The notes under the pieces: model-generated
The model's database searches: none
What the model saw: only the letters and a program-made list of their open reading frames with translations
What the model was told of the DNA's origin: nothing
DNA from: Armatimonadota bacterium
GTDB lineage: Bacteria > Armatimonadota > Fimbriimonadia > Fimbriimonadales > Fimbriimonadaceae
Length of the DNA stretch: 64,000 bases
Direction of reading: 5' to 3'
NCBI GenBank assembly: GCA_020438215.1
Contig: JAGQUX010000013.1
Span: forward strand, 1-64,000
Made by a program: the position numbers and the translations under genes
Shown: in pieces, positions 1 to 64,000 of the stretch
Layout of the letters: each line of letters begins with the position of its first letter
Position numbering within the stretch: the stretch's first letter is position 1

Positions 1-170
1 CCGCCACCGCCGAAGCCGCCGCCACCACGACTGCCGCCGCCGCCGAAGCCGCCACCGCCGCCGCCGAAGCCGCCGCCACCGAGGCCACCGCCACCAAAGC
101 CGCCGCCGCCGAAGCCGCCGCCGCCAAGGCCGCCACCGCCAACACCACCACCGAAGCCGCCAACTGCCGT
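1..170 (-). repeat. Gly-rich low-complexity coding repeat in pilQ
   Basis: Dense (CCG/CCA)n-type sequence on the + strand, encoding repeated G-G-G-G-F and G-G-G-G-L units of the secretin on the minus strand. Units vary at third positions, so it is a degenerate peptide repeat rather than a perfect DNA tandem repeat. Its total length is unknown because the window starts inside it. Confidence 0.85.
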
Positions 171-647
171 TGAGGTTTCAGGTTGGATTTGGGTGCTGCC
201 GCTTCCGCTTAGGAGCAAAGCGATCAGAGCCGGGTCAGCAGAGCGAAGGTAGATTTTGCGCGGTCGCAGTGCTGCAGTTGCGCCAGTACCAACACCTGTG
301 TTAGGAGGGTTCGTCGTAGTCACTTGCGGTTTGCGAATAATGTTGTAGATTCCGCCTTCTTCTCGCCAGGTCGAATCGACTTGGTTCAAGATATTGCGGA
401 GTACCGTTCGCAACGGCTGATTTGTGACCGAAATAGTGATTACGCCTTGCACGTCAGGAGCCACCGTGTAGCTGATACCGCTCGATCGAAATACGAGTTT
501 CAGCGCATCTCGAACATCGGACTGATCCAGCTCAACAGACGGGATGATCTTGTTGCCAGGATCATCTTGCTGTGCAAGTGCGGTCATAGGAGCCGCAGTT
601 GTTGCCAACAGAGCGATTCCCACAATCCAGTTGAAGTTCATTTTCAT
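1..647 (-). CDS. pilQ: PilQ-like secretin, N-terminal part (cut by window edge)
   Basis: Outer-membrane secretin through which type IV pili leave the cell; only the first ~215 codons are in the window. Reading from ATG at 647 the frame stays open to the left edge. Residues 1-26 are a signal peptide (two lysine/asparagine residues, a hydrophobic core, cleavage after ALA). Residues ~35-95 resemble a secretin/TonB short N-terminal domain (SDVRDALKLVFRSSG, then GVITISVTNQPLRTVL). From residue ~160 the protein becomes an almost pure Gly/Phe/Leu low-complexity stretch up to the edge. It is last in a pilM-N-O-P-Q order, 57 bp after pilP. A second ATG at 641 is an alternative start. The secretin pore domain itself is not visible, so the call rests on the N-domain plus operon order. 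Confidence 0.8.
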   Translation of the reverse strand, partial: MKMNFNWIVGIALLATTAAPMTALAQQDDPGNKIIPSVELDQSDVRDALKLVFRSSGISYTVAPDVQGVITISVTNQPLRTVLRNILNQVDSTWREEGGIYNIIRKPQVTTTNPPNTGVGTGATAALRPRKIYLRSADPALIALLLSGSGSTQIQPETSTAVGGFGGGVGGGGLGGGGFGGGGFGGGGLGGGGFGGGGGGFGGGGSRGGGGFGGG

Positions 648-704
648 TTTTTTACCAACCTTATCTAATAAAACGTTTTTGTTTCCTTGCTATTACAAAG
701 GCAA

Positions 705-1448
705 TTATCGGCCGTCACGACCTCCATCGTCACCACCGAGATCGCCTCGTGCCCCACGACCGCCGCCGCCGGCATTACCACCAGCTGCGGGCTGACCAGC
801 ACCGGCGCCTGCGCCGCCGCCAGCTCCGCCAAATACAGGCCCTTCGAGATTCACAACAATCTCATTCGGCTGCACATTGCCGTCCCGTCGCAAAATTGCG
901 CGTTGGGAGTCAATTGCGACACAAACCCACTCAGTTCCTGGAACTTGCGAACCAGGGCGAATGAGATCGACGCTTGTGCCTCGATCAAGCAATGCCATGA
1001 CTGCTCCTTCTGAAATCACGATCCCAGAGAGTCGCCAGGCTGGGCGTGGCTCTACTCGCGGAATGTCTTGAGCCGATCGATCTTCTGGCTCTTCAAACAT
1101 AACAGAGAAACCGTTCCCTTCACTGAGAACTCGCTCGAGCATTTGCTGCTCATCAAAAGTTCTTTCTGAAGCCAGCAGACTGAAAGGATTCCCGCGAGAA
1201 GCCCAGTATCGACGATCAGCAATCTGTTGAACAGTTTCCAATGTGGATCCGGTAGGATCGGTCAGATCCACTCCCGCTTCTGCAGTCGGAATGTACTGAA
1301 CGCCAGCCTGGCTAACACCAGCCGGAACCGTTGCCGCTTTGCGATCTTTCGGGCCACAACCCACCATGAAGAGGGATGTTGCCAGAAGTCCAATAATAAT
1401 GCTCTTTTGCATCATAGGATTTACTCGTTCGGTAGAAATCTTCATCAT
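705..1448 (-). CDS. pilP: PilP-like inner-membrane lipoprotein
   Basis: Predicted lipoprotein linking the PilN/PilO inner-membrane platform to the PilQ secretin. A lipobox-like site (LFMVGC, Cys ~31) follows a hydrophobic core. Residues ~135-200 (WRLSGIVISEGAVMALLDRG, then LIRPGSQVPGTEW and RAILRRDG) resemble the PilP/GspC homology domain. The last ~40 residues are Gly/Ala/Arg/Asp-rich. The ATG at 1448 overlaps the pilO stop (ATGATGA) and has a GGCGGGG stretch upstream; an ATG pair at 1415/1412 would give a more usual 20-residue lipoprotein signal and may be the true start. Family identity comes from the domain and from its place between pilO and pilQ. Confidence 0.75.
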   Translation of the reverse strand: MMKISTERVNPMMQKSIIIGLLATSLFMVGCGPKDRKAATVPAGVSQAGVQYIPTAEAGVDLTDPTGSTLETVQQIADRRYWASRGNPFSLLASERTFDEQQMLERVLSEGNGFSVMFEEPEDRSAQDIPRVEPRPAWRLSGIVISEGAVMALLDRGTSVDLIRPGSQVPGTEWVCVAIDSQRAILRRDGNVQPNEIVVNLEGPVFGGAGGGAGAGAGQPAAGGNAGGGGRGARGDLGGDDGGRDGR

Positions 1449-2224
1449 TGCCCCGCCGACTCCCCGCCTTCAAGCCCAGGTGCGCCACCGCCTCCTGCAC
1501 CTGGAGCACCAAATCCTGGTGCCGGTGCCGGAGCGGCTCCGCCGCCTGCCAAGGAGACCTCGGGAGCAAGTGCCTTACCGCGCAGGAACGCAACCACAGT
1601 TACGTTATAAGTTGCCGTCAAATCAGGAGCAGTGCCCGAAATGGAAAGCCCATCCGCAACCGCTAGATAGTTCGGCATCTCCGACCATGCTTGAATGTTC
1701 GCAGAGATCTGTGCCCAAGTCCCACGGATAGTGACTTGGCCCAGGTCGAAGATAGCAACAGGTGTGCCTGCCGCCGGGTAGTTGAAATAGTTTGCAACAA
1801 CGCCAGCTGGATCTTCTGGTGGAGTCGGAACGAGAGGCCCTTGAACGACCGTCACGCCGCCGCGTCGCATTTGATTATTGACATCTCGCTGAACTTCGTT
1901 ACGGAACTTTCGAACGAGGTGCGTCATGTCATAGCGGTTGGTCGCAAGATCAACGCCACCCGAGAAAAAGCCAGTTGGAGGAGTTTTGCGAAGAACGATT
2001 TGATTCCACTCATCGTTTTGCTCCATAACTTTTTCTTGCGCCTTCTCGAAGCGAGTTTTAGCCGCAGGAAGTTTGGCACCTTCAGCCTCAAGCTGACCTT
2101 GCCAGGTCTTATAGTTCTTTGCCTCTTCAGTATTGGGTTTCCAATACTGGAAGAATGCAAAACCGATGGAAGCCAAGAAAATTGACAGTCCAACGATGAT
2201 CCATGTGATAGCAGAAAGTTTCAT
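1445..2224 (-). CDS. pilO: PilO-like type IV pilus alignment protein
   Basis: Bitopic inner-membrane protein of the PilNOP alignment complex. One N-terminal transmembrane segment (residues ~5-27), then a charged helical/coiled-coil region (~30-75; EEAKNYKTWQGQLEAEGAKL) and an alpha/beta periplasmic domain including FDLGQVTIRGTWAQISANIQ, similar to the PilO ferredoxin-like fold. The C-terminal ~45 residues are an Ala/Pro/Gly-rich tail (APAPAPGFGAPGAGGGG). Its stop overlaps the pilP start; the gap to pilN is 21 bp. Assignment rests on topology, motif style and order rather than strong sequence identity. Confidence 0.75.
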   Translation of the reverse strand: MKLSAITWIIVGLSIFLASIGFAFFQYWKPNTEEAKNYKTWQGQLEAEGAKLPAAKTRFEKAQEKVMEQNDEWNQIVLRKTPPTGFFSGGVDLATNRYDMTHLVRKFRNEVQRDVNNQMRRGGVTVVQGPLVPTPPEDPAGVVANYFNYPAAGTPVAIFDLGQVTIRGTWAQISANIQAWSEMPNYLAVADGLSISGTAPDLTATYNVTVVAFLRGKALAPEVSLAGGGAAPAPAPGFGAPGAGGGGAPGLEGGESAGQ

Positions 2225-2245
2225 GTTTTGCCCTCTGCGCTACGC

Positions 2246-3079
2246 TTAGCGCCCTCCTGCTGGTCGTCCAAAACCAGCTGCCGGCGGTGCGCCTGCGGCA
2301 GAACCACCACCACTAAAAATCGTTGCCCGCGGATCGGGGGTTTGGATAGCACGGTTGAGAGTAACCGACATTGTAACCGTTGACCACCCTGGCATTGGCC
2401 CGCGTGCGTTCAAGTTGTCAGTAGAGCCGAACCCGCCTGCTCCCAGGTAGCCACTTGGCTCACCTGCAGCCCGCGCGATCAGCGCATTCATTCTCTCTTC
2501 CCAAGTGGAAGGAAGCGGGGCTTCACCCGGCTTGAGCGGAGTTCCAATTTGATCAGCTTCAGTCAATGCAGGAACCGCGGGATCATTGACGGTATATCCG
2601 GCGCGCTGAACGTCGATTGCCCCATCAATTTTCCAAAGTGCAATCGCGAGATCGGCGTACTGAGAGAAATCTTTGAGTTGCCCAACCATTGTCACCGTTG
2701 TGGTTTCCGGCGAAGACGGTGCCGCGTTCAAGTTTGTGATCCGGTAGTAAGACGGGATGTAAGACATCACATCGTTGTACAAATCAACATACTTATAGTT
2801 GTGCTGGGTCATTGCATCAGCAAGCTTGACGTTTCGATCAATAATCGTCGCTTTATTGATCTGCTCAATAGCTGCGAGCGATGTTGCTTGCGCGTTAGCT
2901 GCGGCCTGAGCCTTGCTTTGCGCTTCGGCTTTTGCATCGGCGAGTTGCTTGTTGGACATGAAGATCATGCCCGCCGCAATGAGGATGCCAAGCAGACCGA
3001 GTAGTACTGCAGCAATGATTGCCCCCATCGAAGAGCCGCCACTCTTCGATACATTTGCGGGAACGAGGTTCAGTTTCAT
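2246..3079 (-). CDS. pilN: PilN-like type IV pilus assembly protein
   Basis: Starts MKLNLVP, typical of PilN, with the short cytoplasmic N-terminus that binds PilM, followed by a transmembrane segment (residues ~18-42) and an Ala/Gln-rich coiled coil (~45-75). The periplasmic part includes YRITNLNA and TTVTMVGQLKDFSQYADLAI, matching the PilN/GspL pattern of a small alpha/beta domain. A Gly/Ala/Pro-rich tail ends the protein (GGGSAAGAPPAAGFGRPAGG). It lies 21 bp after pilM and 21 bp before pilO, in the canonical order. Confidence 0.8.
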   Translation of the reverse strand: MKLNLVPANVSKSGGSSMGAIIAAVLLGLLGILIAAGMIFMSNKQLADAKAEAQSKAQAAANAQATSLAAIEQINKATIIDRNVKLADAMTQHNYKYVDLYNDVMSYIPSYYRITNLNAAPSSPETTTVTMVGQLKDFSQYADLAIALWKIDGAIDVQRAGYTVNDPAVPALTEADQIGTPLKPGEAPLPSTWEERMNALIARAAGEPSGYLGAGGFGSTDNLNARGPMPGWSTVTMSVTLNRAIQTPDPRATIFSGGGSAAGAPPAAGFGRPAGGR

Positions 3080-3100
3080 AGTTTCTGTTACTTTTCCCTT

Positions 3101-4285
3101 TTAGAAGCAGATGTGCAGGGCGTTCCCTACTGCAACTGCGAAGTCTTGTTTGCTTTGCTCAACCAATTCTGGCTCGCTCTTCTTCAAACTCATGGACACA
3201 CTTCGGAATGGATCGTACATCTCAACAGGAAGATCAAGCGCGGATGAAAGGAATCGATCGAGATTCTTCATTTTGCTTGCTCCACCAGCGAGAAGGACTT
3301 GATCCACATCGCCGCCTTTACTTCGGTGATAGTCGACTGACCGTCGAATTTCCGCAACCAATTCATCCAAAGTCACCGCAACTGCGTTTGCATACGGATT
3401 TGCTGGCTCTGCCGCCGGTTCCGGAGTTGCTTCGACTGGAGCAGTTTCTTCAGCCGGAGCATCGGTTGGGTCAGCGAAAGGATTGTAAGACGAAACCGCA
3501 GGTGCGGCACCAAACGGATTGAAGCTTGCTTGCTGTGCTTGGCTCGGAAGAACCATATCATTGATCTTCGCGCGCTCAGCGTCTTCAAAAGTCATCGACA
3601 TGCCGTCAGCAATTGCGCGGGTGAACATTTCGCCACCCATCGGCACTTGACGTGGCATCAGGAGCTTTCCGTCTTTGTAAATATTGATGGAAGTGGTTCG
3701 GTGACCGATTTCCACGACACAAACTTGCTTGCTTGGAAACGCTCCGTTATAGGAGATATCCAAGGATCGCGCAATAGCGAGAGGCTCAACATCAAGCGCG
3801 GCGGCTTTCTTGCCAGCTCGCTTGAGGAGGTTGACCAGCGTCACTGCGGAAGATTGAGTTGCGATTGCCATCACAACATCCATATTCTGCGCTGCCGCAT
3901 CATCTGGCTGGAATGACTTGAAATCGCTAACAACGGTGCTTTCTGCGAACGGAATATTGCGGGTGACTTCCCATTCCATGTGCTTTTTCAGTTCGTCCTG
4001 GTTCATGTTTGGAACGTCGAGCGTTCGAACCAAAACGGATTGGTTGCCAGTGATTGAAACCACGGCATCTCCAACCGAAATCCCACTTGCCGCACAAAGA
4101 TCCTTGACGACAGCCCCGATACTTTCGGAATCGTGAACGCCACTCTGATCAACAGTTCCCTCTGGCGTTTGGGCCATTCCGATTGCCGTCAATACAGGTT
4201 GACGACCTTGGAGCTTGATTTCAGCAACCTTAATGGTTTGACTTCCCAGATCAACTCCAATTACGCTTGTGTACTTTTTTGCCAT
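3101..4285 (-). CDS. pilM: PilM actin-like pilus assembly ATPase
   Basis: Cytoplasmic actin-fold protein that docks on the PilN N-terminus. The start chosen is ATG at 4285 (MAKKYTSVIGVDLGSQTIKV), which puts the phosphate-1 motif GVDLGSQTIK at the usual place; an upstream ATG at 4336 only adds residues without family character. Other signatures are CVVEIGHRTTSINIYKDGKL (phosphate 2 region) and DQVLLAGGASKMKNL (adenosine motif). An insertion of about 60 residues (~250-310), rich in Pro/Ala/Glu and containing FNPFG and YNPFAD motifs, separates the two halves of the fold and makes the protein longer than usual PilM proteins (~350 aa). Confidence 0.9.
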   Translation of the reverse strand: MAKKYTSVIGVDLGSQTIKVAEIKLQGRQPVLTAIGMAQTPEGTVDQSGVHDSESIGAVVKDLCAASGISVGDAVVSITGNQSVLVRTLDVPNMNQDELKKHMEWEVTRNIPFAESTVVSDFKSFQPDDAAAQNMDVVMAIATQSSAVTLVNLLKRAGKKAAALDVEPLAIARSLDISYNGAFPSKQVCVVEIGHRTTSINIYKDGKLLMPRQVPMGGEMFTRAIADGMSMTFEDAERAKINDMVLPSQAQQASFNPFGAAPAVSSYNPFADPTDAPAEETAPVEATPEPAAEPANPYANAVAVTLDELVAEIRRSVDYHRSKGGDVDQVLLAGGASKMKNLDRFLSSALDLPVEMYDPFRSVSMSLKKSEPELVEQSKQDFAVAVGNALHICF

Positions 4286-4435
4286 GACCGACCGGTACGC
4301 ACTCCCACGCGGACGCGACTGAATATTAGCATCCAATCGAACCTGCTGTCAACTCAAATTCGCGTTCCTATAAACCTGACGCGGAAAAAGTCGCTAATTG
4401 TTACAAATTTTGTCCCGTTTTCAACTTAACAAGAG

Positions 4436-4467
4436 AGAGGGCGACTCGAAAAATCGAGTCGCCCTCT
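4436..4467 (-). terminator. Hairpin between the 2347-aa gene and pilM
   Basis: Perfect 14-bp inverted repeat (AGAGGGCGACTCGA, arms 4436-4449 and 4454-4467) with an AAAA loop, 22 bp after the stop of the giant gene. There is no strong U-tract in the minus direction, so it may only partly separate expression of the adhesin-like genes from pilMNOPQ, or protect a 3' end. Confidence 0.65.
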
Positions 4468-4489
4468 GCGTTTTCTTCTCTCTACCGTT

Positions 4490-7400
4490 TTAGTTTCGGG
4501 TTCGGAAGAGCGGTGCCGTCTTCGGTGCCATCGTCTGGAAGTAGATATCCGGAGCTCCGGTTCGTCCACTTGTCCAGAAGAGCCAGTAGAGCGGCGGTCG
4601 ACCGTTATTGGCCGCAGTGCTCACGAACGGGTCGAGGCTGATGGTCACATCAGATTCGTTACCCACTTGTTCAATCGGCACTGCCTGCTCACCTTTCTCG
4701 AAGATCAGCGAGACAGTTGCATCAACTGTGAAGTTTCCAATGGTAGCCCCACGATCGTCCACTGCGGTGTACTGAATGGTTACGTTTTGCGCCTCCATTT
4801 CTGAACCAAAGTAAACGCGACCGTTCACGGGATCGACTTGGTAGAAACCGCCGAAAGGCATTGTCACCACCATGTCGCCAGGTTGGATAGAACCATCCGC
4901 GTTTGTCCGAACCGAAGTTGGCAGATCCACCCCGAATCGCATGGAGCTGTAATACGGCCGAGTTGGGCCATCGCCAGCACCAGTCGTTCGATTGAACACG
5001 CTCATCATTCGGTCGAACCGGATTTGCGCACCCGGAGCAGCCGCGATGTTGTTCTGGTCGTACCAGTAGTTTAGGTCTTCGGTCAGATTTTCATCTTCGC
5101 GACCTGGGAAGCCAGTGAATGTGATTCCAAGGAATCGCTCATCCAAGACTGTGCTTGCCGATTTGTAGTTCGCGCCAACACTGGTGTTCGAGCGAGCAAT
5201 TCGCTGAACGCCACCGTTGTTGATCAGCTGCGCTGAAGTCGCACCGCTCACCCGGATGAACCGTGGCGAATAGGTGAGATACAGATCAGCGTTTCGCGGA
5301 ATCATGCCACCACTGAACTTGATCGAGCCAGTTTGAGTATCGATGTAGACCTTGCCACCAAGCGTGGTCGGAACCACGATTTCGCGGGTTGTTCGGTCGA
5401 CGATGCGATCTTCACGCGGCGTCATATCAATGATTGGCGTGAGAACCCCGAGCCGATTGATTGCCAACTGGAAGTTCGCAATATCAACATCAGCGAGTCG
5501 CCAAGCGATACCAGGAGCCCAATAGGTGTTCGTAGCCGCATCGAACTCAAGTCGGTCGGTGCGATCAAGGAACGGAGTCCAGGTCGGGGTGGTTCCGGCA
5601 CCAGGCAGGAACATCTGACCCATAAAGGCTTCACTGTTCTGTCGGCCTGTCACCTTACCGGTAAAGGTCATGTTGGTTACAGGTGTGTTACCGTTTTGGT
5701 AGCGGCGCAGGATCGTACTCGGGTTACCGAACGATTCGAACTTCGCACCCAATTCCACTTCAACTGGTTGTGACCAAGTATCCGTGTTGATGTTATAGTT
5801 CGTCGACATTAAGCGAGAACCGCCGGAAGTCGAAGCGATGTAGTACACAAAGACAAACTCGCCTGTCCGGACGATCGTTGGCTTACCTTTCACGCTTGAC
5901 CGATCAAACGGCATGGCTACGATTGAGTTCACCGTGACCACGGAGGCAGCATCCATTGTCAACTCCGCAACCATGAGTTGTTGCGTTGTTTGGCGCTCGC
6001 CACTTGCGGTTCGGATCATCGCTTCGCCGAGGAAGACCATCGGTTGAATGACGAACGATCCACGGTTGCCGTCTTGCAAGGTCATCGGATCTTCAAATCC
6101 GTTGCCCGGGAAGACCGGATGCGTAAATCGCATACGACCCAGCACAACTTCGCCAGTTGCCAGCGAGAACGTCGAAGCTTCAGTACCGAATGCCGGAACC
6201 ATCACGCCCGCCGAGAACCAGGTGTTCGCCGAGAACGGCGTCCATCCATACATTTCTCGAATTGGCGAGACTTGTGTTGCCGGAGCAGGGTTTGTGCCCT
6301 GCATGCTAGACACATAGATGCGCCAGTCATTCGTTTGAACCGTGTCAGCTTCCACCATCACCTTGCGCAGGAATCCTGGCAAGTTGCTGATATCCAATCG
6401 GTTCGAAGACCAAGCCGTGAGCATTTGCCCCAGTCGGTTCCGAGCGACGGTTGGCTGACGGTTGCTCCAATTGAAGTTACTTGGCGCGAGCGGTTGATCC
6501 ACGTTCGGAGCCGCCTTTGTTGTCGGCTGAGTCGTGAACCGAGACTCGCGGATGTTGAATTTCAGGTTGACGGCCGGATCGATGTACGGCTCATCACTGA
6601 ATTCACCGGTGAAGATGTCGTTGTAATAGCCGAGGTAGCTTGTGAGAGCACCACCTGCTGTATCTTCTTCTTCAAAAGCCCATACATTGCGCACATATTC
6701 ACCCACAGGTGTTCCGATCGGTGCGGCTACACCAATGAACGGATCGCGCGGCGGGAAGGTGACTGCGTTTAGCAGGCTTCCCGAGTTAACTCGCAGGTTC
6801 ACGTTCGAGCGGAACCGTGGGTTCGTGCTCATTCGGGTTGCGGCAATATCGCCAACTCGCGGCTTTTGCAGCACCATCTGATCAGAGCCTGTACCCGCCA
6901 AGAAGACTGGAGTCAGGTTCGGATCGAGGTCGCTGAAGAGCGAGAATCGCGCATCCAACCAAGCCAGTTCGTGTTCGCCATTCGCATAAAGCTCAAGCGG
7001 TCGATCCAGCGGATTCAGCGGATTCTTGACAAATCCCTTGCTCATGCGGACGTTGACCAGGTTCGTGTTGCCTTCATTGAAGACAGTGAACGGCTGGAAC
7101 ATCGCACCGGAGCCCGAGTTGAATGCTGGGTTCGCCGGGAGGAAGTTCGTGCCTGGCATCCAAGGAGCCAGCGGGCCACCACCTGCGCCACCATTGAATC
7201 CACCACCTGCTGGCAGTGATCCAAGATCAACGGTTGGAGTATTTGTGGAGAGACGGACGTCTCGCCCAACATTAAGCCCGAGGTTGATTTGTCGGAACGC
7301 ATCGGATGATTCAAATCCAGAGTTACCCGCATCAACATACAAGGTTTGTCGGCCAGCATAGCCACTCACGCGCTGAGTAGCGTTCGGGAACGAACTAGGC

Positions 7401-10400
7401 TGATACTTCGGCACCGCCAAGCTGACTTTGAGATCAGTTCGGTTGATCGTTCGCACCAATCCAGCCTCGAATCCTGCTGGTGTGTTGTAGGTTGTCACGT
7501 CAGCCGGATCAATCGTTGGGGGAACGAGAGTCATGCCGCTGTAAAGCGGATTCTCTACGTTGCCGAATTGATCTTTCGCTACGTTCAAGTTGCTACGCGA
7601 GACATCCGGGTAGTCGAGTGACCGGTTTGGATAGAAGAGCGGATAGTCTTCGAAATCTCGGTAAAGCCAGTTGGTTTTGTTGTTACCACTATTCAGCGGC
7701 TTGATGATTCCAAGATCTCCTACCGGATCGAATTGCTTCGGATGGCTCGGGTCGGATAGGTCATCTGCGTAACCAGCTGGGTTTGTCAGCGGCTGCCAAG
7801 TGAGATCGCCAGAGTTCCAGCGAACATTGGTTTGCCCCACACCGGGTCGACCAAAAATCAAGTTCATCAATGTTCGGTCGCCGATTGCCATATTGAGCAA
7901 GCCAGTGCCGCCGTGGGCAACATCTCCGAGGTTCGGCAGGCTACCAAGAACTGCATTCGGAACTTGGCTCACTAGCCCCCAACCATCTTTATGGACGTCA
8001 ACTGGGCCAGCATAGACACCTGTTGGATTCTGTCCCAAAACAGATGGATCAGTTGGATTGGTCGTAAATCCAGCCGTTGGGAAGAAGGTTCCCGTCGAGT
8101 TATAGAAACCAACCGCCATCGGGTTCGCCATAGCAACTGTCCCTGCGGCGCCACCACCTGGTGACAAGTTCACCAAGTTCGCGCTGAATCCGCTAGAACC
8201 ACCAATGCGTGCTCGCACCTGGACATTGACATTTCCTGGTGTGATCGCTTGGCGACCAGTACCAATCAACTGACGTTGCCCGAATGCCACTCCGCCTTCT
8301 TCCGGCGTTGGCGCTCCCGAAACATCCGCTCGAGTGAGCAAAGACGGCCGGTTACGGTCAGTTGCATTCGCATTGAACAGATACTCAACGACATAACCAC
8401 TCGTATCCGGAACACTGGAGTTGTGAATATCAACGACAACAATGTTGAGTACTTCACCGAATTCATATGTTCTGCGCTGAATCGCGTTTGCTTTGATATT
8501 CGTGATATCAGCGTATGTGATTCCCGCTGCAGTTCGTGATTTCTGAAGGAGATCCTTGTAATCATCGGGAGCAACGATCAGAACTTCCGGCTCTTGGATC
8601 ATTCCACCGAGTGCCGTTGCATCCGGGTCATTTCCAGCACCATTTTCATTGCCAGGAGGTGTCCCCGGCGTAATTGGTGGGATGGAGTTTGTATCGTCTT
8701 CAGAACTGAAGGCGTACAAGTAGCCCAGCGTATCACCGATGTAGATGTGTGATCGATTTGCCAAAACAGTGTTCGGCCAACCACCAATCGCAAAACCTGC
8801 ACGCTGATTATCGCCTTCCAGCGAATAACCCCAGTTCAATCGGTTTCCAACAAGGTTCACAGAACCGTTGGCAAAATAGCCTTGGAGGGTTCCACTATTG
8901 GTTGCCACCAAAACTGTTGGCGTTGCATCAACGAGTGCTGTGCCCGTCGGATTGTACGTCCGCAAGTGGGTAAACGCCAGCCCAGTCGAGGAACCACTAA
9001 TGGGCGAATTTTCTTCCCACCGAACCGTGCCCGTGGCTGGATCAATGGAAGTAATGAAACCACCGTCGTCCACAAAGAAAACGGAATCCCAGTTACCAGG
9101 TCCTGTTGGGAAGACGAGCGCATCCGGAACTGCCACCGGCGAAGCCGATCCAAACAATCCAAACGGAGTGAGACCGTCAGCGCGGAAAGAGTGAATCCAG
9201 TTCAAAGTACCGGTATTCACATCCAGCGCATGAATCTGACCTTCGGCCGGATTCGCAGCATTGGCAGATCCGAAGATCACTTGCCCAAACGCAACGGCCG
9301 GAGTCATTTTCACTTCACCGAGAGTCGGAGAAACCGCGTTCGGATATTGCCAGAGATCGGTGGTCGTCTTAGTTGCCGGGTTGCCCGCAGCGTCCAAAGC
9401 GTAGATTCGACCAGACGATGCTGGAACGATGACCGCAGGGGTTCCCGCGACCGTGGCAAATGCTACCGAACCATCAATCGGCCCGAGGGTCGAAGCAGCG
9501 ATCGGAGTAGCTGGCGTGGTCGGGTTGTAGTCATCCGGATAAGTCCAAACTCGGCGAGTTGTTCCATCGCCTCGACCGAGCATTTCCAGACAATAAACGC
9601 GACCATTGTCCGCTCCAATATAGAGCAGATCTTGGCCGCCAACGTTCTGGATCATCGCCGAACTGATGTTGAACTCGTTCGGGTAAGTCGCGATTTGTCC
9701 ATCTTCACCCGCTACATTGTTCGGGTCAGTGGCAGGATCTTCACTTGGCCATGTCCAATAGACTTGGCTGGAGGTTCCGGCAGCAACGGAGCCGTGCGCA
9801 TCCATACAGACGAGGCGTCCATCTTCACGTGCGACAACAACGACGTCACGAACGGCGGTGATTGTCCCGTCGTCAATTGTAACTGCCGCCTGCACCGGAG
9901 TGGAATCGATGCCAAGATCAGCATCTCGAACAAATCGGACAGCATCAGCGTAGACATCAAGCCCAGCGGTGACATCAGCCGGGTCAACGGCTGCATCCGT
10001 CAAGCGAACTTGAAGCGGCAAAGCATCTAGGTGCTCATACCCTTCAGTTGGCTGGAACGGAAGTCGAACCCAGTTGTTGAGAACGTTCTGAGTGACTTGA
10101 ATCGTATCAACAACGTTTCCGCCTTGCAGAATCTGATAGTTGACACGACCAACAAAGTCACCAACAACATCGTTGTTCGGGAAATAAACCTCAATGAAGT
10201 AGTTGCCTTCCGGCATGTCCTTCTGCCAGGTCACTTGACCAGCGGCAACGTTCTGCGCTGGAGCCCGATAGTAATCCGGACCGATGCGGTTCATTGCACC
10301 TGCCGTACTTACAAACGGTGGCGAGAAGGTGACATCGGGGCTGAGGTTGTCAGCTTGTCGGAATACGGTGTAGCGCGGGTAAGCCGCGTTCGGGGCACCG

Positions 10401-11533
10401 TTGAGCCATGCCGCTCGATCATCTTCGTATCGGGTTGCTTCCGCTTGAGTGAGATTGAGCGGGCGAACCGCTGGGTAAGACCAAACCATGTTGCGTCGCA
10501 ATGGTTGAAGCAAATCAACAAGTGCACCATCATGTGCAAACGAAGTGACCGATCCAATATTGAAGCTACGGTTCAAGTTGCCAATGAAAGCGTTTTCGTT
10601 TCGCGCGGTAACAACACGTTGATCAAAGACAGGAGGATTTCCACCCAAATCGTTTTCGGTAAGTTGCCGAACGACTGGTGATGCAACGTAAGAGCCGCTT
10701 CGAGCGGTTTCGCCAGTGATACGAATCGAATCCGCGAAAACAACATCAACGCCGGCTTGATCCCCGCTTTGAAGTGGGAATCCGAAGTCGTCATGGAGAA
10801 CGACGTTGTGAAGTCGGATCACAATCTGGCCAGCGCTCGCTTGGAATCGGCGTGCGGAGCTATCCAAAAATGCGTAGCCGCCACCATTCACAAACAGGTC
10901 AACAACGAAGGTTTCAGTACCCGAAGCAGAGATAACTTCGTACACTTGGTAGCGCGTTGGGAAGCGGATATCTGCCGGGAAGTTTCCATCGGGCTGAATG
11001 TTTGTTCCACCAAGCGGGACATTGACTTCCAGTTGGTAATCAACCGTGTTGTCAAGGCCAGTCATGGCCCATTCGTAAACGCGAGTGGAGCCGCCTGTGG
11101 GGTTAGAAAGTGTTGCCGCGGTTGAAGCGGCCGTCACAGCAACGCGATAAGGAGCATTCACGACATTGCTGCTCAGGTAGCCACCGGCAAGGAAGAAGTT
11201 CGGGTTGGCCAAGCCAAACGGAGCTGGATCGATCCAATCCGCTGGAGCCGGAAGTGGAGTCGTACCCAAATCATCGTTGTCCATCGAACCACCGAATTCA
11301 AAGACCGGATCCCACCAGCGGAGGAATGCTCGGCCGGCGTTGTTCCAAATGGTCTCAACTACGGCAGTACCGCCTTGAATGGTCGAAAGACCATCACGGC
11401 TATTGGCACCACGATATGTGGAATAGTCCTGCGCAATCGCGACTCCAGCGAGAACCGCGAGGGAAATCGCTGTCAGCCCGAGCCCGTAACGGGTTCGAGA
11501 ACTCTTTTTCGTCTTCTCCAGTTGTTGTTTCAT
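4490..11533 (-). CDS. Giant secreted beta-propeller protein (2347 aa), PilY1-like position
   Basis: Very large exported protein of unknown precise role. A signal peptide (residues ~1-35) has a long basic n-region, a hydrophobic core and VAIAQ. Residues ~90-280 and ~420-545 look like golvesin-type beta-sandwiches (GNYFIEVYFPNNDVVGDF and VYADAVRFVRDAD). Residues ~550-950 are a PQQ/WD-like beta-propeller with repeated G-x-[IVL]-x-[AS/C]-[LIM]-D units (GRLVCMDAHG, GRVYCLEMLG, GRIYALDAAG, GQIHALDVNTGTLNW, GFITSIDPATGTVRWEE). The C-terminal ~1300 residues are beta-rich, with possible sialidase-like blades and D-x-x-x-G-x-[IV]-x-F strands; no enzyme site was recognised. The start has a GGAG ribosome-binding site inside the end of the 1586-aa gene 3 bp upstream. 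It follows PilV/W/X-like genes in the place PilY1 occupies elsewhere, which suggests a pilus-tip or surface adhesin (inference). Confidence 0.75.
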   Translation of the reverse strand: MKQQLEKTKKSSRTRYGLGLTAISLAVLAGVAIAQDYSTYRGANSRDGLSTIQGGTAVVETIWNNAGRAFLRWWDPVFEFGGSMDNDDLGTTPLPAPADWIDPAPFGLANPNFFLAGGYLSSNVVNAPYRVAVTAASTAATLSNPTGGSTRVYEWAMTGLDNTVDYQLEVNVPLGGTNIQPDGNFPADIRFPTRYQVYEVISASGTETFVVDLFVNGGGYAFLDSSARRFQASAGQIVIRLHNVVLHDDFGFPLQSGDQAGVDVVFADSIRITGETARSGSYVASPVVRQLTENDLGGNPPVFDQRVVTARNENAFIGNLNRSFNIGSVTSFAHDGALVDLLQPLRRNMVWSYPAVRPLNLTQAEATRYEDDRAAWLNGAPNAAYPRYTVFRQADNLSPDVTFSPPFVSTAGAMNRIGPDYYRAPAQNVAAGQVTWQKDMPEGNYFIEVYFPNNDVVGDFVGRVNYQILQGGNVVDTIQVTQNVLNNWVRLPFQPTEGYEHLDALPLQVRLTDAAVDPADVTAGLDVYADAVRFVRDADLGIDSTPVQAAVTIDDGTITAVRDVVVVAREDGRLVCMDAHGSVAAGTSSQVYWTWPSEDPATDPNNVAGEDGQIATYPNEFNISSAMIQNVGGQDLLYIGADNGRVYCLEMLGRGDGTTRRVWTYPDDYNPTTPATPIAASTLGPIDGSVAFATVAGTPAVIVPASSGRIYALDAAGNPATKTTTDLWQYPNAVSPTLGEVKMTPAVAFGQVIFGSANAANPAEGQIHALDVNTGTLNWIHSFRADGLTPFGLFGSASPVAVPDALVFPTGPGNWDSVFFVDDGGFITSIDPATGTVRWEENSPISGSSTGLAFTHLRTYNPTGTALVDATPTVLVATNSGTLQGYFANGSVNLVGNRLNWGYSLEGDNQRAGFAIGGWPNTVLANRSHIYIGDTLGYLYAFSSEDDTNSIPPITPGTPPGNENGAGNDPDATALGGMIQEPEVLIVAPDDYKDLLQKSRTAAGITYADITNIKANAIQRRTYEFGEVLNIVVVDIHNSSVPDTSGYVVEYLFNANATDRNRPSLLTRADVSGAPTPEEGGVAFGQRQLIGTGRQAITPGNVNVQVRARIGGSSGFSANLVNLSPGGGAAGTVAMANPMAVGFYNSTGTFFPTAGFTTNPTDPSVLGQNPTGVYAGPVDVHKDGWGLVSQVPNAVLGSLPNLGDVAHGGTGLLNMAIGDRTLMNLIFGRPGVGQTNVRWNSGDLTWQPLTNPAGYADDLSDPSHPKQFDPVGDLGIIKPLNSGNNKTNWLYRDFEDYPLFYPNRSLDYPDVSRSNLNVAKDQFGNVENPLYSGMTLVPPTIDPADVTTYNTPAGFEAGLVRTINRTDLKVSLAVPKYQPSSFPNATQRVSGYAGRQTLYVDAGNSGFESSDAFRQINLGLNVGRDVRLSTNTPTVDLGSLPAGGGFNGGAGGGPLAPWMPGTNFLPANPAFNSGSGAMFQPFTVFNEGNTNLVNVRMSKGFVKNPLNPLDRPLELYANGEHELAWLDARFSLFSDLDPNLTPVFLAGTGSDQMVLQKPRVGDIAATRMSTNPRFRSNVNLRVNSGSLLNAVTFPPRDPFIGVAAPIGTPVGEYVRNVWAFEEEDTAGGALTSYLGYYNDIFTGEFSDEPYIDPAVNLKFNIRESRFTTQPTTKAAPNVDQPLAPSNFNWSNRQPTVARNRLGQMLTAWSSNRLDISNLPGFLRKVMVEADTVQTNDWRIYVSSMQGTNPAPATQVSPIREMYGWTPFSANTWFSAGVMVPAFGTEASTFSLATGEVVLGRMRFTHPVFPGNGFEDPMTLQDGNRGSFVIQPMVFLGEAMIRTASGERQTTQQLMVAELTMDAASVVTVNSIVAMPFDRSSVKGKPTIVRTGEFVFVYYIASTSGGSRLMSTNYNINTDTWSQPVEVELGAKFESFGNPSTILRRYQNGNTPVTNMTFTGKVTGRQNSEAFMGQMFLPGAGTTPTWTPFLDRTDRLEFDAATNTYWAPGIAWRLADVDIANFQLAINRLGVLTPIIDMTPREDRIVDRTTREIVVPTTLGGKVYIDTQTGSIKFSGGMIPRNADLYLTYSPRFIRVSGATSAQLINNGGVQRIARSNTSVGANYKSASTVLDERFLGITFTGFPGREDENLTEDLNYWYDQNNIAAAPGAQIRFDRMMSVFNRTTGAGDGPTRPYYSSMRFGVDLPTSVRTNADGSIQPGDMVVTMPFGGFYQVDPVNGRVYFGSEMEAQNVTIQYTAVDDRGATIGNFTVDATVSLIFEKGEQAVPIEQVGNESDVTISLDPFVSTAANNGRPPLYWLFWTSGRTGAPDIYFQTMAPKTAPLFRTRN

Positions 11534-11536
11534 TTC

Positions 11537-14500
11537 TTACTGACGCTCCGCAAATACGGGGTTCACGATGCCGCGCGCTCCTTGAATGGGCGGCATTTCC
11601 AGCAATACAGAAAGGCTATTGAAGCCTAGATTCAGTCGGTTGATGTTGTATCCCGGCGTGTTGACTGGTGCACCAGCCGCCGCAAAGGAACCATCTACCA
11701 GAACGACTTCCCCGGTGAACGGATTGTTCGATCCCAGGTTGAAGAACGTTCCAAAGTAACCGTTGACCATCAGCACGTCGCCTGAATCTAGTCGGCGTGC
11801 GTACATCGGTCGGAATTGGCTCGGGTTGGATTGCAGTTGACCTGCGCCCCATGGGCCAGTTCCCGGTCGTCGCATAAAGCGATAAGCCTCGGTCGGCAAC
11901 ATCCAGCGGACATCCCAATTTTCAGCCGTTGGGCTAGGATCTGTGTCTACCAACTCAAAGAGTCCGCCTTGCATCGCCAGCATCACGGTGACTTGGAAGG
12001 TTCCCGGGCCAGTCGATACATAAGACAGGGTCGCCGATTGAAGACCAGAAATCTTTCGTGGTCGCGTTGGATCGTTCACAGTTGGCAAAGCCCAATTGTA
12101 AACGCCACCGCCAGTATCACCAACGTAAGTGCCTGCATTGATGGGAGGCATATTGAATTCGTTGATGACCGAGGTCGCATTTCCATCGAAAAGAACGACG
12201 CCACCGAATCCACCAGGATTATCTTGGCTAGGCACGCCAGCGGTATCAAGTCCAAGAGATCGCTTACTCGGTTCAATATTATTGAATCCGAGAGCAAAGA
12301 CGGTTTTGCTTCCACCCACGCCATCCGCGATTGTTTTTCGGGAGAGCGTATTGTAGAAATACCGCTTACCAGAAAGTTCTTCCGGTGTATGCCAGAACAT
12401 CACACCCATTGCGGTTGTGAATGGCCCAACTTCGTTATCAGGATCGCCGTAACGTACGAGACCAAGGATTCGGCCCTGAGCATCCATACGGTACCGGTCG
12501 ATCACTTCGATAACGCGGTTGTTTCCGCCATCTGCAATCAGGTAGTGATCCCACTTCTCGTCGGTTGCGGGCAGTTCTAGTGTTTCACCCGGGAAGAAGG
12601 AAGCCACTTCTGCTGCCGTGCGGTATGTCGAGTAGAACAGGACATCGCGCGGGTTGCGGAGTTGCAGATTCTCATTCGGGCTTGAGCCGTCTGGTCGCAA
12701 TTGTGGGTGCATGCGCACCTTGGTTATTGATCGAATTTCGCGACCCGAACTGTCAATGCGGAGAACCGCATCGTTGCCAGAATCAACAATCACATAACCA
12801 GCCTGCCCATCTGGGTAAACGCGATGGGGCTCTGAAAGTCGCCGTGTTTGGCTTGCTGCCGAAATCGGTTGGTTCGGGCCGGCGTAAAGAGTTTTCTCAA
12901 GCAACCAAAGTGGGTTACCGCTGGAATCGAATCGTCCAATTCGTCCGCTGTCCACAATCAAGAAGTCGCTTCGAGAGAACACGTTCAATGCATCGGAACT
13001 AGCCGTAGCAATCGAACCATCACCAGCCGTCAGTGAAAGCATATCGGCACTGCTGATAGAAGCCTGCAGCAATCGAATGCGGAAATCATCAAATTGAGTT
13101 ATGCCTCGCAGTTGCGGCCATCGGAATCCGTCGGCTGGGCGTGCGTTCGCGAAATCAAAGGCAGCTAGAGCACCATCGAGTGTCCAGTACTGACTCACCC
13201 ATGGGCGAGCGGTTGTGGACTTCAAGAACGGATCGTTGCCCGCAACCGTTGCGTCAAACCCAAAGATCAAACCGTTGGTTGGGAGCGGGAAGCTCGGGCC
13301 AACAGAAACAAGTCCAGGCAAGATGCTTGTTCCACCCACATAAACCGTGTTCCCAGTCACGACTGGTGAGCAAGTTGCTCGCATACCGTTCATCACGATG
13401 TACCAAGCCAGCGAATTGAACGTTCCGCGGGCATTTCCGCCAGAAAATCCACCTGCGCCAGAAGAAAGCTCCGGTTCGACAATGTTCTCGGTTTGATTGC
13501 CACGCCGGACAATCACGGGAAGATTGTTGGTCAAGCAGGAGTTTAGAGTTCCACTTGCCGAACTCGCGAGCGAATTCAAGATCACTCGCGCCATGCCATT
13601 CGTGTTTTCGAGAGCTTCGATTTGGAACGAGTTGCTGTTCAGGGCAGCAAACGCGGTCGGGTTCGTCATGTCTGGCGAACGGGCTACATCTGGCTGACGC
13701 AGAACGACGTTCGTCTGCGGTTCACCCTGGGCGTTCGTTTCGATGACGACATCGAATTCAGCTGGACCGGGTTCCGCATCAAATGCAAGAAGCACGGAGG
13801 TATCCGCTGGTGCGTTACCGAATGCAGACAGCAGTTTAGTTCCTGCCGCCGTTACATACATCAAGCCGCCGCGGACTGCCGGTCCATCGACAAAGCGCAT
13901 GTCACGCACTCGCTCGTTCAAGAACGGGAGCGCAACATTGATATTGTCTTCATCGGTAATCGCATCTGGGTATGTGAAGTTTCCATTCCCACGGACTGCA
14001 ATCGTATTGATTTGATTATTCAGTTCGTATCGAGTTCGAACCAGGAATTGGCCACGTCCTTCTTCTTTGAAGATATAGAACGTGCCACCAGAACCGGTTG
14101 TTGCCAAGTTGCCTGTATTTCGGACTGATACACCGAGGAATCCGTTCGGTGTCAGTGCAGGGCTTCCCACAATCACGCGTGTAGGAGTCGCCTGGTCGAT
14201 CATGTTCACGGATCCACGAATATAGTTGCGAGTACCTGCGGATGAAGTTGTAGGGCCACTCCAATCGATATAGTAATCGGTTCGGAACGATGCGTCATCG
14301 TTACCAACTCCTGGAGTAGCGGTGCCATCCCAGTCGATACCGGATGCAAGTCCAGCGCCGCTCAAAGTAACGATGTACTGCCCTTGACTTGGTGTGTTAT
14401 AAGCAATGCCAGCAACCCATGTCGCAATTTCCGTAGGAGTTGCTTCCGAGCCTGTCAACGGGTTAACGATATGAAGATTGAGTCCAACACCCTGATCGGT

Positions 14501-16294
14501 AGCAACCGGGCCAGCCAGAGGCAATCGTTGCTGTGAGGCCCTTGTCGCAATCGTCAACTGATTGCCTGTGAGACTCACTGATGTCGGGGCTTCGCCTTTT
14601 GCTCCCATCCAAATGGAAGAAATTGAAGCGGGTTGAGAGCCAACGGCCGCCGGTGCGGTGGGAATATAAGCCACCAAGTCACTTGCAGAAGAGCTATCAG
14701 CAATGGGGATATACCCTACAGCTGGGCTTGAGGTGGGAATTCGGAGCGATCCGTTGCCAAAAAGCAGCCATGGAGCACCAGTGACGTTAACTCCAACCGA
14801 GCTTGGGCGTCGCAAATCGATCGACCAAAGTGCGCCATTACCAGATGTATCTTCCCCACCGACCACAACCAAGTCGTCATGGATAACAGGGGCCGTTGTT
14901 GCGCTTTGCACATTCGGCGGAGTTGGAATGGTAACAGCAGGAGCGACGGCTCCACCTGTATTGCTCAGATTGAAAACGTGAGTTTGCCCGTTGTTGTCTG
15001 AGACCCAAACTTGCTGGATAAATCCGAGTTCAGAGTTGGGAACTTCCGTAACTGCCGGTGCCGAAAGTGTGCCGAGGGCTTGGCTCTGCCAAACAAGATC
15101 CACCGCGGAACCAGCGGGATCAATGACACCATCATCAGGGTTGCCGATGTTGTCTTTATCCAGATCGCGATTTGGCTTTGCATCATAAACTCGAACTACT
15201 CCACCGGTCGTTGTGACAACCCGCCCGTCAAAGAGGACTGGTACGTTTTGAGGTGAGTGATTCTGTGCCGTCTCGTACTGCCGAAGCGCAGGTGCACCTA
15301 CGGTTACCGGAACACTCGAACTCTTTCGAGAACCAGCCGCCGGTTGACCATAAGTCGCGGGCAAGCTGAGAATGTTCACCGCCAGCTTCGAAGCCGAGTT
15401 GTATGAGTTTTCTCCAGAAGGGCCGGGGCTAACAAAATTCGTGTTATTCACCAGGCCAGAAACGGGATCCCAGCCAAGATTGAGGTATCTCTGTGCGCCT
15501 TGTCCGGTGATGACCATAAAGCCATCGCCCGATTTGCCCATCACAACATAGCCTTGACCGGCACCAAAAAGCGAACTCACGGGAACATCCCACGAGAGGG
15601 AGTTTCCGACCATTCCGGCTAAGAATGGAGCCGCGCCACCGAGATCACCAGCTGCGAATCGACCCATAGACATGCGCGGAGCAAGTCCGGTCATGCGATT
15701 GTAGTCATTCACCGTGATAATGTTCGGTGAGCTGAGAATTGGGTGAGAAAGGTTGAGAACTGCCGTATTTGCGTCTGTTCGGAAAGCGAAAGGCAGAGGA
15801 GTGGAGACATTAACGTCAGTTCCGCCTTGGCTCATTTCTAACCAGAGAATTCCGCCTTTATCCACGAACTTTCGAAGCTTTTCGCGCTGGACTGTGTTCA
15901 GCTGGAATCCAGCAGCGGGCGACATCGCAAGAACGTCGTATTGCGTCAAATCTTCTTCGGAAACATCGTTCAGCCAGACTTCCCAATAGCTCGCAAAATT
16001 CTTCGTCGTTCGAGTACCGATCGGTGCAGAACCAAATGCGGACCAACGGTTAAAGGTGCGTACTGATACTTGACCCTCTGCAAGCGGATTTACAAAACTC
16101 CACTCTGCCGGCTTGACGCCGTTAGCCCGATCAAGATTGCTCCAGATATGCGGAGCCACCGTGCCCATGGTTGGGCTGATGACTACGACACCGGCCTTGA
16201 TCTGCCCGCCACGAGTTGTATAGGTAACGGGTTGAGCCCAGGCCATTGTTGTGGCCAGGGCTGCGGTCATGAAGATTGCTGAACGTATTTTCAT
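11537..16294 (-). CDS. Large secreted propeller/NHL-repeat protein (1586 aa), PilY1-like candidate
   Basis: Exported protein with a signal peptide (cleavage near AWA-QP, residue ~21). Residues ~30-310 resemble a DUF4159/class I glutaminase-like Rossmann domain (LTQYDVLAMSPAAGFQLNTV, then LRKFVDKGGILWLEMS). Propeller-like blades follow; near residue 375 one carries an acidic loop DLDKDNIGNPDDGVID that resembles calcium loops. Residues ~1150-1290 contain NHL-like repeats (GYVIVDSGNDAVLRIDSSGR and HYLIADGGNNRVIEVIDRYR). ATG at 16294 shares its A with the TGA of the PilX-like gene; a GTG one codon upstream is an alternative. Co-transcription with the minor pseudopilins and the calcium-like loop in a propeller resemble PilY1, but no direct PilY1 signature was seen. 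Confidence 0.7.
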   Translation of the reverse strand: MKIRSAIFMTAALATTMAWAQPVTYTTRGGQIKAGVVVISPTMGTVAPHIWSNLDRANGVKPAEWSFVNPLAEGQVSVRTFNRWSAFGSAPIGTRTTKNFASYWEVWLNDVSEEDLTQYDVLAMSPAAGFQLNTVQREKLRKFVDKGGILWLEMSQGGTDVNVSTPLPFAFRTDANTAVLNLSHPILSSPNIITVNDYNRMTGLAPRMSMGRFAAGDLGGAAPFLAGMVGNSLSWDVPVSSLFGAGQGYVVMGKSGDGFMVITGQGAQRYLNLGWDPVSGLVNNTNFVSPGPSGENSYNSASKLAVNILSLPATYGQPAAGSRKSSSVPVTVGAPALRQYETAQNHSPQNVPVLFDGRVVTTTGGVVRVYDAKPNRDLDKDNIGNPDDGVIDPAGSAVDLVWQSQALGTLSAPAVTEVPNSELGFIQQVWVSDNNGQTHVFNLSNTGGAVAPAVTIPTPPNVQSATTAPVIHDDLVVVGGEDTSGNGALWSIDLRRPSSVGVNVTGAPWLLFGNGSLRIPTSSPAVGYIPIADSSSASDLVAYIPTAPAAVGSQPASISSIWMGAKGEAPTSVSLTGNQLTIATRASQQRLPLAGPVATDQGVGLNLHIVNPLTGSEATPTEIATWVAGIAYNTPSQGQYIVTLSGAGLASGIDWDGTATPGVGNDDASFRTDYYIDWSGPTTSSAGTRNYIRGSVNMIDQATPTRVIVGSPALTPNGFLGVSVRNTGNLATTGSGGTFYIFKEEGRGQFLVRTRYELNNQINTIAVRGNGNFTYPDAITDEDNINVALPFLNERVRDMRFVDGPAVRGGLMYVTAAGTKLLSAFGNAPADTSVLLAFDAEPGPAEFDVVIETNAQGEPQTNVVLRQPDVARSPDMTNPTAFAALNSNSFQIEALENTNGMARVILNSLASSASGTLNSCLTNNLPVIVRRGNQTENIVEPELSSGAGGFSGGNARGTFNSLAWYIVMNGMRATCSPVVTGNTVYVGGTSILPGLVSVGPSFPLPTNGLIFGFDATVAGNDPFLKSTTARPWVSQYWTLDGALAAFDFANARPADGFRWPQLRGITQFDDFRIRLLQASISSADMLSLTAGDGSIATASSDALNVFSRSDFLIVDSGRIGRFDSSGNPLWLLEKTLYAGPNQPISAASQTRRLSEPHRVYPDGQAGYVIVDSGNDAVLRIDSSGREIRSITKVRMHPQLRPDGSSPNENLQLRNPRDVLFYSTYRTAAEVASFFPGETLELPATDEKWDHYLIADGGNNRVIEVIDRYRMDAQGRILGLVRYGDPDNEVGPFTTAMGVMFWHTPEELSGKRYFYNTLSRKTIADGVGGSKTVFALGFNNIEPSKRSLGLDTAGVPSQDNPGGFGGVVLFDGNATSVINEFNMPPINAGTYVGDTGGGVYNWALPTVNDPTRPRKISGLQSATLSYVSTGPGTFQVTVMLAMQGGLFELVDTDPSPTAENWDVRWMLPTEAYRFMRRPGTGPWGAGQLQSNPSQFRPMYARRLDSGDVLMVNGYFGTFFNLGSNNPFTGEVVLVDGSFAAAGAPVNTPGYNINRLNLGFNSLSVLLEMPPIQGARGIVNPVFAERQ

Positions 16295-19200
16295 CACGAA
16301 GTCTCGTCTCCGAAGTACACGAGGGTTGGACTCACCGGAAGCCGGGGAGTCGGAGGAAGTGTCCGACCAGCAGAATCGGTGCGAAGCGGGACGAGAAGTC
16401 CAGCGCTCGGCGTTGCCGATGCTCCCAGTACGGGATCATAAGTCACTGTAAAGTTCGGTGCGGCGATCGGGCCACCAGCGCCAAGCGGAAGGTGATCAGC
16501 AGGGATCACGCCGCCAGTTCCAGCAAGTCGTCGCGGAATCCAGCCCCACTTCTTAAGCCATTCGCTTTGTTGGCTCATTGGAGCGGGCATATTTTCCGAA
16601 ATCGAACCAATGATCGAAACTTTGACATCCAGCGGCTCACCAAAGAACGGAACTTCAGGTGAGTTACCGAATCGCTCGAATCGGCGTTGCTTAGCCAATT
16701 GCAAGTTTGCAGGAGCAGCAGCCGAGTAGGTCGGGTTCGTCGATGGAATTGTTGTATCCAGATCGTCGGTTGTGTCCACAGGTGTGTAATTCTGCTCAAA
16801 CGCCGTGCGGGTATCCGCAGAGTTCGGGTTGAACCACGGGCCAGGAATCACAAAGAACGAACCGTTTTGCGCGTACATCACCGCTTCGATGCGAACATCG
16901 AACGGCTGGATTGCCGTGCGCGAAACCAGGAAGTTCTTGGACGGGTTTCCACCAGCCGAGCTGAGTTGCAATTGGAAGATGGTTGGATCTTCCACCGCCA
17001 AGCCATAAACGCCTTGCGGGTTCGCAGCTGTTGAGGTCACTTGTCGGCCAACGGTTGAATAGTTGTTGAACGTCACGCCAGTCGTACCATCGTGGATGGT
17101 CATGGCAACCGTCTCAAACTTCGGATATGCGTTGGTAGAAGGATCGCCCAAGCCATAGACCGGGATATCGGTCGCTGCGAAGTAGATCGACGCTTGGTTG
17201 AACGGAATCGTTGGTCCGCCGATGTTGATCACCGTAGGGAACAGATACGGATCGTTCGGTGCGCCAGGAGCGCGGAACGTATCCGCCTGGATATTGATTC
17301 CGAGGAAAGACGGGCCGTTATCGTCAGCCGAAACACTCATCATAATCTTGGATTCAATTGGGCCAGCCACGCTGAATCCAGGAGCAGATGTGTATTGCTG
17401 CATAAACGGCACCCAAGTTGTTGGGTTGGTGCCGTTTGGCTCCAGCAAGAACTGAGTCGTCAAGTTGAGTTCTGTTGCAACGGCGAGATCAAGTTCGAAC
17501 GGATTCGGAGTATCTGGCAAACCATCTGCAGCTTTCGCTTGTGGGATTTCGCCAGCATCCGGGCCGAAGAACATGGTTGTGTTCACGGCAACAAAGTCGT
17601 TCGCCAGAAGACTAATCATGGATTGGCTCGGTCGGTCGATAACAACCGGAGCGCCGCCACCTGATCGCGCAACAACACCCTTGGTGATCGAACCATCAAC
17701 ATAGATAGTTCCGCGTGAAGTCAATGTGATTTGAACATCCGTTGGGATGACGCCGCGTACGCGAACATCGCCTTCGAACATCAACACACCATTGAATCGT
17801 CGACCCAGAGTTTGGAACTGAGCATCGGTGATTGCGTTGAAGTTCGTTCCCGCCGGGGAAGAAATCACGTCAGCAATCCATTTTTCACCAGCAATGATGC
17901 GGATGAAGTATCGGTTTTCTGTCTGACCAGTGTTACCACCCGTTGCCGGGTCAATCCAGTTCGGATTGTTAGATCGTCCATCGCGAACGATACGGAAGCC
18001 GTCCGGCATCAGGATCACGCTCGGCGCAACCGGGATGTAGTATGGGCCAACCCAGCCAAGGCTGTCGGCGTTGTTCGGGTTCAGCCAGTCGAGTGGAAGA
18101 GACTTGGAAGGATCTTGGTTCGCTCGAACTTCTTCGCTCGGGCGATTCGCTCGCTCGGAGCTATCGACATAAATGCCTTCGCCGTAACCCCATGTTCCCG
18201 TGTTGCGGTTCGCAGAGATCACACCAGACTGCTGGGTCATCACGCGATAGCGATTTTGACCAGTCTTAGAATCTTTGCTAGTGATGGATGGAGCTGCGAT
18301 CGTTGCACCAGATCGTCCGTAACCACCGAGGTCGGTTTGATTGCGACCGTCAACGAGTGCGCCTCCAACCGTATCGAAGTTCGGATTAGCTGAATCCATT
18401 TGCGCGGCACCAATCGCTGTGGTTCCAGTCTGCACCCAAGTGTTCGGGCCAGTGGAGTAACCAAACGTTCGCAAAGTGAGGGAAGAAGCATCGTTCGCCG
18501 CTTTGATCCCACCGGTTGCGGTGATACCTTCACCAAAATGCTGATTCAAAACCACGTCCAGATTGCCGTGGACTTCCAACAGACCATTGGCATGGATGCC
18601 GCCACCACCTGGGAAGCTAAGCCAGTTCGCAGGATTGACAGGGATGTTGTTGACACCACCATTAGTACCAGTAACGGTTTGAACTTGGACGGCTTGCCCT
18701 TCGTTCAATGCACCAACGTTGAGTCCTTGCTTCCAGCTACCTGTGGTCGACGGAGTCGGGAAACCAAACGGAATCGGTCGATCGACTTTATCCTTGTTGG
18801 TGAAAAATCGGCTGAAATCTGTGATTCCGATGGCAGCAAACGCCATTTGCTTGCGGCTATCTGTGATCGCCGCGTTAACACCTTTCATGGTGCCAAGCGA
18901 GGATCGTAGATCGACCGCATCGACATAGTTAGAAACTTTGACCGCTGTATTGAGCTGTTGGCTCGGGTCGATTTTGCCTTGGCTATTCAAAGCACCGGCG
19001 CGACCCACCGATTCGATCACGATGAGGTTGCGAGCTTGACCTGGCTGGCGAAGAGTGCCAGTCGGGTTCACGAGAGCTTCATAGTTAGCCGGCTGATATC
19101 GCACACGAAGCAAAGCTCGACCTTTGCGATAACCAACGCGGGAATATGGGCCGAGATAGTCTGGGCCACCAAGATCGGTAACAAATTCGCCCGGGCGACC

Positions 19201-19563
19201 GACAGGATCAGGCTCAACCGCCAGTCCTGAACCAGGACGCAGATAAAGGGCATCCGGGTCGCGGGTCATACCAGCAACATCGAAAGTCACCGGTGTCGCA
19301 TCGGGACGCCAGTCTGCGCCGAGAGCCGAGTTCATCAGCTGATCGTGCGCCATATCGACTGCTGTCCGTGCCATATCACCCGCCAAGGTGCGCTGAGAAG
19401 CGCGCCCAGTTTCGGTGACGTTCCGCCCGATAATGGACGAGAAGGCAAAGCCAAGAATCAATAGAACGCCCAGGATGATGATCACGATGATCAGCAACTG
19501 ACCCGACTGTTTAGTCGGTCGGCGATGCTTGCGTTGGGCCAACTTGTTATCTCTCATATCCAT
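16294..19563 (-). CDS. Giant PilX/GspK-like minor pseudopilin (1089 aa)
   Basis: Membrane-anchored minor pseudopilin-like protein. The N-terminus has a basic leader (RKHRRPTKQSG) and then QLLIIVIIILGVLLILGFAF, a class III signal/transmembrane helix without Glu at +5, as in GspK and PilX, which sit at the pilus tip. The next ~40 residues (GRASQRTLAGDMARTAVDMA) continue the amphipathic pilin helix. The remaining ~1000 residues are beta-rich with a possible right-handed-helix-like segment (residues ~330-650; GGIHANGLLEVHGNLDVVLN and GVLMFEGDVRVRGVIPTDV, reminiscent of polymer-forming/PilX-type repeats). Typical PilX/GspK proteins are 170-350 aa, so this is several times larger. It starts 1 bp after the PilW-like stop, and its TGA overlaps the next ATG. 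Confidence 0.75.
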   Translation of the reverse strand: MDMRDNKLAQRKHRRPTKQSGQLLIIVIIILGVLLILGFAFSSIIGRNVTETGRASQRTLAGDMARTAVDMAHDQLMNSALGADWRPDATPVTFDVAGMTRDPDALYLRPGSGLAVEPDPVGRPGEFVTDLGGPDYLGPYSRVGYRKGRALLRVRYQPANYEALVNPTGTLRQPGQARNLIVIESVGRAGALNSQGKIDPSQQLNTAVKVSNYVDAVDLRSSLGTMKGVNAAITDSRKQMAFAAIGITDFSRFFTNKDKVDRPIPFGFPTPSTTGSWKQGLNVGALNEGQAVQVQTVTGTNGGVNNIPVNPANWLSFPGGGGIHANGLLEVHGNLDVVLNQHFGEGITATGGIKAANDASSLTLRTFGYSTGPNTWVQTGTTAIGAAQMDSANPNFDTVGGALVDGRNQTDLGGYGRSGATIAAPSITSKDSKTGQNRYRVMTQQSGVISANRNTGTWGYGEGIYVDSSERANRPSEEVRANQDPSKSLPLDWLNPNNADSLGWVGPYYIPVAPSVILMPDGFRIVRDGRSNNPNWIDPATGGNTGQTENRYFIRIIAGEKWIADVISSPAGTNFNAITDAQFQTLGRRFNGVLMFEGDVRVRGVIPTDVQITLTSRGTIYVDGSITKGVVARSGGGAPVVIDRPSQSMISLLANDFVAVNTTMFFGPDAGEIPQAKAADGLPDTPNPFELDLAVATELNLTTQFLLEPNGTNPTTWVPFMQQYTSAPGFSVAGPIESKIMMSVSADDNGPSFLGINIQADTFRAPGAPNDPYLFPTVINIGGPTIPFNQASIYFAATDIPVYGLGDPSTNAYPKFETVAMTIHDGTTGVTFNNYSTVGRQVTSTAANPQGVYGLAVEDPTIFQLQLSSAGGNPSKNFLVSRTAIQPFDVRIEAVMYAQNGSFFVIPGPWFNPNSADTRTAFEQNYTPVDTTDDLDTTIPSTNPTYSAAAPANLQLAKQRRFERFGNSPEVPFFGEPLDVKVSIIGSISENMPAPMSQQSEWLKKWGWIPRRLAGTGGVIPADHLPLGAGGPIAAPNFTVTYDPVLGASATPSAGLLVPLRTDSAGRTLPPTPRLPVSPTLVYFGDETS

Positions 19564-19564
19564 A

Positions 19565-21751
19565 TCAACGAATCAAATTGCGGACGGCGGATGAACCCCG
19601 TACAGTCGTCATTTGTGGGTTAGGAATCGTGGTTTGTGGGTAATTGCGAATCGTCAGCGCAATCTCCATCAGTTCCCCAGAATCGTAATCCACAGCCAAA
19701 TAATCGTTCGGCTCAGTCATTTGGAAGCGATAAGTCACGAAGATGTTCCCGGCTGGGATCGGTTCGCCGAATTTTGAGTTGAATTCGACGTATCCGCCTC
19801 GGTACTTTGCTTGCAATGCGGCCGAAAGGAAGTCTGCACCGTTGTAGAACGCAGGATCGTAGTTCATGCCGGCAAAGCCAAAGAACGACCAATCCGGTTC
19901 CTTGCGATCTACATAGTTGATCTTGTACTGGTTGATGCCAACCACTACCGAATCCACATTAGAAACGCGGGTGTATCGCACCAGCCGACCGTAGTTCGGG
20001 CCAGGCGTTTGATCCGGACCGTAAATTTCTTCGCTACCCGGCACAATTGATGCGCGTCGGAATCGACCAGGTGCCAGCGGCGACGGGTGGTTCGACGGGC
20101 CGAACTGTGCCATTTGGCGCAGATCGATGAACCGCTTGACGCCGTTCGGGCCTTCTTTCGGCGGAATCAAAGCAGGATTCGGCCAGAAGCCATCCCATTC
20201 GTGCCACAGACGAGCAAACCGTTCGTTAATGCCGTTGTAGCTCGTCCAGGTCGGAGCAACCGTGTAGGTTGGGTCAGCTGGAGTCACTTCCGCGCCAACT
20301 GCGATACCAGGTGTCACATTGTTGTTCGATGGGATACGGTTATCAGGCGCAACCGCCGCATCAATACCAACTTCCTGAATCGAGAAGCTAGCGTTGACAA
20401 ATCCACCGCGATCATCAGGCACTACCGGAATGAAGAACGCGTTATCGGGAGCAACCGAAGCTGCTGCCGAAGTATTCCGCGTGAACGGGTAGGCCGCACC
20501 AGTGGTCAAATCTCGCTTATAGCCAGAAATGTTGAACAGGCCATTCGCGCCGTTGAATTCAACGAGGTCACCTGTTGTGGAAGTCACCACATCGAGGAAC
20601 GGTGCGCCAGGCTGCCAAGCAATTCGCTTAGCCCCGGAGCTAGCATCACCGAAGCTGTACGGGCCAGGGACGGTGCTCGGCCAAATGCGCGCGGAGAAAT
20701 TCGCGAGATTGCCGTATTGCGTTCGGAAAACGCTCGGGCCGATTTTTTCGCCATTGTCGACTTCTTCACCGATGCGGACAGACTTTTCTGCCGTTGCGGT
20801 TTCCAAAGCAACGCGAGTCGGCTGGAATCGAGCAAGACTGACAAGTCGCGGAACGTTGCCAGTAAAGAGGACATCATTCGTTCGCTTGTTGATCAGCGGC
20901 ATGATCATGTCATAGCGACTAATTTCGGTGACAACCGAAGCCACGCTCATCCAGTTGCGGATCATTTGGTTCTTATCCGCATCAATTGCGCGGGCAGTCC
21001 CATAGACAACCGTCGGGCCAGCACCTGGCTCGAAGAAGTACGGATCATCCATCAAAGGGCCAGCGGTGTTCGGATCAGCATCGCGATCCAAATCCCAGAA
21101 GAAGGCACTATTGACAACTCGCTGCGGTCCAGAGCCGTCATCGAAGTAAACGTACGGCTGAACCTCAGCGCGGTAGAGGACATAAAGGTTGTCTCGACCA
21201 GCTGTGTTACCCAGCCACTTGTTACCACCAGTATTGTTGTACTGCACCCACGGATTCACATAGTTGGTAAAAGGATCGCGGCGAGCGATGAAGTAGCGCA
21301 CCACAATATCGCCAGGAGTCGCCGGAAGATTCGGCTGACCTTTCGGGCGGCGAAGAGTGGGGTCAACTTTGCCTGTATCGGGGTCGATGTAAGCGGTGCC
21401 AACTCGGCTCGCTGGGTCACCAGAAGCGGGCTTGATGATGTCGATCTTCGAATAAGGAAGCTCAACATAAACAAGTGTCCCATCATCACCCGGAACTTGC
21501 ACAGCAAGCACGCCATTGATTCCCGTGTTATCTCGGATTGCGGCGGCGTTACTGATTTCGCGTTCAATCCGCTCAACCAAAAGGCGAGCACGATTCTGCG
21601 CATCGGAGAACCCTTGCGCTGCACGGGTCAGATTGAAGCTTTGGATTACCGGAATCGCAATGATCGTCAGCAGGATCGCTGAGATTGCCATAACGGTCAG
21701 CAACTCAATCAGAGTAAAAGCTTTTTGTTTCTTATTCATCGGTCGCAACAT
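19565..21751 (-). CDS. Large PilW/GspJ-like minor pseudopilin (728 aa)
   Basis: Prepilin with leader MLRPMNKKQKA followed by FTLIELLTVMAISAILLTII (Glu at +5). The residue before the predicted cleavage is Ala rather than the usual Gly. The extended pilin helix runs to residue ~60 (SFNLTRAAQGFSDAQNRARL), and the rest is a large beta-rich head with acidic loops such as DLDRDADPNTAGP, possibly calcium-binding (inference). Near the C-terminus is a strand pair GYVEFNSKFGEPIPAGNIFV, like motifs in the neighbouring giants. ATG at 21751 overlaps the upstream stop (TAATG) and has an excellent GGGGGAG ribosome-binding site. PilW/GspJ proteins are usually 200-350 aa. Confidence 0.8.
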   Translation of the reverse strand: MLRPMNKKQKAFTLIELLTVMAISAILLTIIAIPVIQSFNLTRAAQGFSDAQNRARLLVERIEREISNAAAIRDNTGINGVLAVQVPGDDGTLVYVELPYSKIDIIKPASGDPASRVGTAYIDPDTGKVDPTLRRPKGQPNLPATPGDIVVRYFIARRDPFTNYVNPWVQYNNTGGNKWLGNTAGRDNLYVLYRAEVQPYVYFDDGSGPQRVVNSAFFWDLDRDADPNTAGPLMDDPYFFEPGAGPTVVYGTARAIDADKNQMIRNWMSVASVVTEISRYDMIMPLINKRTNDVLFTGNVPRLVSLARFQPTRVALETATAEKSVRIGEEVDNGEKIGPSVFRTQYGNLANFSARIWPSTVPGPYSFGDASSGAKRIAWQPGAPFLDVVTSTTGDLVEFNGANGLFNISGYKRDLTTGAAYPFTRNTSAAASVAPDNAFFIPVVPDDRGGFVNASFSIQEVGIDAAVAPDNRIPSNNNVTPGIAVGAEVTPADPTYTVAPTWTSYNGINERFARLWHEWDGFWPNPALIPPKEGPNGVKRFIDLRQMAQFGPSNHPSPLAPGRFRRASIVPGSEEIYGPDQTPGPNYGRLVRYTRVSNVDSVVVGINQYKINYVDRKEPDWSFFGFAGMNYDPAFYNGADFLSAALQAKYRGGYVEFNSKFGEPIPAGNIFVTYRFQMTEPNDYLAVDYDSGELMEIALTIRNYPQTTIPNPQMTTVRGSSAVRNLIR

Positions 21752-23826
21752 TAGTTTGCTCCCCCTTGGTAAGTTTCCGATTCAACTCGGCGCCAAGACT
21801 GAGCCCAAGTTTTCATTCGTTCGTAGTTGTCGTTGGCATTTGCACCCAATTGCCAAACGCTAGGATTCCAAATCGCTCGGACACGGATGCTTGCCCCTTT
21901 CACTCGGGCAACGGCATTGCCGCGAGTGAAATCGAACGGCAATCCATCCGGGCTTTGAACAAAAGCGAGGACAACGCCGCCGACCTGCTCTCGACCAGAG
22001 ATCGTGTAGCTTTGGTCGGTAAAGCGGTTACCGGTGGTGAAGATATCACCAATGACAACTCGATGACCTGCATCCATCAACGGGAAGTAGATGCGGTTCG
22101 GGGAACCCCATCCACCGCCACCGACATAGCATTGACCAACACCCAGATTGTTCGGAGCCGGCACTTCGGTTACGATGTACTCACTCGAAGCGACCTGCGG
22201 TTGGATCGCATAATCACCGTTCGAGCGATAGAGAGCACGTACCGGGCGACCGTTCATCGGGATTTGACCCGCGTTGATCCAAGTACCAGGCGCGAACGGA
22301 TCCATCAGCATCAGCTGACCGGTGAGCCCGTTTGCCGCATTATTATCAACATCACGGAAAGTGATCACGCCAGTTGAGAAATCAACATCGAAAGTACTGA
22401 GCGGCTCGGATGGATTATCACCCAAAATGATTCCGCCAGTTTGCAAGTCAACAAGGACGAATTGGTCTGAGCCAACTGTTCCTGCCGCATCGACTGGAGT
22501 CAGCATTTCATTTGCTGCCGCATCACCTAGCCCGCGAGCATTCGTGCTATCTGACTCCGTGCCCGAACCGGTTTTGATGTCGCGGAAAAGAAGTTTGACT
22601 TCGTATTGAGACTGAGTGCCAATTCCTGCATCCGGCACGGTGAATTCGTCGCGGATAATGCGCCAATCGTAAACTGAGTAGTCACAGCGGACGAGCAGTG
22701 CTTCCTTTTCACCGTCCTCAGTCGGCAGTTGGTACTGAGAAGCTTCTGGGTTGACCAAAATCGCGCCCAGGTCATCGCTGATGACTTTATATTGATACGG
22801 ATCGCCAGGCTGGAATGCCAGCGAAGGAGGAATCTCTTGATATTGGCGTTGCATCCGAAGGGTCGATTCTTCAACGCCGCGGTAGTTTGCCAAGGTGAAG
22901 AAACCGCCAGATAGCGTGTCCAGCAATCGCGGAATAGAGATCACCGCATAGTTGCCCGTTTCTGCGTAGTACGGGCCAGCAGGAAGCACCGACACAACTA
23001 CGTCGCGGGACTGCACATTGCCGCCAATCACCGTGTAGAACTTCACGGAGAAGCGGTAAGAGTGTGTCAGCAGGGTGGAAGTGTTCGGATCCACCATGCG
23101 ACCAATCCAAACTTGATCTTCGTTCGGGAACGGAGTGGTTGCCAGCGAAGTCGCTTCCGCAGCATTCATGTACCACGCATCGTGCGAAGAGTATCGCGGA
23201 TCGGTGGAGTTCGGAACGCCAGCATCAGCACTACCGTCGCGGTTGCGCAGATCATTGCCGTACGCCAGAATCCAGTTCTGAGTACCGATTTCGGTGCCGC
23301 CGTCGCGATCATAGTAGATCGGGCCGTAAGTCAGCTGAACCAAGCTACCGATTTGGGTACCCACAAAATTCGCGCTATCAACCGCAATCGGGCGAGGGCC
23401 AGGAACAGGTCGTCCTTCACCCAAAACTCGGTTGAATCGGTTTGCGCCGCTCACTTGATCCCATCGATCAAGCGGGTTACCGCCGACAGTGACAACACCC
23501 GTACTCAAGATTGCGCCGGTGTTGGTGGCAGGATTATCCAACGGCGGCATCAATTCGTTCGGGTCAAGGTTGGGCTCAACAGTAATAAAGCCTACGCCAT
23601 TAACGGAAGTCGTAGAGACCACCAAACCAGGGGTTTCTTTTCGACTGACCAGCGACTGCATTTCTGAACGCACCCAGCTTCGCGCAAAAGTCATATCGCG
23701 CGTGGTGCGCAGAGAGGTCAAACCAGCCGGGAAAATCTGAATCATTGTCAGAACCCCAACCAGGAAGACCACCATCACCACAAGGACTTCGATCAAGGAA
23801 GTCCCTGCGGTTAAGCGTCGTTTCAT
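21751..23826 (-). CDS. Large PilV/GspI-like minor pseudopilin (~690 aa)
   Basis: Prepilin with leader MKRRLTAG and mature start TSLIEVLVVMVVFLVGVLTM (Glu at +5), a typical PilV/GspI N-terminus (GxSLIEVLVA). The helix continues through FPAGLTSLRTTRDMTFARSW. The large head domain, residues ~70-690, has strands such as VDFSTGVITFRDVDNNAANG, an Asp/Asn-rich loop. ATG at 23826 was chosen because AGGT lies 7 nt upstream; an in-frame ATG at 23841 adds MAGTN. PilV-type proteins are normally ~150-200 aa, so the head is greatly enlarged. First of the V-W-X order. Confidence 0.8.
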   Translation of the reverse strand: MKRRLTAGTSLIEVLVVMVVFLVGVLTMIQIFPAGLTSLRTTRDMTFARSWVRSEMQSLVSRKETPGLVVSTTSVNGVGFITVEPNLDPNELMPPLDNPATNTGAILSTGVVTVGGNPLDRWDQVSGANRFNRVLGEGRPVPGPRPIAVDSANFVGTQIGSLVQLTYGPIYYDRDGGTEIGTQNWILAYGNDLRNRDGSADAGVPNSTDPRYSSHDAWYMNAAEATSLATTPFPNEDQVWIGRMVDPNTSTLLTHSYRFSVKFYTVIGGNVQSRDVVVSVLPAGPYYAETGNYAVISIPRLLDTLSGGFFTLANYRGVEESTLRMQRQYQEIPPSLAFQPGDPYQYKVISDDLGAILVNPEASQYQLPTEDGEKEALLVRCDYSVYDWRIIRDEFTVPDAGIGTQSQYEVKLLFRDIKTGSGTESDSTNARGLGDAAANEMLTPVDAAGTVGSDQFVLVDLQTGGIILGDNPSEPLSTFDVDFSTGVITFRDVDNNAANGLTGQLMLMDPFAPGTWINAGQIPMNGRPVRALYRSNGDYAIQPQVASSEYIVTEVPAPNNLGVGQCYVGGGGWGSPNRIYFPLMDAGHRVVIGDIFTTGNRFTDQSYTISGREQVGGVVLAFVQSPDGLPFDFTRGNAVARVKGASIRVRAIWNPSVWQLGANANDNYERMKTWAQSWRRVESETYQGGAN

Positions 23827-23908
23827 ATTCGTACCTGCCATCTCGTAATCACTCTCAAATCAAGTCGCTCGTATCGAGGCGTTTTTGTTTGACCACTACT
23901 TCCGAAAC

Positions 23909-24853
23909 TTAGTTCGATGCCTGTCGCCAGGAGTAGTCATAAAGGGCCTTAGAATCCCACGGACGTGCGGAACCGTTCAGGAGAAGAACGATGTCGCGGC
24001 GGATCGGCTTGGGTTGACCCGCACCTTCCCATTCGCGGAAGTAGGAGTTCCAAGTCACGACGGTGTCATCCGGCGGGTTGGTGTAACCCAGCTGTCGCGG
24101 ATCATCAAATTCGCTACCGATACCGTATGCCGGATCGATGCTGTTGTCACCAACGGAGAAGTTCGACCAGAACCGCGCGTAGCGGAGTTCGTATTGGTTG
24201 TTACTCGGCTCATTCGACTTAGTGACGTCGTAGCCGCTGATGCGATAGAACCATCGGGATTCTGCCGCCGGGATGCCGCACATGCTTCCTGCGGTTACAG
24301 CAAGAACGGAAGTGTTCCAGCACACTGCACCATCGCCCGGGCCATAGGCTTGGCGAGTACCGGCCACGTCATCGGTTGCATTAATGAGACCGTCGCCATT
24401 GATATCAACCAGTGGGCGAGTTCCCAGAGCCGAAGGGTCTTGACCTGGGAAAACGACTGAATCCATCTCTTCGCCGGAGCAAAGCGAGCCATCGTCGCAG
24501 TTGACAACATCAGCACCATCAAAACGGTTGTATGCCGGTTTCAAAACTTCAACCGACGTGACACGTCGAGGATATACATAGGAGCTCAACTGGTCTGCCG
24601 GAAGAATAGCCGGCCCACCGCCCGATGTATAAAGCGTCACATAGCCCAAAAGCTGAGGAGGATATGCCCCTTGATCCGCTTGGTACAAACCCATAGCCAC
24701 GCGAATCTGGTTCATATTCGAGATATCGCCATTGCGATATGCCTGATCCTTAGCCCGCGCAAACACGGGAACAAGAATCGCTGCAAGGATTGCGATGATC
24801 GCAATAACCGTCAGCAATTCGATTAAAGTAAAGCCCTTCCGCCGATTTTTCAT
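23909..24853 (-). CDS. Type IV pilin/GspG-like prepilin with dockerin-like loop
   Basis: Prepilin of 314 aa: leader MKNRRKG, then FTLIELLTVIAIIAILAAIL (Gly at -1, Glu at +5), followed by the amphipathic segment typical of GspG/DUF1559-like pilins (ARAKDQAYRNGDISNMNQIR and YQADQGAYPP). The globular part contains two Cys pairs (NCDDGSLC and VCWN...MCG), possible disulfides, and near residue 148 an EF-hand/dockerin-type calcium loop, DINGDGLINATDD. GspG pseudopilins bind calcium, which fits. ATG at 24853 is supported by AGGA ~10 nt upstream; the longer upstream extension begins with a non-pilin sequence. Could be the major pilin or a fourth pseudopilin. Confidence 0.85.
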   Translation of the reverse strand: MKNRRKGFTLIELLTVIAIIAILAAILVPVFARAKDQAYRNGDISNMNQIRVAMGLYQADQGAYPPQLLGYVTLYTSGGGPAILPADQLSSYVYPRRVTSVEVLKPAYNRFDGADVVNCDDGSLCSGEEMDSVVFPGQDPSALGTRPLVDINGDGLINATDDVAGTRQAYGPGDGAVCWNTSVLAVTAGSMCGIPAAESRWFYRISGYDVTKSNEPSNNQYELRYARFWSNFSVGDNSIDPAYGIGSEFDDPRQLGYTNPPDDTVVTWNSYFREWEGAGQPKPIRRDIVLLLNGSARPWDSKALYDYSWRQASN

Positions 24854-24920
24854 GCCAAATTTCCTGTAAATCATGCGTATGACGACGCACGACAATCCGA
24901 TGTTCCCGCCAGTCTATCAC

Positions 24921-26027
24921 CTATGGCGACTTCAGCGCATCAAAATACTGATTCACCATCCCCGAAAGCGGTGCCCAGAAGATCATTGTTGCGAGTGCAC
25001 CCGCCGCCAGCGAAGGGCCAAACGGGATAGTTGTAATGCCTGGTTCCCACTCGTCGTCGCCAATGCCTTCGAAGTCGAACGGGTTTTCCCCAAAATAGTT
25101 TTCGTAGAATTTCGGGAAGAACAGCCCAATGATGTCGAACAGCAAAACGTATCCCACGAGGCACTTCAGTAAACTGCCAAGTGACTCTGGTTCGTAAGGT
25201 TCTTCGTCCTCGACTTCCTGAGATTTCGCTTCAGCTGAACCCGGCTCACATTTGCCGCCCGCAGCCTTTGCCGCTTCGATTTTCTGCTCACGGCCCTTAG
25301 CGTAGAAATAGAAGACTCCTCCGCCCAAAGCACCGAGAATCACGGCCAAACCAAAGCTGATCCCTGCCCCCATCGGCAGAAGGACTGCGCCAATTCCACG
25401 CGCCATCTTAATATCGCCGTGGCCCATCGCGTCTTTCCCGAAGGCCAATCGCCCAAAGAACGCAATTCCCCAAAGCACGGCAATTCCAACCAACGCACCA
25501 GCGAGGGAACTCGGAATTCCCCAAAGCCATGCTGCCGATTCATTGCCATTAACAATGTATGCGACGTTCATCCCAACACCAACCAAGAACATAAAAGCAT
25601 TGATTTGATCGGGGATCACAAAAAGAGCAAGGTCAGTGAAGATTGCTGCAACCAGCGCGGCCGCAAAGAGCATGTAGCCCACCGCTTTGATCGGGTCTGC
25701 ACCCTGGATTGCCACCAAGTCGTTTGTGGAAACGATGAGATGCTGATACCAAATGACCGCCCAAAGCGTGCCGGTAATGAGTTCAACCAGCGGATAGCGG
25801 AACGGTATCGGGGATTGACACCCTTTGCACTTCCCTCCCTGAAAAACCCAACTGAGTAGAGGGATGAGTTCAATGGGGGTGAGTTGCTTTTTGCATTTGG
25901 GGCAAAAGCTGTTCTTTGGCTCACTCAAAGAGAGGCCACGGGGCATCCGATAGATTACGACGTTGAGAAAACTCCCAATGGCCGCCCCAAGCCAAAATCC
26001 GACTATCCATGTCCAAACTGGAAACAA
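24921..26027 (-). CDS. pilD: Prepilin peptidase/methyltransferase (PilD, A24 family)
   Basis: Integral-membrane aspartic peptidase that cleaves and N-methylates the prepilins encoded directly downstream. The cytoplasmic zinc motif is present (CPKC ... CKGC), with the GSFLNVVIYRMPRG signature of the N-terminal domain. Catalytic aspartates are seen in TDLALFVIPD and GHGDIKM. About 85 residues are inserted after GHGD, including an acidic linker (EVEDEEPYEPESL) and an extra transmembrane helix, before the final FGPSLAAGA motif, making it ~370 aa against the usual 230-290. A TTG at 26027, 7 nt after GAGGAG, is the best start; no ATG exists early enough to keep the first helix. A further TTG lies at 26045. 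Confidence 0.9.
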   Translation of the reverse strand: MFPVWTWIVGFWLGAAIGSFLNVVIYRMPRGLSLSEPKNSFCPKCKKQLTPIELIPLLSWVFQGGKCKGCQSPIPFRYPLVELITGTLWAVIWYQHLIVSTNDLVAIQGADPIKAVGYMLFAAALVAAIFTDLALFVIPDQINAFMFLVGVGMNVAYIVNGNESAAWLWGIPSSLAGALVGIAVLWGIAFFGRLAFGKDAMGHGDIKMARGIGAVLLPMGAGISFGLAVILGALGGGVFYFYAKGREQKIEAAKAAGGKCEPGSAEAKSQEVEDEEPYEPESLGSLLKCLVGYVLLFDIIGLFFPKFYENYFGENPFDFEGIGDDEWEPGITTIPFGPSLAAGALATMIFWAPLSGMVNQYFDALKSP

Positions 26028-26095
26028 GCTGGCACTCCTCGGCAAATCTTCCTGACTCGCCAGCCTGAACGATACCTAATTCGGCAGTTCTTATG

Positions 26096-27262
26096 CTATT
26101 TCGGTGCAGGAATTGGCAAATCCGGAAGACGATCCATGATTGCTCGGCGATCAAAGATATAGAAGTTTCGCCCCTGCTGACTCGACATCACTGCAACGCC
26201 CTGCGGCAAGTCTTCGCTGAAATTCTGGTTCACAACAGCTATAGAAACTGACTCGTCCGCCAGGGTTCGTACCTTGCCGAGCTCTTTCTGGTCGTGAGGC
26301 TTGTTCGCCGTACCCGAACGTGAAAACGCATGGACTTCGCTGGCAGAGCCGACTTGCTCAACACACAGCAGATAACCTTGCCCTGGCCCGGTTGATAATA
26401 ATGCTAAGCCTTGTCGTTCCTTCGTGAAGCCCGTTTGCCCAAAGAAAGCAAGCTCTTTCTCGGCATTCTCCTTTTCTGGGTTCGCCCAGTATTTGCGAAT
26501 CCCTTTGCCTGGCTCGGAATAATAAACATATCCAAGCTCATCATCGATTGCAATTGATCTGACGCTGACATCTTTGCTGGGTGAGGCACCGCTGGTCAAC
26601 CCAAACTGACGAACGAGCTTGGCATCAACACGCTCACCATTGGCTTCAAGCCGATATTGCAAGAGAAACTTGGTTTTGTCACCTTTTGCGGGAGCAACGA
26701 TAGCAAAAACAGCTCCATCGCTGGGTCGCTTGTAAAGCCCGACTGCAACCGGTCCTTTGGATTCTGCTGGCAAACTTGTTTTGCCCGTGACATCTGTGAG
26801 GGTTCCCGTTTTCGCGTTGATTGTAAAGATTCTCAGTCGGTTTGCACCTTGTTCTGCGACTACGGCAATATCAACTTTTCGATCACCAAAATTGAAATCG
26901 GTTTCGACATCTATCGCTTTTCCGGAATTGACTTCCGCAACCCGCTGAGCCTCTTTCCCTTCCAGGTCAAAAGCAGTGAGAGAACCAGTCTTAGCTTGAT
27001 CATCGAGCCCAAGGATCAAACTCTGCGCTTTGTTGACCTCATTCACCCAAATCGCGACTCCGGACGGACGATTAGCGACCTCGGCGGTTTTCCGCATCGC
27101 GTTGAGCGGAGCAAGCACACCTGATCCAGGATTGCGCTTACCATCATAGTCCACATTTCGGCTGGTGGGAGATTGCGAAAGCGGAGAAGTGCCATTCCCT
27201 GCACATCCGACAACGAATGCTGCAGATGCAAGACTGGCCACCAAAATCAAAGAACTCTTCAT
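26096..27262 (-). CDS. Divergent beta-propeller-phytase-like lipoprotein
   Basis: Predicted lipoprotein (lipobox VVGC, Cys20) with a six-bladed propeller related to Bacillus 3-phytase (PF02333 family). Recognisable family segments in order are PSGVAIWVNEVNKAQSLILG, DVETDFNFGDRKVDIAVVAE, RIFTINAKTGTLTD, RSIAIDDELGYVYYSEPGKG, GLALLSTGPGQGYLLCVEQV and LPQGVAVMSSQQGRNFYIFD. Several acidic residues that bind calcium or phosphate in true phytases are changed: the family DDPAIW motif reads SGVAIW, and the acidic run after YVYYSE is lost. Catalytic activity is therefore doubtful. ATG at 27262 was chosen over a GTG at 27277 because it gives a standard lipoprotein signal. It lies between a proteasome-like gene and pilD on the same strand. 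Confidence 0.75.
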   Translation of the reverse strand: MKSSLILVASLASAAFVVGCAGNGTSPLSQSPTSRNVDYDGKRNPGSGVLAPLNAMRKTAEVANRPSGVAIWVNEVNKAQSLILGLDDQAKTGSLTAFDLEGKEAQRVAEVNSGKAIDVETDFNFGDRKVDIAVVAEQGANRLRIFTINAKTGTLTDVTGKTSLPAESKGPVAVGLYKRPSDGAVFAIVAPAKGDKTKFLLQYRLEANGERVDAKLVRQFGLTSGASPSKDVSVRSIAIDDELGYVYYSEPGKGIRKYWANPEKENAEKELAFFGQTGFTKERQGLALLSTGPGQGYLLCVEQVGSASEVHAFSRSGTANKPHDQKELGKVRTLADESVSIAVVNQNFSEDLPQGVAVMSSQQGRNFYIFDRRAIMDRLPDLPIPAPK

Positions 27263-27323
27263 ATTCGCAAATCTCACTTATTCAGACGCTCTGGAATTAT
27301 GATTGTGTTGTGCCGGGAGTTCA

Positions 27324-28016
27324 TTAGTCTAGCGGGTCGCCTAGCCGTTGGAATCGGCGCACTTTGTCTTCGCCTCGAATCATGATCGCGGCTTCAAAGC
27401 TCAATTCGGGCATTTCTCCTGCCGCGGCAATGCTGCCATCGGGATCCATGCCTTTCAACACTGATTCTCGGAGTTGGGCGAGTGCATCCACCTGCTTGAC
27501 TTTCGGGAAATCAACTCCTTCAAGTGCTTCCCGCATAGCTAGAAACGACTCTTCACTCGGCGCAACTAAGCAAACACCTTTGGTGTTGAAGTAGTCGCCA
27601 TCGTACTCAAGAATTGTGTACCGATCATTCTCAATATCATCGGCGACTTCGGCAAACAAAGCGCGTACCACAATCGGAGAAGTAGAAAAGTCACCGAACG
27701 CAGATTTCAGTGGGCGGCTAATATGGCTCACCAATCGCTGAATAGTGACATCCTGCTCGCTCCGTTGATACCCCTCTTGATGGCAAAACTCAATCGCGCC
27801 AACGCGAACGTTTTCGACGTCGCTTTGCATCCCAATCGCCGAGTAGATCAATCGGTCATAAACCTCAAAAACCTTGCTCGCTTGCTTACGGAAGGTTGCA
27901 ACTAACACTCCCTCTGGGATGCTTGCCGCCGCAATCGGCACCCCCGCCGACATCCGTGACTCTACATACTGCGCACGGTGTCCAATTCCCTCTTGCCAAT
28001 CGTATGGTGTGACCAT
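27324..28016 (-). CDS. Proteasome alpha-subunit-like protein (PrcA family)
   Basis: Ntn-fold protein of 230 aa resembling actinobacterial 20S proteasome alpha subunits. PrcA-like signatures in order are an N-terminal MVTPYDWQEGIGHRAQYVES, GVLVATFRKQASKVFEVYDR (family: N.S..LQKI.ELYDR), IYSAIGMQSDVENVRVGAIE (family: GF.AAGK.NEFDNLRRGGIQ), EGYQRSEQDVTIQRLVSHIS, and a C-terminal SFEAAIMIRG...RRFQRLGD. The length and absence of a processed Thr fit an alpha rather than a beta subunit. ATG at 28016 has AGGAG 4 nt upstream. No beta subunit, Mpa/ARC ATPase, Pup/UBact or ligase lies in the window, so partners must be elsewhere if this is a real proteasome. It is transcribed towards the phytase-like gene, 61 bp away. 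Confidence 0.8.
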   Translation of the reverse strand: MVTPYDWQEGIGHRAQYVESRMSAGVPIAAASIPEGVLVATFRKQASKVFEVYDRLIYSAIGMQSDVENVRVGAIEFCHQEGYQRSEQDVTIQRLVSHISRPLKSAFGDFSTSPIVVRALFAEVADDIENDRYTILEYDGDYFNTKGVCLVAPSEESFLAMREALEGVDFPKVKQVDALAQLRESVLKGMDPDGSIAAAGEMPELSFEAAIMIRGEDKVRRFQRLGDPLD

Positions 28017-28128
28017 TTTGCTCCTATCTCTACGCGATCCTGAACCTGATCATTGCCATTTTGACTGATCTGAATTGCAAATTGGCGTGAGTCCAAGCGA
28101 TTCGAGGCTGTAAACTTGCCGATTCGTT

Positions 28129-29532
28129 ATGGACTACCGGCGAACTTATCTCAAGGATTTGCTCACAGGCAAACCCGGCACGCTAGTCGAAGCGTACGGC
28201 TGGGTCAAGACACGACGCGACTCGAAAGGCGTCAGTTTTGTCCAATTGAATGATGGCTCAATCTTTACTGACCTTCAAGTGGTCATCCCCGCCGGAACCA
28301 TTAATGACGATGACTTGAAGAAAGTCACCACCGGCTCCTCGGTGAAATTCGATGGTGAACTCGTGGAGTCGCCCGGCTCAGGCCAATCTGTGGAGTTATT
28401 AGCCAAGGCCGTTACGATTTACGGCGAGGCTGATCCGGCAACTTATCCGCTCCAAAAGAAAGGAGCCAGCTTTGAATTCTTGCGCGAGATTGCTCACCTC
28501 CGCGTTCGCGGCAACACGTTCGGCGCGGTCATGCGAGTTCGCAACCGAGCCGCCTACGCAGTTCATAGCTTCTTCCAAGATCGAGGCTTCAACTGGATTC
28601 ACACGCCCGTCATCACCGCCAGCGACTGCGAGGGGGCAGGGGCGATGTTCGCGGTCACGACTTCGATGGAGCCAGTAGAAACGGCCGAAGGCACCCGGTT
28701 CAAACTGACCAGCGACGACCCAGCCGAAGATTTCTTTGGGAAGCCTGCTTACCTCACGGTTTCGGGGCAGCTAAACGTCGAGACTCAATGTTTGGGGCTG
28801 ACCAACGTTTACACATTCGGGCCAACCTTTCGGGCCGAGAACTCGAACACCCCGCGCCACCTCGCTGAGTTTTGGATGATTGAGCCAGAAATGGCGTTCT
28901 GCGACATTACTGGCGATATGAACCTCGCCGAAGAGTTTGTTCGCTCCATCATCAAGGATATTCTCACTCACTGTGAGCCTGATCTTGCATTTTTTGACCA
29001 AAGGATCGAAAAAGGTCTTATCGAAACACTCACCCACGTTGCTGACTCTGATTTTGAGCGTGTGACTTATACCGAAGCAATTGACATGCTCACTAAATCC
29101 GGCGAGAGCTTTGAATTCCCCGTCAGTTGGGGATGCGACCTCCAAAGCGAGCACGAGCGGTGGCTGACGGAGAAACACATCAAGCGTCCGACCATCGTCA
29201 CCGACTACCCGCAGGAGATCAAGGCTTTTTACATGTATGCCAACGAAGACGGCAAAACCGTGCGGGCGATGGACGTTCTGGTTCCTCGCATTGGTGAGTT
29301 GATAGGCGGCTCTCAGCGCGAAGATAGGCTGGACGTTCTGGAAGCAAAAATCAAGGCTAACGATCTTCCGTTAGAAGCCTACTGGTGGTATCTCGATTTA
29401 CGACGCTACGGCTCTGTCCCTCATGCCGGATTCGGACTTGGCTTTGAACGATTGGTGATGTACCTCACCGGAATGAAGAACATCCGCGATGTCATTCCTT
29501 TCCACCGCTCATCTGGCCAGGCGGAATTCTAG
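28129..29532 (+). CDS. asnS: Asparaginyl-tRNA synthetase
   Basis: Class IIb aminoacyl-tRNA synthetase charging tRNA-Asn. The N-terminal OB-fold anticodon domain (residues ~18-105; [20 protein letters not shown]) is followed by the catalytic core with motif 2 ([20 protein letters not shown]) and motif 3 ([20 protein letters not shown]). The IRDVIPFHR ending is typical of AsnS as opposed to AspS. 467 aa is the usual length. No clear Shine-Dalgarno precedes ATG 28129; the 112-bp gap to the divergent proteasome-like gene must hold both promoters. An ABC exporter follows 17 bp downstream. Confidence 0.95.
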
Positions 29533-29549
29533 AACTGTTGATCTGAAAT

Positions 29550-31463
29550 TTGAAAAGCCCTTTCTCTAAGCTCGATCCTCGGATTCTTTCCGAGTTGAAG
29601 AATCAAAAGCAAAAGATTCTGATGGGGCTGATCTGCGTGGTCGTCGCCAGCCTTTTGACTGGCGCAACACTCGGACTCACCTATATGGCTTTGAGCGCAA
29701 TCAGCGAAGCAAAGCCTATCCCCGTGGATGTCAAACGGCTCAAAAGCGATACGACAGCAGAAGCACTCGGGCAAAAGCTGGGCAAATCCAAGCAGGAAGT
29801 CTCGGAAGCGATTCAGGAGATTGAGAATTCCAACCTCTCATCACCGGCGGCGGTCAAAGAGCGACAAGATCAAGCTCTCAAACGTTTGCTCTTTGCTTGT
29901 TTGGGCGTCGTTGCTGTTTTTGGTTTGAAATACGTGTTCACTCGCGGTCAGATGGTGTTTCTGGCGCAAGCCGCAAACCGGATGGCCAGCGACTTGCGAC
30001 TCCGGCTATTCGACAAGCTGCTCCGGCTTCCGGTGAGCTACTTCAATGATCGCCGCACGGGTGAAATCCAATCCATTGTCACCAACGATGTCAATGTTTA
30101 TCAGACCGCGATCAACGTTGTTCGTGATTCTATTGAAGGGCCAATCAAAGCGATCGTTGCTCTCGGGGTTGTCTTCTTCATTCAATGGCAACTTGGCCTG
30201 ATTGCCCTCCTCTTCGTACCGGTCCTTGCATTCGTTGTCACGAAAAACGGGCGCAAAATCAAGAAAGCTCAGTCTCAAATTCAGGATGACCTAGCGACTG
30301 TCACCGGGATGAGCCAAGAAACCCTCGGTGGAACCCGCGTCGTCAAGGCGTTTAGTGCGGAAGATCACATACGCTCCATCTTCGGCAGTCTCGTTGAAAA
30401 GCAGTACGACAGCCAGATTGTTGGAGCGAAGCGCATCGCCACTCTCCGCCCGATGGTGGAGTTTCTGGGCGCCGTTGCCATCGCGATAATCATGTACATC
30501 TGCGGATGGCTGGCACGTGGCGATCTGCTGAAACTCGAAGACATCATTGTCATTGTCCAAGCGCTGGATCAGGTCAATCAAGGGTTCAAAGCGATCACCA
30601 ATGTGAGTAGCACTTACAACCAAGTGCACGCCGCCGCTGATCGCATCCACGAACAGATCCTGGATCTCCCCGACGAATCCAGCCACGAAGGCACGAAAAC
30701 AGTCGGTGCTCCGAACGGGCGCATCGAATTCCAGAACGTCTCTTTTGCTTATCCGGATGGCACCAAGGCTCTGGATAAGGTCAGTTTCACAATAGAACCT
30801 GGTCAATCCCTAGCTCTTGTTGGGCCAAGCGGAGCCGGGAAGAGCACCATCGCCGATCTGGTTTTGCGCTTCTACGACCCGACAGAAGGCAAGATCCTCT
30901 TTGATGGCGTGGACTATCAAGAGCTTGATTTGGCATGGCTCCGAAAGCAGTTTGGCGTTGTTCCTCAGCAGACCTTCCTCTTTGCCGGAACAGTGGAAGA
31001 TAACATCCGCTTGGGCAACCCAACCGCCGATGACCAATCGATCCAAAAAGCATCAGAGATGGCGCACGTCACACCGTTTATAGAGCGTTCACAGGACGGA
31101 TTCAAAACTATGCTTGGCGAACGTGGAATTCGCTTGAGCGGTGGCGAAATGCAACGGCTGGCAATTGCCCGAGCTTTGGTCACCAATCCGAAAGTTCTCT
31201 TACTCGATGAAGCGACATCGAACCTTGACGCCCATTCGGAAAAGGCTGTCACGGAAGCCCTGAACGAGGTTATGCAGGAACGCACAACCTTGTTCATCGC
31301 GCACCGTTTGACCACTGCGGCTCGAGCAACTTCCATTCTTGTCCTTCGGCGCGGTGAAATCCTTGAACAAGGCTCCCATGATCAGCTCATGGCGAAAGAT
31401 GGAGCATACGCCGGCATGTATCGAGCTTTCACTTCTGGACTCCTTGGCGATGCCCTCAGTTGA
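29550..31463 (+). CDS. ABC exporter, fused permease-ATPase (MsbA/LmrA type)
   Basis: Half-transporter that dimerises to export lipids, glycolipids, peptides or drugs; the substrate cannot be told. The membrane domain (residues ~1-350) includes the characteristic LRLRLFDKLLRLPVSYFNDR and GEIQSIVTNDVN segments. A ~50-residue polar insertion sits between the first two helices (residues ~58-108). The ATPase domain has an intact Walker A (GPSGAGKST), Q-loop (GVVPQQTFLF), signature (LSGGEMQRLAIARAL), Walker B (VLLLDEATSNLD) and switch His (FIAHRLTT). Translation apparently starts at TTG 29550; no ATG lies upstream, and the next internal Met is residue 25, inside the first helix region. It overlaps the next ATPase gene by 14 bp. 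Confidence 0.9.
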   Translation: MKSPFSKLDPRILSELKNQKQKILMGLICVVVASLLTGATLGLTYMALSAISEAKPIPVDVKRLKSDTTAEALGQKLGKSKQEVSEAIQEIENSNLSSPAAVKERQDQALKRLLFACLGVVAVFGLKYVFTRGQMVFLAQAANRMASDLRLRLFDKLLRLPVSYFNDRRTGEIQSIVTNDVNVYQTAINVVRDSIEGPIKAIVALGVVFFIQWQLGLIALLFVPVLAFVVTKNGRKIKKAQSQIQDDLATVTGMSQETLGGTRVVKAFSAEDHIRSIFGSLVEKQYDSQIVGAKRIATLRPMVEFLGAVAIAIIMYICGWLARGDLLKLEDIIVIVQALDQVNQGFKAITNVSSTYNQVHAAADRIHEQILDLPDESSHEGTKTVGAPNGRIEFQNVSFAYPDGTKALDKVSFTIEPGQSLALVGPSGAGKSTIADLVLRFYDPTEGKILFDGVDYQELDLAWLRKQFGVVPQQTFLFAGTVEDNIRLGNPTADDQSIQKASEMAHVTPFIERSQDGFKTMLGERGIRLSGGEMQRLAIARALVTNPKVLLLDEATSNLDAHSEKAVTEALNEVMQERTTLFIAHRLTTAARATSILVLRRGEILEQGSHDQLMAKDGAYAGMYRAFTSGLLGDALS

Positions 31464-32223
31464 AACTAACAACCTCGAAATTGCGCGAGGCGAGTTCCAA
31501 CTCGGCCCCATTTCGCTATCCATCGAAATAGGCACTTGCCTCGTTTTGTTAGGTGAGAATGGCAGCGGGAAATCAACTCTCATCAGCCTACTTTCACGAG
31601 ATATTCCTTGTGACCAAGGCGAAGTCGAAATTGACAAACGAGCTATTCAGAACATCCCCAGATCAGAGTTCTGCCAGCTTGTCAGCTTGATGCCACAAGG
31701 TGAATCTCCTGGACTTCCCTTCTCCGTTCGGGAGATCGTAATGATGGGGCGAACCCCGTACGCTCGTTCCCAATGGGAATCTCAGGAAGACCTCTCCGCA
31801 ACCGATCAAGCATTGGAACTCTGTGAGCTAACCCACCTCAAAGATCGCCCGATTCAGCAAGTTTCCGGCGGGGAAAAACAACGCGCTCTCCTTGCGCGAA
31901 CGCTTGTTCAAGAATCCAAAATCATGCTTTTAGATGAGCCGACGGCCAGCCTTGACATCCGCCACCACGATCTTGTTTCCAAAGTTGTCCGAAGTCATAC
32001 AGAAACGGGTGGCACTGCCATCGTCTCCACCCACGACTTCGATTTCGCAGAATCAGTCGGCGATCAGTTCTTGATTCTCAAACAGGGCAAACCGTTCGCG
32101 CAAGGAAAAAAGACCGACATTTTCCAGCCTGAACTTCTCAGCAAGGCATTCGACAAGCTATTTGCTTGGCTCAAAAATGATCAGGGCGAGCAGTTTGCTC
32201 GCCCTGTCTCACATTCAAAGTAA
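31450..32223 (+). CDS. FecE/HmuV-type ABC transporter ATPase
   Basis: ATP-binding subunit of the family that powers iron-siderophore, haem or cobalamin uptake. Walker A GENGSGKST, Q-loop SLMPQGE, signature VSGGEKQRALLARTL, Walker B IMLLDEPTASLD and switch His STHDFDFAE are all intact. The segment VREIVMMGRTPYARSQW matches the FecE/BtuD pattern (V.d.V.lGR.P). ATG 31450 overlaps the exporter stop; an upstream in-frame extension to 31339 lies inside the exporter and is unlikely to be used. No permease or binding protein is adjacent, so the cognate transporter is unknown. The last codons contain the hairpin at 32182-32206. Confidence 0.85.
   Translation: MPSVETNNLEIARGEFQLGPISLSIEIGTCLVLLGENGSGKSTLISLLSRDIPCDQGEVEIDKRAIQNIPRSEFCQLVSLMPQGESPGLPFSVREIVMMGRTPYARSQWESQEDLSATDQALELCELTHLKDRPIQQVSGGEKQRALLARTLVQESKIMLLDEPTASLDIRHHDLVSKVVRSHTETGGTAIVSTHDFDFAESVGDQFLILKQGKPFAQGKKTDIFQPELLSKAFDKLFAWLKNDQGEQFARPVSHSK
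32182..32206 (-). terminator. Hairpin terminator for the minus-strand gene 32229-32630
   Basis: Perfect 10-bp inverted repeat (CAGGGCGAGC / GCTCGCCCTG) with loop AGTTT. In the minus direction it is followed by ATCATTTTTGAG, a short U-tract, so it can terminate the small minus-strand gene. It lies wholly inside the last codons of the plus-strand ATPase gene. Confidence 0.65.
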
Positions 32224-32228
32224 CTCGC

Positions 32229-32630
32229 TTATCGCGCGTTGACGTCGCGATCTTTACGAACTTTCTGGCCCTCTTCATTGACGGCAGCATCGTCTTTCCA
32301 CCATTGGCCACTCGTGACGGTTGGGTTGGCAGCAACGTTGTTACGCACGTGCTTCGGCGGAAAGATAGCCGGGTAATCAGGAATGGTGACTTCACCGCCA
32401 CCTTCCATCGGCCGTCCATCAGGCGATGCACTGACTTTCAATGCTTCAGCGTTTTCCTTTTTCGCTAAAACTGGGCTGTTATTTGGAACAGAACCCGGTG
32501 CTTGAACGTTTTCTTTTTTCTTGAAAGCGTCCAAGTTAATCGTTCCGTTGGTGATGTTAAAACCGAGAATGCCGCAGACGATCAATGCGACGCCGGCGAT
32601 TGCGGTGGTGGAAGTCTTCTTTTTTTGCAT
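32229..32630 (-). CDS. Small membrane-anchored hypothetical protein
   Basis: 133 aa, family not recognised. A lysine-rich start (MQKKK) precedes one transmembrane segment (TAIAGVALIVCGILGFNI, residues ~8-25), giving a probable N-in, C-out topology. The external part is hydrophilic and Pro/Asn-rich with the patches PDYPAIFPPKHVRN and SGQWWKDD. It has an AGGT ribosome-binding site 7 nt before ATG and its own terminator. It stands alone between two plus-strand operons, sharing the 80-bp divergent region with the glycosyltransferase operon. Confidence 0.7.
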   Translation of the reverse strand: MQKKKTSTTAIAGVALIVCGILGFNITNGTINLDAFKKKENVQAPGSVPNNSPVLAKKENAEALKVSASPDGRPMEGGGEVTIPDYPAIFPPKHVRNNVAANPTVTSGQWWKDDAAVNEEGQKVRKDRDVNAR

Positions 32631-32710
32631 GATTGCGACCTGATGATTGCTTAGTATTGTAATTGGTTCTGCGTATCACATGTCGGGCCAGATATGATGG
32701 AGATAATCAA

Positions 32711-33790
32711 ATGCCATTGACGATTGCTTTGGATGCCCGCCTGATTTCCACCCACAACACGGGGGACACCAGTTATTGGCGCGGACTCATCCAAGGCTTT
32801 TCCAAGCTCGATGTTGATGCGCGTTTCTTACTCTTTTCGAACACCAAGCGGCCCGAGATTGTTCCCGCAGATCCAAGATTTGAGTGGATCGAAGTCCATG
32901 CTGGTTCAAATCGAATTTGGAGTTTGAGCACTTTTCCAAAAGAAGCAACTGCCCGCAGTGCCCAAATCTTCCACACGCAATACAATCTCAGCCCACAAAT
33001 CAAGAAGGGTGGCGTCACGACGATCCACGATGTCTCGTTCTGCATCGAGCCCCGCTGGTTCAGGATGCGGGACTTGCTCATTCTTCGCTCACAAATCCCC
33101 AGCACGATCAAGCGAGCCGAGGCAATTCTCACGGTATCCGAGACTTCTAGGAGCGAAATCATCGCCAACTACCCCGCGGCTGATGGCAAAACCCATGTCA
33201 CTTATAACGCGCTCGGGACGAACATCACCCCATGGGAGCGGGAAAAAGCAAGGGCTCATGTCGCCCAGAAATTTGGCGTAACCGATCCATACGTTTTCAC
33301 CCTTGGTACCCGCTGGCCACGAAAAAACATGTCGCTCGCCGCTGCGGCTGTCGATCACCTACCCAAAGAAAGCCCACTCAAAATCGTTGTGACTGGGCAA
33401 CCGGGTTGGGGAGAAGAGTCGCGCTCGAACCGCCGCATCACCACCGGTTACGTCTCAGATGAAGACCTGAGTGCGCTCTATTCCGCCGCTGAGCTATATC
33501 TCGCTCCGAGTTGGCACGAGGGATTCGGCATCCCGCTCCTGGAAGCATGGGCGTGTCATTGCCCCGTTTTGTGTAGTCCCGGCGGAGCATTGCCCGAGGT
33601 TGCCGCGAACGCCGCCGAGGTCGCTCCAGATTGGGAAGCAGAGACTTGGACTGGACTCATCCAAAAGCTCCTGGCCGATTCCGGTAAATTAGAGCAGTTG
33701 CGAAAGGCAGGTCACAAGCGTCTCACCGAATTTGATTGGGTGGATACGGCGCAAAAAACATGGGATGTCTATTGCAACGTTGCACAATGA
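32711..33790 (+). CDS. GT4-family glycosyltransferase
   Basis: GT-B retaining glycosyltransferase (mannosyltransferase-like, ~359 aa), probably acting on cell-surface or secreted glycans. The N-terminal half begins TIALDARLISTHNTGDTSYW, the usual acceptor-side pattern. The C-terminal half has PYVFTLGTRWPRKNM and the nucleotide-sugar signature HEGFGIPLLEAWACHCPVLC, with the EGFGIPLLE (E-x7-E) motif intact. ATG 32711 is preceded by GGAG ~9 nt upstream; an earlier start at 32663 lacks family sequence. Its stop overlaps the next gene by ATGA, the first of four such overlaps in this operon. Confidence 0.85.
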   Translation: MPLTIALDARLISTHNTGDTSYWRGLIQGFSKLDVDARFLLFSNTKRPEIVPADPRFEWIEVHAGSNRIWSLSTFPKEATARSAQIFHTQYNLSPQIKKGGVTTIHDVSFCIEPRWFRMRDLLILRSQIPSTIKRAEAILTVSETSRSEIIANYPAADGKTHVTYNALGTNITPWEREKARAHVAQKFGVTDPYVFTLGTRWPRKNMSLAAAAVDHLPKESPLKIVVTGQPGWGEESRSNRRITTGYVSDEDLSALYSAAELYLAPSWHEGFGIPLLEAWACHCPVLCSPGGALPEVAANAAEVAPDWEAETWTGLIQKLLADSGKLEQLRKAGHKRLTEFDWVDTAQKTWDVYCNVAQ

Positions 33791-33975
33791 TCGACCCACG
33801 ACTTCTTGACATCTTGGCTTGCCCTCAATGTGACGACCGCCCTGCTCTGAAGCTGGACGGCGAAGAATTGGTTTGTCCCAAGTGCAACACCCGCTACCCG
33901 ATCATCAACGGGATACCGCAATTAGTCGTCCCCAACGATGATCCACCACCACCAAAGAAACCAGATCATGGCTAA
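33787..33975 (+). CDS. Trm112/UPF0434-family zinc protein
   Basis: 62-aa protein with two Cys pairs, ACPQCDDRP and [10 protein letters not shown], separated by a short beta-hairpin, then IINGIPQLV. This is the pattern of the bacterial Trm112-like (YcaR) family, small zinc-binding proteins thought to stabilise methyltransferases or other enzymes. The C-terminus is Pro/Asp-rich. ATG overlaps the glycosyltransferase stop (ATGA), and its end overlaps aroQ by 8 bp, so translation is likely coupled. The partner is not known from the sequence. Confidence 0.85.
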
Positions 33976-34423
33976 TCCTTCAATGAACGTCCTTGTTCTC
34001 CACGGTCCAAACCTGAACCTCACCGGGTTCCGGGAGCCGGAGCTTTACGGCAAGATGCCCCTCAGCGATATCGACGCCATGATTCAAAAGGAATCTGAGG
34101 AATTGGGGGTCGAAGTGCGAATCCTTCAATCCAACCACGAAGGGGTTTTGATCGATACGATCCAAGAAAATCGGAAGTGGGCGGAGGCCATCATTATCAA
34201 TCCGGGTGGACTGACGCACTACTCCATTTCACTCCGAGATGCACTTGTCAGCGTGCGCCTTCCTGTCATCGAAGTACATCTAAGCAACACCTACGCCCGC
34301 GAAGAGTTCCGCCACAAGAGCGTGATTAGCCCGATCACCGTCGGTCAAATTGTCGGATTAGGGGCAACGGGATACCTCCTGGCCCTGCGCGCCCTACAAA
34401 GCATTCAAACTATCAACTCATGA
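33968..34423 (+). CDS. aroQ: 3-dehydroquinate dehydratase, type II
   Basis: Dodecameric dehydratase of the shikimate pathway (3-dehydroquinate to 3-dehydroshikimate). Signatures are [18 protein letters not shown] (with the catalytic Tyr loop), [31 protein letters not shown] and [20 protein letters not shown] with the catalytic His. The family GPNLNLLGTRE motif reads LTGFRE here, a modest change. 151 aa from ATG 33968, which overlaps the Trm112-like gene; an internal ATG at 33983 is possible. It overlaps the M24 peptidase by ATGA. Confidence 0.95.
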
Positions 34424-35487
34424 GCAACGTCAAACGACTTCGAAATGCCATGTCCACCAAAGGGGTGGATGCCATTTTGGTCACCGATATGACCAACATC
34501 CGCTGGCTGAGCGGGTTCACTGGTTCTAGCGCGGTGTGCTTGGTGACGGCAAAGGATGCCATCTTCATCACCGATAGCCGATACACCATCCAAGCGGGTC
34601 AGCAAGTGAGCGAAATGGATGTCAAGTCGTTTGGCAGCCCAAAAACGCTCGACGAATTCATCACGGATGAAGCGAAAGCTTGCGGCGTCAGCGAACTTCA
34701 CTTCGAATCATCGGTGACATTCAGCACTTACGAAGCGCGCAAGAATGCGATGCCGGACATCACTTGGAAACCGGCTCCTGAACTCATCCGCGAACTTCGC
34801 ATGATCAAAACGCCGGATGAGATTACGAAAATCAAAGATGCCTGCAAGCTCGCCGATGCGCTCATGGAACACATCCAGCGAATGCTCAAAATCGGGGTGA
34901 GTGAATACGATATCTGCCTGGATATTGAGTTTTTCTACCGCCGGAACGGAGCCCAGCTAGCTTTCGATCCGATTGTGGTCAGCGGGCCAAATTCAGCACG
35001 TCCGCACGGTGTCCCTGGCGAACGCAAACTGCAAGCAGGCGACTTCCTAACGATCGACTGCGGAGCAAACCTCAATGGCTATAACTCCGACATCACCCGG
35101 AGCTTTGTTGTCGGGGAACCCACCCCGCGCCACGAAGAAGTTTACAACCAAGTTCTAAAAGCCGAAGTGGAATGCTGCAAGGCTCTCCAGGTCGGCAAAA
35201 CTGGGGTGGAGATTGATGCCCTGGCTCGCCAAATCTTGGATGAGAAAGACTTGGCTCAATACTTCGGACACGGACTAGGGCACGGCCTTGGCCTGAATGT
35301 TCACGATCCCGGCGGACTCAGCCCACGAAGCAAGGAGACAATGGCTCCCGGGATGGTCTTTACCGTTGAGCCTGGCGTTTACATCGAAGGATTTGGTGGA
35401 GTGCGGATCGAAGATGATGTTTTGGTCACCGAAAACGGGCCAGAAATCCTCACTCACTTCCCGAAAGAGCTCACTGTCGTAGGATGA
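34420..35487 (+). CDS. M24-family Xaa-Pro aminopeptidase/dipeptidase
   Basis: Creatinase-fold metallopeptidase removing residues before proline. The N-terminal non-catalytic domain starts [20 protein letters not shown]. The catalytic domain has dinuclear metal ligands in [19 protein letters not shown] (two Asp), [16 protein letters not shown] (His) and [20 protein letters not shown] (two Glu). 355 aa is normal for the PepQ/PepP-like short forms found next to aroQ and efp in many bacteria. ATG overlaps the aroQ stop. Confidence 0.9.
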
Positions 35488-36320
35488 CGCCCGGCGAACC
35501 CCTACTCACTTTTGACCGCGTCGCTTTGGAATCAGAGCGACGCACCGTCTCTTTTCAAATCTTGCCGGGAGACGCCTACGCCCTCATGGGGTCAGCGGCT
35601 TCTGGCAAGACAAAGCTCCTGGATATCGCCCTCAAGCAGTCCAAACCTGCTTCTGGTGAAGTCCATTATCACGCCGACACCATTACCCCGGCTGACGGTG
35701 CATTTGGACGCAGAGCAACCCCGGCATCACTGGCTAAAAGCTTCCTAAAAAAAGGCGAGCACGAGCGCATTACAACAACCCTCACTGCCCTCGGGCTCTG
35801 GGAAGTGCGTGATCAGACCGCGAATTCGCTGACAACCGGGCAAATCATTGCGTGTAGCCTCCTGGGTTGCTTTCTGGTAGATGACCCGCTTGTGATCATC
35901 GACGGGCATCTGGATATGCTTGATCCTTGGCTTTTGGAAGAGGTCTCAGAACTCATTGAGGCAGAGAGACAAGCCGGACGAGCGTTTCTCATCAGCACGA
36001 ATCGCCCCGATATTGCTGAACGCCTCGGCTCCATCATTGTTCTGCGCGGGAGCCAAGCTCTGTTCGCGGGAACATGCCGCGAGCTCATTGAAAGTGTTCA
36101 GGCAAGCGAGATCACCGTGGAACTCGACGACGAAACCACGGTTGCAACAATGGTTGAGCCGTTCACCGTCTCCGTCAAGACATCTCCTGGGCGACTCGAT
36201 ATCACCGCTCATGATGGGCAGGCCCTCGCCGCGAAGCTATTGACACATGGCTATGGGCGCGTGAAAAGCGTGGTACTCCGAGAGCCTACGCTTGAGCAAG
36301 CCCTCCTCACCCTTCGCTAA
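35484..36320 (+). CDS. ABC-type ATPase with degenerate catalytic motifs
   Basis: 278-aa ABC ATPase fold without a partner permease. Walker A is intact (GSAASGKT), but the signature reads LTTGQ, the Walker B ends VIIDG with Gly in place of the catalytic Glu, and the switch region reads STNRPD with Asn in place of His. The layout resembles CcmA/gliding-type ATPases with a C-terminal extension (EITVELDDETTVATMVEPFT). Hydrolysis is probably weak or absent, suggesting a structural or regulatory half of a heterodimer (inference). ATG overlaps the peptidase stop; its own stop overlaps the convergent selB stop by 4 bp. Confidence 0.75.
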   Translation: MTPGEPLLTFDRVALESERRTVSFQILPGDAYALMGSAASGKTKLLDIALKQSKPASGEVHYHADTITPADGAFGRRATPASLAKSFLKKGEHERITTTLTALGLWEVRDQTANSLTTGQIIACSLLGCFLVDDPLVIIDGHLDMLDPWLLEEVSELIEAERQAGRAFLISTNRPDIAERLGSIIVLRGSQALFAGTCRELIESVQASEITVELDDETTVATMVEPFTVSVKTSPGRLDITAHDGQALAAKLLTHGYGRVKSVVLREPTLEQALLTLR

Positions 36321-38134
36321 TCGTTCTTGACAACCACGCGGGCATCGCCCTGACGCTGGGTCACGCCGAGCGCGTCCATCTTCTCCAAGATTGGGATGGC
36401 GTATTTCCGGCTTGTGTTGAACAGCGTCCGGAACTCACCAGCAGTGAATCGCTGACCGCCAAGATTCTTTCGCACTGCGCGTACCATCTTGTCCCAAGTG
36501 GCGATGGGATAGAAAAGCCCCTCCCCGAGATAGATGATCTCTTCGGCATCAACACCGACCTTCAGCACCTCTTCCACCGCTTGCTGCGGGATATTGAGGC
36601 TTCGCGACAGTTCATGGGGCAAAGTGACGTTGACTTCGTCTTTCACAAGGATTTCCGTGATGCGATCTAGGAGTTCTCTTTGCTTGGGCTTGAGTTCCAC
36701 CTTATGGTGATACTCAGCGATCCCATTCCCTCTTCTTCGGATGAGTTTCTGCTCATCCAACAGCTTGAAGAAAGCGTCCAACTCCTGGTTTGCCCAGCCG
36801 AGTTTCATTACTGATACAAGCAGGTTCTTGGCGACATAGGCTTGCTCCGATCGTTGAGAATGGAGCGATTTCAAGTTCAAAATCGCCTGTGCCTTGAGAT
36901 TCTCAAAGTTGTCGAACGAGAAAACAAGTGGTCCTAAAACCACCAATTGGTTAGCCTTTCGCGCCTCTTTGACTCGCTCTTGAATCTCCTCTTTCGCCCA
37001 GCCAGTTTGGGCAAGAAACTTCGCCGCCTTAACCCCTTCTGGTCGCCGGGAAAGCCATTCCTGCCAATCGCCACCGCCTTTTGCAACGGCGTTCTTCCGG
37101 CGCTTTTCGGCCAGCGGCTCCATTACCGTTCCCCCTGCGAGAACGATTGGCGGAGAATACTGACGCAGGATCACTCGCTGTCCTTTTGTAATAGCGAACG
37201 GTTTCTCACCGCGGAATTGAAGTAAGGAGTCATCGTGGTCATTGCGGAAGGCTTTGCCCAGCACTTCGCCCGCTCCATAGCTCATCCGGAGCCGCTGACC
37301 ATGCTTGACCTCGCCAATCAAATCCACTTTCAGATCAATCGCCTCGGATGCTACGCAGACCCCCTGCGCGCAGATCACATCACCCCTGCTCACTTCTTCT
37401 TGCTTGATACCAGCGAGCCCAACCGCAACCCGCGAACCAGCCACGGCTTCTTCCACAGATTGAAAATGAGTCTGCAAAGACCTAATCTTGGCTTTCTTTT
37501 TGATTGGGAGAAGTTCCACTTCATCTCCGACCTTAAACCGACCAGAAGCGAGCGTTCCCGTCGCGACCGTACCGCGCCCTTCCACCGTAAACACCCGATC
37601 AATGCTGAGCCAAGCCCCCCCTTTGCGGCTCTGATACTCCTTCAACGATTCAGATAGCAGTGCGCGGAGTTGATCCAATCCCTGACCAGTCTTCGCTGAT
37701 GTCAAAACCACTTGCGGTTCAGCAAATCCATTTTCAGCTAACAACTCCAAAGCTAGGCCCTGGCTCACTTCCAGCTGATCGGAAGTTGCCGCATCGCACC
37801 GAGTCATCACCAAAACAACCGCACGAACATTCAGCAACTTCAAAATCAGCAGGTGTTCTTCGGTTTGTGGCTTGACGCCTTCATCGGCGGCAACACACAG
37901 CAGAGCGATGTCCATACCAGTTGCCCCGGCGAGCATATTGGTAACGAACCGCTCGTGACCAGGAACATCAATAAACGAAATAACCTGCCCGTCTAGCTCC
38001 ATCGAAGCAAAGCCAAGATCAATCGTCAGACCGCGGCGTTTTTCATCCGGGAGCCGATCAGGATCGGCCCCCGTCAGAGCTTGGATCAGAGATGATTTTC
38101 CGTGATCAACGTGTCCGGCGGTGCCAACAATCAT
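36317..38134 (-). CDS. selB: Selenocysteine-specific elongation factor SelB
   Basis: Translation GTPase that delivers Sec-tRNA to UGA codons with a SECIS element. G1 GHVDHGKSSL, the switch region RRGLTIDLGFA, G3 DVPGHERF, and G4 in the form TRCD. Domain II begins RVFTVEGRGTVATGTLASGR. The C-terminal ~250 residues form winged-helix repeats ending YAIPILEKMDALGVTQRQGD, the mRNA-binding arrangement found only in SelB. 605 aa is full length. Its start overlaps the asparaginase stop (ATGA). No selA, selD, tRNA-Sec or selenoprotein was recognised in the window. Confidence 0.95.
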   Translation of the reverse strand: MIVGTAGHVDHGKSSLIQALTGADPDRLPDEKRRGLTIDLGFASMELDGQVISFIDVPGHERFVTNMLAGATGMDIALLCVAADEGVKPQTEEHLLILKLLNVRAVVLVMTRCDAATSDQLEVSQGLALELLAENGFAEPQVVLTSAKTGQGLDQLRALLSESLKEYQSRKGGAWLSIDRVFTVEGRGTVATGTLASGRFKVGDEVELLPIKKKAKIRSLQTHFQSVEEAVAGSRVAVGLAGIKQEEVSRGDVICAQGVCVASEAIDLKVDLIGEVKHGQRLRMSYGAGEVLGKAFRNDHDDSLLQFRGEKPFAITKGQRVILRQYSPPIVLAGGTVMEPLAEKRRKNAVAKGGGDWQEWLSRRPEGVKAAKFLAQTGWAKEEIQERVKEARKANQLVVLGPLVFSFDNFENLKAQAILNLKSLHSQRSEQAYVAKNLLVSVMKLGWANQELDAFFKLLDEQKLIRRRGNGIAEYHHKVELKPKQRELLDRITEILVKDEVNVTLPHELSRSLNIPQQAVEEVLKVGVDAEEIIYLGEGLFYPIATWDKMVRAVRKNLGGQRFTAGEFRTLFNTSRKYAIPILEKMDALGVTQRQGDARVVVKND

Positions 38135-39024
38135 GCCTTTGCGCCAAGTTTGCCGCTGTAATGTTGCGACCGCGAAGTGCCGTGTTCAGATATCCAGAGA
38201 TCAAAGTCGCCCCAACTGATCGAAGCACCGTACCCGCCATTCTTATCCAGAGCAAGAACAACACATTCGCGCTGATGACTGGCAGGTTGCCGCCGGATCA
38301 TTTGATCGATCACTGCATCGCAGGCTTGCTGAGCCGACATCCCTTGCCGCATGAACTCTACTGCTCGGAAGCTTGCACACGCTTTCCAGAGTTCCTCACC
38401 CATACCAGTTGCTCCTGCACAACCAACTTCGTCATCAGCATAGACTCCCGCCCCGACAATCGGAGAATCACCAATCCGGCCAGGAAGTTTGAAGGGCAAT
38501 CCGCTCGTGGAGCTTGCCGCGACAAAGTGTCCATCTTCGCGACCAAGCATCGTGACCGTATCATGCGGCGGCTCATCCTCAGTGGAATGAACATATGCTT
38601 TCGACCGCTCTGGGCTCTCCAAATACATCTGATACCGTCGATTGACCTCATCGGTCATCAGATTCTCGGGGACGAAACCGTTCGCAAGTGCAAATCGCCG
38701 CGCCTGCTCGCCAGCCAACATCACATAAGGCGTTGTGTCTTTGACAATCTGGGCCAGCTTGATCACCGGAAGAATCCCGCGTACCCCGCAAACCGCGCCA
38801 GCTGATAAATCCGAACCGTTCATGATCGCGGCATCGAGTTCGATTTCGCCATCGGAGTTAGGCAAAGCCCCGCGCCCAATCGCGATCAGCTCGGGATGAT
38901 CTTCGGCCGCAGACAGCCCACGCACCAAACAGTTCTCCAGCGAATCGCCTTCTTGATCCGCGACGATTGCCGCATCAATTGCCACTTTCCCGGGCCGGAG
39001 CCAGGTGGAAAGCATTGTTCTCAT
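38131..39024 (-). CDS. Glycosylasparaginase/isoaspartyl peptidase-family Ntn hydrolase
   Basis: Autoprocessing Ntn hydrolase of the N4-(beta-N-acetylglucosaminyl)-L-asparaginase family. The nucleophile Thr156 is in the HDTVTML motif, where the chain is expected to cleave into alpha and beta subunits; GRIGDSPIVGAGVYAD and AGATGMGE provide substrate-binding residues. The alpha part is intact (EIELDAAIMNG, VCGVRGILPVIKLAQ). The HDT motif favours a glycosylasparaginase over a plant-type asparaginase. No signal peptide is visible, so it probably acts in the cytoplasm. ATG at 39024, or 39015. It overlaps selB by ATGA. Confidence 0.9.
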   Translation of the reverse strand: MRTMLSTWLRPGKVAIDAAIVADQEGDSLENCLVRGLSAAEDHPELIAIGRGALPNSDGEIELDAAIMNGSDLSAGAVCGVRGILPVIKLAQIVKDTTPYVMLAGEQARRFALANGFVPENLMTDEVNRRYQMYLESPERSKAYVHSTEDEPPHDTVTMLGREDGHFVAASSTSGLPFKLPGRIGDSPIVGAGVYADDEVGCAGATGMGEELWKACASFRAVEFMRQGMSAQQACDAVIDQMIRRQPASHQRECVVLALDKNGGYGASISWGDFDLWISEHGTSRSQHYSGKLGAKA

Positions 39025-39062
39025 AACAAAGGATGCTACCTCTGCCCGGGGTGAGTTGCCAG

Positions 39063-39485
39063 TTATTCCCGTGTTGTCGGCAACGGTTTTTCAAACAGCC
39101 GAATGTTTTCATCGATGCTCAACAAGTTCTGGAAAGACTCCAACATCTTTTGCGCTTCTGATTCAAAGCGAAACGACCCGGCAACTTCCCCTTGCCAAAT
39201 CGTCTGTATCACCCAATCCGGCACAGGCATAAAGACAACGCGCTCAGGCGGCGTGATCGTCACAGGAAAAACAATTGCGCTTGCCAGCGGGTCGTGGTAA
39301 AGGAATTCAATTACGATCTTGTGGGGATGAAAGACTGTGCTCCCCATCTGTGGAGCCCCTTTTTCGTTCGCCTCCGCCCACAGAGCCTCATCAAATGAGC
39401 CTTGGCTTGGGGGCTTGCGATCGCTCAATTCCGCAAAGATTTCTCGCTTGATCCGCGCACAAAAAACCGCTAGTGGCTCACTCAT
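39063..39485 (-). CDS. Hypothetical protein, 140 aa
   Basis: Family not recognised. Soluble, without signal or transmembrane segment. The central part is rich in Val/Pro strands (TVFHPHKIVIEFLYHDPLAS, then VITPPERVVFMPVPDW), followed by WQGEVAGSFRFESEAQKM and a helical C-terminus, which suggests a small beta domain. It lies 38 bp upstream of the asparaginase gene on the same strand and shares the 207-bp divergent region with the flagellin gene. Confidence 0.65.
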   Translation of the reverse strand: MSEPLAVFCARIKREIFAELSDRKPPSQGSFDEALWAEANEKGAPQMGSTVFHPHKIVIEFLYHDPLASAIVFPVTITPPERVVFMPVPDWVIQTIWQGEVAGSFRFESEAQKMLESFQNLLSIDENIRLFEKPLPTTRE

Positions 39486-39692
39486 ATCGACTCACTCTAC
39501 GCAATTTGAACCTGAAAATGCCCAATCCCCCGAAAAATACCGGGATTATTGGACCCTGGTAATTTTTGCGGGATGAAGATTTCCCACCTAGCCAAAACTC
39601 AAATCATCGGACGGGCAGTCAGGATGACAACGTTGGTCGGGAAAAGGGCCAACACCGTTCCGGAATGAAAAAGAACTTCAGGGAAGAAGAAT
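39486..39692 (+). promoter_or_regulatory. Divergent intergenic region and flagellin leader
   Basis: 207 bp without a gene, the longest non-coding stretch seen. It must contain the flagellin promoter. An AGGGA ribosome-binding site sits about 10 nt before ATG 39693. No convincing sigma-28 (TAAA-N15-GCCGATAA) or sigma-54 (GG-N10-GC) promoter was found. The CCCGAAAAATACCGGG segment near 39530 is an imperfect inverted repeat. Confidence 0.45.
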
Positions 39693-41090
39693 ATGTCATT
39701 TCGAATCAACACAAACGTAACCGCATCTAACGCTTATCGCAACCTTTCGATGACCGGCTCGGAACTCGCAAAGGCTACCACCCGACTTTCAACTGGTCTC
39801 CGCATCAACAACGGTTCGGACGATCCGTCTGGTCTCATTGCTTCTGAAAGCTATCGAGCCCAAATCGGTGGTATTGATGCGGCACTTCGCAACAACCAAG
39901 ACGCTTTGAACTACGCTAAGACCGCTGAAGGTGGTCTGGATGAAGTGTCCCGACTGCTCCGCGATGCTCGCGCCCTGGCAGTTGCCAACGGTAACAGCAC
40001 GCTCGACTCTGCTCAAAAGCAAGCGAACCAAACCCAGCTCAACAACATCTTGACTTCTATCGACCGAATCTCGAGCAACACTCAGTTCGGTACTCAGAAG
40101 CTTCTGGATGGTTCTGCTGGTACTTCCGCAACCATCGTCAAAACCAACAATGCAAGCTCCGCTAACTTTAGTGGAACGATTGGTGGTACGGCTGTCACTG
40201 TGGCAGGTCAAGTTGACGTCAACGTTACAGCGGCAGCTGAACAAGCAACCCTTTCTGGAACCGTTACCTTCACTGCAGGAACTGTTCTTACAGGAGCTGG
40301 TAGCTTCACAGTCAACGGTAAAACGTTCACGACCAACTCGGCTACTACACGAGATCAACTTCTTCAACAAATCAATGAGTCTTCAGCAGAAACGGGTGTT
40401 ACGGCATCAATTACTGCAGGAAACGTTTTCAAATTCGATTCTGTTGATTACGGAACTGATGCTTCGGTTAGCTTTGTTGACCACACAGGTCTTCTCAAAG
40501 CTCAAGGTGGTGCAACTGACGCTGGCGTCAATGCTGCCGCGACCGTAACATTCACTCCAGATGGTGGATCCGCTGTTACAGCTGCATTCAACAAGGGTAA
40601 AGGTCTGGAACTCCGCGATGTGGACGGTAACTCGATCACACTGACCAAAACCGGTAACGCAACTGGTTCCGTAACCAGCGTTGCTCGGCTCAGCGCAGAT
40701 GCTTCCAAGTTCCAAATCGGTGGTAATGCAGGTCAAACTGCGAGCCTCAGCATTGGCAACTACAGTGCTTCCAGCCTCAGCATCAGCGGTCTTGACATCA
40801 CTGGTTCCAGCATGGACGCTGCTCTGGCATCGCTAGACAGCGCAATCAGCCGCGTTGCTGAAGATCGCGGTCGCATCGGATCGTTCATGAAGAACACGTT
40901 GGAATCCAACGTCCGAAGCCTCGGCGTTGCTCGAGAAAACCTGAGCGCAACCGAATCTTCTCTCCGAGAAATCGACGTTGCACAAGAAATGACCAACTAC
41001 ACCAAACTGCAAATCCTGCAACAATCTGGTCTGTCGGTTCTTTCTCAAGCCAACTCGGCACCGCAGTCCGTTCTGTCCTTGCTCCGATAA
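39693..41090 (+). CDS. fliC: Flagellin
   Basis: Structural protein of the flagellar filament, exported by the flagellar type III system (no signal peptide). The conserved N-terminal D0/D1 helices (MSFRINTNVTASNAYRNL, LSTGLRINNGSDDPSGLIAS, AEGGLDEVSRLLRDARALAV) and the C-terminal helices (DRGRIGSFMKNTLESNVRSL, ENLSATESSLREIDVAQEMT, QSGLSVLSQANSAPQSVLSL) are canonical. The central ~200 residues (~150-360) are a variable beta-rich, Ser/Thr/Ala/Gly-rich domain, a likely glycosylation target. It is monocistronic, bounded by a strong terminator, and followed by two OGT-type transferases on the opposite strand. No other flagellar gene is nearby. Confidence 0.97.
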   Translation: MSFRINTNVTASNAYRNLSMTGSELAKATTRLSTGLRINNGSDDPSGLIASESYRAQIGGIDAALRNNQDALNYAKTAEGGLDEVSRLLRDARALAVANGNSTLDSAQKQANQTQLNNILTSIDRISSNTQFGTQKLLDGSAGTSATIVKTNNASSANFSGTIGGTAVTVAGQVDVNVTAAAEQATLSGTVTFTAGTVLTGAGSFTVNGKTFTTNSATTRDQLLQQINESSAETGVTASITAGNVFKFDSVDYGTDASVSFVDHTGLLKAQGGATDAGVNAAATVTFTPDGGSAVTAAFNKGKGLELRDVDGNSITLTKTGNATGSVTSVARLSADASKFQIGGNAGQTASLSIGNYSASSLSISGLDITGSSMDAALASLDSAISRVAEDRGRIGSFMKNTLESNVRSLGVARENLSATESSLREIDVAQEMTNYTKLQILQQSGLSVLSQANSAPQSVLSLLR

Positions 41091-41124
41091 TTCGGAACCT
41101 GGGCCAGATCACTGGCAAAAAGAA

Positions 41125-41158
41125 AACCCCGCGAGATTCTCGCGGGGTTCTTTTTTTT
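41125..41158 (+). terminator. Rho-independent terminator after flagellin
   Basis: GC-rich stem AACCCCGCG / CGCGGGGTT (arms 41125-41133 and 41141-41149), 7-nt loop, followed by C and a run of eight or more Ts. Classic intrinsic terminator 34 bp after the flagellin stop, fitting a highly expressed single gene. Confidence 0.95.
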
Positions 41159-41172
41159 GTCTGAGACCGTGA

Positions 41173-43377
41173 TTACTTCAAGCTTTCGAGAGCATCGGCG
41201 AATGCTTTTGCAAATTTCTTACCGTCACAGATCGGGCTCGTCAGCACTTGTCCGCGCAAACCTTCGCGCCATTTCTGAAGTCGATCTTGGCTTTGCGCCA
41301 TCGAAACAGCCTTTTCAACGTAATCCTCAATCGAGCGGGTGACAAACTCGCCAAGCCCAACCGATCTGAGGATCGAAGTGGACATCCGCGCATGATGGCC
41401 CTGCCCTTCCATCGTCACAACCGGGACGCCCATCCAAAGGCTCTCTATAGTTGTGGTTGCTCCATTGTACGGCCAAGTGTCCAGGCTGACATCCACCTGA
41501 TTGAAGCTGGCAAAGTGCATTTGCCAAGTCGTGTTTTGCCGGAAAACAACCCGCGAAGAGTCAATCCCGTGATTCTTGAACCAAGCCAGGTACTGGCGAC
41601 GTAACGCACCAGAAGCCAATGCCTTCCCTTTGATCATGATGCGGCTATCAGGTACCTGAGCGAGAATCTTGCTCCAAACCTCCACCGACTCCTTATTAAT
41701 CTTGCGGGTGTGATTGAAAACTCCAAAAGTGAACGGTTCACCAGCGCGCGATGGCAGCCCCTCAACTTCCACATCCACTCGCGGAGGAGTGAAGCATAGC
41801 CAAGGAGTGTCTAGGCGAACAACATTTTCGGTGTAGAGGTGATCCTGGCTTTCTGGAGTCACATCTTTATCGCCAATGATTGCGTGCATCTGCGGCAAAC
41901 CAGTCGTCCCGGAGAATCCGAGCCATGTCACTTGAATCGGTGCCGGATTCCGAGTGAACACTCCCAAGTTGTTTCCGCCCGTATGTCCAGCCAGATCAAC
42001 CAAAACATCAATGTGGTCTGACTCGATCATGCCGGCAACCGTGTCGTCATCCAACCCGATGATGTGCCGCCATTCTTTGCAATATTCGTTCAGGGTTTCG
42101 CCCTGTTGGTCTCGCGCACCGGAGTTGGCGTAAACATAAATCTCGTACTTCTCGGAATCGAGGTTTGCAAAAAGTGCTTCCGCGAAAGTTCCGACCGGGT
42201 GTTCGCACAAGTCGCCGCTGATAAACCCAACGCGTCGGATTTTCTGCGGTTTTGGCTTTGGTGGAAATACGTCTTTCCCGAATCGCTTGCCATAGCGAAC
42301 CGCTTCTTCCTTCACCGCTTCTGCGCTCGAAATCAGTGCATGTTGTTGGGCGAAAACGACATTGGAAGCGAATTCTCGAGCTTGGGTAACCGACTCCGCC
42401 GCCTTTTTGTACTCATTAATCGCTTCATCAATCAGCGAGGAGTCGAGGTAGGTGTTGCCAAGGATGTTATGCCCTTCGGCAAATTCGGGGTCAATCGTGA
42501 TCGCGCGCTGGCACGCCTGCATCGCTTCATCAAGGCGACCGAGATTTCGCAAAGCTTCCGCCCGATTACAGTGCGCCGGGGCCAAGCTGTCATTCAGTTG
42601 GACTGCTTGGATGCAGGCTTCAAGAGCAGCGGCGGGTTGCTTGAGGTGGAGAAATGCCCGCCCCAAGTTGCCATAAGCCGATGCATAAGCCGGGTCGAGT
42701 TTGATCGCGGCTCGGAATGTCTCCGACGCTTCTTTGACCTGCCCGAGAGCATGGAGCGCCAGTCCAAGCGTGTTGTACGCCTTGACGTTGCGCTTATCAA
42801 TCATGATTGCGCTGTGACAAGCCGCCATTGCTTCGTCATATTGCCCCAACTCGTGGTACGCCAAAGCCATGTTTGAATACGCGTGAGTGTGGGTTGGGTC
42901 AAGGGAAGCCGCTCGGCGATAGTGAACAATTGCTGTTTCCCACTCCTTCAACTTCGTGTAGGTGTTCGCCAAATTGTAGTGAGCATCCGGGAAGTTTGGG
43001 TTGAGTTCCAACGCGGTTTGGAAAGCGTTGACCGCATCATCTGATTGCCCAATGCCCTGCAAAGCTGCGCCGTAATTTGACCAAGCTTCAGCGAAATTGG
43101 GATTGAGTGCAGTCAGTTTCTCAAGAATCTCAATCGCGCCTTCAAAATCTGTGTAGTGGATGCGGAGGGCCGCCAACAAGTGCATAGCATCCTGGTTTTC
43201 GGGATCTTCACCCAACACCGACGTGTAGATTTCTTCGGCGATGTGATGTCGCCCTTCTCGGTGGTGGGAAAGCCCCGTCTGAACCATCTGCGCAACGGTA
43301 CTCGCCGACGTGGATAGTTCGTATCCCGTCGTGAGATCTCGTGCGTGACGTTCTGCTTTCTTCAGAAAGTGATTCAT
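41173..43377 (-). CDS. TPR-repeat O-GlcNAc-transferase-like protein (734 aa)
   Basis: Cytoplasmic protein O-glycosyltransferase of family GT41 (SPINDLY/OGT). Residues ~25-330 are tandem tetratricopeptide repeats (NYGAALQGIGQSDDAVNAFQ, NLANTYTKLKEWETAIVHYR, NMALAYHELGQYDEAMAACH and more). The GT41 domain (~375-720) has CEHPVGTF, DLAGHTGGNN, WLGFSGTTGLPQM, NHTRKINKESVEVW and DTWPYNGATTTIESLWMGVP, so the His and Lys positions important in OGT are kept. ATG 43377 is preferred over a TTG at 43398. It lies downstream of the second OGT-like gene and converges on the flagellin terminator, so flagellin is the obvious substrate candidate (inference). Confidence 0.9.
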   Translation of the reverse strand: MNHFLKKAERHARDLTTGYELSTSASTVAQMVQTGLSHHREGRHHIAEEIYTSVLGEDPENQDAMHLLAALRIHYTDFEGAIEILEKLTALNPNFAEAWSNYGAALQGIGQSDDAVNAFQTALELNPNFPDAHYNLANTYTKLKEWETAIVHYRRAASLDPTHTHAYSNMALAYHELGQYDEAMAACHSAIMIDKRNVKAYNTLGLALHALGQVKEASETFRAAIKLDPAYASAYGNLGRAFLHLKQPAAALEACIQAVQLNDSLAPAHCNRAEALRNLGRLDEAMQACQRAITIDPEFAEGHNILGNTYLDSSLIDEAINEYKKAAESVTQAREFASNVVFAQQHALISSAEAVKEEAVRYGKRFGKDVFPPKPKPQKIRRVGFISGDLCEHPVGTFAEALFANLDSEKYEIYVYANSGARDQQGETLNEYCKEWRHIIGLDDDTVAGMIESDHIDVLVDLAGHTGGNNLGVFTRNPAPIQVTWLGFSGTTGLPQMHAIIGDKDVTPESQDHLYTENVVRLDTPWLCFTPPRVDVEVEGLPSRAGEPFTFGVFNHTRKINKESVEVWSKILAQVPDSRIMIKGKALASGALRRQYLAWFKNHGIDSSRVVFRQNTTWQMHFASFNQVDVSLDTWPYNGATTTIESLWMGVPVVTMEGQGHHARMSTSILRSVGLGEFVTRSIEDYVEKAVSMAQSQDRLQKWREGLRGQVLTSPICDGKKFAKAFADALESLK

Positions 43378-43428
43378 GCTGACTGCCGTCGGGCGCAATG
43401 CACCCTGGTAAATTTATCGGGCAGTACT

Positions 43429-45174
43429 TTAGGTTTTTGAAGGGAAAATTTTCTCCCACATGTTAAAGATCGCATTTTCGAAGTTGAGTGCGAACCTATG
43501 ACCATCCACAAGGGCCGACTTCGGCCACTGCTCCACGATCTTCGCTTCCACCTCTTTTCGATAAGCATGATCGGTCGCGAGTCTCACCGCAAGATCGATA
43601 TATTCCTCACCCGAATGTGTGATCAGTTCTTCCAATCCAGCTGCTGCCAAAATGCTTGCGGCCATGCGTTGGTTGTATCGTTCACCCGCCCATGTCACCA
43701 CCGGAGTCGCCACTGTCAGAGCATCAACGGTCGTCGTGGCTCCGTTATAAACTGGAGTATCGAGCACGATATCCACGCTCCGCACCATTTCGATATGCTC
43801 CTCATACGGGAGTGAGCCGTGGATTTCAAAGCGATCCTCTGGGATTCCGGCGGCAATGAACCGCTTGGTGTAATTCTCATTTGCAAGCTTCCCACCGAGG
43901 CTCATGTACTTGACCACCAGCTTGGAACCCGGCACCTGCCGCAGAATCTCCGCCCACATCAACATCGCGGTATGAGTGATCTTCATCGGGTTGTTGAAGC
44001 TGCCAAAAACAGTCGGCTCACCCTCTGGTTTTTGCGGTTTGGGTTTGACCTCTACGCCCGGGAAACAGAAACAAGAATCCGGGAGCCGGATGATCTGCTC
44101 TACCACGGAATTCTCGTACTCAACCGGAATGGTCACGTTATCGGCGATGAAGAAATCCATCTGTGAGAGACCGGTGGTTGCGCTGTACCCAAGATAAGTC
44201 GCCTGCACCGGCGCGGGCCGCTTCGCAAACAACGGAAGCAAGTTCGCCGAAGTGTGCCCGCTCAAATCAATCAAGACATCCACATCAGCTTGCCGCACAA
44301 TGCTGTAAATCTGATCAATCGGTTTCCCAGCCACCATATGCCACTCGGCGCAATTCCGCATCAAAACCTGAGTGACATCATCCTTACGATCCGAATTAGA
44401 AAATGCGATGATCTGGAACTGTGATTTGTCAATGTGCTCCAGGAGCATCATCATGAATTTGCCTACTGGGTGACCGTACAAGTCCCCAGAAACAAAACCG
44501 ATCCTTTGCGGGCGTTTCCGAGTGGGTACCGGACGCGGAGCCTCAGGAAAACGCGAGCCGAACATCGCGTGGGCTTGTCGGAAGTCCTCGTTCGGGATTC
44601 CTTCCCCGTACCCGAGCTGGAAAAGCCACACAAACCAGTTCTCATCCACCGTGGGGTCGGCTTTGATGAGTTCGGACATGGTGTTCGTGCCGCGTTCATT
44701 TAAGCCCAAAACAAAATCAGTACATGCCCGGTTGAGCATCGCTTCACGGAATGGGCCAGCAATCTCAATCGCACGATCCACATGGTAATTCGCAGCATCA
44801 ATATCGTGCAGATACCGGAGCGCACCAGCTAAGTTGTTATGGGCGGCGGCATTCTGATCATCGAGCTCTACCGCTTTCCGGCAGACTTCCGCTGAATCCT
44901 CATAGCGATGCAGAATCCGATACGCATTCCCCAGATTTGACCAGTATTCGGAGTTTCGTGGGTCGAGATTGCACGCTTTTTCTAGTTTCTCGACTCCCCG
45001 CTCGACTTCCCCACTTTGAAAGTCAAGAATGCCATCGGCGTTCCAAACGGGATGTGCTTCGGGGTACTCCGCTTCGATCGCCTGGTACCTCTCCGAAGCA
45101 GCCGCAAATTGCGCTTCGGAATGAAGATTCAGTGCTTCTTCAAATTGGCTGTTCCAGGGTGGTGTTCCGCTCAT
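43429..45174 (-). CDS. TPR-repeat O-GlcNAc-transferase-like protein (581 aa)
   Basis: Second GT41 transferase with fewer TPRs (residues ~10-165; NLGNAYRILHRYEDSAEVCR, NLAGALRYLHDIDAANYHVD). The catalytic domain (~215-570) has YGHPVGKF, DLSGHTSANL, YLGYSATTGLSQMDF, NNPMKITHTAMLMWAEILRQ and DTPVYNGATTTVDALTVATP. It is clearly paralogous to the downstream gene but divergent in the TPR part, so the two may recognise different proteins or sites. ATG 45174 has AGG 7 nt upstream. The 85-bp region upstream is shared with a divergent methyltransferase. Confidence 0.9.
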   Translation of the reverse strand: MSGTPPWNSQFEEALNLHSEAQFAAASERYQAIEAEYPEAHPVWNADGILDFQSGEVERGVEKLEKACNLDPRNSEYWSNLGNAYRILHRYEDSAEVCRKAVELDDQNAAAHNNLAGALRYLHDIDAANYHVDRAIEIAGPFREAMLNRACTDFVLGLNERGTNTMSELIKADPTVDENWFVWLFQLGYGEGIPNEDFRQAHAMFGSRFPEAPRPVPTRKRPQRIGFVSGDLYGHPVGKFMMMLLEHIDKSQFQIIAFSNSDRKDDVTQVLMRNCAEWHMVAGKPIDQIYSIVRQADVDVLIDLSGHTSANLLPLFAKRPAPVQATYLGYSATTGLSQMDFFIADNVTIPVEYENSVVEQIIRLPDSCFCFPGVEVKPKPQKPEGEPTVFGSFNNPMKITHTAMLMWAEILRQVPGSKLVVKYMSLGGKLANENYTKRFIAAGIPEDRFEIHGSLPYEEHIEMVRSVDIVLDTPVYNGATTTVDALTVATPVVTWAGERYNQRMAASILAAAGLEELITHSGEEYIDLAVRLATDHAYRKEVEAKIVEQWPKSALVDGHRFALNFENAIFNMWEKIFPSKT

Positions 45175-45259
45175 CTGATTGCCTAAAGTCCAGAAATATC
45201 AAATCATGCCGATAGAGTAAATAGCCTCGCAAATTTTCGGGGCTGAGGACGACTCTCTC

Positions 45260-46012
45260 ATGCATCTCCCCATTCAAAGCGACGACCTACAAGCTCAGAT
45301 CGATTCGTTTCCGTATTGGTACCACCGAATCGAACTCCCTGGCGGTCACGTGACTCCCGGTTGGGCACCTATGGCTCCTGAAGCCTACAATGTCCCGCAA
45401 GATCTCACTGGAAAGCGCGTTTTGGACGTAGGAGCCTGGGACGGATTTTGGTCTTTTGAAGCAATGAAGCGTGGAGCCGCAGAAGTTGTCGCCATTGACG
45501 ATTTCAGCGATTTTCTTGGATCATTGGGCAACGAAGATCGCAAAGCCTGGGAAAACTTCGATTTCTGCCGAGAAGCACTTGGCTATCCCGAATCTCAATG
45601 TCAACGCATCGAAATGAGCGTGTACGAAGTAAACCCAGAACGATTGGGTGAATTCGATATCGTGTTCTGCTTTGGCGTGCTCTATCACCTTCGATATCCG
45701 CTGCTTGCTCTCGATATGCTCAGCAGTGTTTGCAAAGATGAAATCTATATCGAAACCGCAGTTTGCGACGATTTCAGCCCGTATCAAGGTGGATTCGGAA
45801 AAGGATATCCGGGTGCACAACCCGTCATGGAGTTTTATCCGAACAACGAATACGGTAATAACAACACCAACTGGTGGGCCCCTTCCCTCTCCTGTCTTGG
45901 CCTGATGACCATGTCAGCGGGATGGATGGATGTAGAAGTCTGGAAGCTCACCGAGAATCCACAGGCACTTCCCCATTGCCGCGGATTTGCTCGCGGAAAG
46001 AAAGCGGCTTAG
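45260..46012 (+). CDS. SAM-dependent methyltransferase (CmoB/DUF1698-like)
   Basis: 250-aa class I methyltransferase. Motif I is VLDVGAWDGFWSFEAMKRGA followed by VVAIDDF; the downstream FDIVFCFGVLYHLRYPLLAL is typical of the CmoB-like Methyltransf_9 family. The N-terminal FPYWYHRIELPGGHVTPGW also fits that family (F.W.h...L..g..T.G). True CmoB modifies tRNA wobble uridine, but short CmoB-like enzymes in glycosylation loci methylate sugars; next to flagellin and two OGTs the latter is plausible (inference). GGAC precedes the ATG. The stop overlaps the convergent gene by 4 bp. Confidence 0.8.
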   Translation: MHLPIQSDDLQAQIDSFPYWYHRIELPGGHVTPGWAPMAPEAYNVPQDLTGKRVLDVGAWDGFWSFEAMKRGAAEVVAIDDFSDFLGSLGNEDRKAWENFDFCREALGYPESQCQRIEMSVYEVNPERLGEFDIVFCFGVLYHLRYPLLALDMLSSVCKDEIYIETAVCDDFSPYQGGFGKGYPGAQPVMEFYPNNEYGNNNTNWWAPSLSCLGLMTMSAGWMDVEVWKLTENPQALPHCRGFARGKKAA

Positions 46013-46614
46013 TCCTCAGCCGACAACCACTTTTCAAGTCTCTGGCGAATCTGTTTCGCCAGAGACTTGTTTCCTAAGAGGGTCAGTTTTTCGCGAGGCT
46101 CGATCTGTAAACGAATCGGTTGACCGGCTGCTTCACCTTCTAAGCTCACCCAGCCGCCCAGTAACAGCGCGGAATGGATGTTGGCGCGCTTTCGTACTTC
46201 ACGCACGAATTCGAGCGGAAGCTCAATCTGTTCAGCGCTTCCAAAGAACTCAATTCGATCATCAAAAAGGAGCAGAAATCCCACATCTTGGTGCGGATCA
46301 AGCATCCCTTTGTATCCCGACTTGGCAAATCCTACAAACCACTTTTCTAGCGGCTGTTGCCCAGGGCGATCCGCGCGATATCGAAGCTCCATCGCTCGCT
46401 TTAGAGCCTGATTCCCAACCAGACCAAAGAAATTGACCGCCAGCCAACCTGTCGCAAAAAAACCGCCTCCCCAAAGAAACAACTCCTTGAGCGGGCCATT
46501 GGATGAAGCCACCTTGACTGCCTGCCATGCAAATGGTGTTGCCAACACCAATGGAATCAAATTCCCTAAGATTTGGCGTGGCGTTGTCCACAAGGCACCG
46601 TTGCTGGGCGGCAT
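46009..46614 (-). CDS. Hypothetical membrane protein, 201 aa
   Basis: Not assigned to a known family. Two transmembrane segments in the N-terminal third (LIPLVLATPFAWQAV, residues ~19-33; WGGGFFATGWLAVNFFGLVG, ~48-67) are followed by a soluble domain of ~120 residues (FLLLFDDRIEFFGSAEQIEL and REKLTLLGNKSLAKQIRQRL) resembling small bacterial PH-like beta domains; this is a tentative reading. It starts 15 bp from the divergent AddB-like gene, so their promoters must overlap. Confidence 0.65.
   Translation of the reverse strand: MPPSNGALWTTPRQILGNLIPLVLATPFAWQAVKVASSNGPLKELFLWGGGFFATGWLAVNFFGLVGNQALKRAMELRYRADRPGQQPLEKWFVGFAKSGYKGMLDPHQDVGFLLLFDDRIEFFGSAEQIELPLEFVREVRKRANIHSALLLGGWVSLEGEAAGQPIRLQIEPREKLTLLGNKSLAKQIRQRLEKWLSAED
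46036..46068 (+). terminator. Hairpin after the methyltransferase, inside the convergent gene
   Basis: Perfect 14-bp inverted repeat AAGTCTCTGGCGAA / TTCGCCAGAGACTT with a 5-nt loop, 24 bp after the methyltransferase stop. A weak GTTTCC tract follows on the plus strand. It lies inside the last codons of the minus-strand membrane-protein gene. Confidence 0.6.
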
Positions 46615-46628
46615 AATTGAAATCTACT

Positions 46629-49523
46629 ATGGCAGAAGGGAGGTTCCAAGTGCTGAAAGTTGCACCGGGCGGTCTGGGCATCGCGGCGGGGCTGAACTTC
46701 GCGGCGAAATCGGGGTCGCTCGTCACTGCGATGGAAGACCAATCCCTTCGCACAGCGAAGCGCATCCTTGATCCCGACGCATACGAGGATTCCGAGTACG
46801 AATTCTGCCCTTTTTCTGAACTCATCGCTCGTTTCGCAGGAATGTGTGGCTTGACAACCAAACGTCGCGCAACAAAGAGCCAGTTGGTCGCCCTGATTCG
46901 AGAGGTTACGCGCGGTTACTATCAAGACCACATCTTTGCCGATGCGTCGCGGTTTGTTGGTACGGCAGAGCTACTTGCTGCAACGCTGACAGATCTGCAC
47001 CGCTACGGGCTGATGGGCGCAGAAATCGCGGCATTGGCGGAGTCCGCCGACGGATACCTGAAGCTCAAGCTCAAAGCCCTTGCCGAACTAGAGGAAGCGG
47101 TCTCCGAGAGAATGGCAGAACGCTCGCTGGAATTTGGGGTGGAACGCGCGAACCGATTTTCCGATGCTGAAATCCCAGAAGCTTTTCCGATCAAACATGT
47201 GGTGTGTATTGCAAGCCAAAAACCGCATCCTGTCTACGATCTATGGCTGAAATGGCTTCCGAGCGTCGGAGTCAATCTGGATTTGATCATTGAATCACAA
47301 TCCACTGGGTTTGCCTCAAAAGATTCTCGGATTGAGGATTGGAATCCGGGCACGATCAAAACGCTTGATGAAGCTCCGTGGACCTCCACGCTATTTTCCG
47401 AGCAAACCACGAACTCGAACCCCGAAATTGAATTGATTCGCGCTGGTTCCCCGCTCTCCGAAGCGGAATGGGCACTCCGCCGCGCGTTTGACCTCACTCA
47501 ATCGGGAATGGATGCGAGAGCGATCGGCATTTTTGTCCGTAATGCTGATCAGTACGCCCCTCTCATCATTGCCTCGAGCCGGCGACTTGGCGTCCCCATA
47601 CAGTTTTCGATCAACATTCCCATCCTCGCCAACGGATTCGTCAGGTTCATTGTCACGCTTCTCCGAGCTCTCAATAATGCCGATCCACGCGCTTTGAAAT
47701 CGGTGCTGGATTCCAGCTATTTGGCATTGGAAGCAGCCGCGAAAGCCAAATTCATGGAGATTGCCGTGCAAGCTCGGGAGCGCGGCCCCCTCGCCTGGGC
47801 TTGGATAGAAGAGCAACTGGAAAATTGTGAAATATCGATGCCAGATCTACTCGCCCTCGTCCGGTGGCGAAAAGATTCTGTTCAGGAGAAGCTGGGAATC
47901 CGCGCATGGGCTGATCGTCTACGGCATATATGGGACGAGACACGGATTCTCGCGCGGGCTGCTGATGCTGAAATCACCGCTCAACGCGACTTCCAAGCTC
48001 AAACGGTCCTGTTTCAATCTGTTTCCAACACCGCTCTTGAACTTACTCCCGACGCCACATTCTCGTTCAGCGATTTCCTGAGCCATATGCAAGAAAACTG
48101 GGAGCGACAGACTTTCACTTGGAGTCAGGGCTCGCAAGGTGTGCGTATTTGCACCAACACACAGCAACTTCAAGGATTTGAAGCGCTCCTGATCCTCGAA
48201 ATGGTGGAAGGAACCATGCCGCGCCGGGCAAAAGAATCGCCGATCCTCTCTGATTCCGACATCAAGTTCATCAATGAATCAGGCAAAACACTTGCACCCA
48301 TACCGACATCACTTTCCACCGCACGGTTAGAACGCGATGAATTCGCGCGAATTTGTGGCTCGGCTTCGGCGAATCTTTGGTTCTCCAGTCCCGGGGTCGT
48401 TGAAGATCGTGAGGCGATTCCATCGATGTATCTGGATGAGCTTTGCCGCGCAACGGGGCATATCCTCGAAGAGAAGCAAGAAGCGGTTGATGAGCTTGCT
48501 CCGCAAGTTTCGCTATGCAAACTCAATCCAGACCATCTGGTGAAAAAAGCACTCGATGGAAACCCCATGTATCCGCCAGATGTCAGACTCAGCCACCCGA
48601 AAGCCATGGATGCGGCTCGGCCCGATTTGGAAAAAGGCTTGACCCCTGCCGAACTTGCTGCGGGTCTCAGCTGCCCTTTCCGCGCCGTTTTTGGAGACCG
48701 GCTTGGATTCCGCGCCAACCTAGAATTCGAGCGTCTTGATCGACTCCGATCAGTTCAAAATCAGGTGTGCCCTGCTTCGGTGGACGACCTAAGAGAGCTT
48801 CGTTCTGCGCTTACAGAGGGCGTCCGTGCAAAGGTAGCAGAATTTGCGCCGCAACTCATGGAATGGGAACTCCGCCTCTTTGAAGACGGCGGCGAACAAC
48901 TGATCAACCAATGGGTGGAAAACGAACGGGAGTTTCGTCAGATTTGGGGATTACACGGTTACGGATATATCGAAGAAGAGCCGGAACTCGGCAAGAACAT
49001 GCGCAACACGGTGAAGGCACATGGTCGGGAAATCAAACTCAAAGGGAAAGCCGCATTCCGCGCCGGAAACGGAACCGACTACTATCTTTTTCTGAACAAG
49101 TCTTTTGGAGAAACGGAAGAATGGAAAAACAACTTCTCGGAATCTTCGTGGCTTGAGCTGATGACTTGGATGCTTGTTCATCTACCGAAAATCACTCAGA
49201 ATTCACTCATTTTCACTCAGAAATCCAGCGGGAACTATGCGTCGTATTTGTTGCCCAGCCCATCGAGCACAGGTGCTAGTGCCAGCCATTTGGTTAAAAA
49301 GGGCGGGCAGAATTTGCTTTCACAATCCAACAAATCAACCGAAGACCAATTTGCGGACATCCGGCGCAAGTTCCAAGACCTCGCTGCGCGGAGCCTCACA
49401 AACCTCGAATCAGGCGAGTGCAAAGCCACCCCATCCATCGACTGTGATCGCTGCCAAATCGCTGATTTGTGCCGCTCGCACATGACCAGCGGAGAGGTTC
49501 GCTCACCCTTCGATCTCATCTGA
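46629..49523 (+). CDS. AddB-like PD-(D/E)XK-type protein with Fe-S cysteines, nuclease site degenerate
   Basis: Partner subunit of an AddAB-like DNA end-processing helicase. The domain order resembles AddB: a helicase-like N-terminal region (LVALIREVTRGYYQDHIFA; GIFVRNADQYAPLIIASSRR; EALLILEMVEGTMPRR) without a Walker A motif, and a C-terminal region with the four-Cys iron-sulfur pattern, one Cys in LSCPFRAVFGD and three in DCDRCQIADLCRS. The nuclease core between them reads LKGKAAFRAGNGTDYYLFLNK, where active AddB/RecB nucleases have G-x-I-D-R and D-Y-K; the acidic residues appear missing. 964 aa, somewhat shorter than typical AddB. ATG 46629 was chosen; a TTG at 46617 is possible. Its TGA overlaps the helicase ATG (TGATG). 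Confidence 0.75.
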   Translation: MAEGRFQVLKVAPGGLGIAAGLNFAAKSGSLVTAMEDQSLRTAKRILDPDAYEDSEYEFCPFSELIARFAGMCGLTTKRRATKSQLVALIREVTRGYYQDHIFADASRFVGTAELLAATLTDLHRYGLMGAEIAALAESADGYLKLKLKALAELEEAVSERMAERSLEFGVERANRFSDAEIPEAFPIKHVVCIASQKPHPVYDLWLKWLPSVGVNLDLIIESQSTGFASKDSRIEDWNPGTIKTLDEAPWTSTLFSEQTTNSNPEIELIRAGSPLSEAEWALRRAFDLTQSGMDARAIGIFVRNADQYAPLIIASSRRLGVPIQFSINIPILANGFVRFIVTLLRALNNADPRALKSVLDSSYLALEAAAKAKFMEIAVQARERGPLAWAWIEEQLENCEISMPDLLALVRWRKDSVQEKLGIRAWADRLRHIWDETRILARAADAEITAQRDFQAQTVLFQSVSNTALELTPDATFSFSDFLSHMQENWERQTFTWSQGSQGVRICTNTQQLQGFEALLILEMVEGTMPRRAKESPILSDSDIKFINESGKTLAPIPTSLSTARLERDEFARICGSASANLWFSSPGVVEDREAIPSMYLDELCRATGHILEEKQEAVDELAPQVSLCKLNPDHLVKKALDGNPMYPPDVRLSHPKAMDAARPDLEKGLTPAELAAGLSCPFRAVFGDRLGFRANLEFERLDRLRSVQNQVCPASVDDLRELRSALTEGVRAKVAEFAPQLMEWELRLFEDGGEQLINQWVENEREFRQIWGLHGYGYIEEEPELGKNMRNTVKAHGREIKLKGKAAFRAGNGTDYYLFLNKSFGETEEWKNNFSESSWLELMTWMLVHLPKITQNSLIFTQKSSGNYASYLLPSPSSTGASASHLVKKGGQNLLSQSNKSTEDQFADIRRKFQDLAARSLTNLESGECKATPSIDCDRCQIADLCRSHMTSGEVRSPFDLI

Positions 49524-51775
49524 TGCCAAACCCCACTCTCGAGCAACAGCAAGCCATACTCACTCGCGAACCGCGCGTGACGGTTCGTGCATCCGCGGGA
49601 TCGGGAAAGACATTTGTTCTCGTTCAGCGATACCTACATTTGGTGAAAGAACACGGCTACTCGCCTCGCCAAATCCTGACAATCACTTTCACTCGCAAAG
49701 CCGCTGTGGAGATGAAACTCCGCATCGTCAAAGCCTTGCGGGAGGAAGGGCTCTTTGAAGAGGCGCAACTGGCTGAAACCGGCCCGATCAGCACAATCGA
49801 CTCCTTCCACGAGCAATTTCTCCGCGCTCATGCATTGGAAGCAGGCGTTGATCCTCAATTCGAAATCATGGGGGATGGAAGCCGAGGGCTTTTCCGGCGC
49901 GCAGTGCAAGAGACACTTCTCGCCCCCGCTAGTCAGACTAAAAATGCCCGTGAAGTCATTGCAAAACTGGTCGCAAAGACCGGGTGGGGACAAGACCCGT
50001 GGCTCCACTCTTCCCTAGAGCAAGCGACCAGCAATGCCTTGGAAAAAATCAGATCCCAGGGCATAACTTTAGGGCAAATTGACCAAGTGGTGGAATCAGA
50101 GGATTCTTTTCACAGTTGGTGCAACGAGCAACTCTGCAACGACTTCAAAATTTGCGATTCTGCAAAGCCATATTTTGCGAACCTCCATACTGCATTCCCA
50201 GGCAATCGCAAAAGTGATCAATGGGATGAGAATCGAGAACAGAGAGCGCTCGAACTCAACCGAGAATTCCTCAACCTGACGGTGGAAATCTGGCGAAGAT
50301 ATGATCACATCATGGAAGAAGAGCAATCGTTCGACTTTCCCGCCATCGCCAACCGTTCGGTGTATTTAATCGAGAACAACAAAGAAATTCAAACTCGGTT
50401 GCAAGAACAATATCCCGTCCTACTCATTGATGAAACTCAGGACGTCAACCACCTCCAGTTTCGCCTGGTGAACTCATTGGTCAACGATTTCGAGTTTGTT
50501 GTGGGCGACACCCAGCAATCCATCTACAGTTTCCGACACGCCGCGCCCCATCTCCTGCAAGCACGATATGAGGAAACGGAGACGCTCCCGCTCACCGCAA
50601 ATTTCCGGACGCAATCCAGCGTCTTGGACTTTGTTAACGAAGTTTTTAAGTCCATCTGGCCGAAGCAATACCTTGCAATGGAATCAAGCCCATCCCCTAC
50701 TCACCAAAAGGTTGGCGTGGAGATTTGGGAGGCAATTCCGGGCGATTTTGAGGTGATGGCAGCTGGCATCAAGCGCCTCATTGATTCTGGAGAAAAGCCT
50801 GGAGACATCACGATCCTCACTAACGCGAACTGGGAATCAACCAGTGCATCCACCGCCCTGAACGCACTGGAAATTGGAAATGTGATCGAAGGGGCGACTG
50901 AGCGGTTTTCTGCCCGGATGGAGATTCGTGACATCGCTAATTCGCTGACCGCAATAACGAACCCCTACGACAACTTCAGCCTTGCTTGCCTTCTCCACAG
51001 CCCCCTGGTCGGTGTCAGCCCCGATACAATCCTCCTACTCGGAAACGATGGCCCGATCATCGAGAAACTAAGGAATTGGACAACGCCGGTCAAAGATGAC
51101 CAGCCCATCATCGAGCGATTCCTTGAGTGGTTCGAGCCACTTTCTCAATTCGCGGATCGAGTTCCTGCTTGGGAAATCCTCTCAGAAATCAGCATTCAAA
51201 CCGAGTTGATGCGTAAGGCGGCTCAGAAACCGGACCGTGAGCAGGTGCTGGCCAACATCCGCAAACTTATCGCCGAGGCCACCGCCCGCCCTGAGCTCAA
51301 CGCCTCCGAATTCGCGCAGCTGATCCATGAATGGTCACTCATCAAGCACCGAATGAGCGATGGGCTGGTTGCTAGCGACGACGAATCGAAGGTCCGCATC
51401 ATGACGATTCACCAGTCCAAGGGGCTCGAGTTCCCCGTTGTCGTGCTTGCGCCAACAACTATGAAACGTACCTTCGGCGGAGACCAAGCGGTCATTCTGC
51501 ACCCCACCGCATGCATCCCAGCGCTGAACATCGACAAAGCGTTTTCGCCGACTCGGGAATGGATTAAATCGCAATCCCAAGCCGTTGAGCGAGATGAATC
51601 GGATCGCAAACTGTATGTTGCTCTCACCCGCGCTGAGCGACGGCTTATCCTCAATCTTCCCGCCAAGCAAGGGCGGAAAACCAACATCCTGCAAGAGCTC
51701 ATGCCACTCTTCCGGCAGATCGCCGAGCGGCAAAGCATCCCAACAGTCCAGATCGAAGAGTCGGGCGGGGAGTAG
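49523..51775 (+). CDS. UvrD/AddA-like superfamily 1 DNA helicase
   Basis: ATP-dependent 3'-5' DNA translocase, probably the motor of the AddAB-like complex. Motifs: I ASAGSGKTFVLVQRYLHLV, Ia LTITFTRKAAVEMKLR, II LLIDETQDVNHLQFRL, III VVGDTQQSIYSFRHAAP, IV LTANFRTQSSVLDFV, V IMTIHQSKGLEFPVVVLAP, VI RKLYVALTRAERRLIL. At 750 aa it stops soon after motif VI and lacks the ~300-residue C-terminal RecB-family nuclease domain of true AddA. It starts within the stop of the AddB-like gene, so the two are translationally coupled. Confidence 0.88.
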   Translation: MPNPTLEQQQAILTREPRVTVRASAGSGKTFVLVQRYLHLVKEHGYSPRQILTITFTRKAAVEMKLRIVKALREEGLFEEAQLAETGPISTIDSFHEQFLRAHALEAGVDPQFEIMGDGSRGLFRRAVQETLLAPASQTKNAREVIAKLVAKTGWGQDPWLHSSLEQATSNALEKIRSQGITLGQIDQVVESEDSFHSWCNEQLCNDFKICDSAKPYFANLHTAFPGNRKSDQWDENREQRALELNREFLNLTVEIWRRYDHIMEEEQSFDFPAIANRSVYLIENNKEIQTRLQEQYPVLLIDETQDVNHLQFRLVNSLVNDFEFVVGDTQQSIYSFRHAAPHLLQARYEETETLPLTANFRTQSSVLDFVNEVFKSIWPKQYLAMESSPSPTHQKVGVEIWEAIPGDFEVMAAGIKRLIDSGEKPGDITILTNANWESTSASTALNALEIGNVIEGATERFSARMEIRDIANSLTAITNPYDNFSLACLLHSPLVGVSPDTILLLGNDGPIIEKLRNWTTPVKDDQPIIERFLEWFEPLSQFADRVPAWEILSEISIQTELMRKAAQKPDREQVLANIRKLIAEATARPELNASEFAQLIHEWSLIKHRMSDGLVASDDESKVRIMTIHQSKGLEFPVVVLAPTTMKRTFGGDQAVILHPTACIPALNIDKAFSPTREWIKSQSQAVERDESDRKLYVALTRAERRLILNLPAKQGRKTNILQELMPLFRQIAERQSIPTVQIEESGGE

Positions 51776-51787
51776 ACTCAAATCCTA

Positions 51788-52654
51788 ATGGCGTTTACCA
51801 TCGCCCTCCTCCAGATCGCGCCAGACAAAGGCAAGATTGATCAGAATTTGGATCGGATTGCCGACGCCATCAAACAGACCGCCAGCGAGGGCGGTGACCT
51901 TCTTCTCGGCGGAGAATCCTGTGTCAGCGGTTACATTTTAGAAGGCGGCGTCGAGGAACTCGCTATGTCCGGCGACGAGCTCACCGAAGCACTCAGTAAA
52001 CGCCTTGGCAGTACCAACCATCCGGTGGATTTCTCGCTCGGATTCTATGAAAAAGCTCCGGGTAAGCCGTTCAACAGCATGGGCTATTGGGAATGGAACG
52101 AATCTGGCGTCCACCTGAAAACCATCTACCGCAAATACTTTCTCCCCACCTATCACGTTTTTGATGAAGCGAGGTTCCAGCAAGCAGGAGACGCCCTCGG
52201 CATACTGGATACGCGCTTCGGACGCATTGGCTTCTTGATCTGCGAGGACATCTGGCATTCCATCTTGCCGACTATGCTGGCTACGGCCGGTTGCGACCTG
52301 ATCTTGGTTGCGAGTGCATCTCCGGCACGCAATTTTCAGGAAGATAAACCGCTCAACATCAAACGCTACGAGAAGATGCTCACTTCCGTCGCTGAAGAAC
52401 ACTGTATCTATCTGGCGATGTCGATGCTTGTCGGTTTTGAAGGTGGAAAGGGGCTCGTTGGCGGAAGCATGGTGGTCGAGCCATCCGGACGGGTTGCTGC
52501 TCAAGCCCACACCTTTGATGAACAACTGCTCCTCGCCCCAATTGACATGGAAGAGGTTCAGCTCGCTCGGCAGAGAACGCCGCTCTTCTCTGACCTCCGC
52601 TTTCGTTGGACAGATCTGATGGATCTCGGAAGCAAGATCGACCCACTCCCCTAA
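51788..52654 (+). CDS. Nitrilase-superfamily C-N hydrolase (NAD-synthetase glutaminase-like)
   Basis: Amidase with a Glu-Lys-Cys triad: Glu in LLLGGESCVSGY, Lys in YRKYFLPTYHVFDE and Cys in GFLICEDIWHS. The RKYFLPTYHVFDEARFQQAG and ICEDIW segments closely match the N-terminal glutaminase domain of glutamine-dependent NAD synthetase, but the synthetase domain is absent (288 aa, one domain). The substrate is unknown; it could supply ammonia to a separate NadE or hydrolyse another amide. It lies 12 bp after the helicase gene and is followed by a bidirectional terminator. Confidence 0.88.
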   Translation: MAFTIALLQIAPDKGKIDQNLDRIADAIKQTASEGGDLLLGGESCVSGYILEGGVEELAMSGDELTEALSKRLGSTNHPVDFSLGFYEKAPGKPFNSMGYWEWNESGVHLKTIYRKYFLPTYHVFDEARFQQAGDALGILDTRFGRIGFLICEDIWHSILPTMLATAGCDLILVASASPARNFQEDKPLNIKRYEKMLTSVAEEHCIYLAMSMLVGFEGGKGLVGGSMVVEPSGRVAAQAHTFDEQLLLAPIDMEEVQLARQRTPLFSDLRFRWTDLMDLGSKIDPLP

Positions 52655-52672
52655 CTCAATGCCAAAAACAAG

Positions 52673-52703
52673 AAAGCCCCATGTCAGATAGACACGGGGC
52701 TTT
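52673..52703. terminator. Bidirectional terminator between nitrilase gene and rplA
   Basis: 13-bp inverted repeat with one mismatch (AAAGCCCCATGTC / GACACGGGGCTTT), 5-nt loop. Ts follow on both strands (TTTCGTTTTC on plus; TTTCTTGTTTTTGG on minus), so it can end both convergent transcripts. Confidence 0.88.
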
Positions 52704-52723
52704 CGTTTTCAGCAAGTCAGAGA

Positions 52724-53446
52724 TTAGTGACCAGCGCCTTTGGAAGCCGCGTTGGCTTCGATATTCAGGCTCGGGCCCATGGTGCTGCTCATGCTGATGC
52801 TCTTGAGATACTTCCCTTTGCTGGAGCTCGGCTTCGCGCGGATGACCGCATCCAGAGCCTTGTTGAAGTTCTCCATCAGCTTCGCTTCATCGAAGCTGCA
52901 TCGACCCATCGGCATGTGAACGATGCCAGCCTTGTCGATGCGGTACTCAACACGAGTAGCGTTCTTCAAATCCTTGACCGTGCTTGCAACCGAATCGGTC
53001 ACTGTACCGTTTCGCTTGTTCGGGGTTTTTGTACCAAGGAATCGACCAACTTTCCCGATTTGGGGAGCCATGTCGTTGGTCGCCAGCATGATATCAAAGT
53101 CTTTCCAACCTTCTTGGATCGCCTTGATCAAATCTTCATCGCCCACTCGATCTGCGCCAGCGTCTTCGGCTTCCTTCGCGAGTTCGCCCTTTGCCAAAAC
53201 CGCAACCTTGACGGTTTTTCCGGTTCCGTGGGGGAGATTGGTGATGCCACGAACGTTTTGATCGCTCTTTCGCGGGTCAACGCCCAATCGGATTGCAAGG
53301 TCAATGGATTCGTCGAACTTGGTGCTAGCGATTTCTTTCACCAGCTTAATGGCTTCTTCGACGTCGTACTCTTTGTTCTGGTCAACTTTGGCGGCAATTT
53401 CCGCGAATCGTTTTGAATTTGGATTTTTTCGTGCCTTTTTCGGCAT
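52724..53446 (-). CDS. rplA: 50S ribosomal protein L1
   Basis: Large-subunit protein that forms the L1 stalk; in many bacteria it also represses its own mRNA. Starts MPKKARKNPNSKRFAEIAAK; domain I has VKLVKEIASTKFDESIDLAI and LGVDPRKSDQNVRG; the C-terminus has GRCSFDEAKLMENFNKALDA and SSKGKYLKSISMSSTMGPSL. 240 aa is normal. A strong CGGAGG ribosome-binding site lies 8 nt before the ATG. It is not next to rplK, rplJ or rplL: the gene upstream is divergent, so L1 has its own promoter here. Confidence 0.97.
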   Translation of the reverse strand: MPKKARKNPNSKRFAEIAAKVDQNKEYDVEEAIKLVKEIASTKFDESIDLAIRLGVDPRKSDQNVRGITNLPHGTGKTVKVAVLAKGELAKEAEDAGADRVGDEDLIKAIQEGWKDFDIMLATNDMAPQIGKVGRFLGTKTPNKRNGTVTDSVASTVKDLKNATRVEYRIDKAGIVHMPMGRCSFDEAKLMENFNKALDAVIRAKPSSSKGKYLKSISMSSTMGPSLNIEANAASKGAGH

Positions 53447-53555
53447 TTTTTGTACCTCCGTGGTCTATCGAACTGGTGTGCAGTTCTTCCACAGCGGGCA
53501 GTAAGATACCAGGGAACCTGGAAAACAGGTTGGGCCGTACTCGGATATTAGACTT
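53447..53555 (-). promoter_or_regulatory. rplA promoter/leader region (divergent)
   Basis: 109-bp divergent region with the rplA ribosome-binding site and overlapping small palindromes near 53509-53531 (CCAGGGAACCTGG and AACCTGGAAAACAGGTT). A TATCTT hexamer on the minus strand near 53500 is a possible -10 box, without a clear -35. It is the only place for rplA control signals. Confidence 0.4.
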
Positions 53556-54740
53556 ATGCCTGTCCTTACATCACTCATCGCATTGAGCGTGTTGCCAAAT
53601 CAAGCAACCGCTGTCAATCGCCAATCCTTCAATGCCAATCAAGCATGGACGATGGTTTCGCAAATGATTTCTCAACGCTACTATGCTCGCGCCTCCCGCG
53701 GCGTCGAGATGCAACGCATCCTCAGCAAATACGCCGATCAAGCTAAGTCCGCTCAGGATGAAGAAGCGTTTGCCGCCGTGATGGATCGCATGATTCCCGA
53801 GTTCGGTGACTCGCACTTCGACTTCCTCACCCGGGAAGACCAAGGATTCTACGTTTTCAATCAGCTTATTGGCGAACTGATGAACCGCGATGTTGTCAAG
53901 CTCGCAAACATTGGTGCATGGTTTGAGCCAGTAGAGAAAGGCTATCGAGTTAAGATGGTGCTCAACGGCTCGGAGGCAGAAAAGAAGGGCCTCCGCAAAG
54001 GCGACATCATCCTGAGTGCCGACGGTGGGCCATTCCAACCGGTCAGCTCATTTGTTGATAAAGAAAGCGTGACGCTCAAAGTCATGCGCGATGATCAAGA
54101 AATGACGGTGCAGGTTTCTCCTGTCACCCAAGGTGCGATTGATATGTTCTACGACGGCACCCGCCGAAGCGCAAAAATCATTGAGCGTGACGGCAAGCGA
54201 TTTGCTTATCTCCGTGTTTGGACAATGATCGACAAGAAGTTTCACGAGTTCATGTCGAACTATGCATTGCGAGGTGCTGGCTCTGGTACGGACGGATTCA
54301 TCTACGATCTCCGCGACGGCTTCGGTGGACGCCCAGAAGGGTTCTACGAGCCGTTTTTTGCTCCCAACTACAAAATCGAATGGGATATGGGCGGCACCAA
54401 ATCCAACCAAATCACCGGATATTCCAATCCGCTTTGTGTGCTGACCAACGAAGGCACTCGATCAGCAAAAGAGGTTGTCAGTGCAATCTTCAAACAATCA
54501 GGGCGTGCGTTCATGCTGGGAAGGCCGACTTCTGGTGATGTCCTGGGAACCAGCCCCCTCCCGATTGGCGACTGGGCATTCCTCGAAATCCCAATGGTCA
54601 ATCTCCACTTTGAAGGACAACAACTCGAGAAGAATCCAGTCCAACCCGACAAGATGATGGACAAAGAATACGATGCGGAAGGCAATGACTTAGTCATAGA
54701 GGAAGCCATCAAGCACTTGTTAGAAAAATCTAAGAATTAG
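53556..54740 (+). CDS. S41-family peptidase-like protein with PDZ domain
   Basis: Exported tail-specific-protease-like protein. A short signal peptide (MPVLTSLIALSVLPNQATA) is followed by a helical region, a PDZ domain (residues ~125-190; KMVLNGSEAEKKGLRKGDII) and a peptidase core (RFAYLRVWTMIDKKFHEFMS, DGFIYDLRDGFGG, PLCVLTNEGTRSAKEVVSAI). The putative nucleophile Ser is in TRSAKE. The position that holds the catalytic Lys in CtpA proteins (GEKTFGKGS) reads GRPTSGDVL here, so the dyad Lys is not evident and the mechanism may be tricorn-like or lost. It may act on periplasmic proteins. Confidence 0.75.
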   Translation: MPVLTSLIALSVLPNQATAVNRQSFNANQAWTMVSQMISQRYYARASRGVEMQRILSKYADQAKSAQDEEAFAAVMDRMIPEFGDSHFDFLTREDQGFYVFNQLIGELMNRDVVKLANIGAWFEPVEKGYRVKMVLNGSEAEKKGLRKGDIILSADGGPFQPVSSFVDKESVTLKVMRDDQEMTVQVSPVTQGAIDMFYDGTRRSAKIIERDGKRFAYLRVWTMIDKKFHEFMSNYALRGAGSGTDGFIYDLRDGFGGRPEGFYEPFFAPNYKIEWDMGGTKSNQITGYSNPLCVLTNEGTRSAKEVVSAIFKQSGRAFMLGRPTSGDVLGTSPLPIGDWAFLEIPMVNLHFEGQQLEKNPVQPDKMMDKEYDAEGNDLVIEEAIKHLLEKSKN

Positions 54741-54808
54741 GGACCTCCTGGGCAGGCTGGGCATAGATTTCCCAATCCCCCTGGTAACCTGACAAGACGT
54801 GTGAACAT

Positions 54809-54856
54809 CGCCCGGGTCTTTTCTTCCCCGATGAAGAAAATGTCCGGGCGGTTTTT
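54809..54856 (+). terminator. Hairpin with T-tract before the saccharopine-dehydrogenase-like gene
   Basis: Outer arms CGCCCGG / CCGGGCG (54809-54815, 54844-54850) and inner complementary stretch TTTTCTTC / GAAGAAAA, followed by GTTTTT. It can end the S41 transcript, but it abuts the ribosome-binding site (GGTGGA) of the next gene, so it could also act as an attenuator. Confidence 0.65.
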
Positions 54857-54868
54857 GGTGGAATGACT

Positions 54869-56047
54869 ATGAAAAATACGTTTGCTATCCTTGGTTCCGG
54901 TATGCAGGGCACGGCAGCTGCCTACGATCTTGCTAAGTTTGCTACTGACGCTGACATCTTGATGGGTGACTTCGATCTCACCCAAGCAGAAAAAGCGGCT
55001 AGCCGCGTCAATCGACTTGTTGGTCGCGAAGTGTGTAAGCCCAAGCAAGTCGATGCACTCGATCACGCAAGCCTCACCAATTTCCTCAACGATGCGGACA
55101 TCGTCATTTCCTGTGTCCCCTACTGGATGCACCCTCAAATCGCGAAGGTTGCAATCGAAACCATTACCGACATGGTTGACCTCGGTGGCAACACCGAAAT
55201 CACCATGAAAACCATGGAACTCGACCAATCGGCGAAGGAAGCTGAAGTCACTCTTGTTCCGGATACTGGGCTGGCACCTGGGCTCGTCAACAACGTTGGG
55301 CTCTACATGATCGAGAACATGGATGTCTGCGAATCGGTGAAGCTGTACTGTGGTGTTCTTCCACAAAACCCCAAGCCTCCGTTCAACTACAAACTCACCT
55401 TTAACATGGAAGGTTTGGTCACCGAATACGATTACGAAGCGGTTGTTCTCCGAGACGGTGAAATCCACATGGTTCCGACTCTCACCGAAGTCGAAGATCT
55501 GCACATCGACCAACTCGGTGACATGGAAGCGTTCGTTACCTCTGGCGGAACATCCACCGCGCCGTACACGCTGCAAGGCAAAGTCACCAACTACGAATAC
55601 AAAACCATCCGACACCCGGGCCACGCAGAAAAGATGCGCCTCTACAAAGACTTCGGCCTCTGGCGGGAAGACAAAATCAATGTCAAGGGCTGTGAAGTCT
55701 CTCCAAAAGACGTTTTCAATGCTGTCTTTGGGCCGGAACTCGCAAAGTTTGAAGACCTTGATCTCTGCGCGGTTCGCGGCGTTGGTGTGGGTACCAAAAA
55801 CGGTCAGCCCTGCCGCATCCAAATCGACATCTTTGATAAGCAATGCGAAGATACAGGCTTCACTTCCATGGAGCGACTGACAGGCTTCTCCACCGCAATC
55901 ATCGCACAAGAAGTTGTCCAGGGCCGTGTTGCCAAGGGTGCTGTCCGGTACGAAAATGCCATGACGGGTACCTCTTTCCTCCGGGAACTCAAGCGACGCC
56001 ACATTGACATCCGCGTTCAAGAAACCGTGGATGCTGATCTGAGCTAA
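54869..56047 (+). CDS. Saccharopine dehydrogenase-family oxidoreductase
   Basis: NAD(P)-dependent oxidoreductase of the saccharopine dehydrogenase/lysine 6-dehydrogenase superfamily. The Rossmann motif is at the N-terminus (FAILGSGMQGTAAAYDLAKF), then ADIVISCVPYWMHPQIAKVA, VDLGGNTEITMKTM and VPDTGLAPGLVNNVGLYMIE, matching the family's G.aPG..N motif. The product may be alpha-aminoadipate semialdehyde or another opine-type intermediate; the exact reaction is uncertain. ATG 54869 has GGTGGA 7 nt upstream and is preferred to ATG 54863. Monocistronic between two terminators. Confidence 0.85.
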   Translation: MKNTFAILGSGMQGTAAAYDLAKFATDADILMGDFDLTQAEKAASRVNRLVGREVCKPKQVDALDHASLTNFLNDADIVISCVPYWMHPQIAKVAIETITDMVDLGGNTEITMKTMELDQSAKEAEVTLVPDTGLAPGLVNNVGLYMIENMDVCESVKLYCGVLPQNPKPPFNYKLTFNMEGLVTEYDYEAVVLRDGEIHMVPTLTEVEDLHIDQLGDMEAFVTSGGTSTAPYTLQGKVTNYEYKTIRHPGHAEKMRLYKDFGLWREDKINVKGCEVSPKDVFNAVFGPELAKFEDLDLCAVRGVGVGTKNGQPCRIQIDIFDKQCEDTGFTSMERLTGFSTAIIAQEVVQGRVAKGAVRYENAMTGTSFLRELKRRHIDIRVQETVDADLS

Positions 56048-56066
56048 AACTCACCCCAAAACACGC

Positions 56067-56104
56067 AAATCGAGCCACTCAATACGAGAGGCTCGATTTT
56101 TTTT
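56067..56104 (+). terminator. Rho-independent terminator after the dehydrogenase gene
   Basis: Arms AAATCGAGCC / GGCTCGATTT (56067-56076, 56090-56099) with a 13-nt loop and an 8-T run. Strong intrinsic terminator 19 bp after the stop. Confidence 0.93.
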
Positions 56105-56177
56105 GTAAATTCTCCGCGAACGCGTATCAAGCGGGAATCGTACATAATCAAGAACTGTTAGATAGGTTGATACGCTT

Positions 56178-56615
56178 ATGAACAAATTTGCAATTCTCGC
56201 GCTCGGCGCACTCTTTCTCGGGCTAGCCGCCTGCTCACCCAAGACGGATGAGGGCGGTACCACAGGCGACGAACCCACAACAACTTCTTCAACTGAGGGT
56301 GGCACCTCCACTGAAGGCGAAAATCAAGTCGCAACACTTTCCTACGCATCGGATATCGAACCGATTATCAAGGCGAACTGTATGCAATGCCACGTCGGAG
56401 ACGGCGCGAAGGAAGGCTTCGACGTCTCCAGCTTTGAATCCTTTGCAAAAGGGACTTCGCATGGTGCTGTATACACCGCTGGTGATACTTCTGGCAGTCT
56501 GCTTGTGAAGGTGATCAATGGCGATGGTGCTAAGCAAATGCCTCCTGGCAAAAAGATGTCAGACGAAGACATCGCAAAGATCACTTCTTGGGTTGAGCAA
56601 GGCGCGAACCCCTAA
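56178..56615 (+). CDS. Lipoprotein c-type cytochrome (planctomycete type)
   Basis: 145-aa predicted lipoprotein (lipobox LAAC, Cys19) with a Thr/Ser/Gly/Glu-rich linker (~20-50) and one haem-c domain: haem site CMQCH, later KQMPPGKKMSDEDIAKITSW with the axial Met in MPPG. This pattern matches the PSCyt1/cytochrome c domains abundant in Planctomycetes and relatives. It is likely an electron carrier at the outer face of a membrane. Its stop overlaps the convergent GNAT gene by 4 bp. A second, similar cytochrome lies at 57874. Confidence 0.88.
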   Translation: MNKFAILALGALFLGLAACSPKTDEGGTTGDEPTTTSSTEGGTSTEGENQVATLSYASDIEPIIKANCMQCHVGDGAKEGFDVSSFESFAKGTSHGAVYTAGDTSGSLLVKVINGDGAKQMPPGKKMSDEDIAKITSWVEQGANP

Positions 56616-57118
56616 AGCTTCTTCGCCATGATAACGCTGAGGTAATTCACCCCACCCCAATCCACCAGATCGACGATGCGGTAGCCCCAGCGTTCATACA
56701 TTTTAATCAAATGAAGAGCAGGCTCAGCAGTATCAAGGGCAATGAATTTCGCCCCCATCTGCCGAGCCTCTTCTTCGACTAAACCCAGGAGCTTTCGCCC
56801 GACACCGTGCTCTTGGAAATCCGGATCAACTCCAAACTGCTCGAAATGGGCGACATCCTCTCGGTCGAAGAACGTCTCAACTGGCTCTTCGAGCTTAGGC
56901 GGGCAAACCGTAACCGTCCCGACAACCTTTCCATCCGCAACCGCAACATACGATGATCCCAATACCAACCGCCTGAGTGTTCTCTCTGGTGGTTGATGCG
57001 TCGCATTGAAGAGGAGATTCATATCCTTCAGCCGCTTGTACGCCCGGTGAAGCATCTCTGTAATCTGAACGACATCATCCAGCTCAGGATCAAACCCTCG
57101 ATACTCTATATCCGCCAT
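56612..57118 (-). CDS. GNAT-family N-acetyltransferase
   Basis: 168-aa acetyltransferase. The acetyl-CoA site is in EQFGVDPDFQEHGVGRKLLG (Q-x-x-G-V-G), flanked by SYVAVADGKVVGTVTVCPP and FIALDTAEPALHLIKMYERW, typical of GNAT motifs D, A and B. The acceptor is unknown. ATG 57118 overlaps the upstream dioxygenase end by 13 bp; a GTG at 57124 is an alternative. Confidence 0.9.
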   Translation of the reverse strand: MADIEYRGFDPELDDVVQITEMLHRAYKRLKDMNLLFNATHQPPERTLRRLVLGSSYVAVADGKVVGTVTVCPPKLEEPVETFFDREDVAHFEQFGVDPDFQEHGVGRKLLGLVEEEARQMGAKFIALDTAEPALHLIKMYERWGYRIVDLVDWGGVNYLSVIMAKKL

Positions 57119-57786
57119 CGCCACTCCAAACCATAAGGGAGTTCCACCCCTGCAAACTCAATATGGAGCACCCGTCTAGGGCGATCCACCTGGGATCGAG
57201 ATGAAGAATGAAGTGTCAATGGATGCATCAAGATCACATCACCCGGCTCAGATTCAGGAGCACAAGTGGTGGAACATTCCAGCATCCCTGCCATTTCTCC
57301 GGCACTCAGTTTGCCCATCTTGTGCGAGCCAGGAAGCATTCGCAATGCTCCGTTCTCTTCATTGATTTTATCGAGCGAAATTCGAGCCGCAACCATGTTG
57401 CTTAGCACCTCTGGCGAAGGCAAAACATGGTGAATCCCTTCTTTGATGGACCAATTCGAGAAGCCAGGGGTCTCTCTCCGAGACTTCACCGCGATCTTTG
57501 TGTCTTGGTGCCAACCGAGAGCCCAATTCGTTTCGGGCGTCTTCTCAAACCAGATGGCGCGTACCGCCCAGACCGGCATTCCGAGTGCATCCCGAGCAAG
57601 GATGTTTAGCCTTGGATCGGCAGCAATCTCTCTTCCCCAATCTGAATCGAGAATCGCACGGGTTCCTGGCTTGGCTTTATCCACTTCGGAAATCTCAATC
57701 CAGCGACGCACTTCTTCGGGAGAAAACACCTTCTCCACAATCTCGAAGCCATCCTGGCTGAACCCACGCAATGCCACTCTCCCCAT
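57106..57786 (-). CDS. Phytanoyl-CoA dioxygenase (PhyH)-family oxygenase
   Basis: Fe(II)/2-oxoglutarate-dependent oxygenase, 226 aa. The iron ligands are His93 and Asp95 in GWHQD and the distal His193 in TLHSSS; Arg204, in the DRPRR segment, probably binds 2-oxoglutarate. GDVILMHPLTLHSSSRSQVD matches the PhyH/EctD family. The small-molecule substrate is unknown. It is first in a two-gene unit with the overlapping GNAT gene. Confidence 0.88.
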   Translation of the reverse strand: MGRVALRGFSQDGFEIVEKVFSPEEVRRWIEISEVDKAKPGTRAILDSDWGREIAADPRLNILARDALGMPVWAVRAIWFEKTPETNWALGWHQDTKIAVKSRRETPGFSNWSIKEGIHHVLPSPEVLSNMVAARISLDKINEENGALRMLPGSHKMGKLSAGEMAGMLECSTTCAPESEPGDVILMHPLTLHSSSRSQVDRPRRVLHIEFAGVELPYGLEWRWRI

Positions 57787-57793
57787 TATGAAC

Positions 57794-57811
57794 TGTCATT
57801 TTTTGATGACA
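57794..57811. promoter_or_regulatory. Inverted repeat in a divergent promoter region
   Basis: TGTCAT-TTTTTG-ATGACA, 6-bp arms, 8 bp upstream of the dioxygenase ATG and 63 bp before the divergent cytochrome gene. It could be an operator or a short hairpin; no regulator is adjacent. Confidence 0.35.
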
Positions 57812-57873
57812 ACTGAATGGATTTGTATTCTCAAGCGTCATAATCCATAGCATCTCGTTTGAGGCTCTGTACC

Positions 57874-58266
57874 ATGAAAAAAGCGATTTTCCCGATTCTC
57901 GGGCTCTCTCTGCTGGTGATTGCAGGCGGACTTTCTCCTGCTCGTGCGGCACAAGATAAGCCCGTTAGCTATAAAGAAGAAGTAGCTCCACTCATCAAAA
58001 AGTATTGCGGTGGTTGCCACGGTGATCAAAACCCACGACCTGCAGCTCGGCTTGTTTTGACCACCAAGCAAGGCATTGAGAAAGGCGGCATGTCTGGAAA
58101 GATCATCAAAGATAAAACCAGCAAAGAATCTCTGCTCGTGATTCGGATGCGCGGCGAAGGCAATAAGCAGATCATGCCTCCAGGCCGTGGCGAAAAGCCG
58201 AAGAAGGAGCAGGTTGATCTCGTAGCGCGCTGGATTGATGAAGGCGCAAAGTTCGATATCGAATAG
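57874..58266 (+). CDS. Exported c-type cytochrome (planctomycete type)
   Basis: 130-aa protein with a Sec signal peptide (MKKAIFPILGLSLLVIAGG... ARA) and one haem-c site, CGGCH, followed ~65 residues later by KQIMPPGRGEKPKKEQVDLV with the axial-ligand MPPG. Same domain type as the cytochrome at 56178 but periplasmic rather than lipid-anchored. ATG 57874 was chosen over a TTG at 57859 because it gives a normal signal peptide. Confidence 0.88.
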   Translation: MKKAIFPILGLSLLVIAGGLSPARAAQDKPVSYKEEVAPLIKKYCGGCHGDQNPRPAARLVLTTKQGIEKGGMSGKIIKDKTSKESLLVIRMRGEGNKQIMPPGRGEKPKKEQVDLVARWIDEGAKFDIE

Positions 58267-58290
58267 ACCTAGCTAAACTAGAATCAACGT

Positions 58291-58340
58291 AAGCCCAACG
58301 CCGAAGCCGCTTGAATCTGAGCGGTAGAATCGTTGGGCTT
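58291..58340 (+). promoter_or_regulatory. Long hairpin just upstream of lepA
   Basis: Perfect 10-bp outer arms AAGCCCAACG / CGTTGGGCTT with an inner 6-bp stem GCCGCT / AGCGGT (one wobble). No T-tract follows on either strand nearby. It ends 12 bp before the lepA ATG, so it would lie in the lepA leader or close the cytochrome mRNA. Confidence 0.5.
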
Positions 58341-58352
58341 CATCGCGTCATC

Positions 58353-60149
58353 ATGGACCAATCGCTCGTCCGCAACTTCTGCATCATTGCTCACATCGAT
58401 CACGGCAAATCCACGCTTGCTGATCGCATCTTGGAGCATTGCGGAGCCGTGCGCGGAACGGCCCAAGAACAAAGCCTGGACACGATGGATCTCGAGCGAG
58501 AGCGCGGCATCACCATCAAGATGACCGCCGTTCGTCTCAGCTACACCGCCAAAGACGGCATCACCTACGAATTCAATCTGATCGACACCCCGGGCCACGT
58601 CGACTTCACCTATGAGGTCAGCCGTGCGCTGTATGCCTGCGAAGGTGCTCTCCTCCTTGTTGATGCAACCCAAGGAGTCGAAGCACAAACCATTGCCAAC
58701 GCCTCCATGGCGATGAACCAGAATCTTGAGATCATCCCCGTGGTAAACAAGATGGATCTCCCCCACGCCGATGTCGAGATGGCGAAGGAAGAGATCGAAA
58801 ATGCTCTTGCCATTGATGCCAGCGATGCCATTCCTTGCTCGGCAAAAACTGGTCTCGGGATTGAGGACATCTTGGAAGCCATTGTTCAGCGAATTCCTCC
58901 GCCAAACGGCGATCCTGCAAAGCCTCTCCGCGCACTTATCTTCGACTCCCACTTCGATAGCTACCAGGGAGCTATCGCTTACGTCCGGGTTGTGGATGGC
59001 AAGATCATCCCTGGCGACAAGATCCAGATGATGTCCACTGGTCGCACCTTCGAGGTGGACGAAGTTGGCGTTTTCCGCCCTAAGTTGGAGCGTGGTGATG
59101 CCATCGAAACCGGTGAAGTCGGATTTGTCACCGCCGCCATCAAAACAATTGGTGATGCCAACGTGGGCGACACAATCACCGGCAAAGAGCGACCAGCCGA
59201 AGCTCCCCTCCCTGGTTACCGGAAAGCCAAGCCGATGGTCTATTGCGGGCTCTACCCCACAGATGGCGACGACTACGAAGAACTGCGTGACGCCATCCAA
59301 AAGCTACAGCTCAACGATGCCTCTCTCGACTTTGAGCCGGAGACATCCGCCGCGCTCGGATTTGGGTTCCGGTGTGGATTCCTTGGTTTGCTCCACATGG
59401 AGATCGCGCGAGAGCGTCTTGAGCGCGAGTTTGATCTTGACTTGATCCTCACCGCCCCGAGCGTGGACTACATTGTCCACAAAACGGATGGTGCCGAGCT
59501 TCATATCTCAAACCCATCGGATATGCCGCCCAGCCATCACATCTCAATGATCGAGGAACCGACCGTTTCCGCCACGATTATGGTGCCGAACGAATATGTT
59601 GGCGCGGTCATGAATCTCTGCCAAGATCGGCGCGGCGTTTACAAGAAGACTGAGTATCCATCGCCCAACCGCGCGATGATCTACTATTCGCTTCCGCTCG
59701 GCGAAATCCTTCTTGACTTCTTCGACAAGCTCAAATCCAGCACCAAAGGATACGCCAGCTTCGACTACGAACTCAGTGGATACCAGGCCAGCGAGCTAGT
59801 GAAGGTGGACATCATGCTGAACGGTGATGTCGTGGATGCGCTCAGCTTTATTGTCAATAAACAGTTTGCGTACGCCCGTGGCAAAGCGATTGTTGAGCAA
59901 CTCCGCAAGGTTGTTCCTCGCCAGCAATACGAAGTGCGAGTTCAAGCCGCTATAGGCGCGAAAGTTATCGCCGCCGATACCATCAAACCGTTCCGGAAGA
60001 ACGTCATCGCCAAGTGTTATGGCGGCGACGTCTCCCGAAAGCGCAAGCTACTCGAAAAGCAGAAGAAAGGTAAGAAGCGCATGAAGAACATCGGCTCAAT
60101 CGAAGTTCCGCAGGAAGCCTTCCTCAGCGTACTCAAGGTTGCTGATTAA
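58353..60149 (+). CDS. lepA: Elongation factor 4 (LepA)
   Basis: Ribosomal back-translocase GTPase. G1 [16 protein letters not shown], switch [14 protein letters not shown]3 [12 protein letters not shown] and G4 [12 protein letters not shown]-like domains follow, then the LepA-specific C-terminal domain ([60 protein letters not shown]). 598 aa is full length. ATG 58353 ([20 protein letters not shown]) fits the family start; an upstream in-frame start at 58311 lies in the leader hairpin. Confidence 0.97.
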
Positions 60150-60156
60150 TCTCTCT

Positions 60157-60196
60157 GTTACCGCACGTTCTCAGGGATCAAAAAGTTTCCGGTAAC
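60157..60196. promoter_or_regulatory. Inverted repeat between lepA and htrA
   Basis: GTTACCG / CGGTAAC arms (60157-60163, 60190-60196) flanking 26 nt, directly upstream of the htrA ribosome-binding site (AGAGG at 60206). Without a T-run it is more likely an operator or weak mRNA structure than a terminator. Confidence 0.3.
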
Positions 60197-60216
60197 GTTA
60201 CAACAAGAGGACAACC

Positions 60217-61353
60217 ATGAAAAAGCTCCCGATCATCGCCGCATTCATCCTGGGGATTGGCCTCGCCGCCGGGTGGTTCGCCATCAAGAATTCTCGCGAT
60301 GGCAAAGCCCCGATCATCATTAAGCGCGAAGCTCCCACTATGCTCCAAGCGCAGGATGCCTCCTCCGGCGTCGCAGATTTCCGGGGTGCGGCAAAACGAA
60401 TCCTCCCCAGCGTTGTGAGTATTGATACGGTGATCGAAGGGGAAACTTGGTTCGGCGAACGGTTCACCCAGAACTATGGACAAGGTTCCGGCGTGGTCGT
60501 TAGTAAGGACGGCTACATCGTCACTAACAACCATGTTGTTGTTGATGATCGGGGGCAATCGGTATCCAAGGTTGTGGTCACTTTTGCCGATAACAACACC
60601 GCCGAAGCCAAGATCATTGGGCGCGATCCTCGCTCGGATCTCGCCGTTATCAAGGTTGAAAAACAAGCGGTCACTCCGATTGAATTCGCAGATAGCTCAA
60701 GGCTTGAAGTGGGCCAATGGGTTTTGGCGGCTGGCAACCCCCTAGGCTACGAAAACACGATTTCTGTGGGTGTCATCAGCAACATTGGCCGGATGATCCC
60801 GAACGAGCAAGCCGTCTTCGTAGACGGAATCCAAACCGATGCCGCTATCAATCAGGGGAACTCCGGCGGTGCGCTGACAGATGCTAACGGACGACTCATC
60901 GGCATCAATGTGGCTATCGCAACCCCAAACCGAGGCTCCGTCGGAATCGGGTTCGCAATTCCTAGCAACCGCGTTGAGGCGGTGATGAACGAGATCATCA
61001 AGACTGGCCGCGTACAGTACGGTTATCTTGGTTTGACTATCCACCGCCAAACCAACCTCCTCAGCGAAGAACCAGCGCGACGCGAAATTGCCCAGATCGT
61101 TGGTTCTAGCAGTATGCCTCCTGCCGAAGGCGTTCTTGTTGGAGATGTGGATCGTAATTCTCCTGCGGCGCAGGGTGGACTGGCTTCCCTTGATGTCATC
61201 ACCAAGCTCAATGGCAAAAACGTCAAAGAGCTCCTTGATTTCAACGTGTTCTTCTCCAACAAAAAGCCCGGTGAGAAAGTCTCCGTGACGTACTGGTCTA
61301 AGGGGCAAACCAAGGCTTCCATCATTACTCTGACCAGCGCAGACTTTTTCTAG
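60217..61353 (+). CDS. HtrA/DegP-type S1C serine protease
   Basis: Envelope quality-control protease, 378 aa. An N-terminal membrane anchor (residues ~4-22) is followed by a trypsin-like domain with catalytic His in VTNNHVV, Asp in RSDLAVIKV and Ser in INQGNSGGALTDANG, then one PDZ domain (residues ~265-370; APAEGVLVGDVD-like GVLVGDVDRNSPAAQGGLAS). All catalytic residues are present. One PDZ domain makes it DegS/HtrA-like rather than DegP-like. A good AGAGG ribosome-binding site precedes the ATG. Confidence 0.94.
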   Translation: MKKLPIIAAFILGIGLAAGWFAIKNSRDGKAPIIIKREAPTMLQAQDASSGVADFRGAAKRILPSVVSIDTVIEGETWFGERFTQNYGQGSGVVVSKDGYIVTNNHVVVDDRGQSVSKVVVTFADNNTAEAKIIGRDPRSDLAVIKVEKQAVTPIEFADSSRLEVGQWVLAAGNPLGYENTISVGVISNIGRMIPNEQAVFVDGIQTDAAINQGNSGGALTDANGRLIGINVAIATPNRGSVGIGFAIPSNRVEAVMNEIIKTGRVQYGYLGLTIHRQTNLLSEEPARREIAQIVGSSSMPPAEGVLVGDVDRNSPAAQGGLASLDVITKLNGKNVKELLDFNVFFSNKKPGEKVSVTYWSKGQTKASIITLTSADFF

Positions 61354-61377
61354 AAACCTCACAACATTTGTCAACAT

Positions 61378-61416
61378 CGCCCGCTCGAATCTTCACAGAA
61401 TTCCAGCGGGCGAACT
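61378..61416 (+). terminator. Hairpin between htrA and the haloperoxidase-like gene
   Basis: Arms CGCCCGCT / AGCGGGCG (61378-61385, 61405-61412) with a 19-nt loop, followed by AACTTTTGG. The T-tract is weak. It shares the entry sequence AACATCGCCCG with the hairpin at 54809. Confidence 0.6.
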
Positions 61417-61446
61417 TTTGGATGGAAAATTGCAAGAAACGCGGAT

Positions 61447-62877
61447 ATGCTCCGCAAGATTTCATTTCTCGCTCTTGCACTATCAATCGTTTTAGTCGGT
61501 TGTGGCGGTGGTGGCGGCACCTCTACCGTCACCCAAAACAACACTCGTTCGGTCGCGAATCAATGGATGGATACGCTTGTCGAATGTATTCGCCAAGGCG
61601 GCCCCGGCCCCACCGCAAACTCGCGTGCAATTGGCATGGTCACGACGTCTATGTACGATGCGTGGGCATGGTTTGATGACACAGCCGTTGGCGTCTATTC
61701 CGCTGACGAAAAGTTCCCCACCACCGCAGCAAAGAACGATGCTAACCGCAATAAAGCGATTAGCTATGCCGCACAAAAGACTTTGCTTGATCTCTTCCCG
61801 AATCAAGCTGGACTGATCAATGCGAAGATGGTCGAGCTTGGTTATGACCCGAACCTCACCGTGAGCAACCTCAGCACCGCCGAGGGAGTTGGCCAGTCTG
61901 CCGCGAATAATCTTCTCCGGGTTCGCCACAACGATGGTTCAAACCAGCTTGGTGGATATACAGACACAACCGGCTATGCCCCGGTCAATACCGTTGACAA
62001 TATTGTTGATCCCAACCGCTGGCAACCCATGGAGTTTGTCTATCCCGATGGCTCACGCCGGGTGCCCGGTTTTTTGACCCCGCACTGGGGACAAGTCACT
62101 CCGTTTGCTCTGCGAACGGGATCTGAATATCGAGTTCCAGCGGGCCTTCGATACGGCACACCCGAATTCAAAGCGCAGGTTGATGAGATTATCAACTATC
62201 AAGCAAATATCACCGATGAGCAAAAGTGCATTGCTGAATTCTGGGCCGACGGACCAAAATCCGAAACCCCTCCGGGTCACTGGATTGTGATGGCGCAAAC
62301 CGTCAGCAAGAACAACAATTACGGCCTGGAAGCCGATATCAAGATGTTCTTCCTCGTGGGGAATGCGGTCATGGATGCAGGCATCGCGGCATGGGATTCT
62401 AAACGCGCTCACGACTATGTGCGCCCGATTTCCGCCGTTCGGATGATTTATGCTGGCAAAACCATCAAGGGTTGGGCAGGCGTTGGTCAAGGGATTCAAG
62501 ACATTGATGGCGCGAATTGGAAGCCATACCAACCGGATAGCTTCATCACTCCGCCATTTCCCGAACTCCCCAGCGGACACAGCACCTTCAGTGCCGCTGC
62601 CGCCAAGGTCATCCGCGAATTTCAGGGCAGCGACCGCCTAGAATACAGCTACTTGATGCCAACAGGTTCTTCACACTACGAACCCGGAATCACGCCGAGC
62701 CGAAGTATCAACCTCAGCTACCCAACCCTCACCAGCGCCGCCGAAGCGGCCGGGATGAGCCGACTCTACGGGGGAATCCACTTCCGCCAAGGCAACGAAA
62801 ACGGCCTTGATCTGGGCGACCAAGTCGGCGAAAGAGTCTGGCAGAAAGCAAACAACTACTTCGCAGGCATTCGATAA
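61447..62877 (+). CDS. Vanadium-dependent haloperoxidase-like lipoprotein (PAP2 superfamily)
   Basis: 476-aa predicted lipoprotein (lipobox LVGC, Cys19) with a vanadium chloroperoxidase-type PAP2 core. Vanadate-pocket motifs in order: SKRAHDYVRPISAVR (Lys and Arg, residues ~318-332), PELPSGHSTFSAAAA (Ser-Gly-His, ~375) and RLYGGIHFRQGNENG (Arg and the His that would bind vanadium, ~441). Such enzymes oxidise halides with hydrogen peroxide; related members are acid phosphatases, so activity is not certain. It is monocistronic, with hairpins on both sides. Confidence 0.88.
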   Translation: MLRKISFLALALSIVLVGCGGGGGTSTVTQNNTRSVANQWMDTLVECIRQGGPGPTANSRAIGMVTTSMYDAWAWFDDTAVGVYSADEKFPTTAAKNDANRNKAISYAAQKTLLDLFPNQAGLINAKMVELGYDPNLTVSNLSTAEGVGQSAANNLLRVRHNDGSNQLGGYTDTTGYAPVNTVDNIVDPNRWQPMEFVYPDGSRRVPGFLTPHWGQVTPFALRTGSEYRVPAGLRYGTPEFKAQVDEIINYQANITDEQKCIAEFWADGPKSETPPGHWIVMAQTVSKNNNYGLEADIKMFFLVGNAVMDAGIAAWDSKRAHDYVRPISAVRMIYAGKTIKGWAGVGQGIQDIDGANWKPYQPDSFITPPFPELPSGHSTFSAAAAKVIREFQGSDRLEYSYLMPTGSSHYEPGITPSRSINLSYPTLTSAAEAAGMSRLYGGIHFRQGNENGLDLGDQVGERVWQKANNYFAGIR

Positions 62878-62906
62878 GAACGAGAACTTGCGAGCAAGGC
62901 TCAACT

Positions 62907-62957
62907 GACCCGGAGATTAAGGTCCCGCAAAGACTAGCGAATCTCCGGGTCTTTTTT
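62907..62957 (+). terminator. Rho-independent terminator after the haloperoxidase-like gene
   Basis: Perfect 12-bp arms GACCCGGAGATT / AATCTCCGGGTC (62907-62918, 62940-62951), a 21-nt loop, and a TTTTTT tract immediately after. Confidence 0.9.
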
Positions 62958-62998
62958 GGCAACTCCGCGCCAAAACAAACGTCAAAATAAGTAGGCGA

Positions 62999-64000
62999 AT
63001 GTCCAAACTTCCAGACGGACTCTTACAACTCCTTGATGTTCTCCCTCCCGTCGTGCGCGAAAAGCTCGACAACCACCCTGACCTGAAAAGCCTCGTTGAG
63101 GTTGTGATGGACTATGGGCGACCGGCAGAAGCCCGGTTCCTGAGCAGTGTGGAGCGATGGGGACAGACCATCATCACCGAGCATGACCTTGAGCATGTCG
63201 TGAAGGAGATTGGCAATTTTGGCGGCGATAACCGTGCGGGGATCGAGCGCACGCTTCATCGTATCTCCGCCATCCGCAATCGTCACGGCAAAGTCATCGG
63301 TTTGACCTGCCGCGTCGGGCGCGCCCTCGAAGGCACCATTGATATCATTGATGACATTGTGCGTTCGGGCAAGTCCATCCTGATTCTCGGGAAACCTGGG
63401 GTCGGGAAGACGACCAAGCTTCGTGAGGTTGCGCGGGTTCTTGCAGACGAAGTCAATAAGCGCGTTGTCATCGTCGATACCTCCAACGAAATTGGTGGCG
63501 ACGGCGACATTCCCCACCCGGGGATCGGCTCTGCCCGCCGCATGCAAGTGCCCAATGTGAGCCAGCAGCACGGCGTCATGATCGAAGCGGTTGAGAACCA
63601 CATGCCCGAAGTCATCGTGATCGATGAAATCGGGAATGAAGAGGAAGCGCAAGCCGCTCGCACCATTGCCGAGCGCGGTGTTCAACTCATCGGGACAGCG
63701 CACGGCGGAAGCCTCGAAAACTTGATGCTAAACCCATCGCTTTGTGATCTCATCGGCGGAATTCAAGCCGTGACCCTCTCCGATGACGAAGCACGACGGC
63801 GCGGAACTCAAAAAACGGTTCTGGAGCGTAAGGCACCCCCAACCTTCGACGTTGTGATTGAGCTCCTCGATTTCAATCGTTTGGCAGTGCACAACGATGT
63901 CCAGAAAACGGTGGACTTACTCCTTCGTGGCGCGGCTCCTCGACCCGAAATTCGGGTTCGTACCGATGTTGGCGAAGTTGAAGTGGTGCAAATGGAGGTC
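62999..64000 (+). CDS. SpoIIIAA/Ycf45-like AAA ATPase, partial at right edge
   Basis: P-loop ATPase of the R3H-associated Ycf45/SpoIIIAA type; 334 codons from ATG 62999 run off the window in frame, so the C-terminus (where an R3H or KH domain is expected) is missing. Walker A is LGKPGVGKTTKLREVARVLA, followed by VVIVDTSNEIGGDGDIPHPG, Walker B VIVIDEIGNEEEAQAARTIA and GVQLIGTAHGGSLENLMLNP, the characteristic family string. Cyanobacterial and firmicute relatives have this layout. The role is unknown outside sporulation; this organism shows no sporulation genes here. Confidence 0.85.
   Translation, partial: MSKLPDGLLQLLDVLPPVVREKLDNHPDLKSLVEVVMDYGRPAEARFLSSVERWGQTIITEHDLEHVVKEIGNFGGDNRAGIERTLHRISAIRNRHGKVIGLTCRVGRALEGTIDIIDDIVRSGKSILILGKPGVGKTTKLREVARVLADEVNKRVVIVDTSNEIGGDGDIPHPGIGSARRMQVPNVSQQHGVMIEAVENHMPEVIVIDEIGNEEEAQAARTIAERGVQLIGTAHGGSLENLMLNPSLCDLIGGIQAVTLSDDEARRRGTQKTVLERKAPPTFDVVIELLDFNRLAVHNDVQKTVDLLLRGAAPRPEIRVRTDVGEVEVVQMEV

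Follow-up and report, generated by a model that had tools for sequence, protein, structure and literature searches.

Gene content and layout of the locus

The window analyzed here is a 64,000-nucleotide stretch of an Armatimonadota genome from the family Fimbriimonadaceae (contig JAGQUX010000013.1). It contains a flagellin gene, two genes for TPR proteins with a GT41 glycosyltransferase domain (OGT1 and OGT2) and a methyltransferase gene (MT), along with the neighboring features listed in Table 1. The probable start codon of OGT1 is the ATG at position 43377, giving a predicted protein of 734 aa, because its orthologues begin with MNRF.

Table 1. Features of the flagellin-OGT locus, with positions in the window
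Feature	Position	Strand	Remarks
140-aa protein without known family	39063..39485	-	Divergent from FliC, travels with FliC
Flagellin FliC, 465 aa	39693..41090	+	Pfam Flagellin_N/C; putative substrate; orthologue beside OGT cluster in five genera
Intrinsic terminator, bidirectional, strong	41123..41151	.	Between FliC and OGT1
OGT1, long-class TPR-GT41, active-site residues intact	41173..43398	-	
OGT2, short-class TPR-GT41, 581 aa, active-site residues intact	43429..45174	-	Upstream of OGT1, same direction
MT, class I SAM methyltransferase, 250 aa, CmoB-like fold	45260..46012	+	Divergent from OGT2

FliC matched the Pfam families Flagellin_N (6.7e-33) and Flagellin_C (8.9e-22) and is one of three flagellins in the genome, which also encodes FlgL. 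Its gene lies tail-to-tail with the OGT2-OGT1 pair, and the intervening terminator has a stem of 13 pairs on the minus strand and 11 pairs on the plus strand, with a T-run. An operon of flagellin and OGTs is ruled out by the convergent orientation and this terminator. Thus, the genes form a neighborhood rather than an operon, and the statement in the initial annotation that the OGTs lie directly behind the flagellin holds for their position but not for co-transcription. A scan for sigma-70-like promoters gave no clear excess over shuffled sequence.

The 140-aa protein divergent from FliC had no matches in Pfam or NCBIfam. It was kept adjoining FliC at other loci, even where FliC is located apart from the OGT (L175, 10622-11041). 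It is possibly a flagellin-specific factor, and its membership in a glycosylation module is uncertain. A gene of the Asparaginase_2 family (isoaspartyl peptidase/asparaginase-like) is located at 38134-39024, between SelB and the flagellin, in conserved synteny.

OGT1 matched the GT41 family at 1.1e-46 and contains at least six TPRs, while OGT2 matched at 2.9e-52 and contains a few. Their Pfam scores for GT41 were 159.6 and 178.1 bits (cut-off 25), and TPR families were matched in both. The two proteins are 33% identical and are the only GT41 proteins encoded in the 2.64-Mb genome. Both contain equivalents of the catalytic lysine (K665 in SPINDLY, K842 in human OGT) and the phosphate-binding threonine (T748), and likewise of N661, H728 and Y744 in SPINDLY. 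This confirms the earlier description of a flagellin beside two paralogous TPR-GT41 genes with the key motifs. In a tree of GT41 sequences, both proteins fell within a single clade of 44 sequences (support 0.96), OGT1 in a long class and OGT2 in a short class. Both classes are old and kept across genera, and the pair is therefore not the product of a recent duplication. XcOGT grouped with the Fimbriimonad OGTs, but on a long branch, and this placement was not trusted.

Conservation of the OGT-flagellin neighborhood and of the methyltransferase

We surveyed synteny in 113 genomes of the order, with GT41 genes in 42 and flagellin genes in 98. At the level of whole genomes, the presence of GT41 was not significantly associated with that of flagellin (39/42 versus 59/71, P=0.16, 113 genomes), since GT41 comprises several unrelated clades. 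The informative test is thus the one at the level of clades. For the clade of the window OGTs, a flagellin gene was located within 20 kb at 17 of 23 loci, as compared to none of the 18 loci of other GT41 clades (Fisher 1.5e-6). Flagellin is encoded in each of the 23 genomes that contain this clade. In 15 genomes from five genera, the flagellin orthologue was the same each time and directly convergent with the OGT cluster. The clusters hold one to four OGTs, a frequent arrangement being MT, short OGT, long OGT, short OGT, flagellin, and the layout of an intact TPR-GT41 pair beside a flagellin with a divergent MT is conserved across genera of the Fimbriimonadaceae. The wider neighborhood, including AddAB and SelB, is also conserved across loci, and the linkage between OGTs and flagellin may therefore partly represent inherited synteny.

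The MT gene had been missed by the initial annotation. It was found in 16 of the 113 genomes surveyed within the order, and the 291 genomes searched across the phylum yielded no further copy; 15 of these 16 genomes also contain GT41 (Fisher 6e-7, without correction for kinship). MT accompanies clusters of at least two OGTs and is divergent from the cluster wherever the contigs allow checking, the exception being one solitary copy in an incomplete genome. At 64-74% identity across genera, it is far more conserved than the OGTs. MT belongs to the candidate module. A 65% identical MT was also found among four GT41 genes in a Thermodesulfovibrionales MAG (L121, 1147-11167), in which, possibly because the MAG is incomplete, a search for flagellin returned none; the partnership of MT with OGTs is therefore not strictly tied to flagellin. 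OGT genes in flagellin-less genomes had been named at the outset as evidence against a role in flagellin modification. Such genes do occur, in this MAG and in other GT41 clades, but not in the clade of the window. On plasmids, only distant homologues of MT (33-36% identity) were found.

The predicted structure of MT (pLDDT 86) was nearest to CmoB (Z 19.2, 2.9 A over 219 residues), with a further resemblance to EvdMO1, which has been solved with D-fucose (Z 17.5). MT shares the class I fold with both enzymes but is at most 24% identical to them and shorter than CmoB, its score against the NCBIfam CmoB equivalog (57.7 bits) is below the cut-off of 209, and the fold alone shows no function. We infer that MT methylates a sugar.

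Active-site states and the candidate sugar donor

The seven other species of the genus all contain a single OGT1, without OGT2 and without MT. In six of the seven this OGT1 is directly convergent with the flagellin, and the seven proteins form one clade, sister to OGT1 of the window. All seven have lost the equivalents of D491, H495, Y744 and T748 in SPINDLY and kept those of K665 and H728. Single mutations of Y744 or T748 are sufficient to cripple SPINDLY (PMC9715652). In these proteins the TPR domain is better conserved than the GT domain, whereas most comparisons between intact orthologues show the opposite. For two close species pairs, dN/dS was 0.010-0.023 in both domains, other pairs being near saturation; the genes are therefore not pseudogenes. 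The OGT1 of the sister species looks like a flagellin-linked pseudoenzyme. Tentatively, and at somewhat less than even likelihood, we propose that it is a pseudo-glycosyltransferase under strong purifying selection in both domains whose present role is to bind flagellin as a chaperone or assembly factor, with the window gene representing the intact, presumably catalytic state and possibly an O-fucosyltransferase. Elsewhere, an independent OGT1-like copy (L076, 6614-8995) is partly altered, with changes in the HPVG and ATTT motifs, and has neither OGT2, MT nor a nearby flagellin.

The central domain of FliC had been described as rich in serine and threonine. The enrichment proved to be modest rather than strong, with 27.0% Ser/Thr in the central region versus 25.4% and 22.0% in the two paralogues of the genome. 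Across genomes, the central Ser/Thr content was 27.9% in FliC beside intact OGTs (n=9), 24.9% where the OGTs are altered (n=7, FliC adjoining the OGT in all but one) and 23.9% in unlinked flagellin paralogues (n=11). The difference between FliC beside intact OGTs and the paralogues gave P=0.0005, uncorrected for kinship and obtained from small, related samples. Site by site, there was no excess of Ser/Thr residues conserved alongside intact OGTs but lost where the OGT is altered (9 sites, versus 8 in the reverse direction).

With regard to the donor, a profile of the clade matched TtOGT from Thermobaculum terrenum at 3e-115 and SPINDLY at 7e-115, as compared to about 1e-71 for human OGT. Tyr744 of SPINDLY corresponds to Cys917 of human OGT, and Zhu et al. 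argue that this residue sets the room for the sugar and that tyrosine excludes GlcNAc (PMC9715652). An O-GlcNAc transferase would be expected to carry a small residue here, whereas both window OGTs carry tyrosine, as does every intact OGT, in addition to equivalents of K665 and T748. The window genome encodes GDP-L-fucose synthase (fcl) and GDP-mannose 4,6-dehydratase (gmd), the latter split over two contig ends. The gmd gene was found in all 16 genomes with MT versus 45 of the 97 others, but it also serves surface polysaccharides and other glycans. A CMP-pseudaminate or CMP-legionaminate donor was rejected: a search for NeuB in the window genome gave only a weak match (4.5e-8, versus about 1e-100 for true NeuB), and true NeuB is present in only 7 of the 16 MT genomes. 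The tyrosine site and the nucleotide-sugar genes thus favor GDP-6-deoxyhexose over GlcNAc or pseudaminate and point away from the sugar implied by the initial annotation, making O-GlcNAc a doubtful product. Our guess is that the donor is not UDP-GlcNAc or CMP-pseudaminate but a small hexose, most likely GDP-L-fucose. The split gmd gene spans the end of L191 and the start of L192 (G000 C40/C25) and is followed by fcl. Should these contigs be contiguous, it would lie about 7 kb downstream of flgK-flgL-fliW.

A candidate flagellin glycosylation module

From these comparisons of sequence and gene order, we consider it likely that the locus encodes a cytoplasmic flagellin O-glycosylation module composed of FliC, the two OGTs and MT, with the donor suggested above. 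The module proposed in the initial annotation thereby gains support from the recurrence of a clade-specific flagellin linkage in several genera and from the presence of flagellin in all genomes with the clade. The OGT pair and its dedicated methyltransferase probably decorate the flagellum. The TPR superhelices of the OGTs would bind FliC before export, by analogy with FlmG, after which each GT41 domain would move a sugar from a nucleotide sugar onto serine or threonine residues of the exposed central region. The paralogues may share this work by acting on different sites or by adding successive sugars, the presence of two OGTs being equally compatible with both, and MT would then methylate the attached sugar.

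A stepwise assembly, in which FliC receives its first sugar from one OGT and an extension from the other before MT caps the glycan, all at a single set of sites, is somewhat unlikely. The joint absence of OGT2 and MT from all seven sister species that retain OGT1, and the occurrence of MT with clusters of several OGTs, are consistent with such a chain, but TPR domains are present in both OGTs, as expected if the acceptor is a protein and not a sugar, and the best alignments of both GT domains are to enzymes that modify proteins. It is also unlikely, to a greater degree, that the OGTs modify other surface or cytosolic proteins and adjoin FliC through inherited synteny. This would account for the six loci of the clade without a nearby flagellin, for the MT and OGTs of the Thermodesulfovibrionales MAG and for the equally conserved AddAB/SelB flanks; the restriction of the flagellin linkage to the window clade, the flagellin genes in every genome with that clade and the flagellin-linked GT41 genes of distant phyla argue against it.

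The reading given in the initial annotation, with two O-GlcNAc transferases each having its own flagellin sites or substrate, draws on the very different TPR lengths of the paralogues beside one flagellin. It is improbable in view of the tyrosine at the position of the human cysteine and of a GT domain far nearer to SPINDLY and TtOGT than to human OGT. Very improbable is a role for both OGTs mainly in binding flagellin, with catalysis secondary: the sister-species OGT1 retains its TPRs and fold under purifying selection despite the altered active site, but both active sites in the window are complete, and intact orthologues usually show stronger conservation in the GT domain than in the TPR domain.

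If the proposed module is correct, flagellin glycosylation by TPR-GT41 proteins reaches the Armatimonadota, with the labor divided between ancient paralogues and a dedicated methyltransferase; should the sugar be fucose, the OGTs would be a bacterial counterpart of the plant SPINDLY. The sister species would then represent a natural before-and-after experiment of a protein glycosyltransferase becoming a non-catalytic flagellin partner, in which the shares of binding and sugar transfer in the role of the enzyme can be tested. Our literature search returned nothing on point for flagellin O-fucosylation, GT41 genes beside flagellin or flagellar glycosyltransferase pseudoenzymes. Flagellin glycosylation by a TPR-GT41 protein is already known from FlmG, whereas the following are new as far as the searched literature shows: the Armatimonadota module, its dedicated methyltransferase, a donor site resembling that of SPINDLY, and sister copies that stay constrained with altered active sites.

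In Caulobacter crescentus, the TPR domain of FlmG binds flagellins and the protein is required for their modification (PMC7591256). FlmG has an N-terminal TPR domain and a C-terminal GT-B domain, the Caulobacter protein matches the GT41 model, and modification takes place in the cytoplasm; a TPR-GT protein linked to flagellin is likewise found in the window. FlmG differs in being a single enzyme that serves six flagellins with a pseudaminic acid donor, whereas in the window one flagellin is accompanied by two paralogues and a methyltransferase partner, in a genome that lacks true NeuB. The plant protein O-fucosyltransferase SPINDLY, a GT41 enzyme, shares the TPR-GT41 architecture and five active-site equivalents with the window OGTs but is a eukaryotic nucleocytoplasmic regulator. 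TtOGT (5djs), the best profile match among solved structures, is a bacterial TPR-GT41 protein with tyrosine at the Y744 position, although its GT domain is on another branch of the tree. To our knowledge, TtOGT has no link to flagellin. No O-GlcNAc activity was found for it (PMC9715652).

Flagellin genes near GT41 genes were also observed in Burkholderia, Paraburkholderia, Pseudomonas, Mariprofundus and Desulfobacterales. For Burkholderia and Paraburkholderia there are reports of flagellin glycosylation, and at three loci from these genera (L093, L099 and L110) three to four tandem GT41 genes converge on fliC, so that the layout of the window recurs in another phylum. As in the window, the clusters of Burkholderia and Pseudomonas syringae have several glycosyltransferases per flagellin, those of the latter being the glycosylation genes fgt1 and fgt2 (PMC3927599), but they belong to another phylum and GT clade and lack an MT homologue at these loci. 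Paralogous flagellin glycosyltransferases that differ in site specificity are known in the case of Maf-1 and Maf-2 (cited in PMC13317340). A Planctomycetota contig (L106) carries at least seven tandem GT41 genes.
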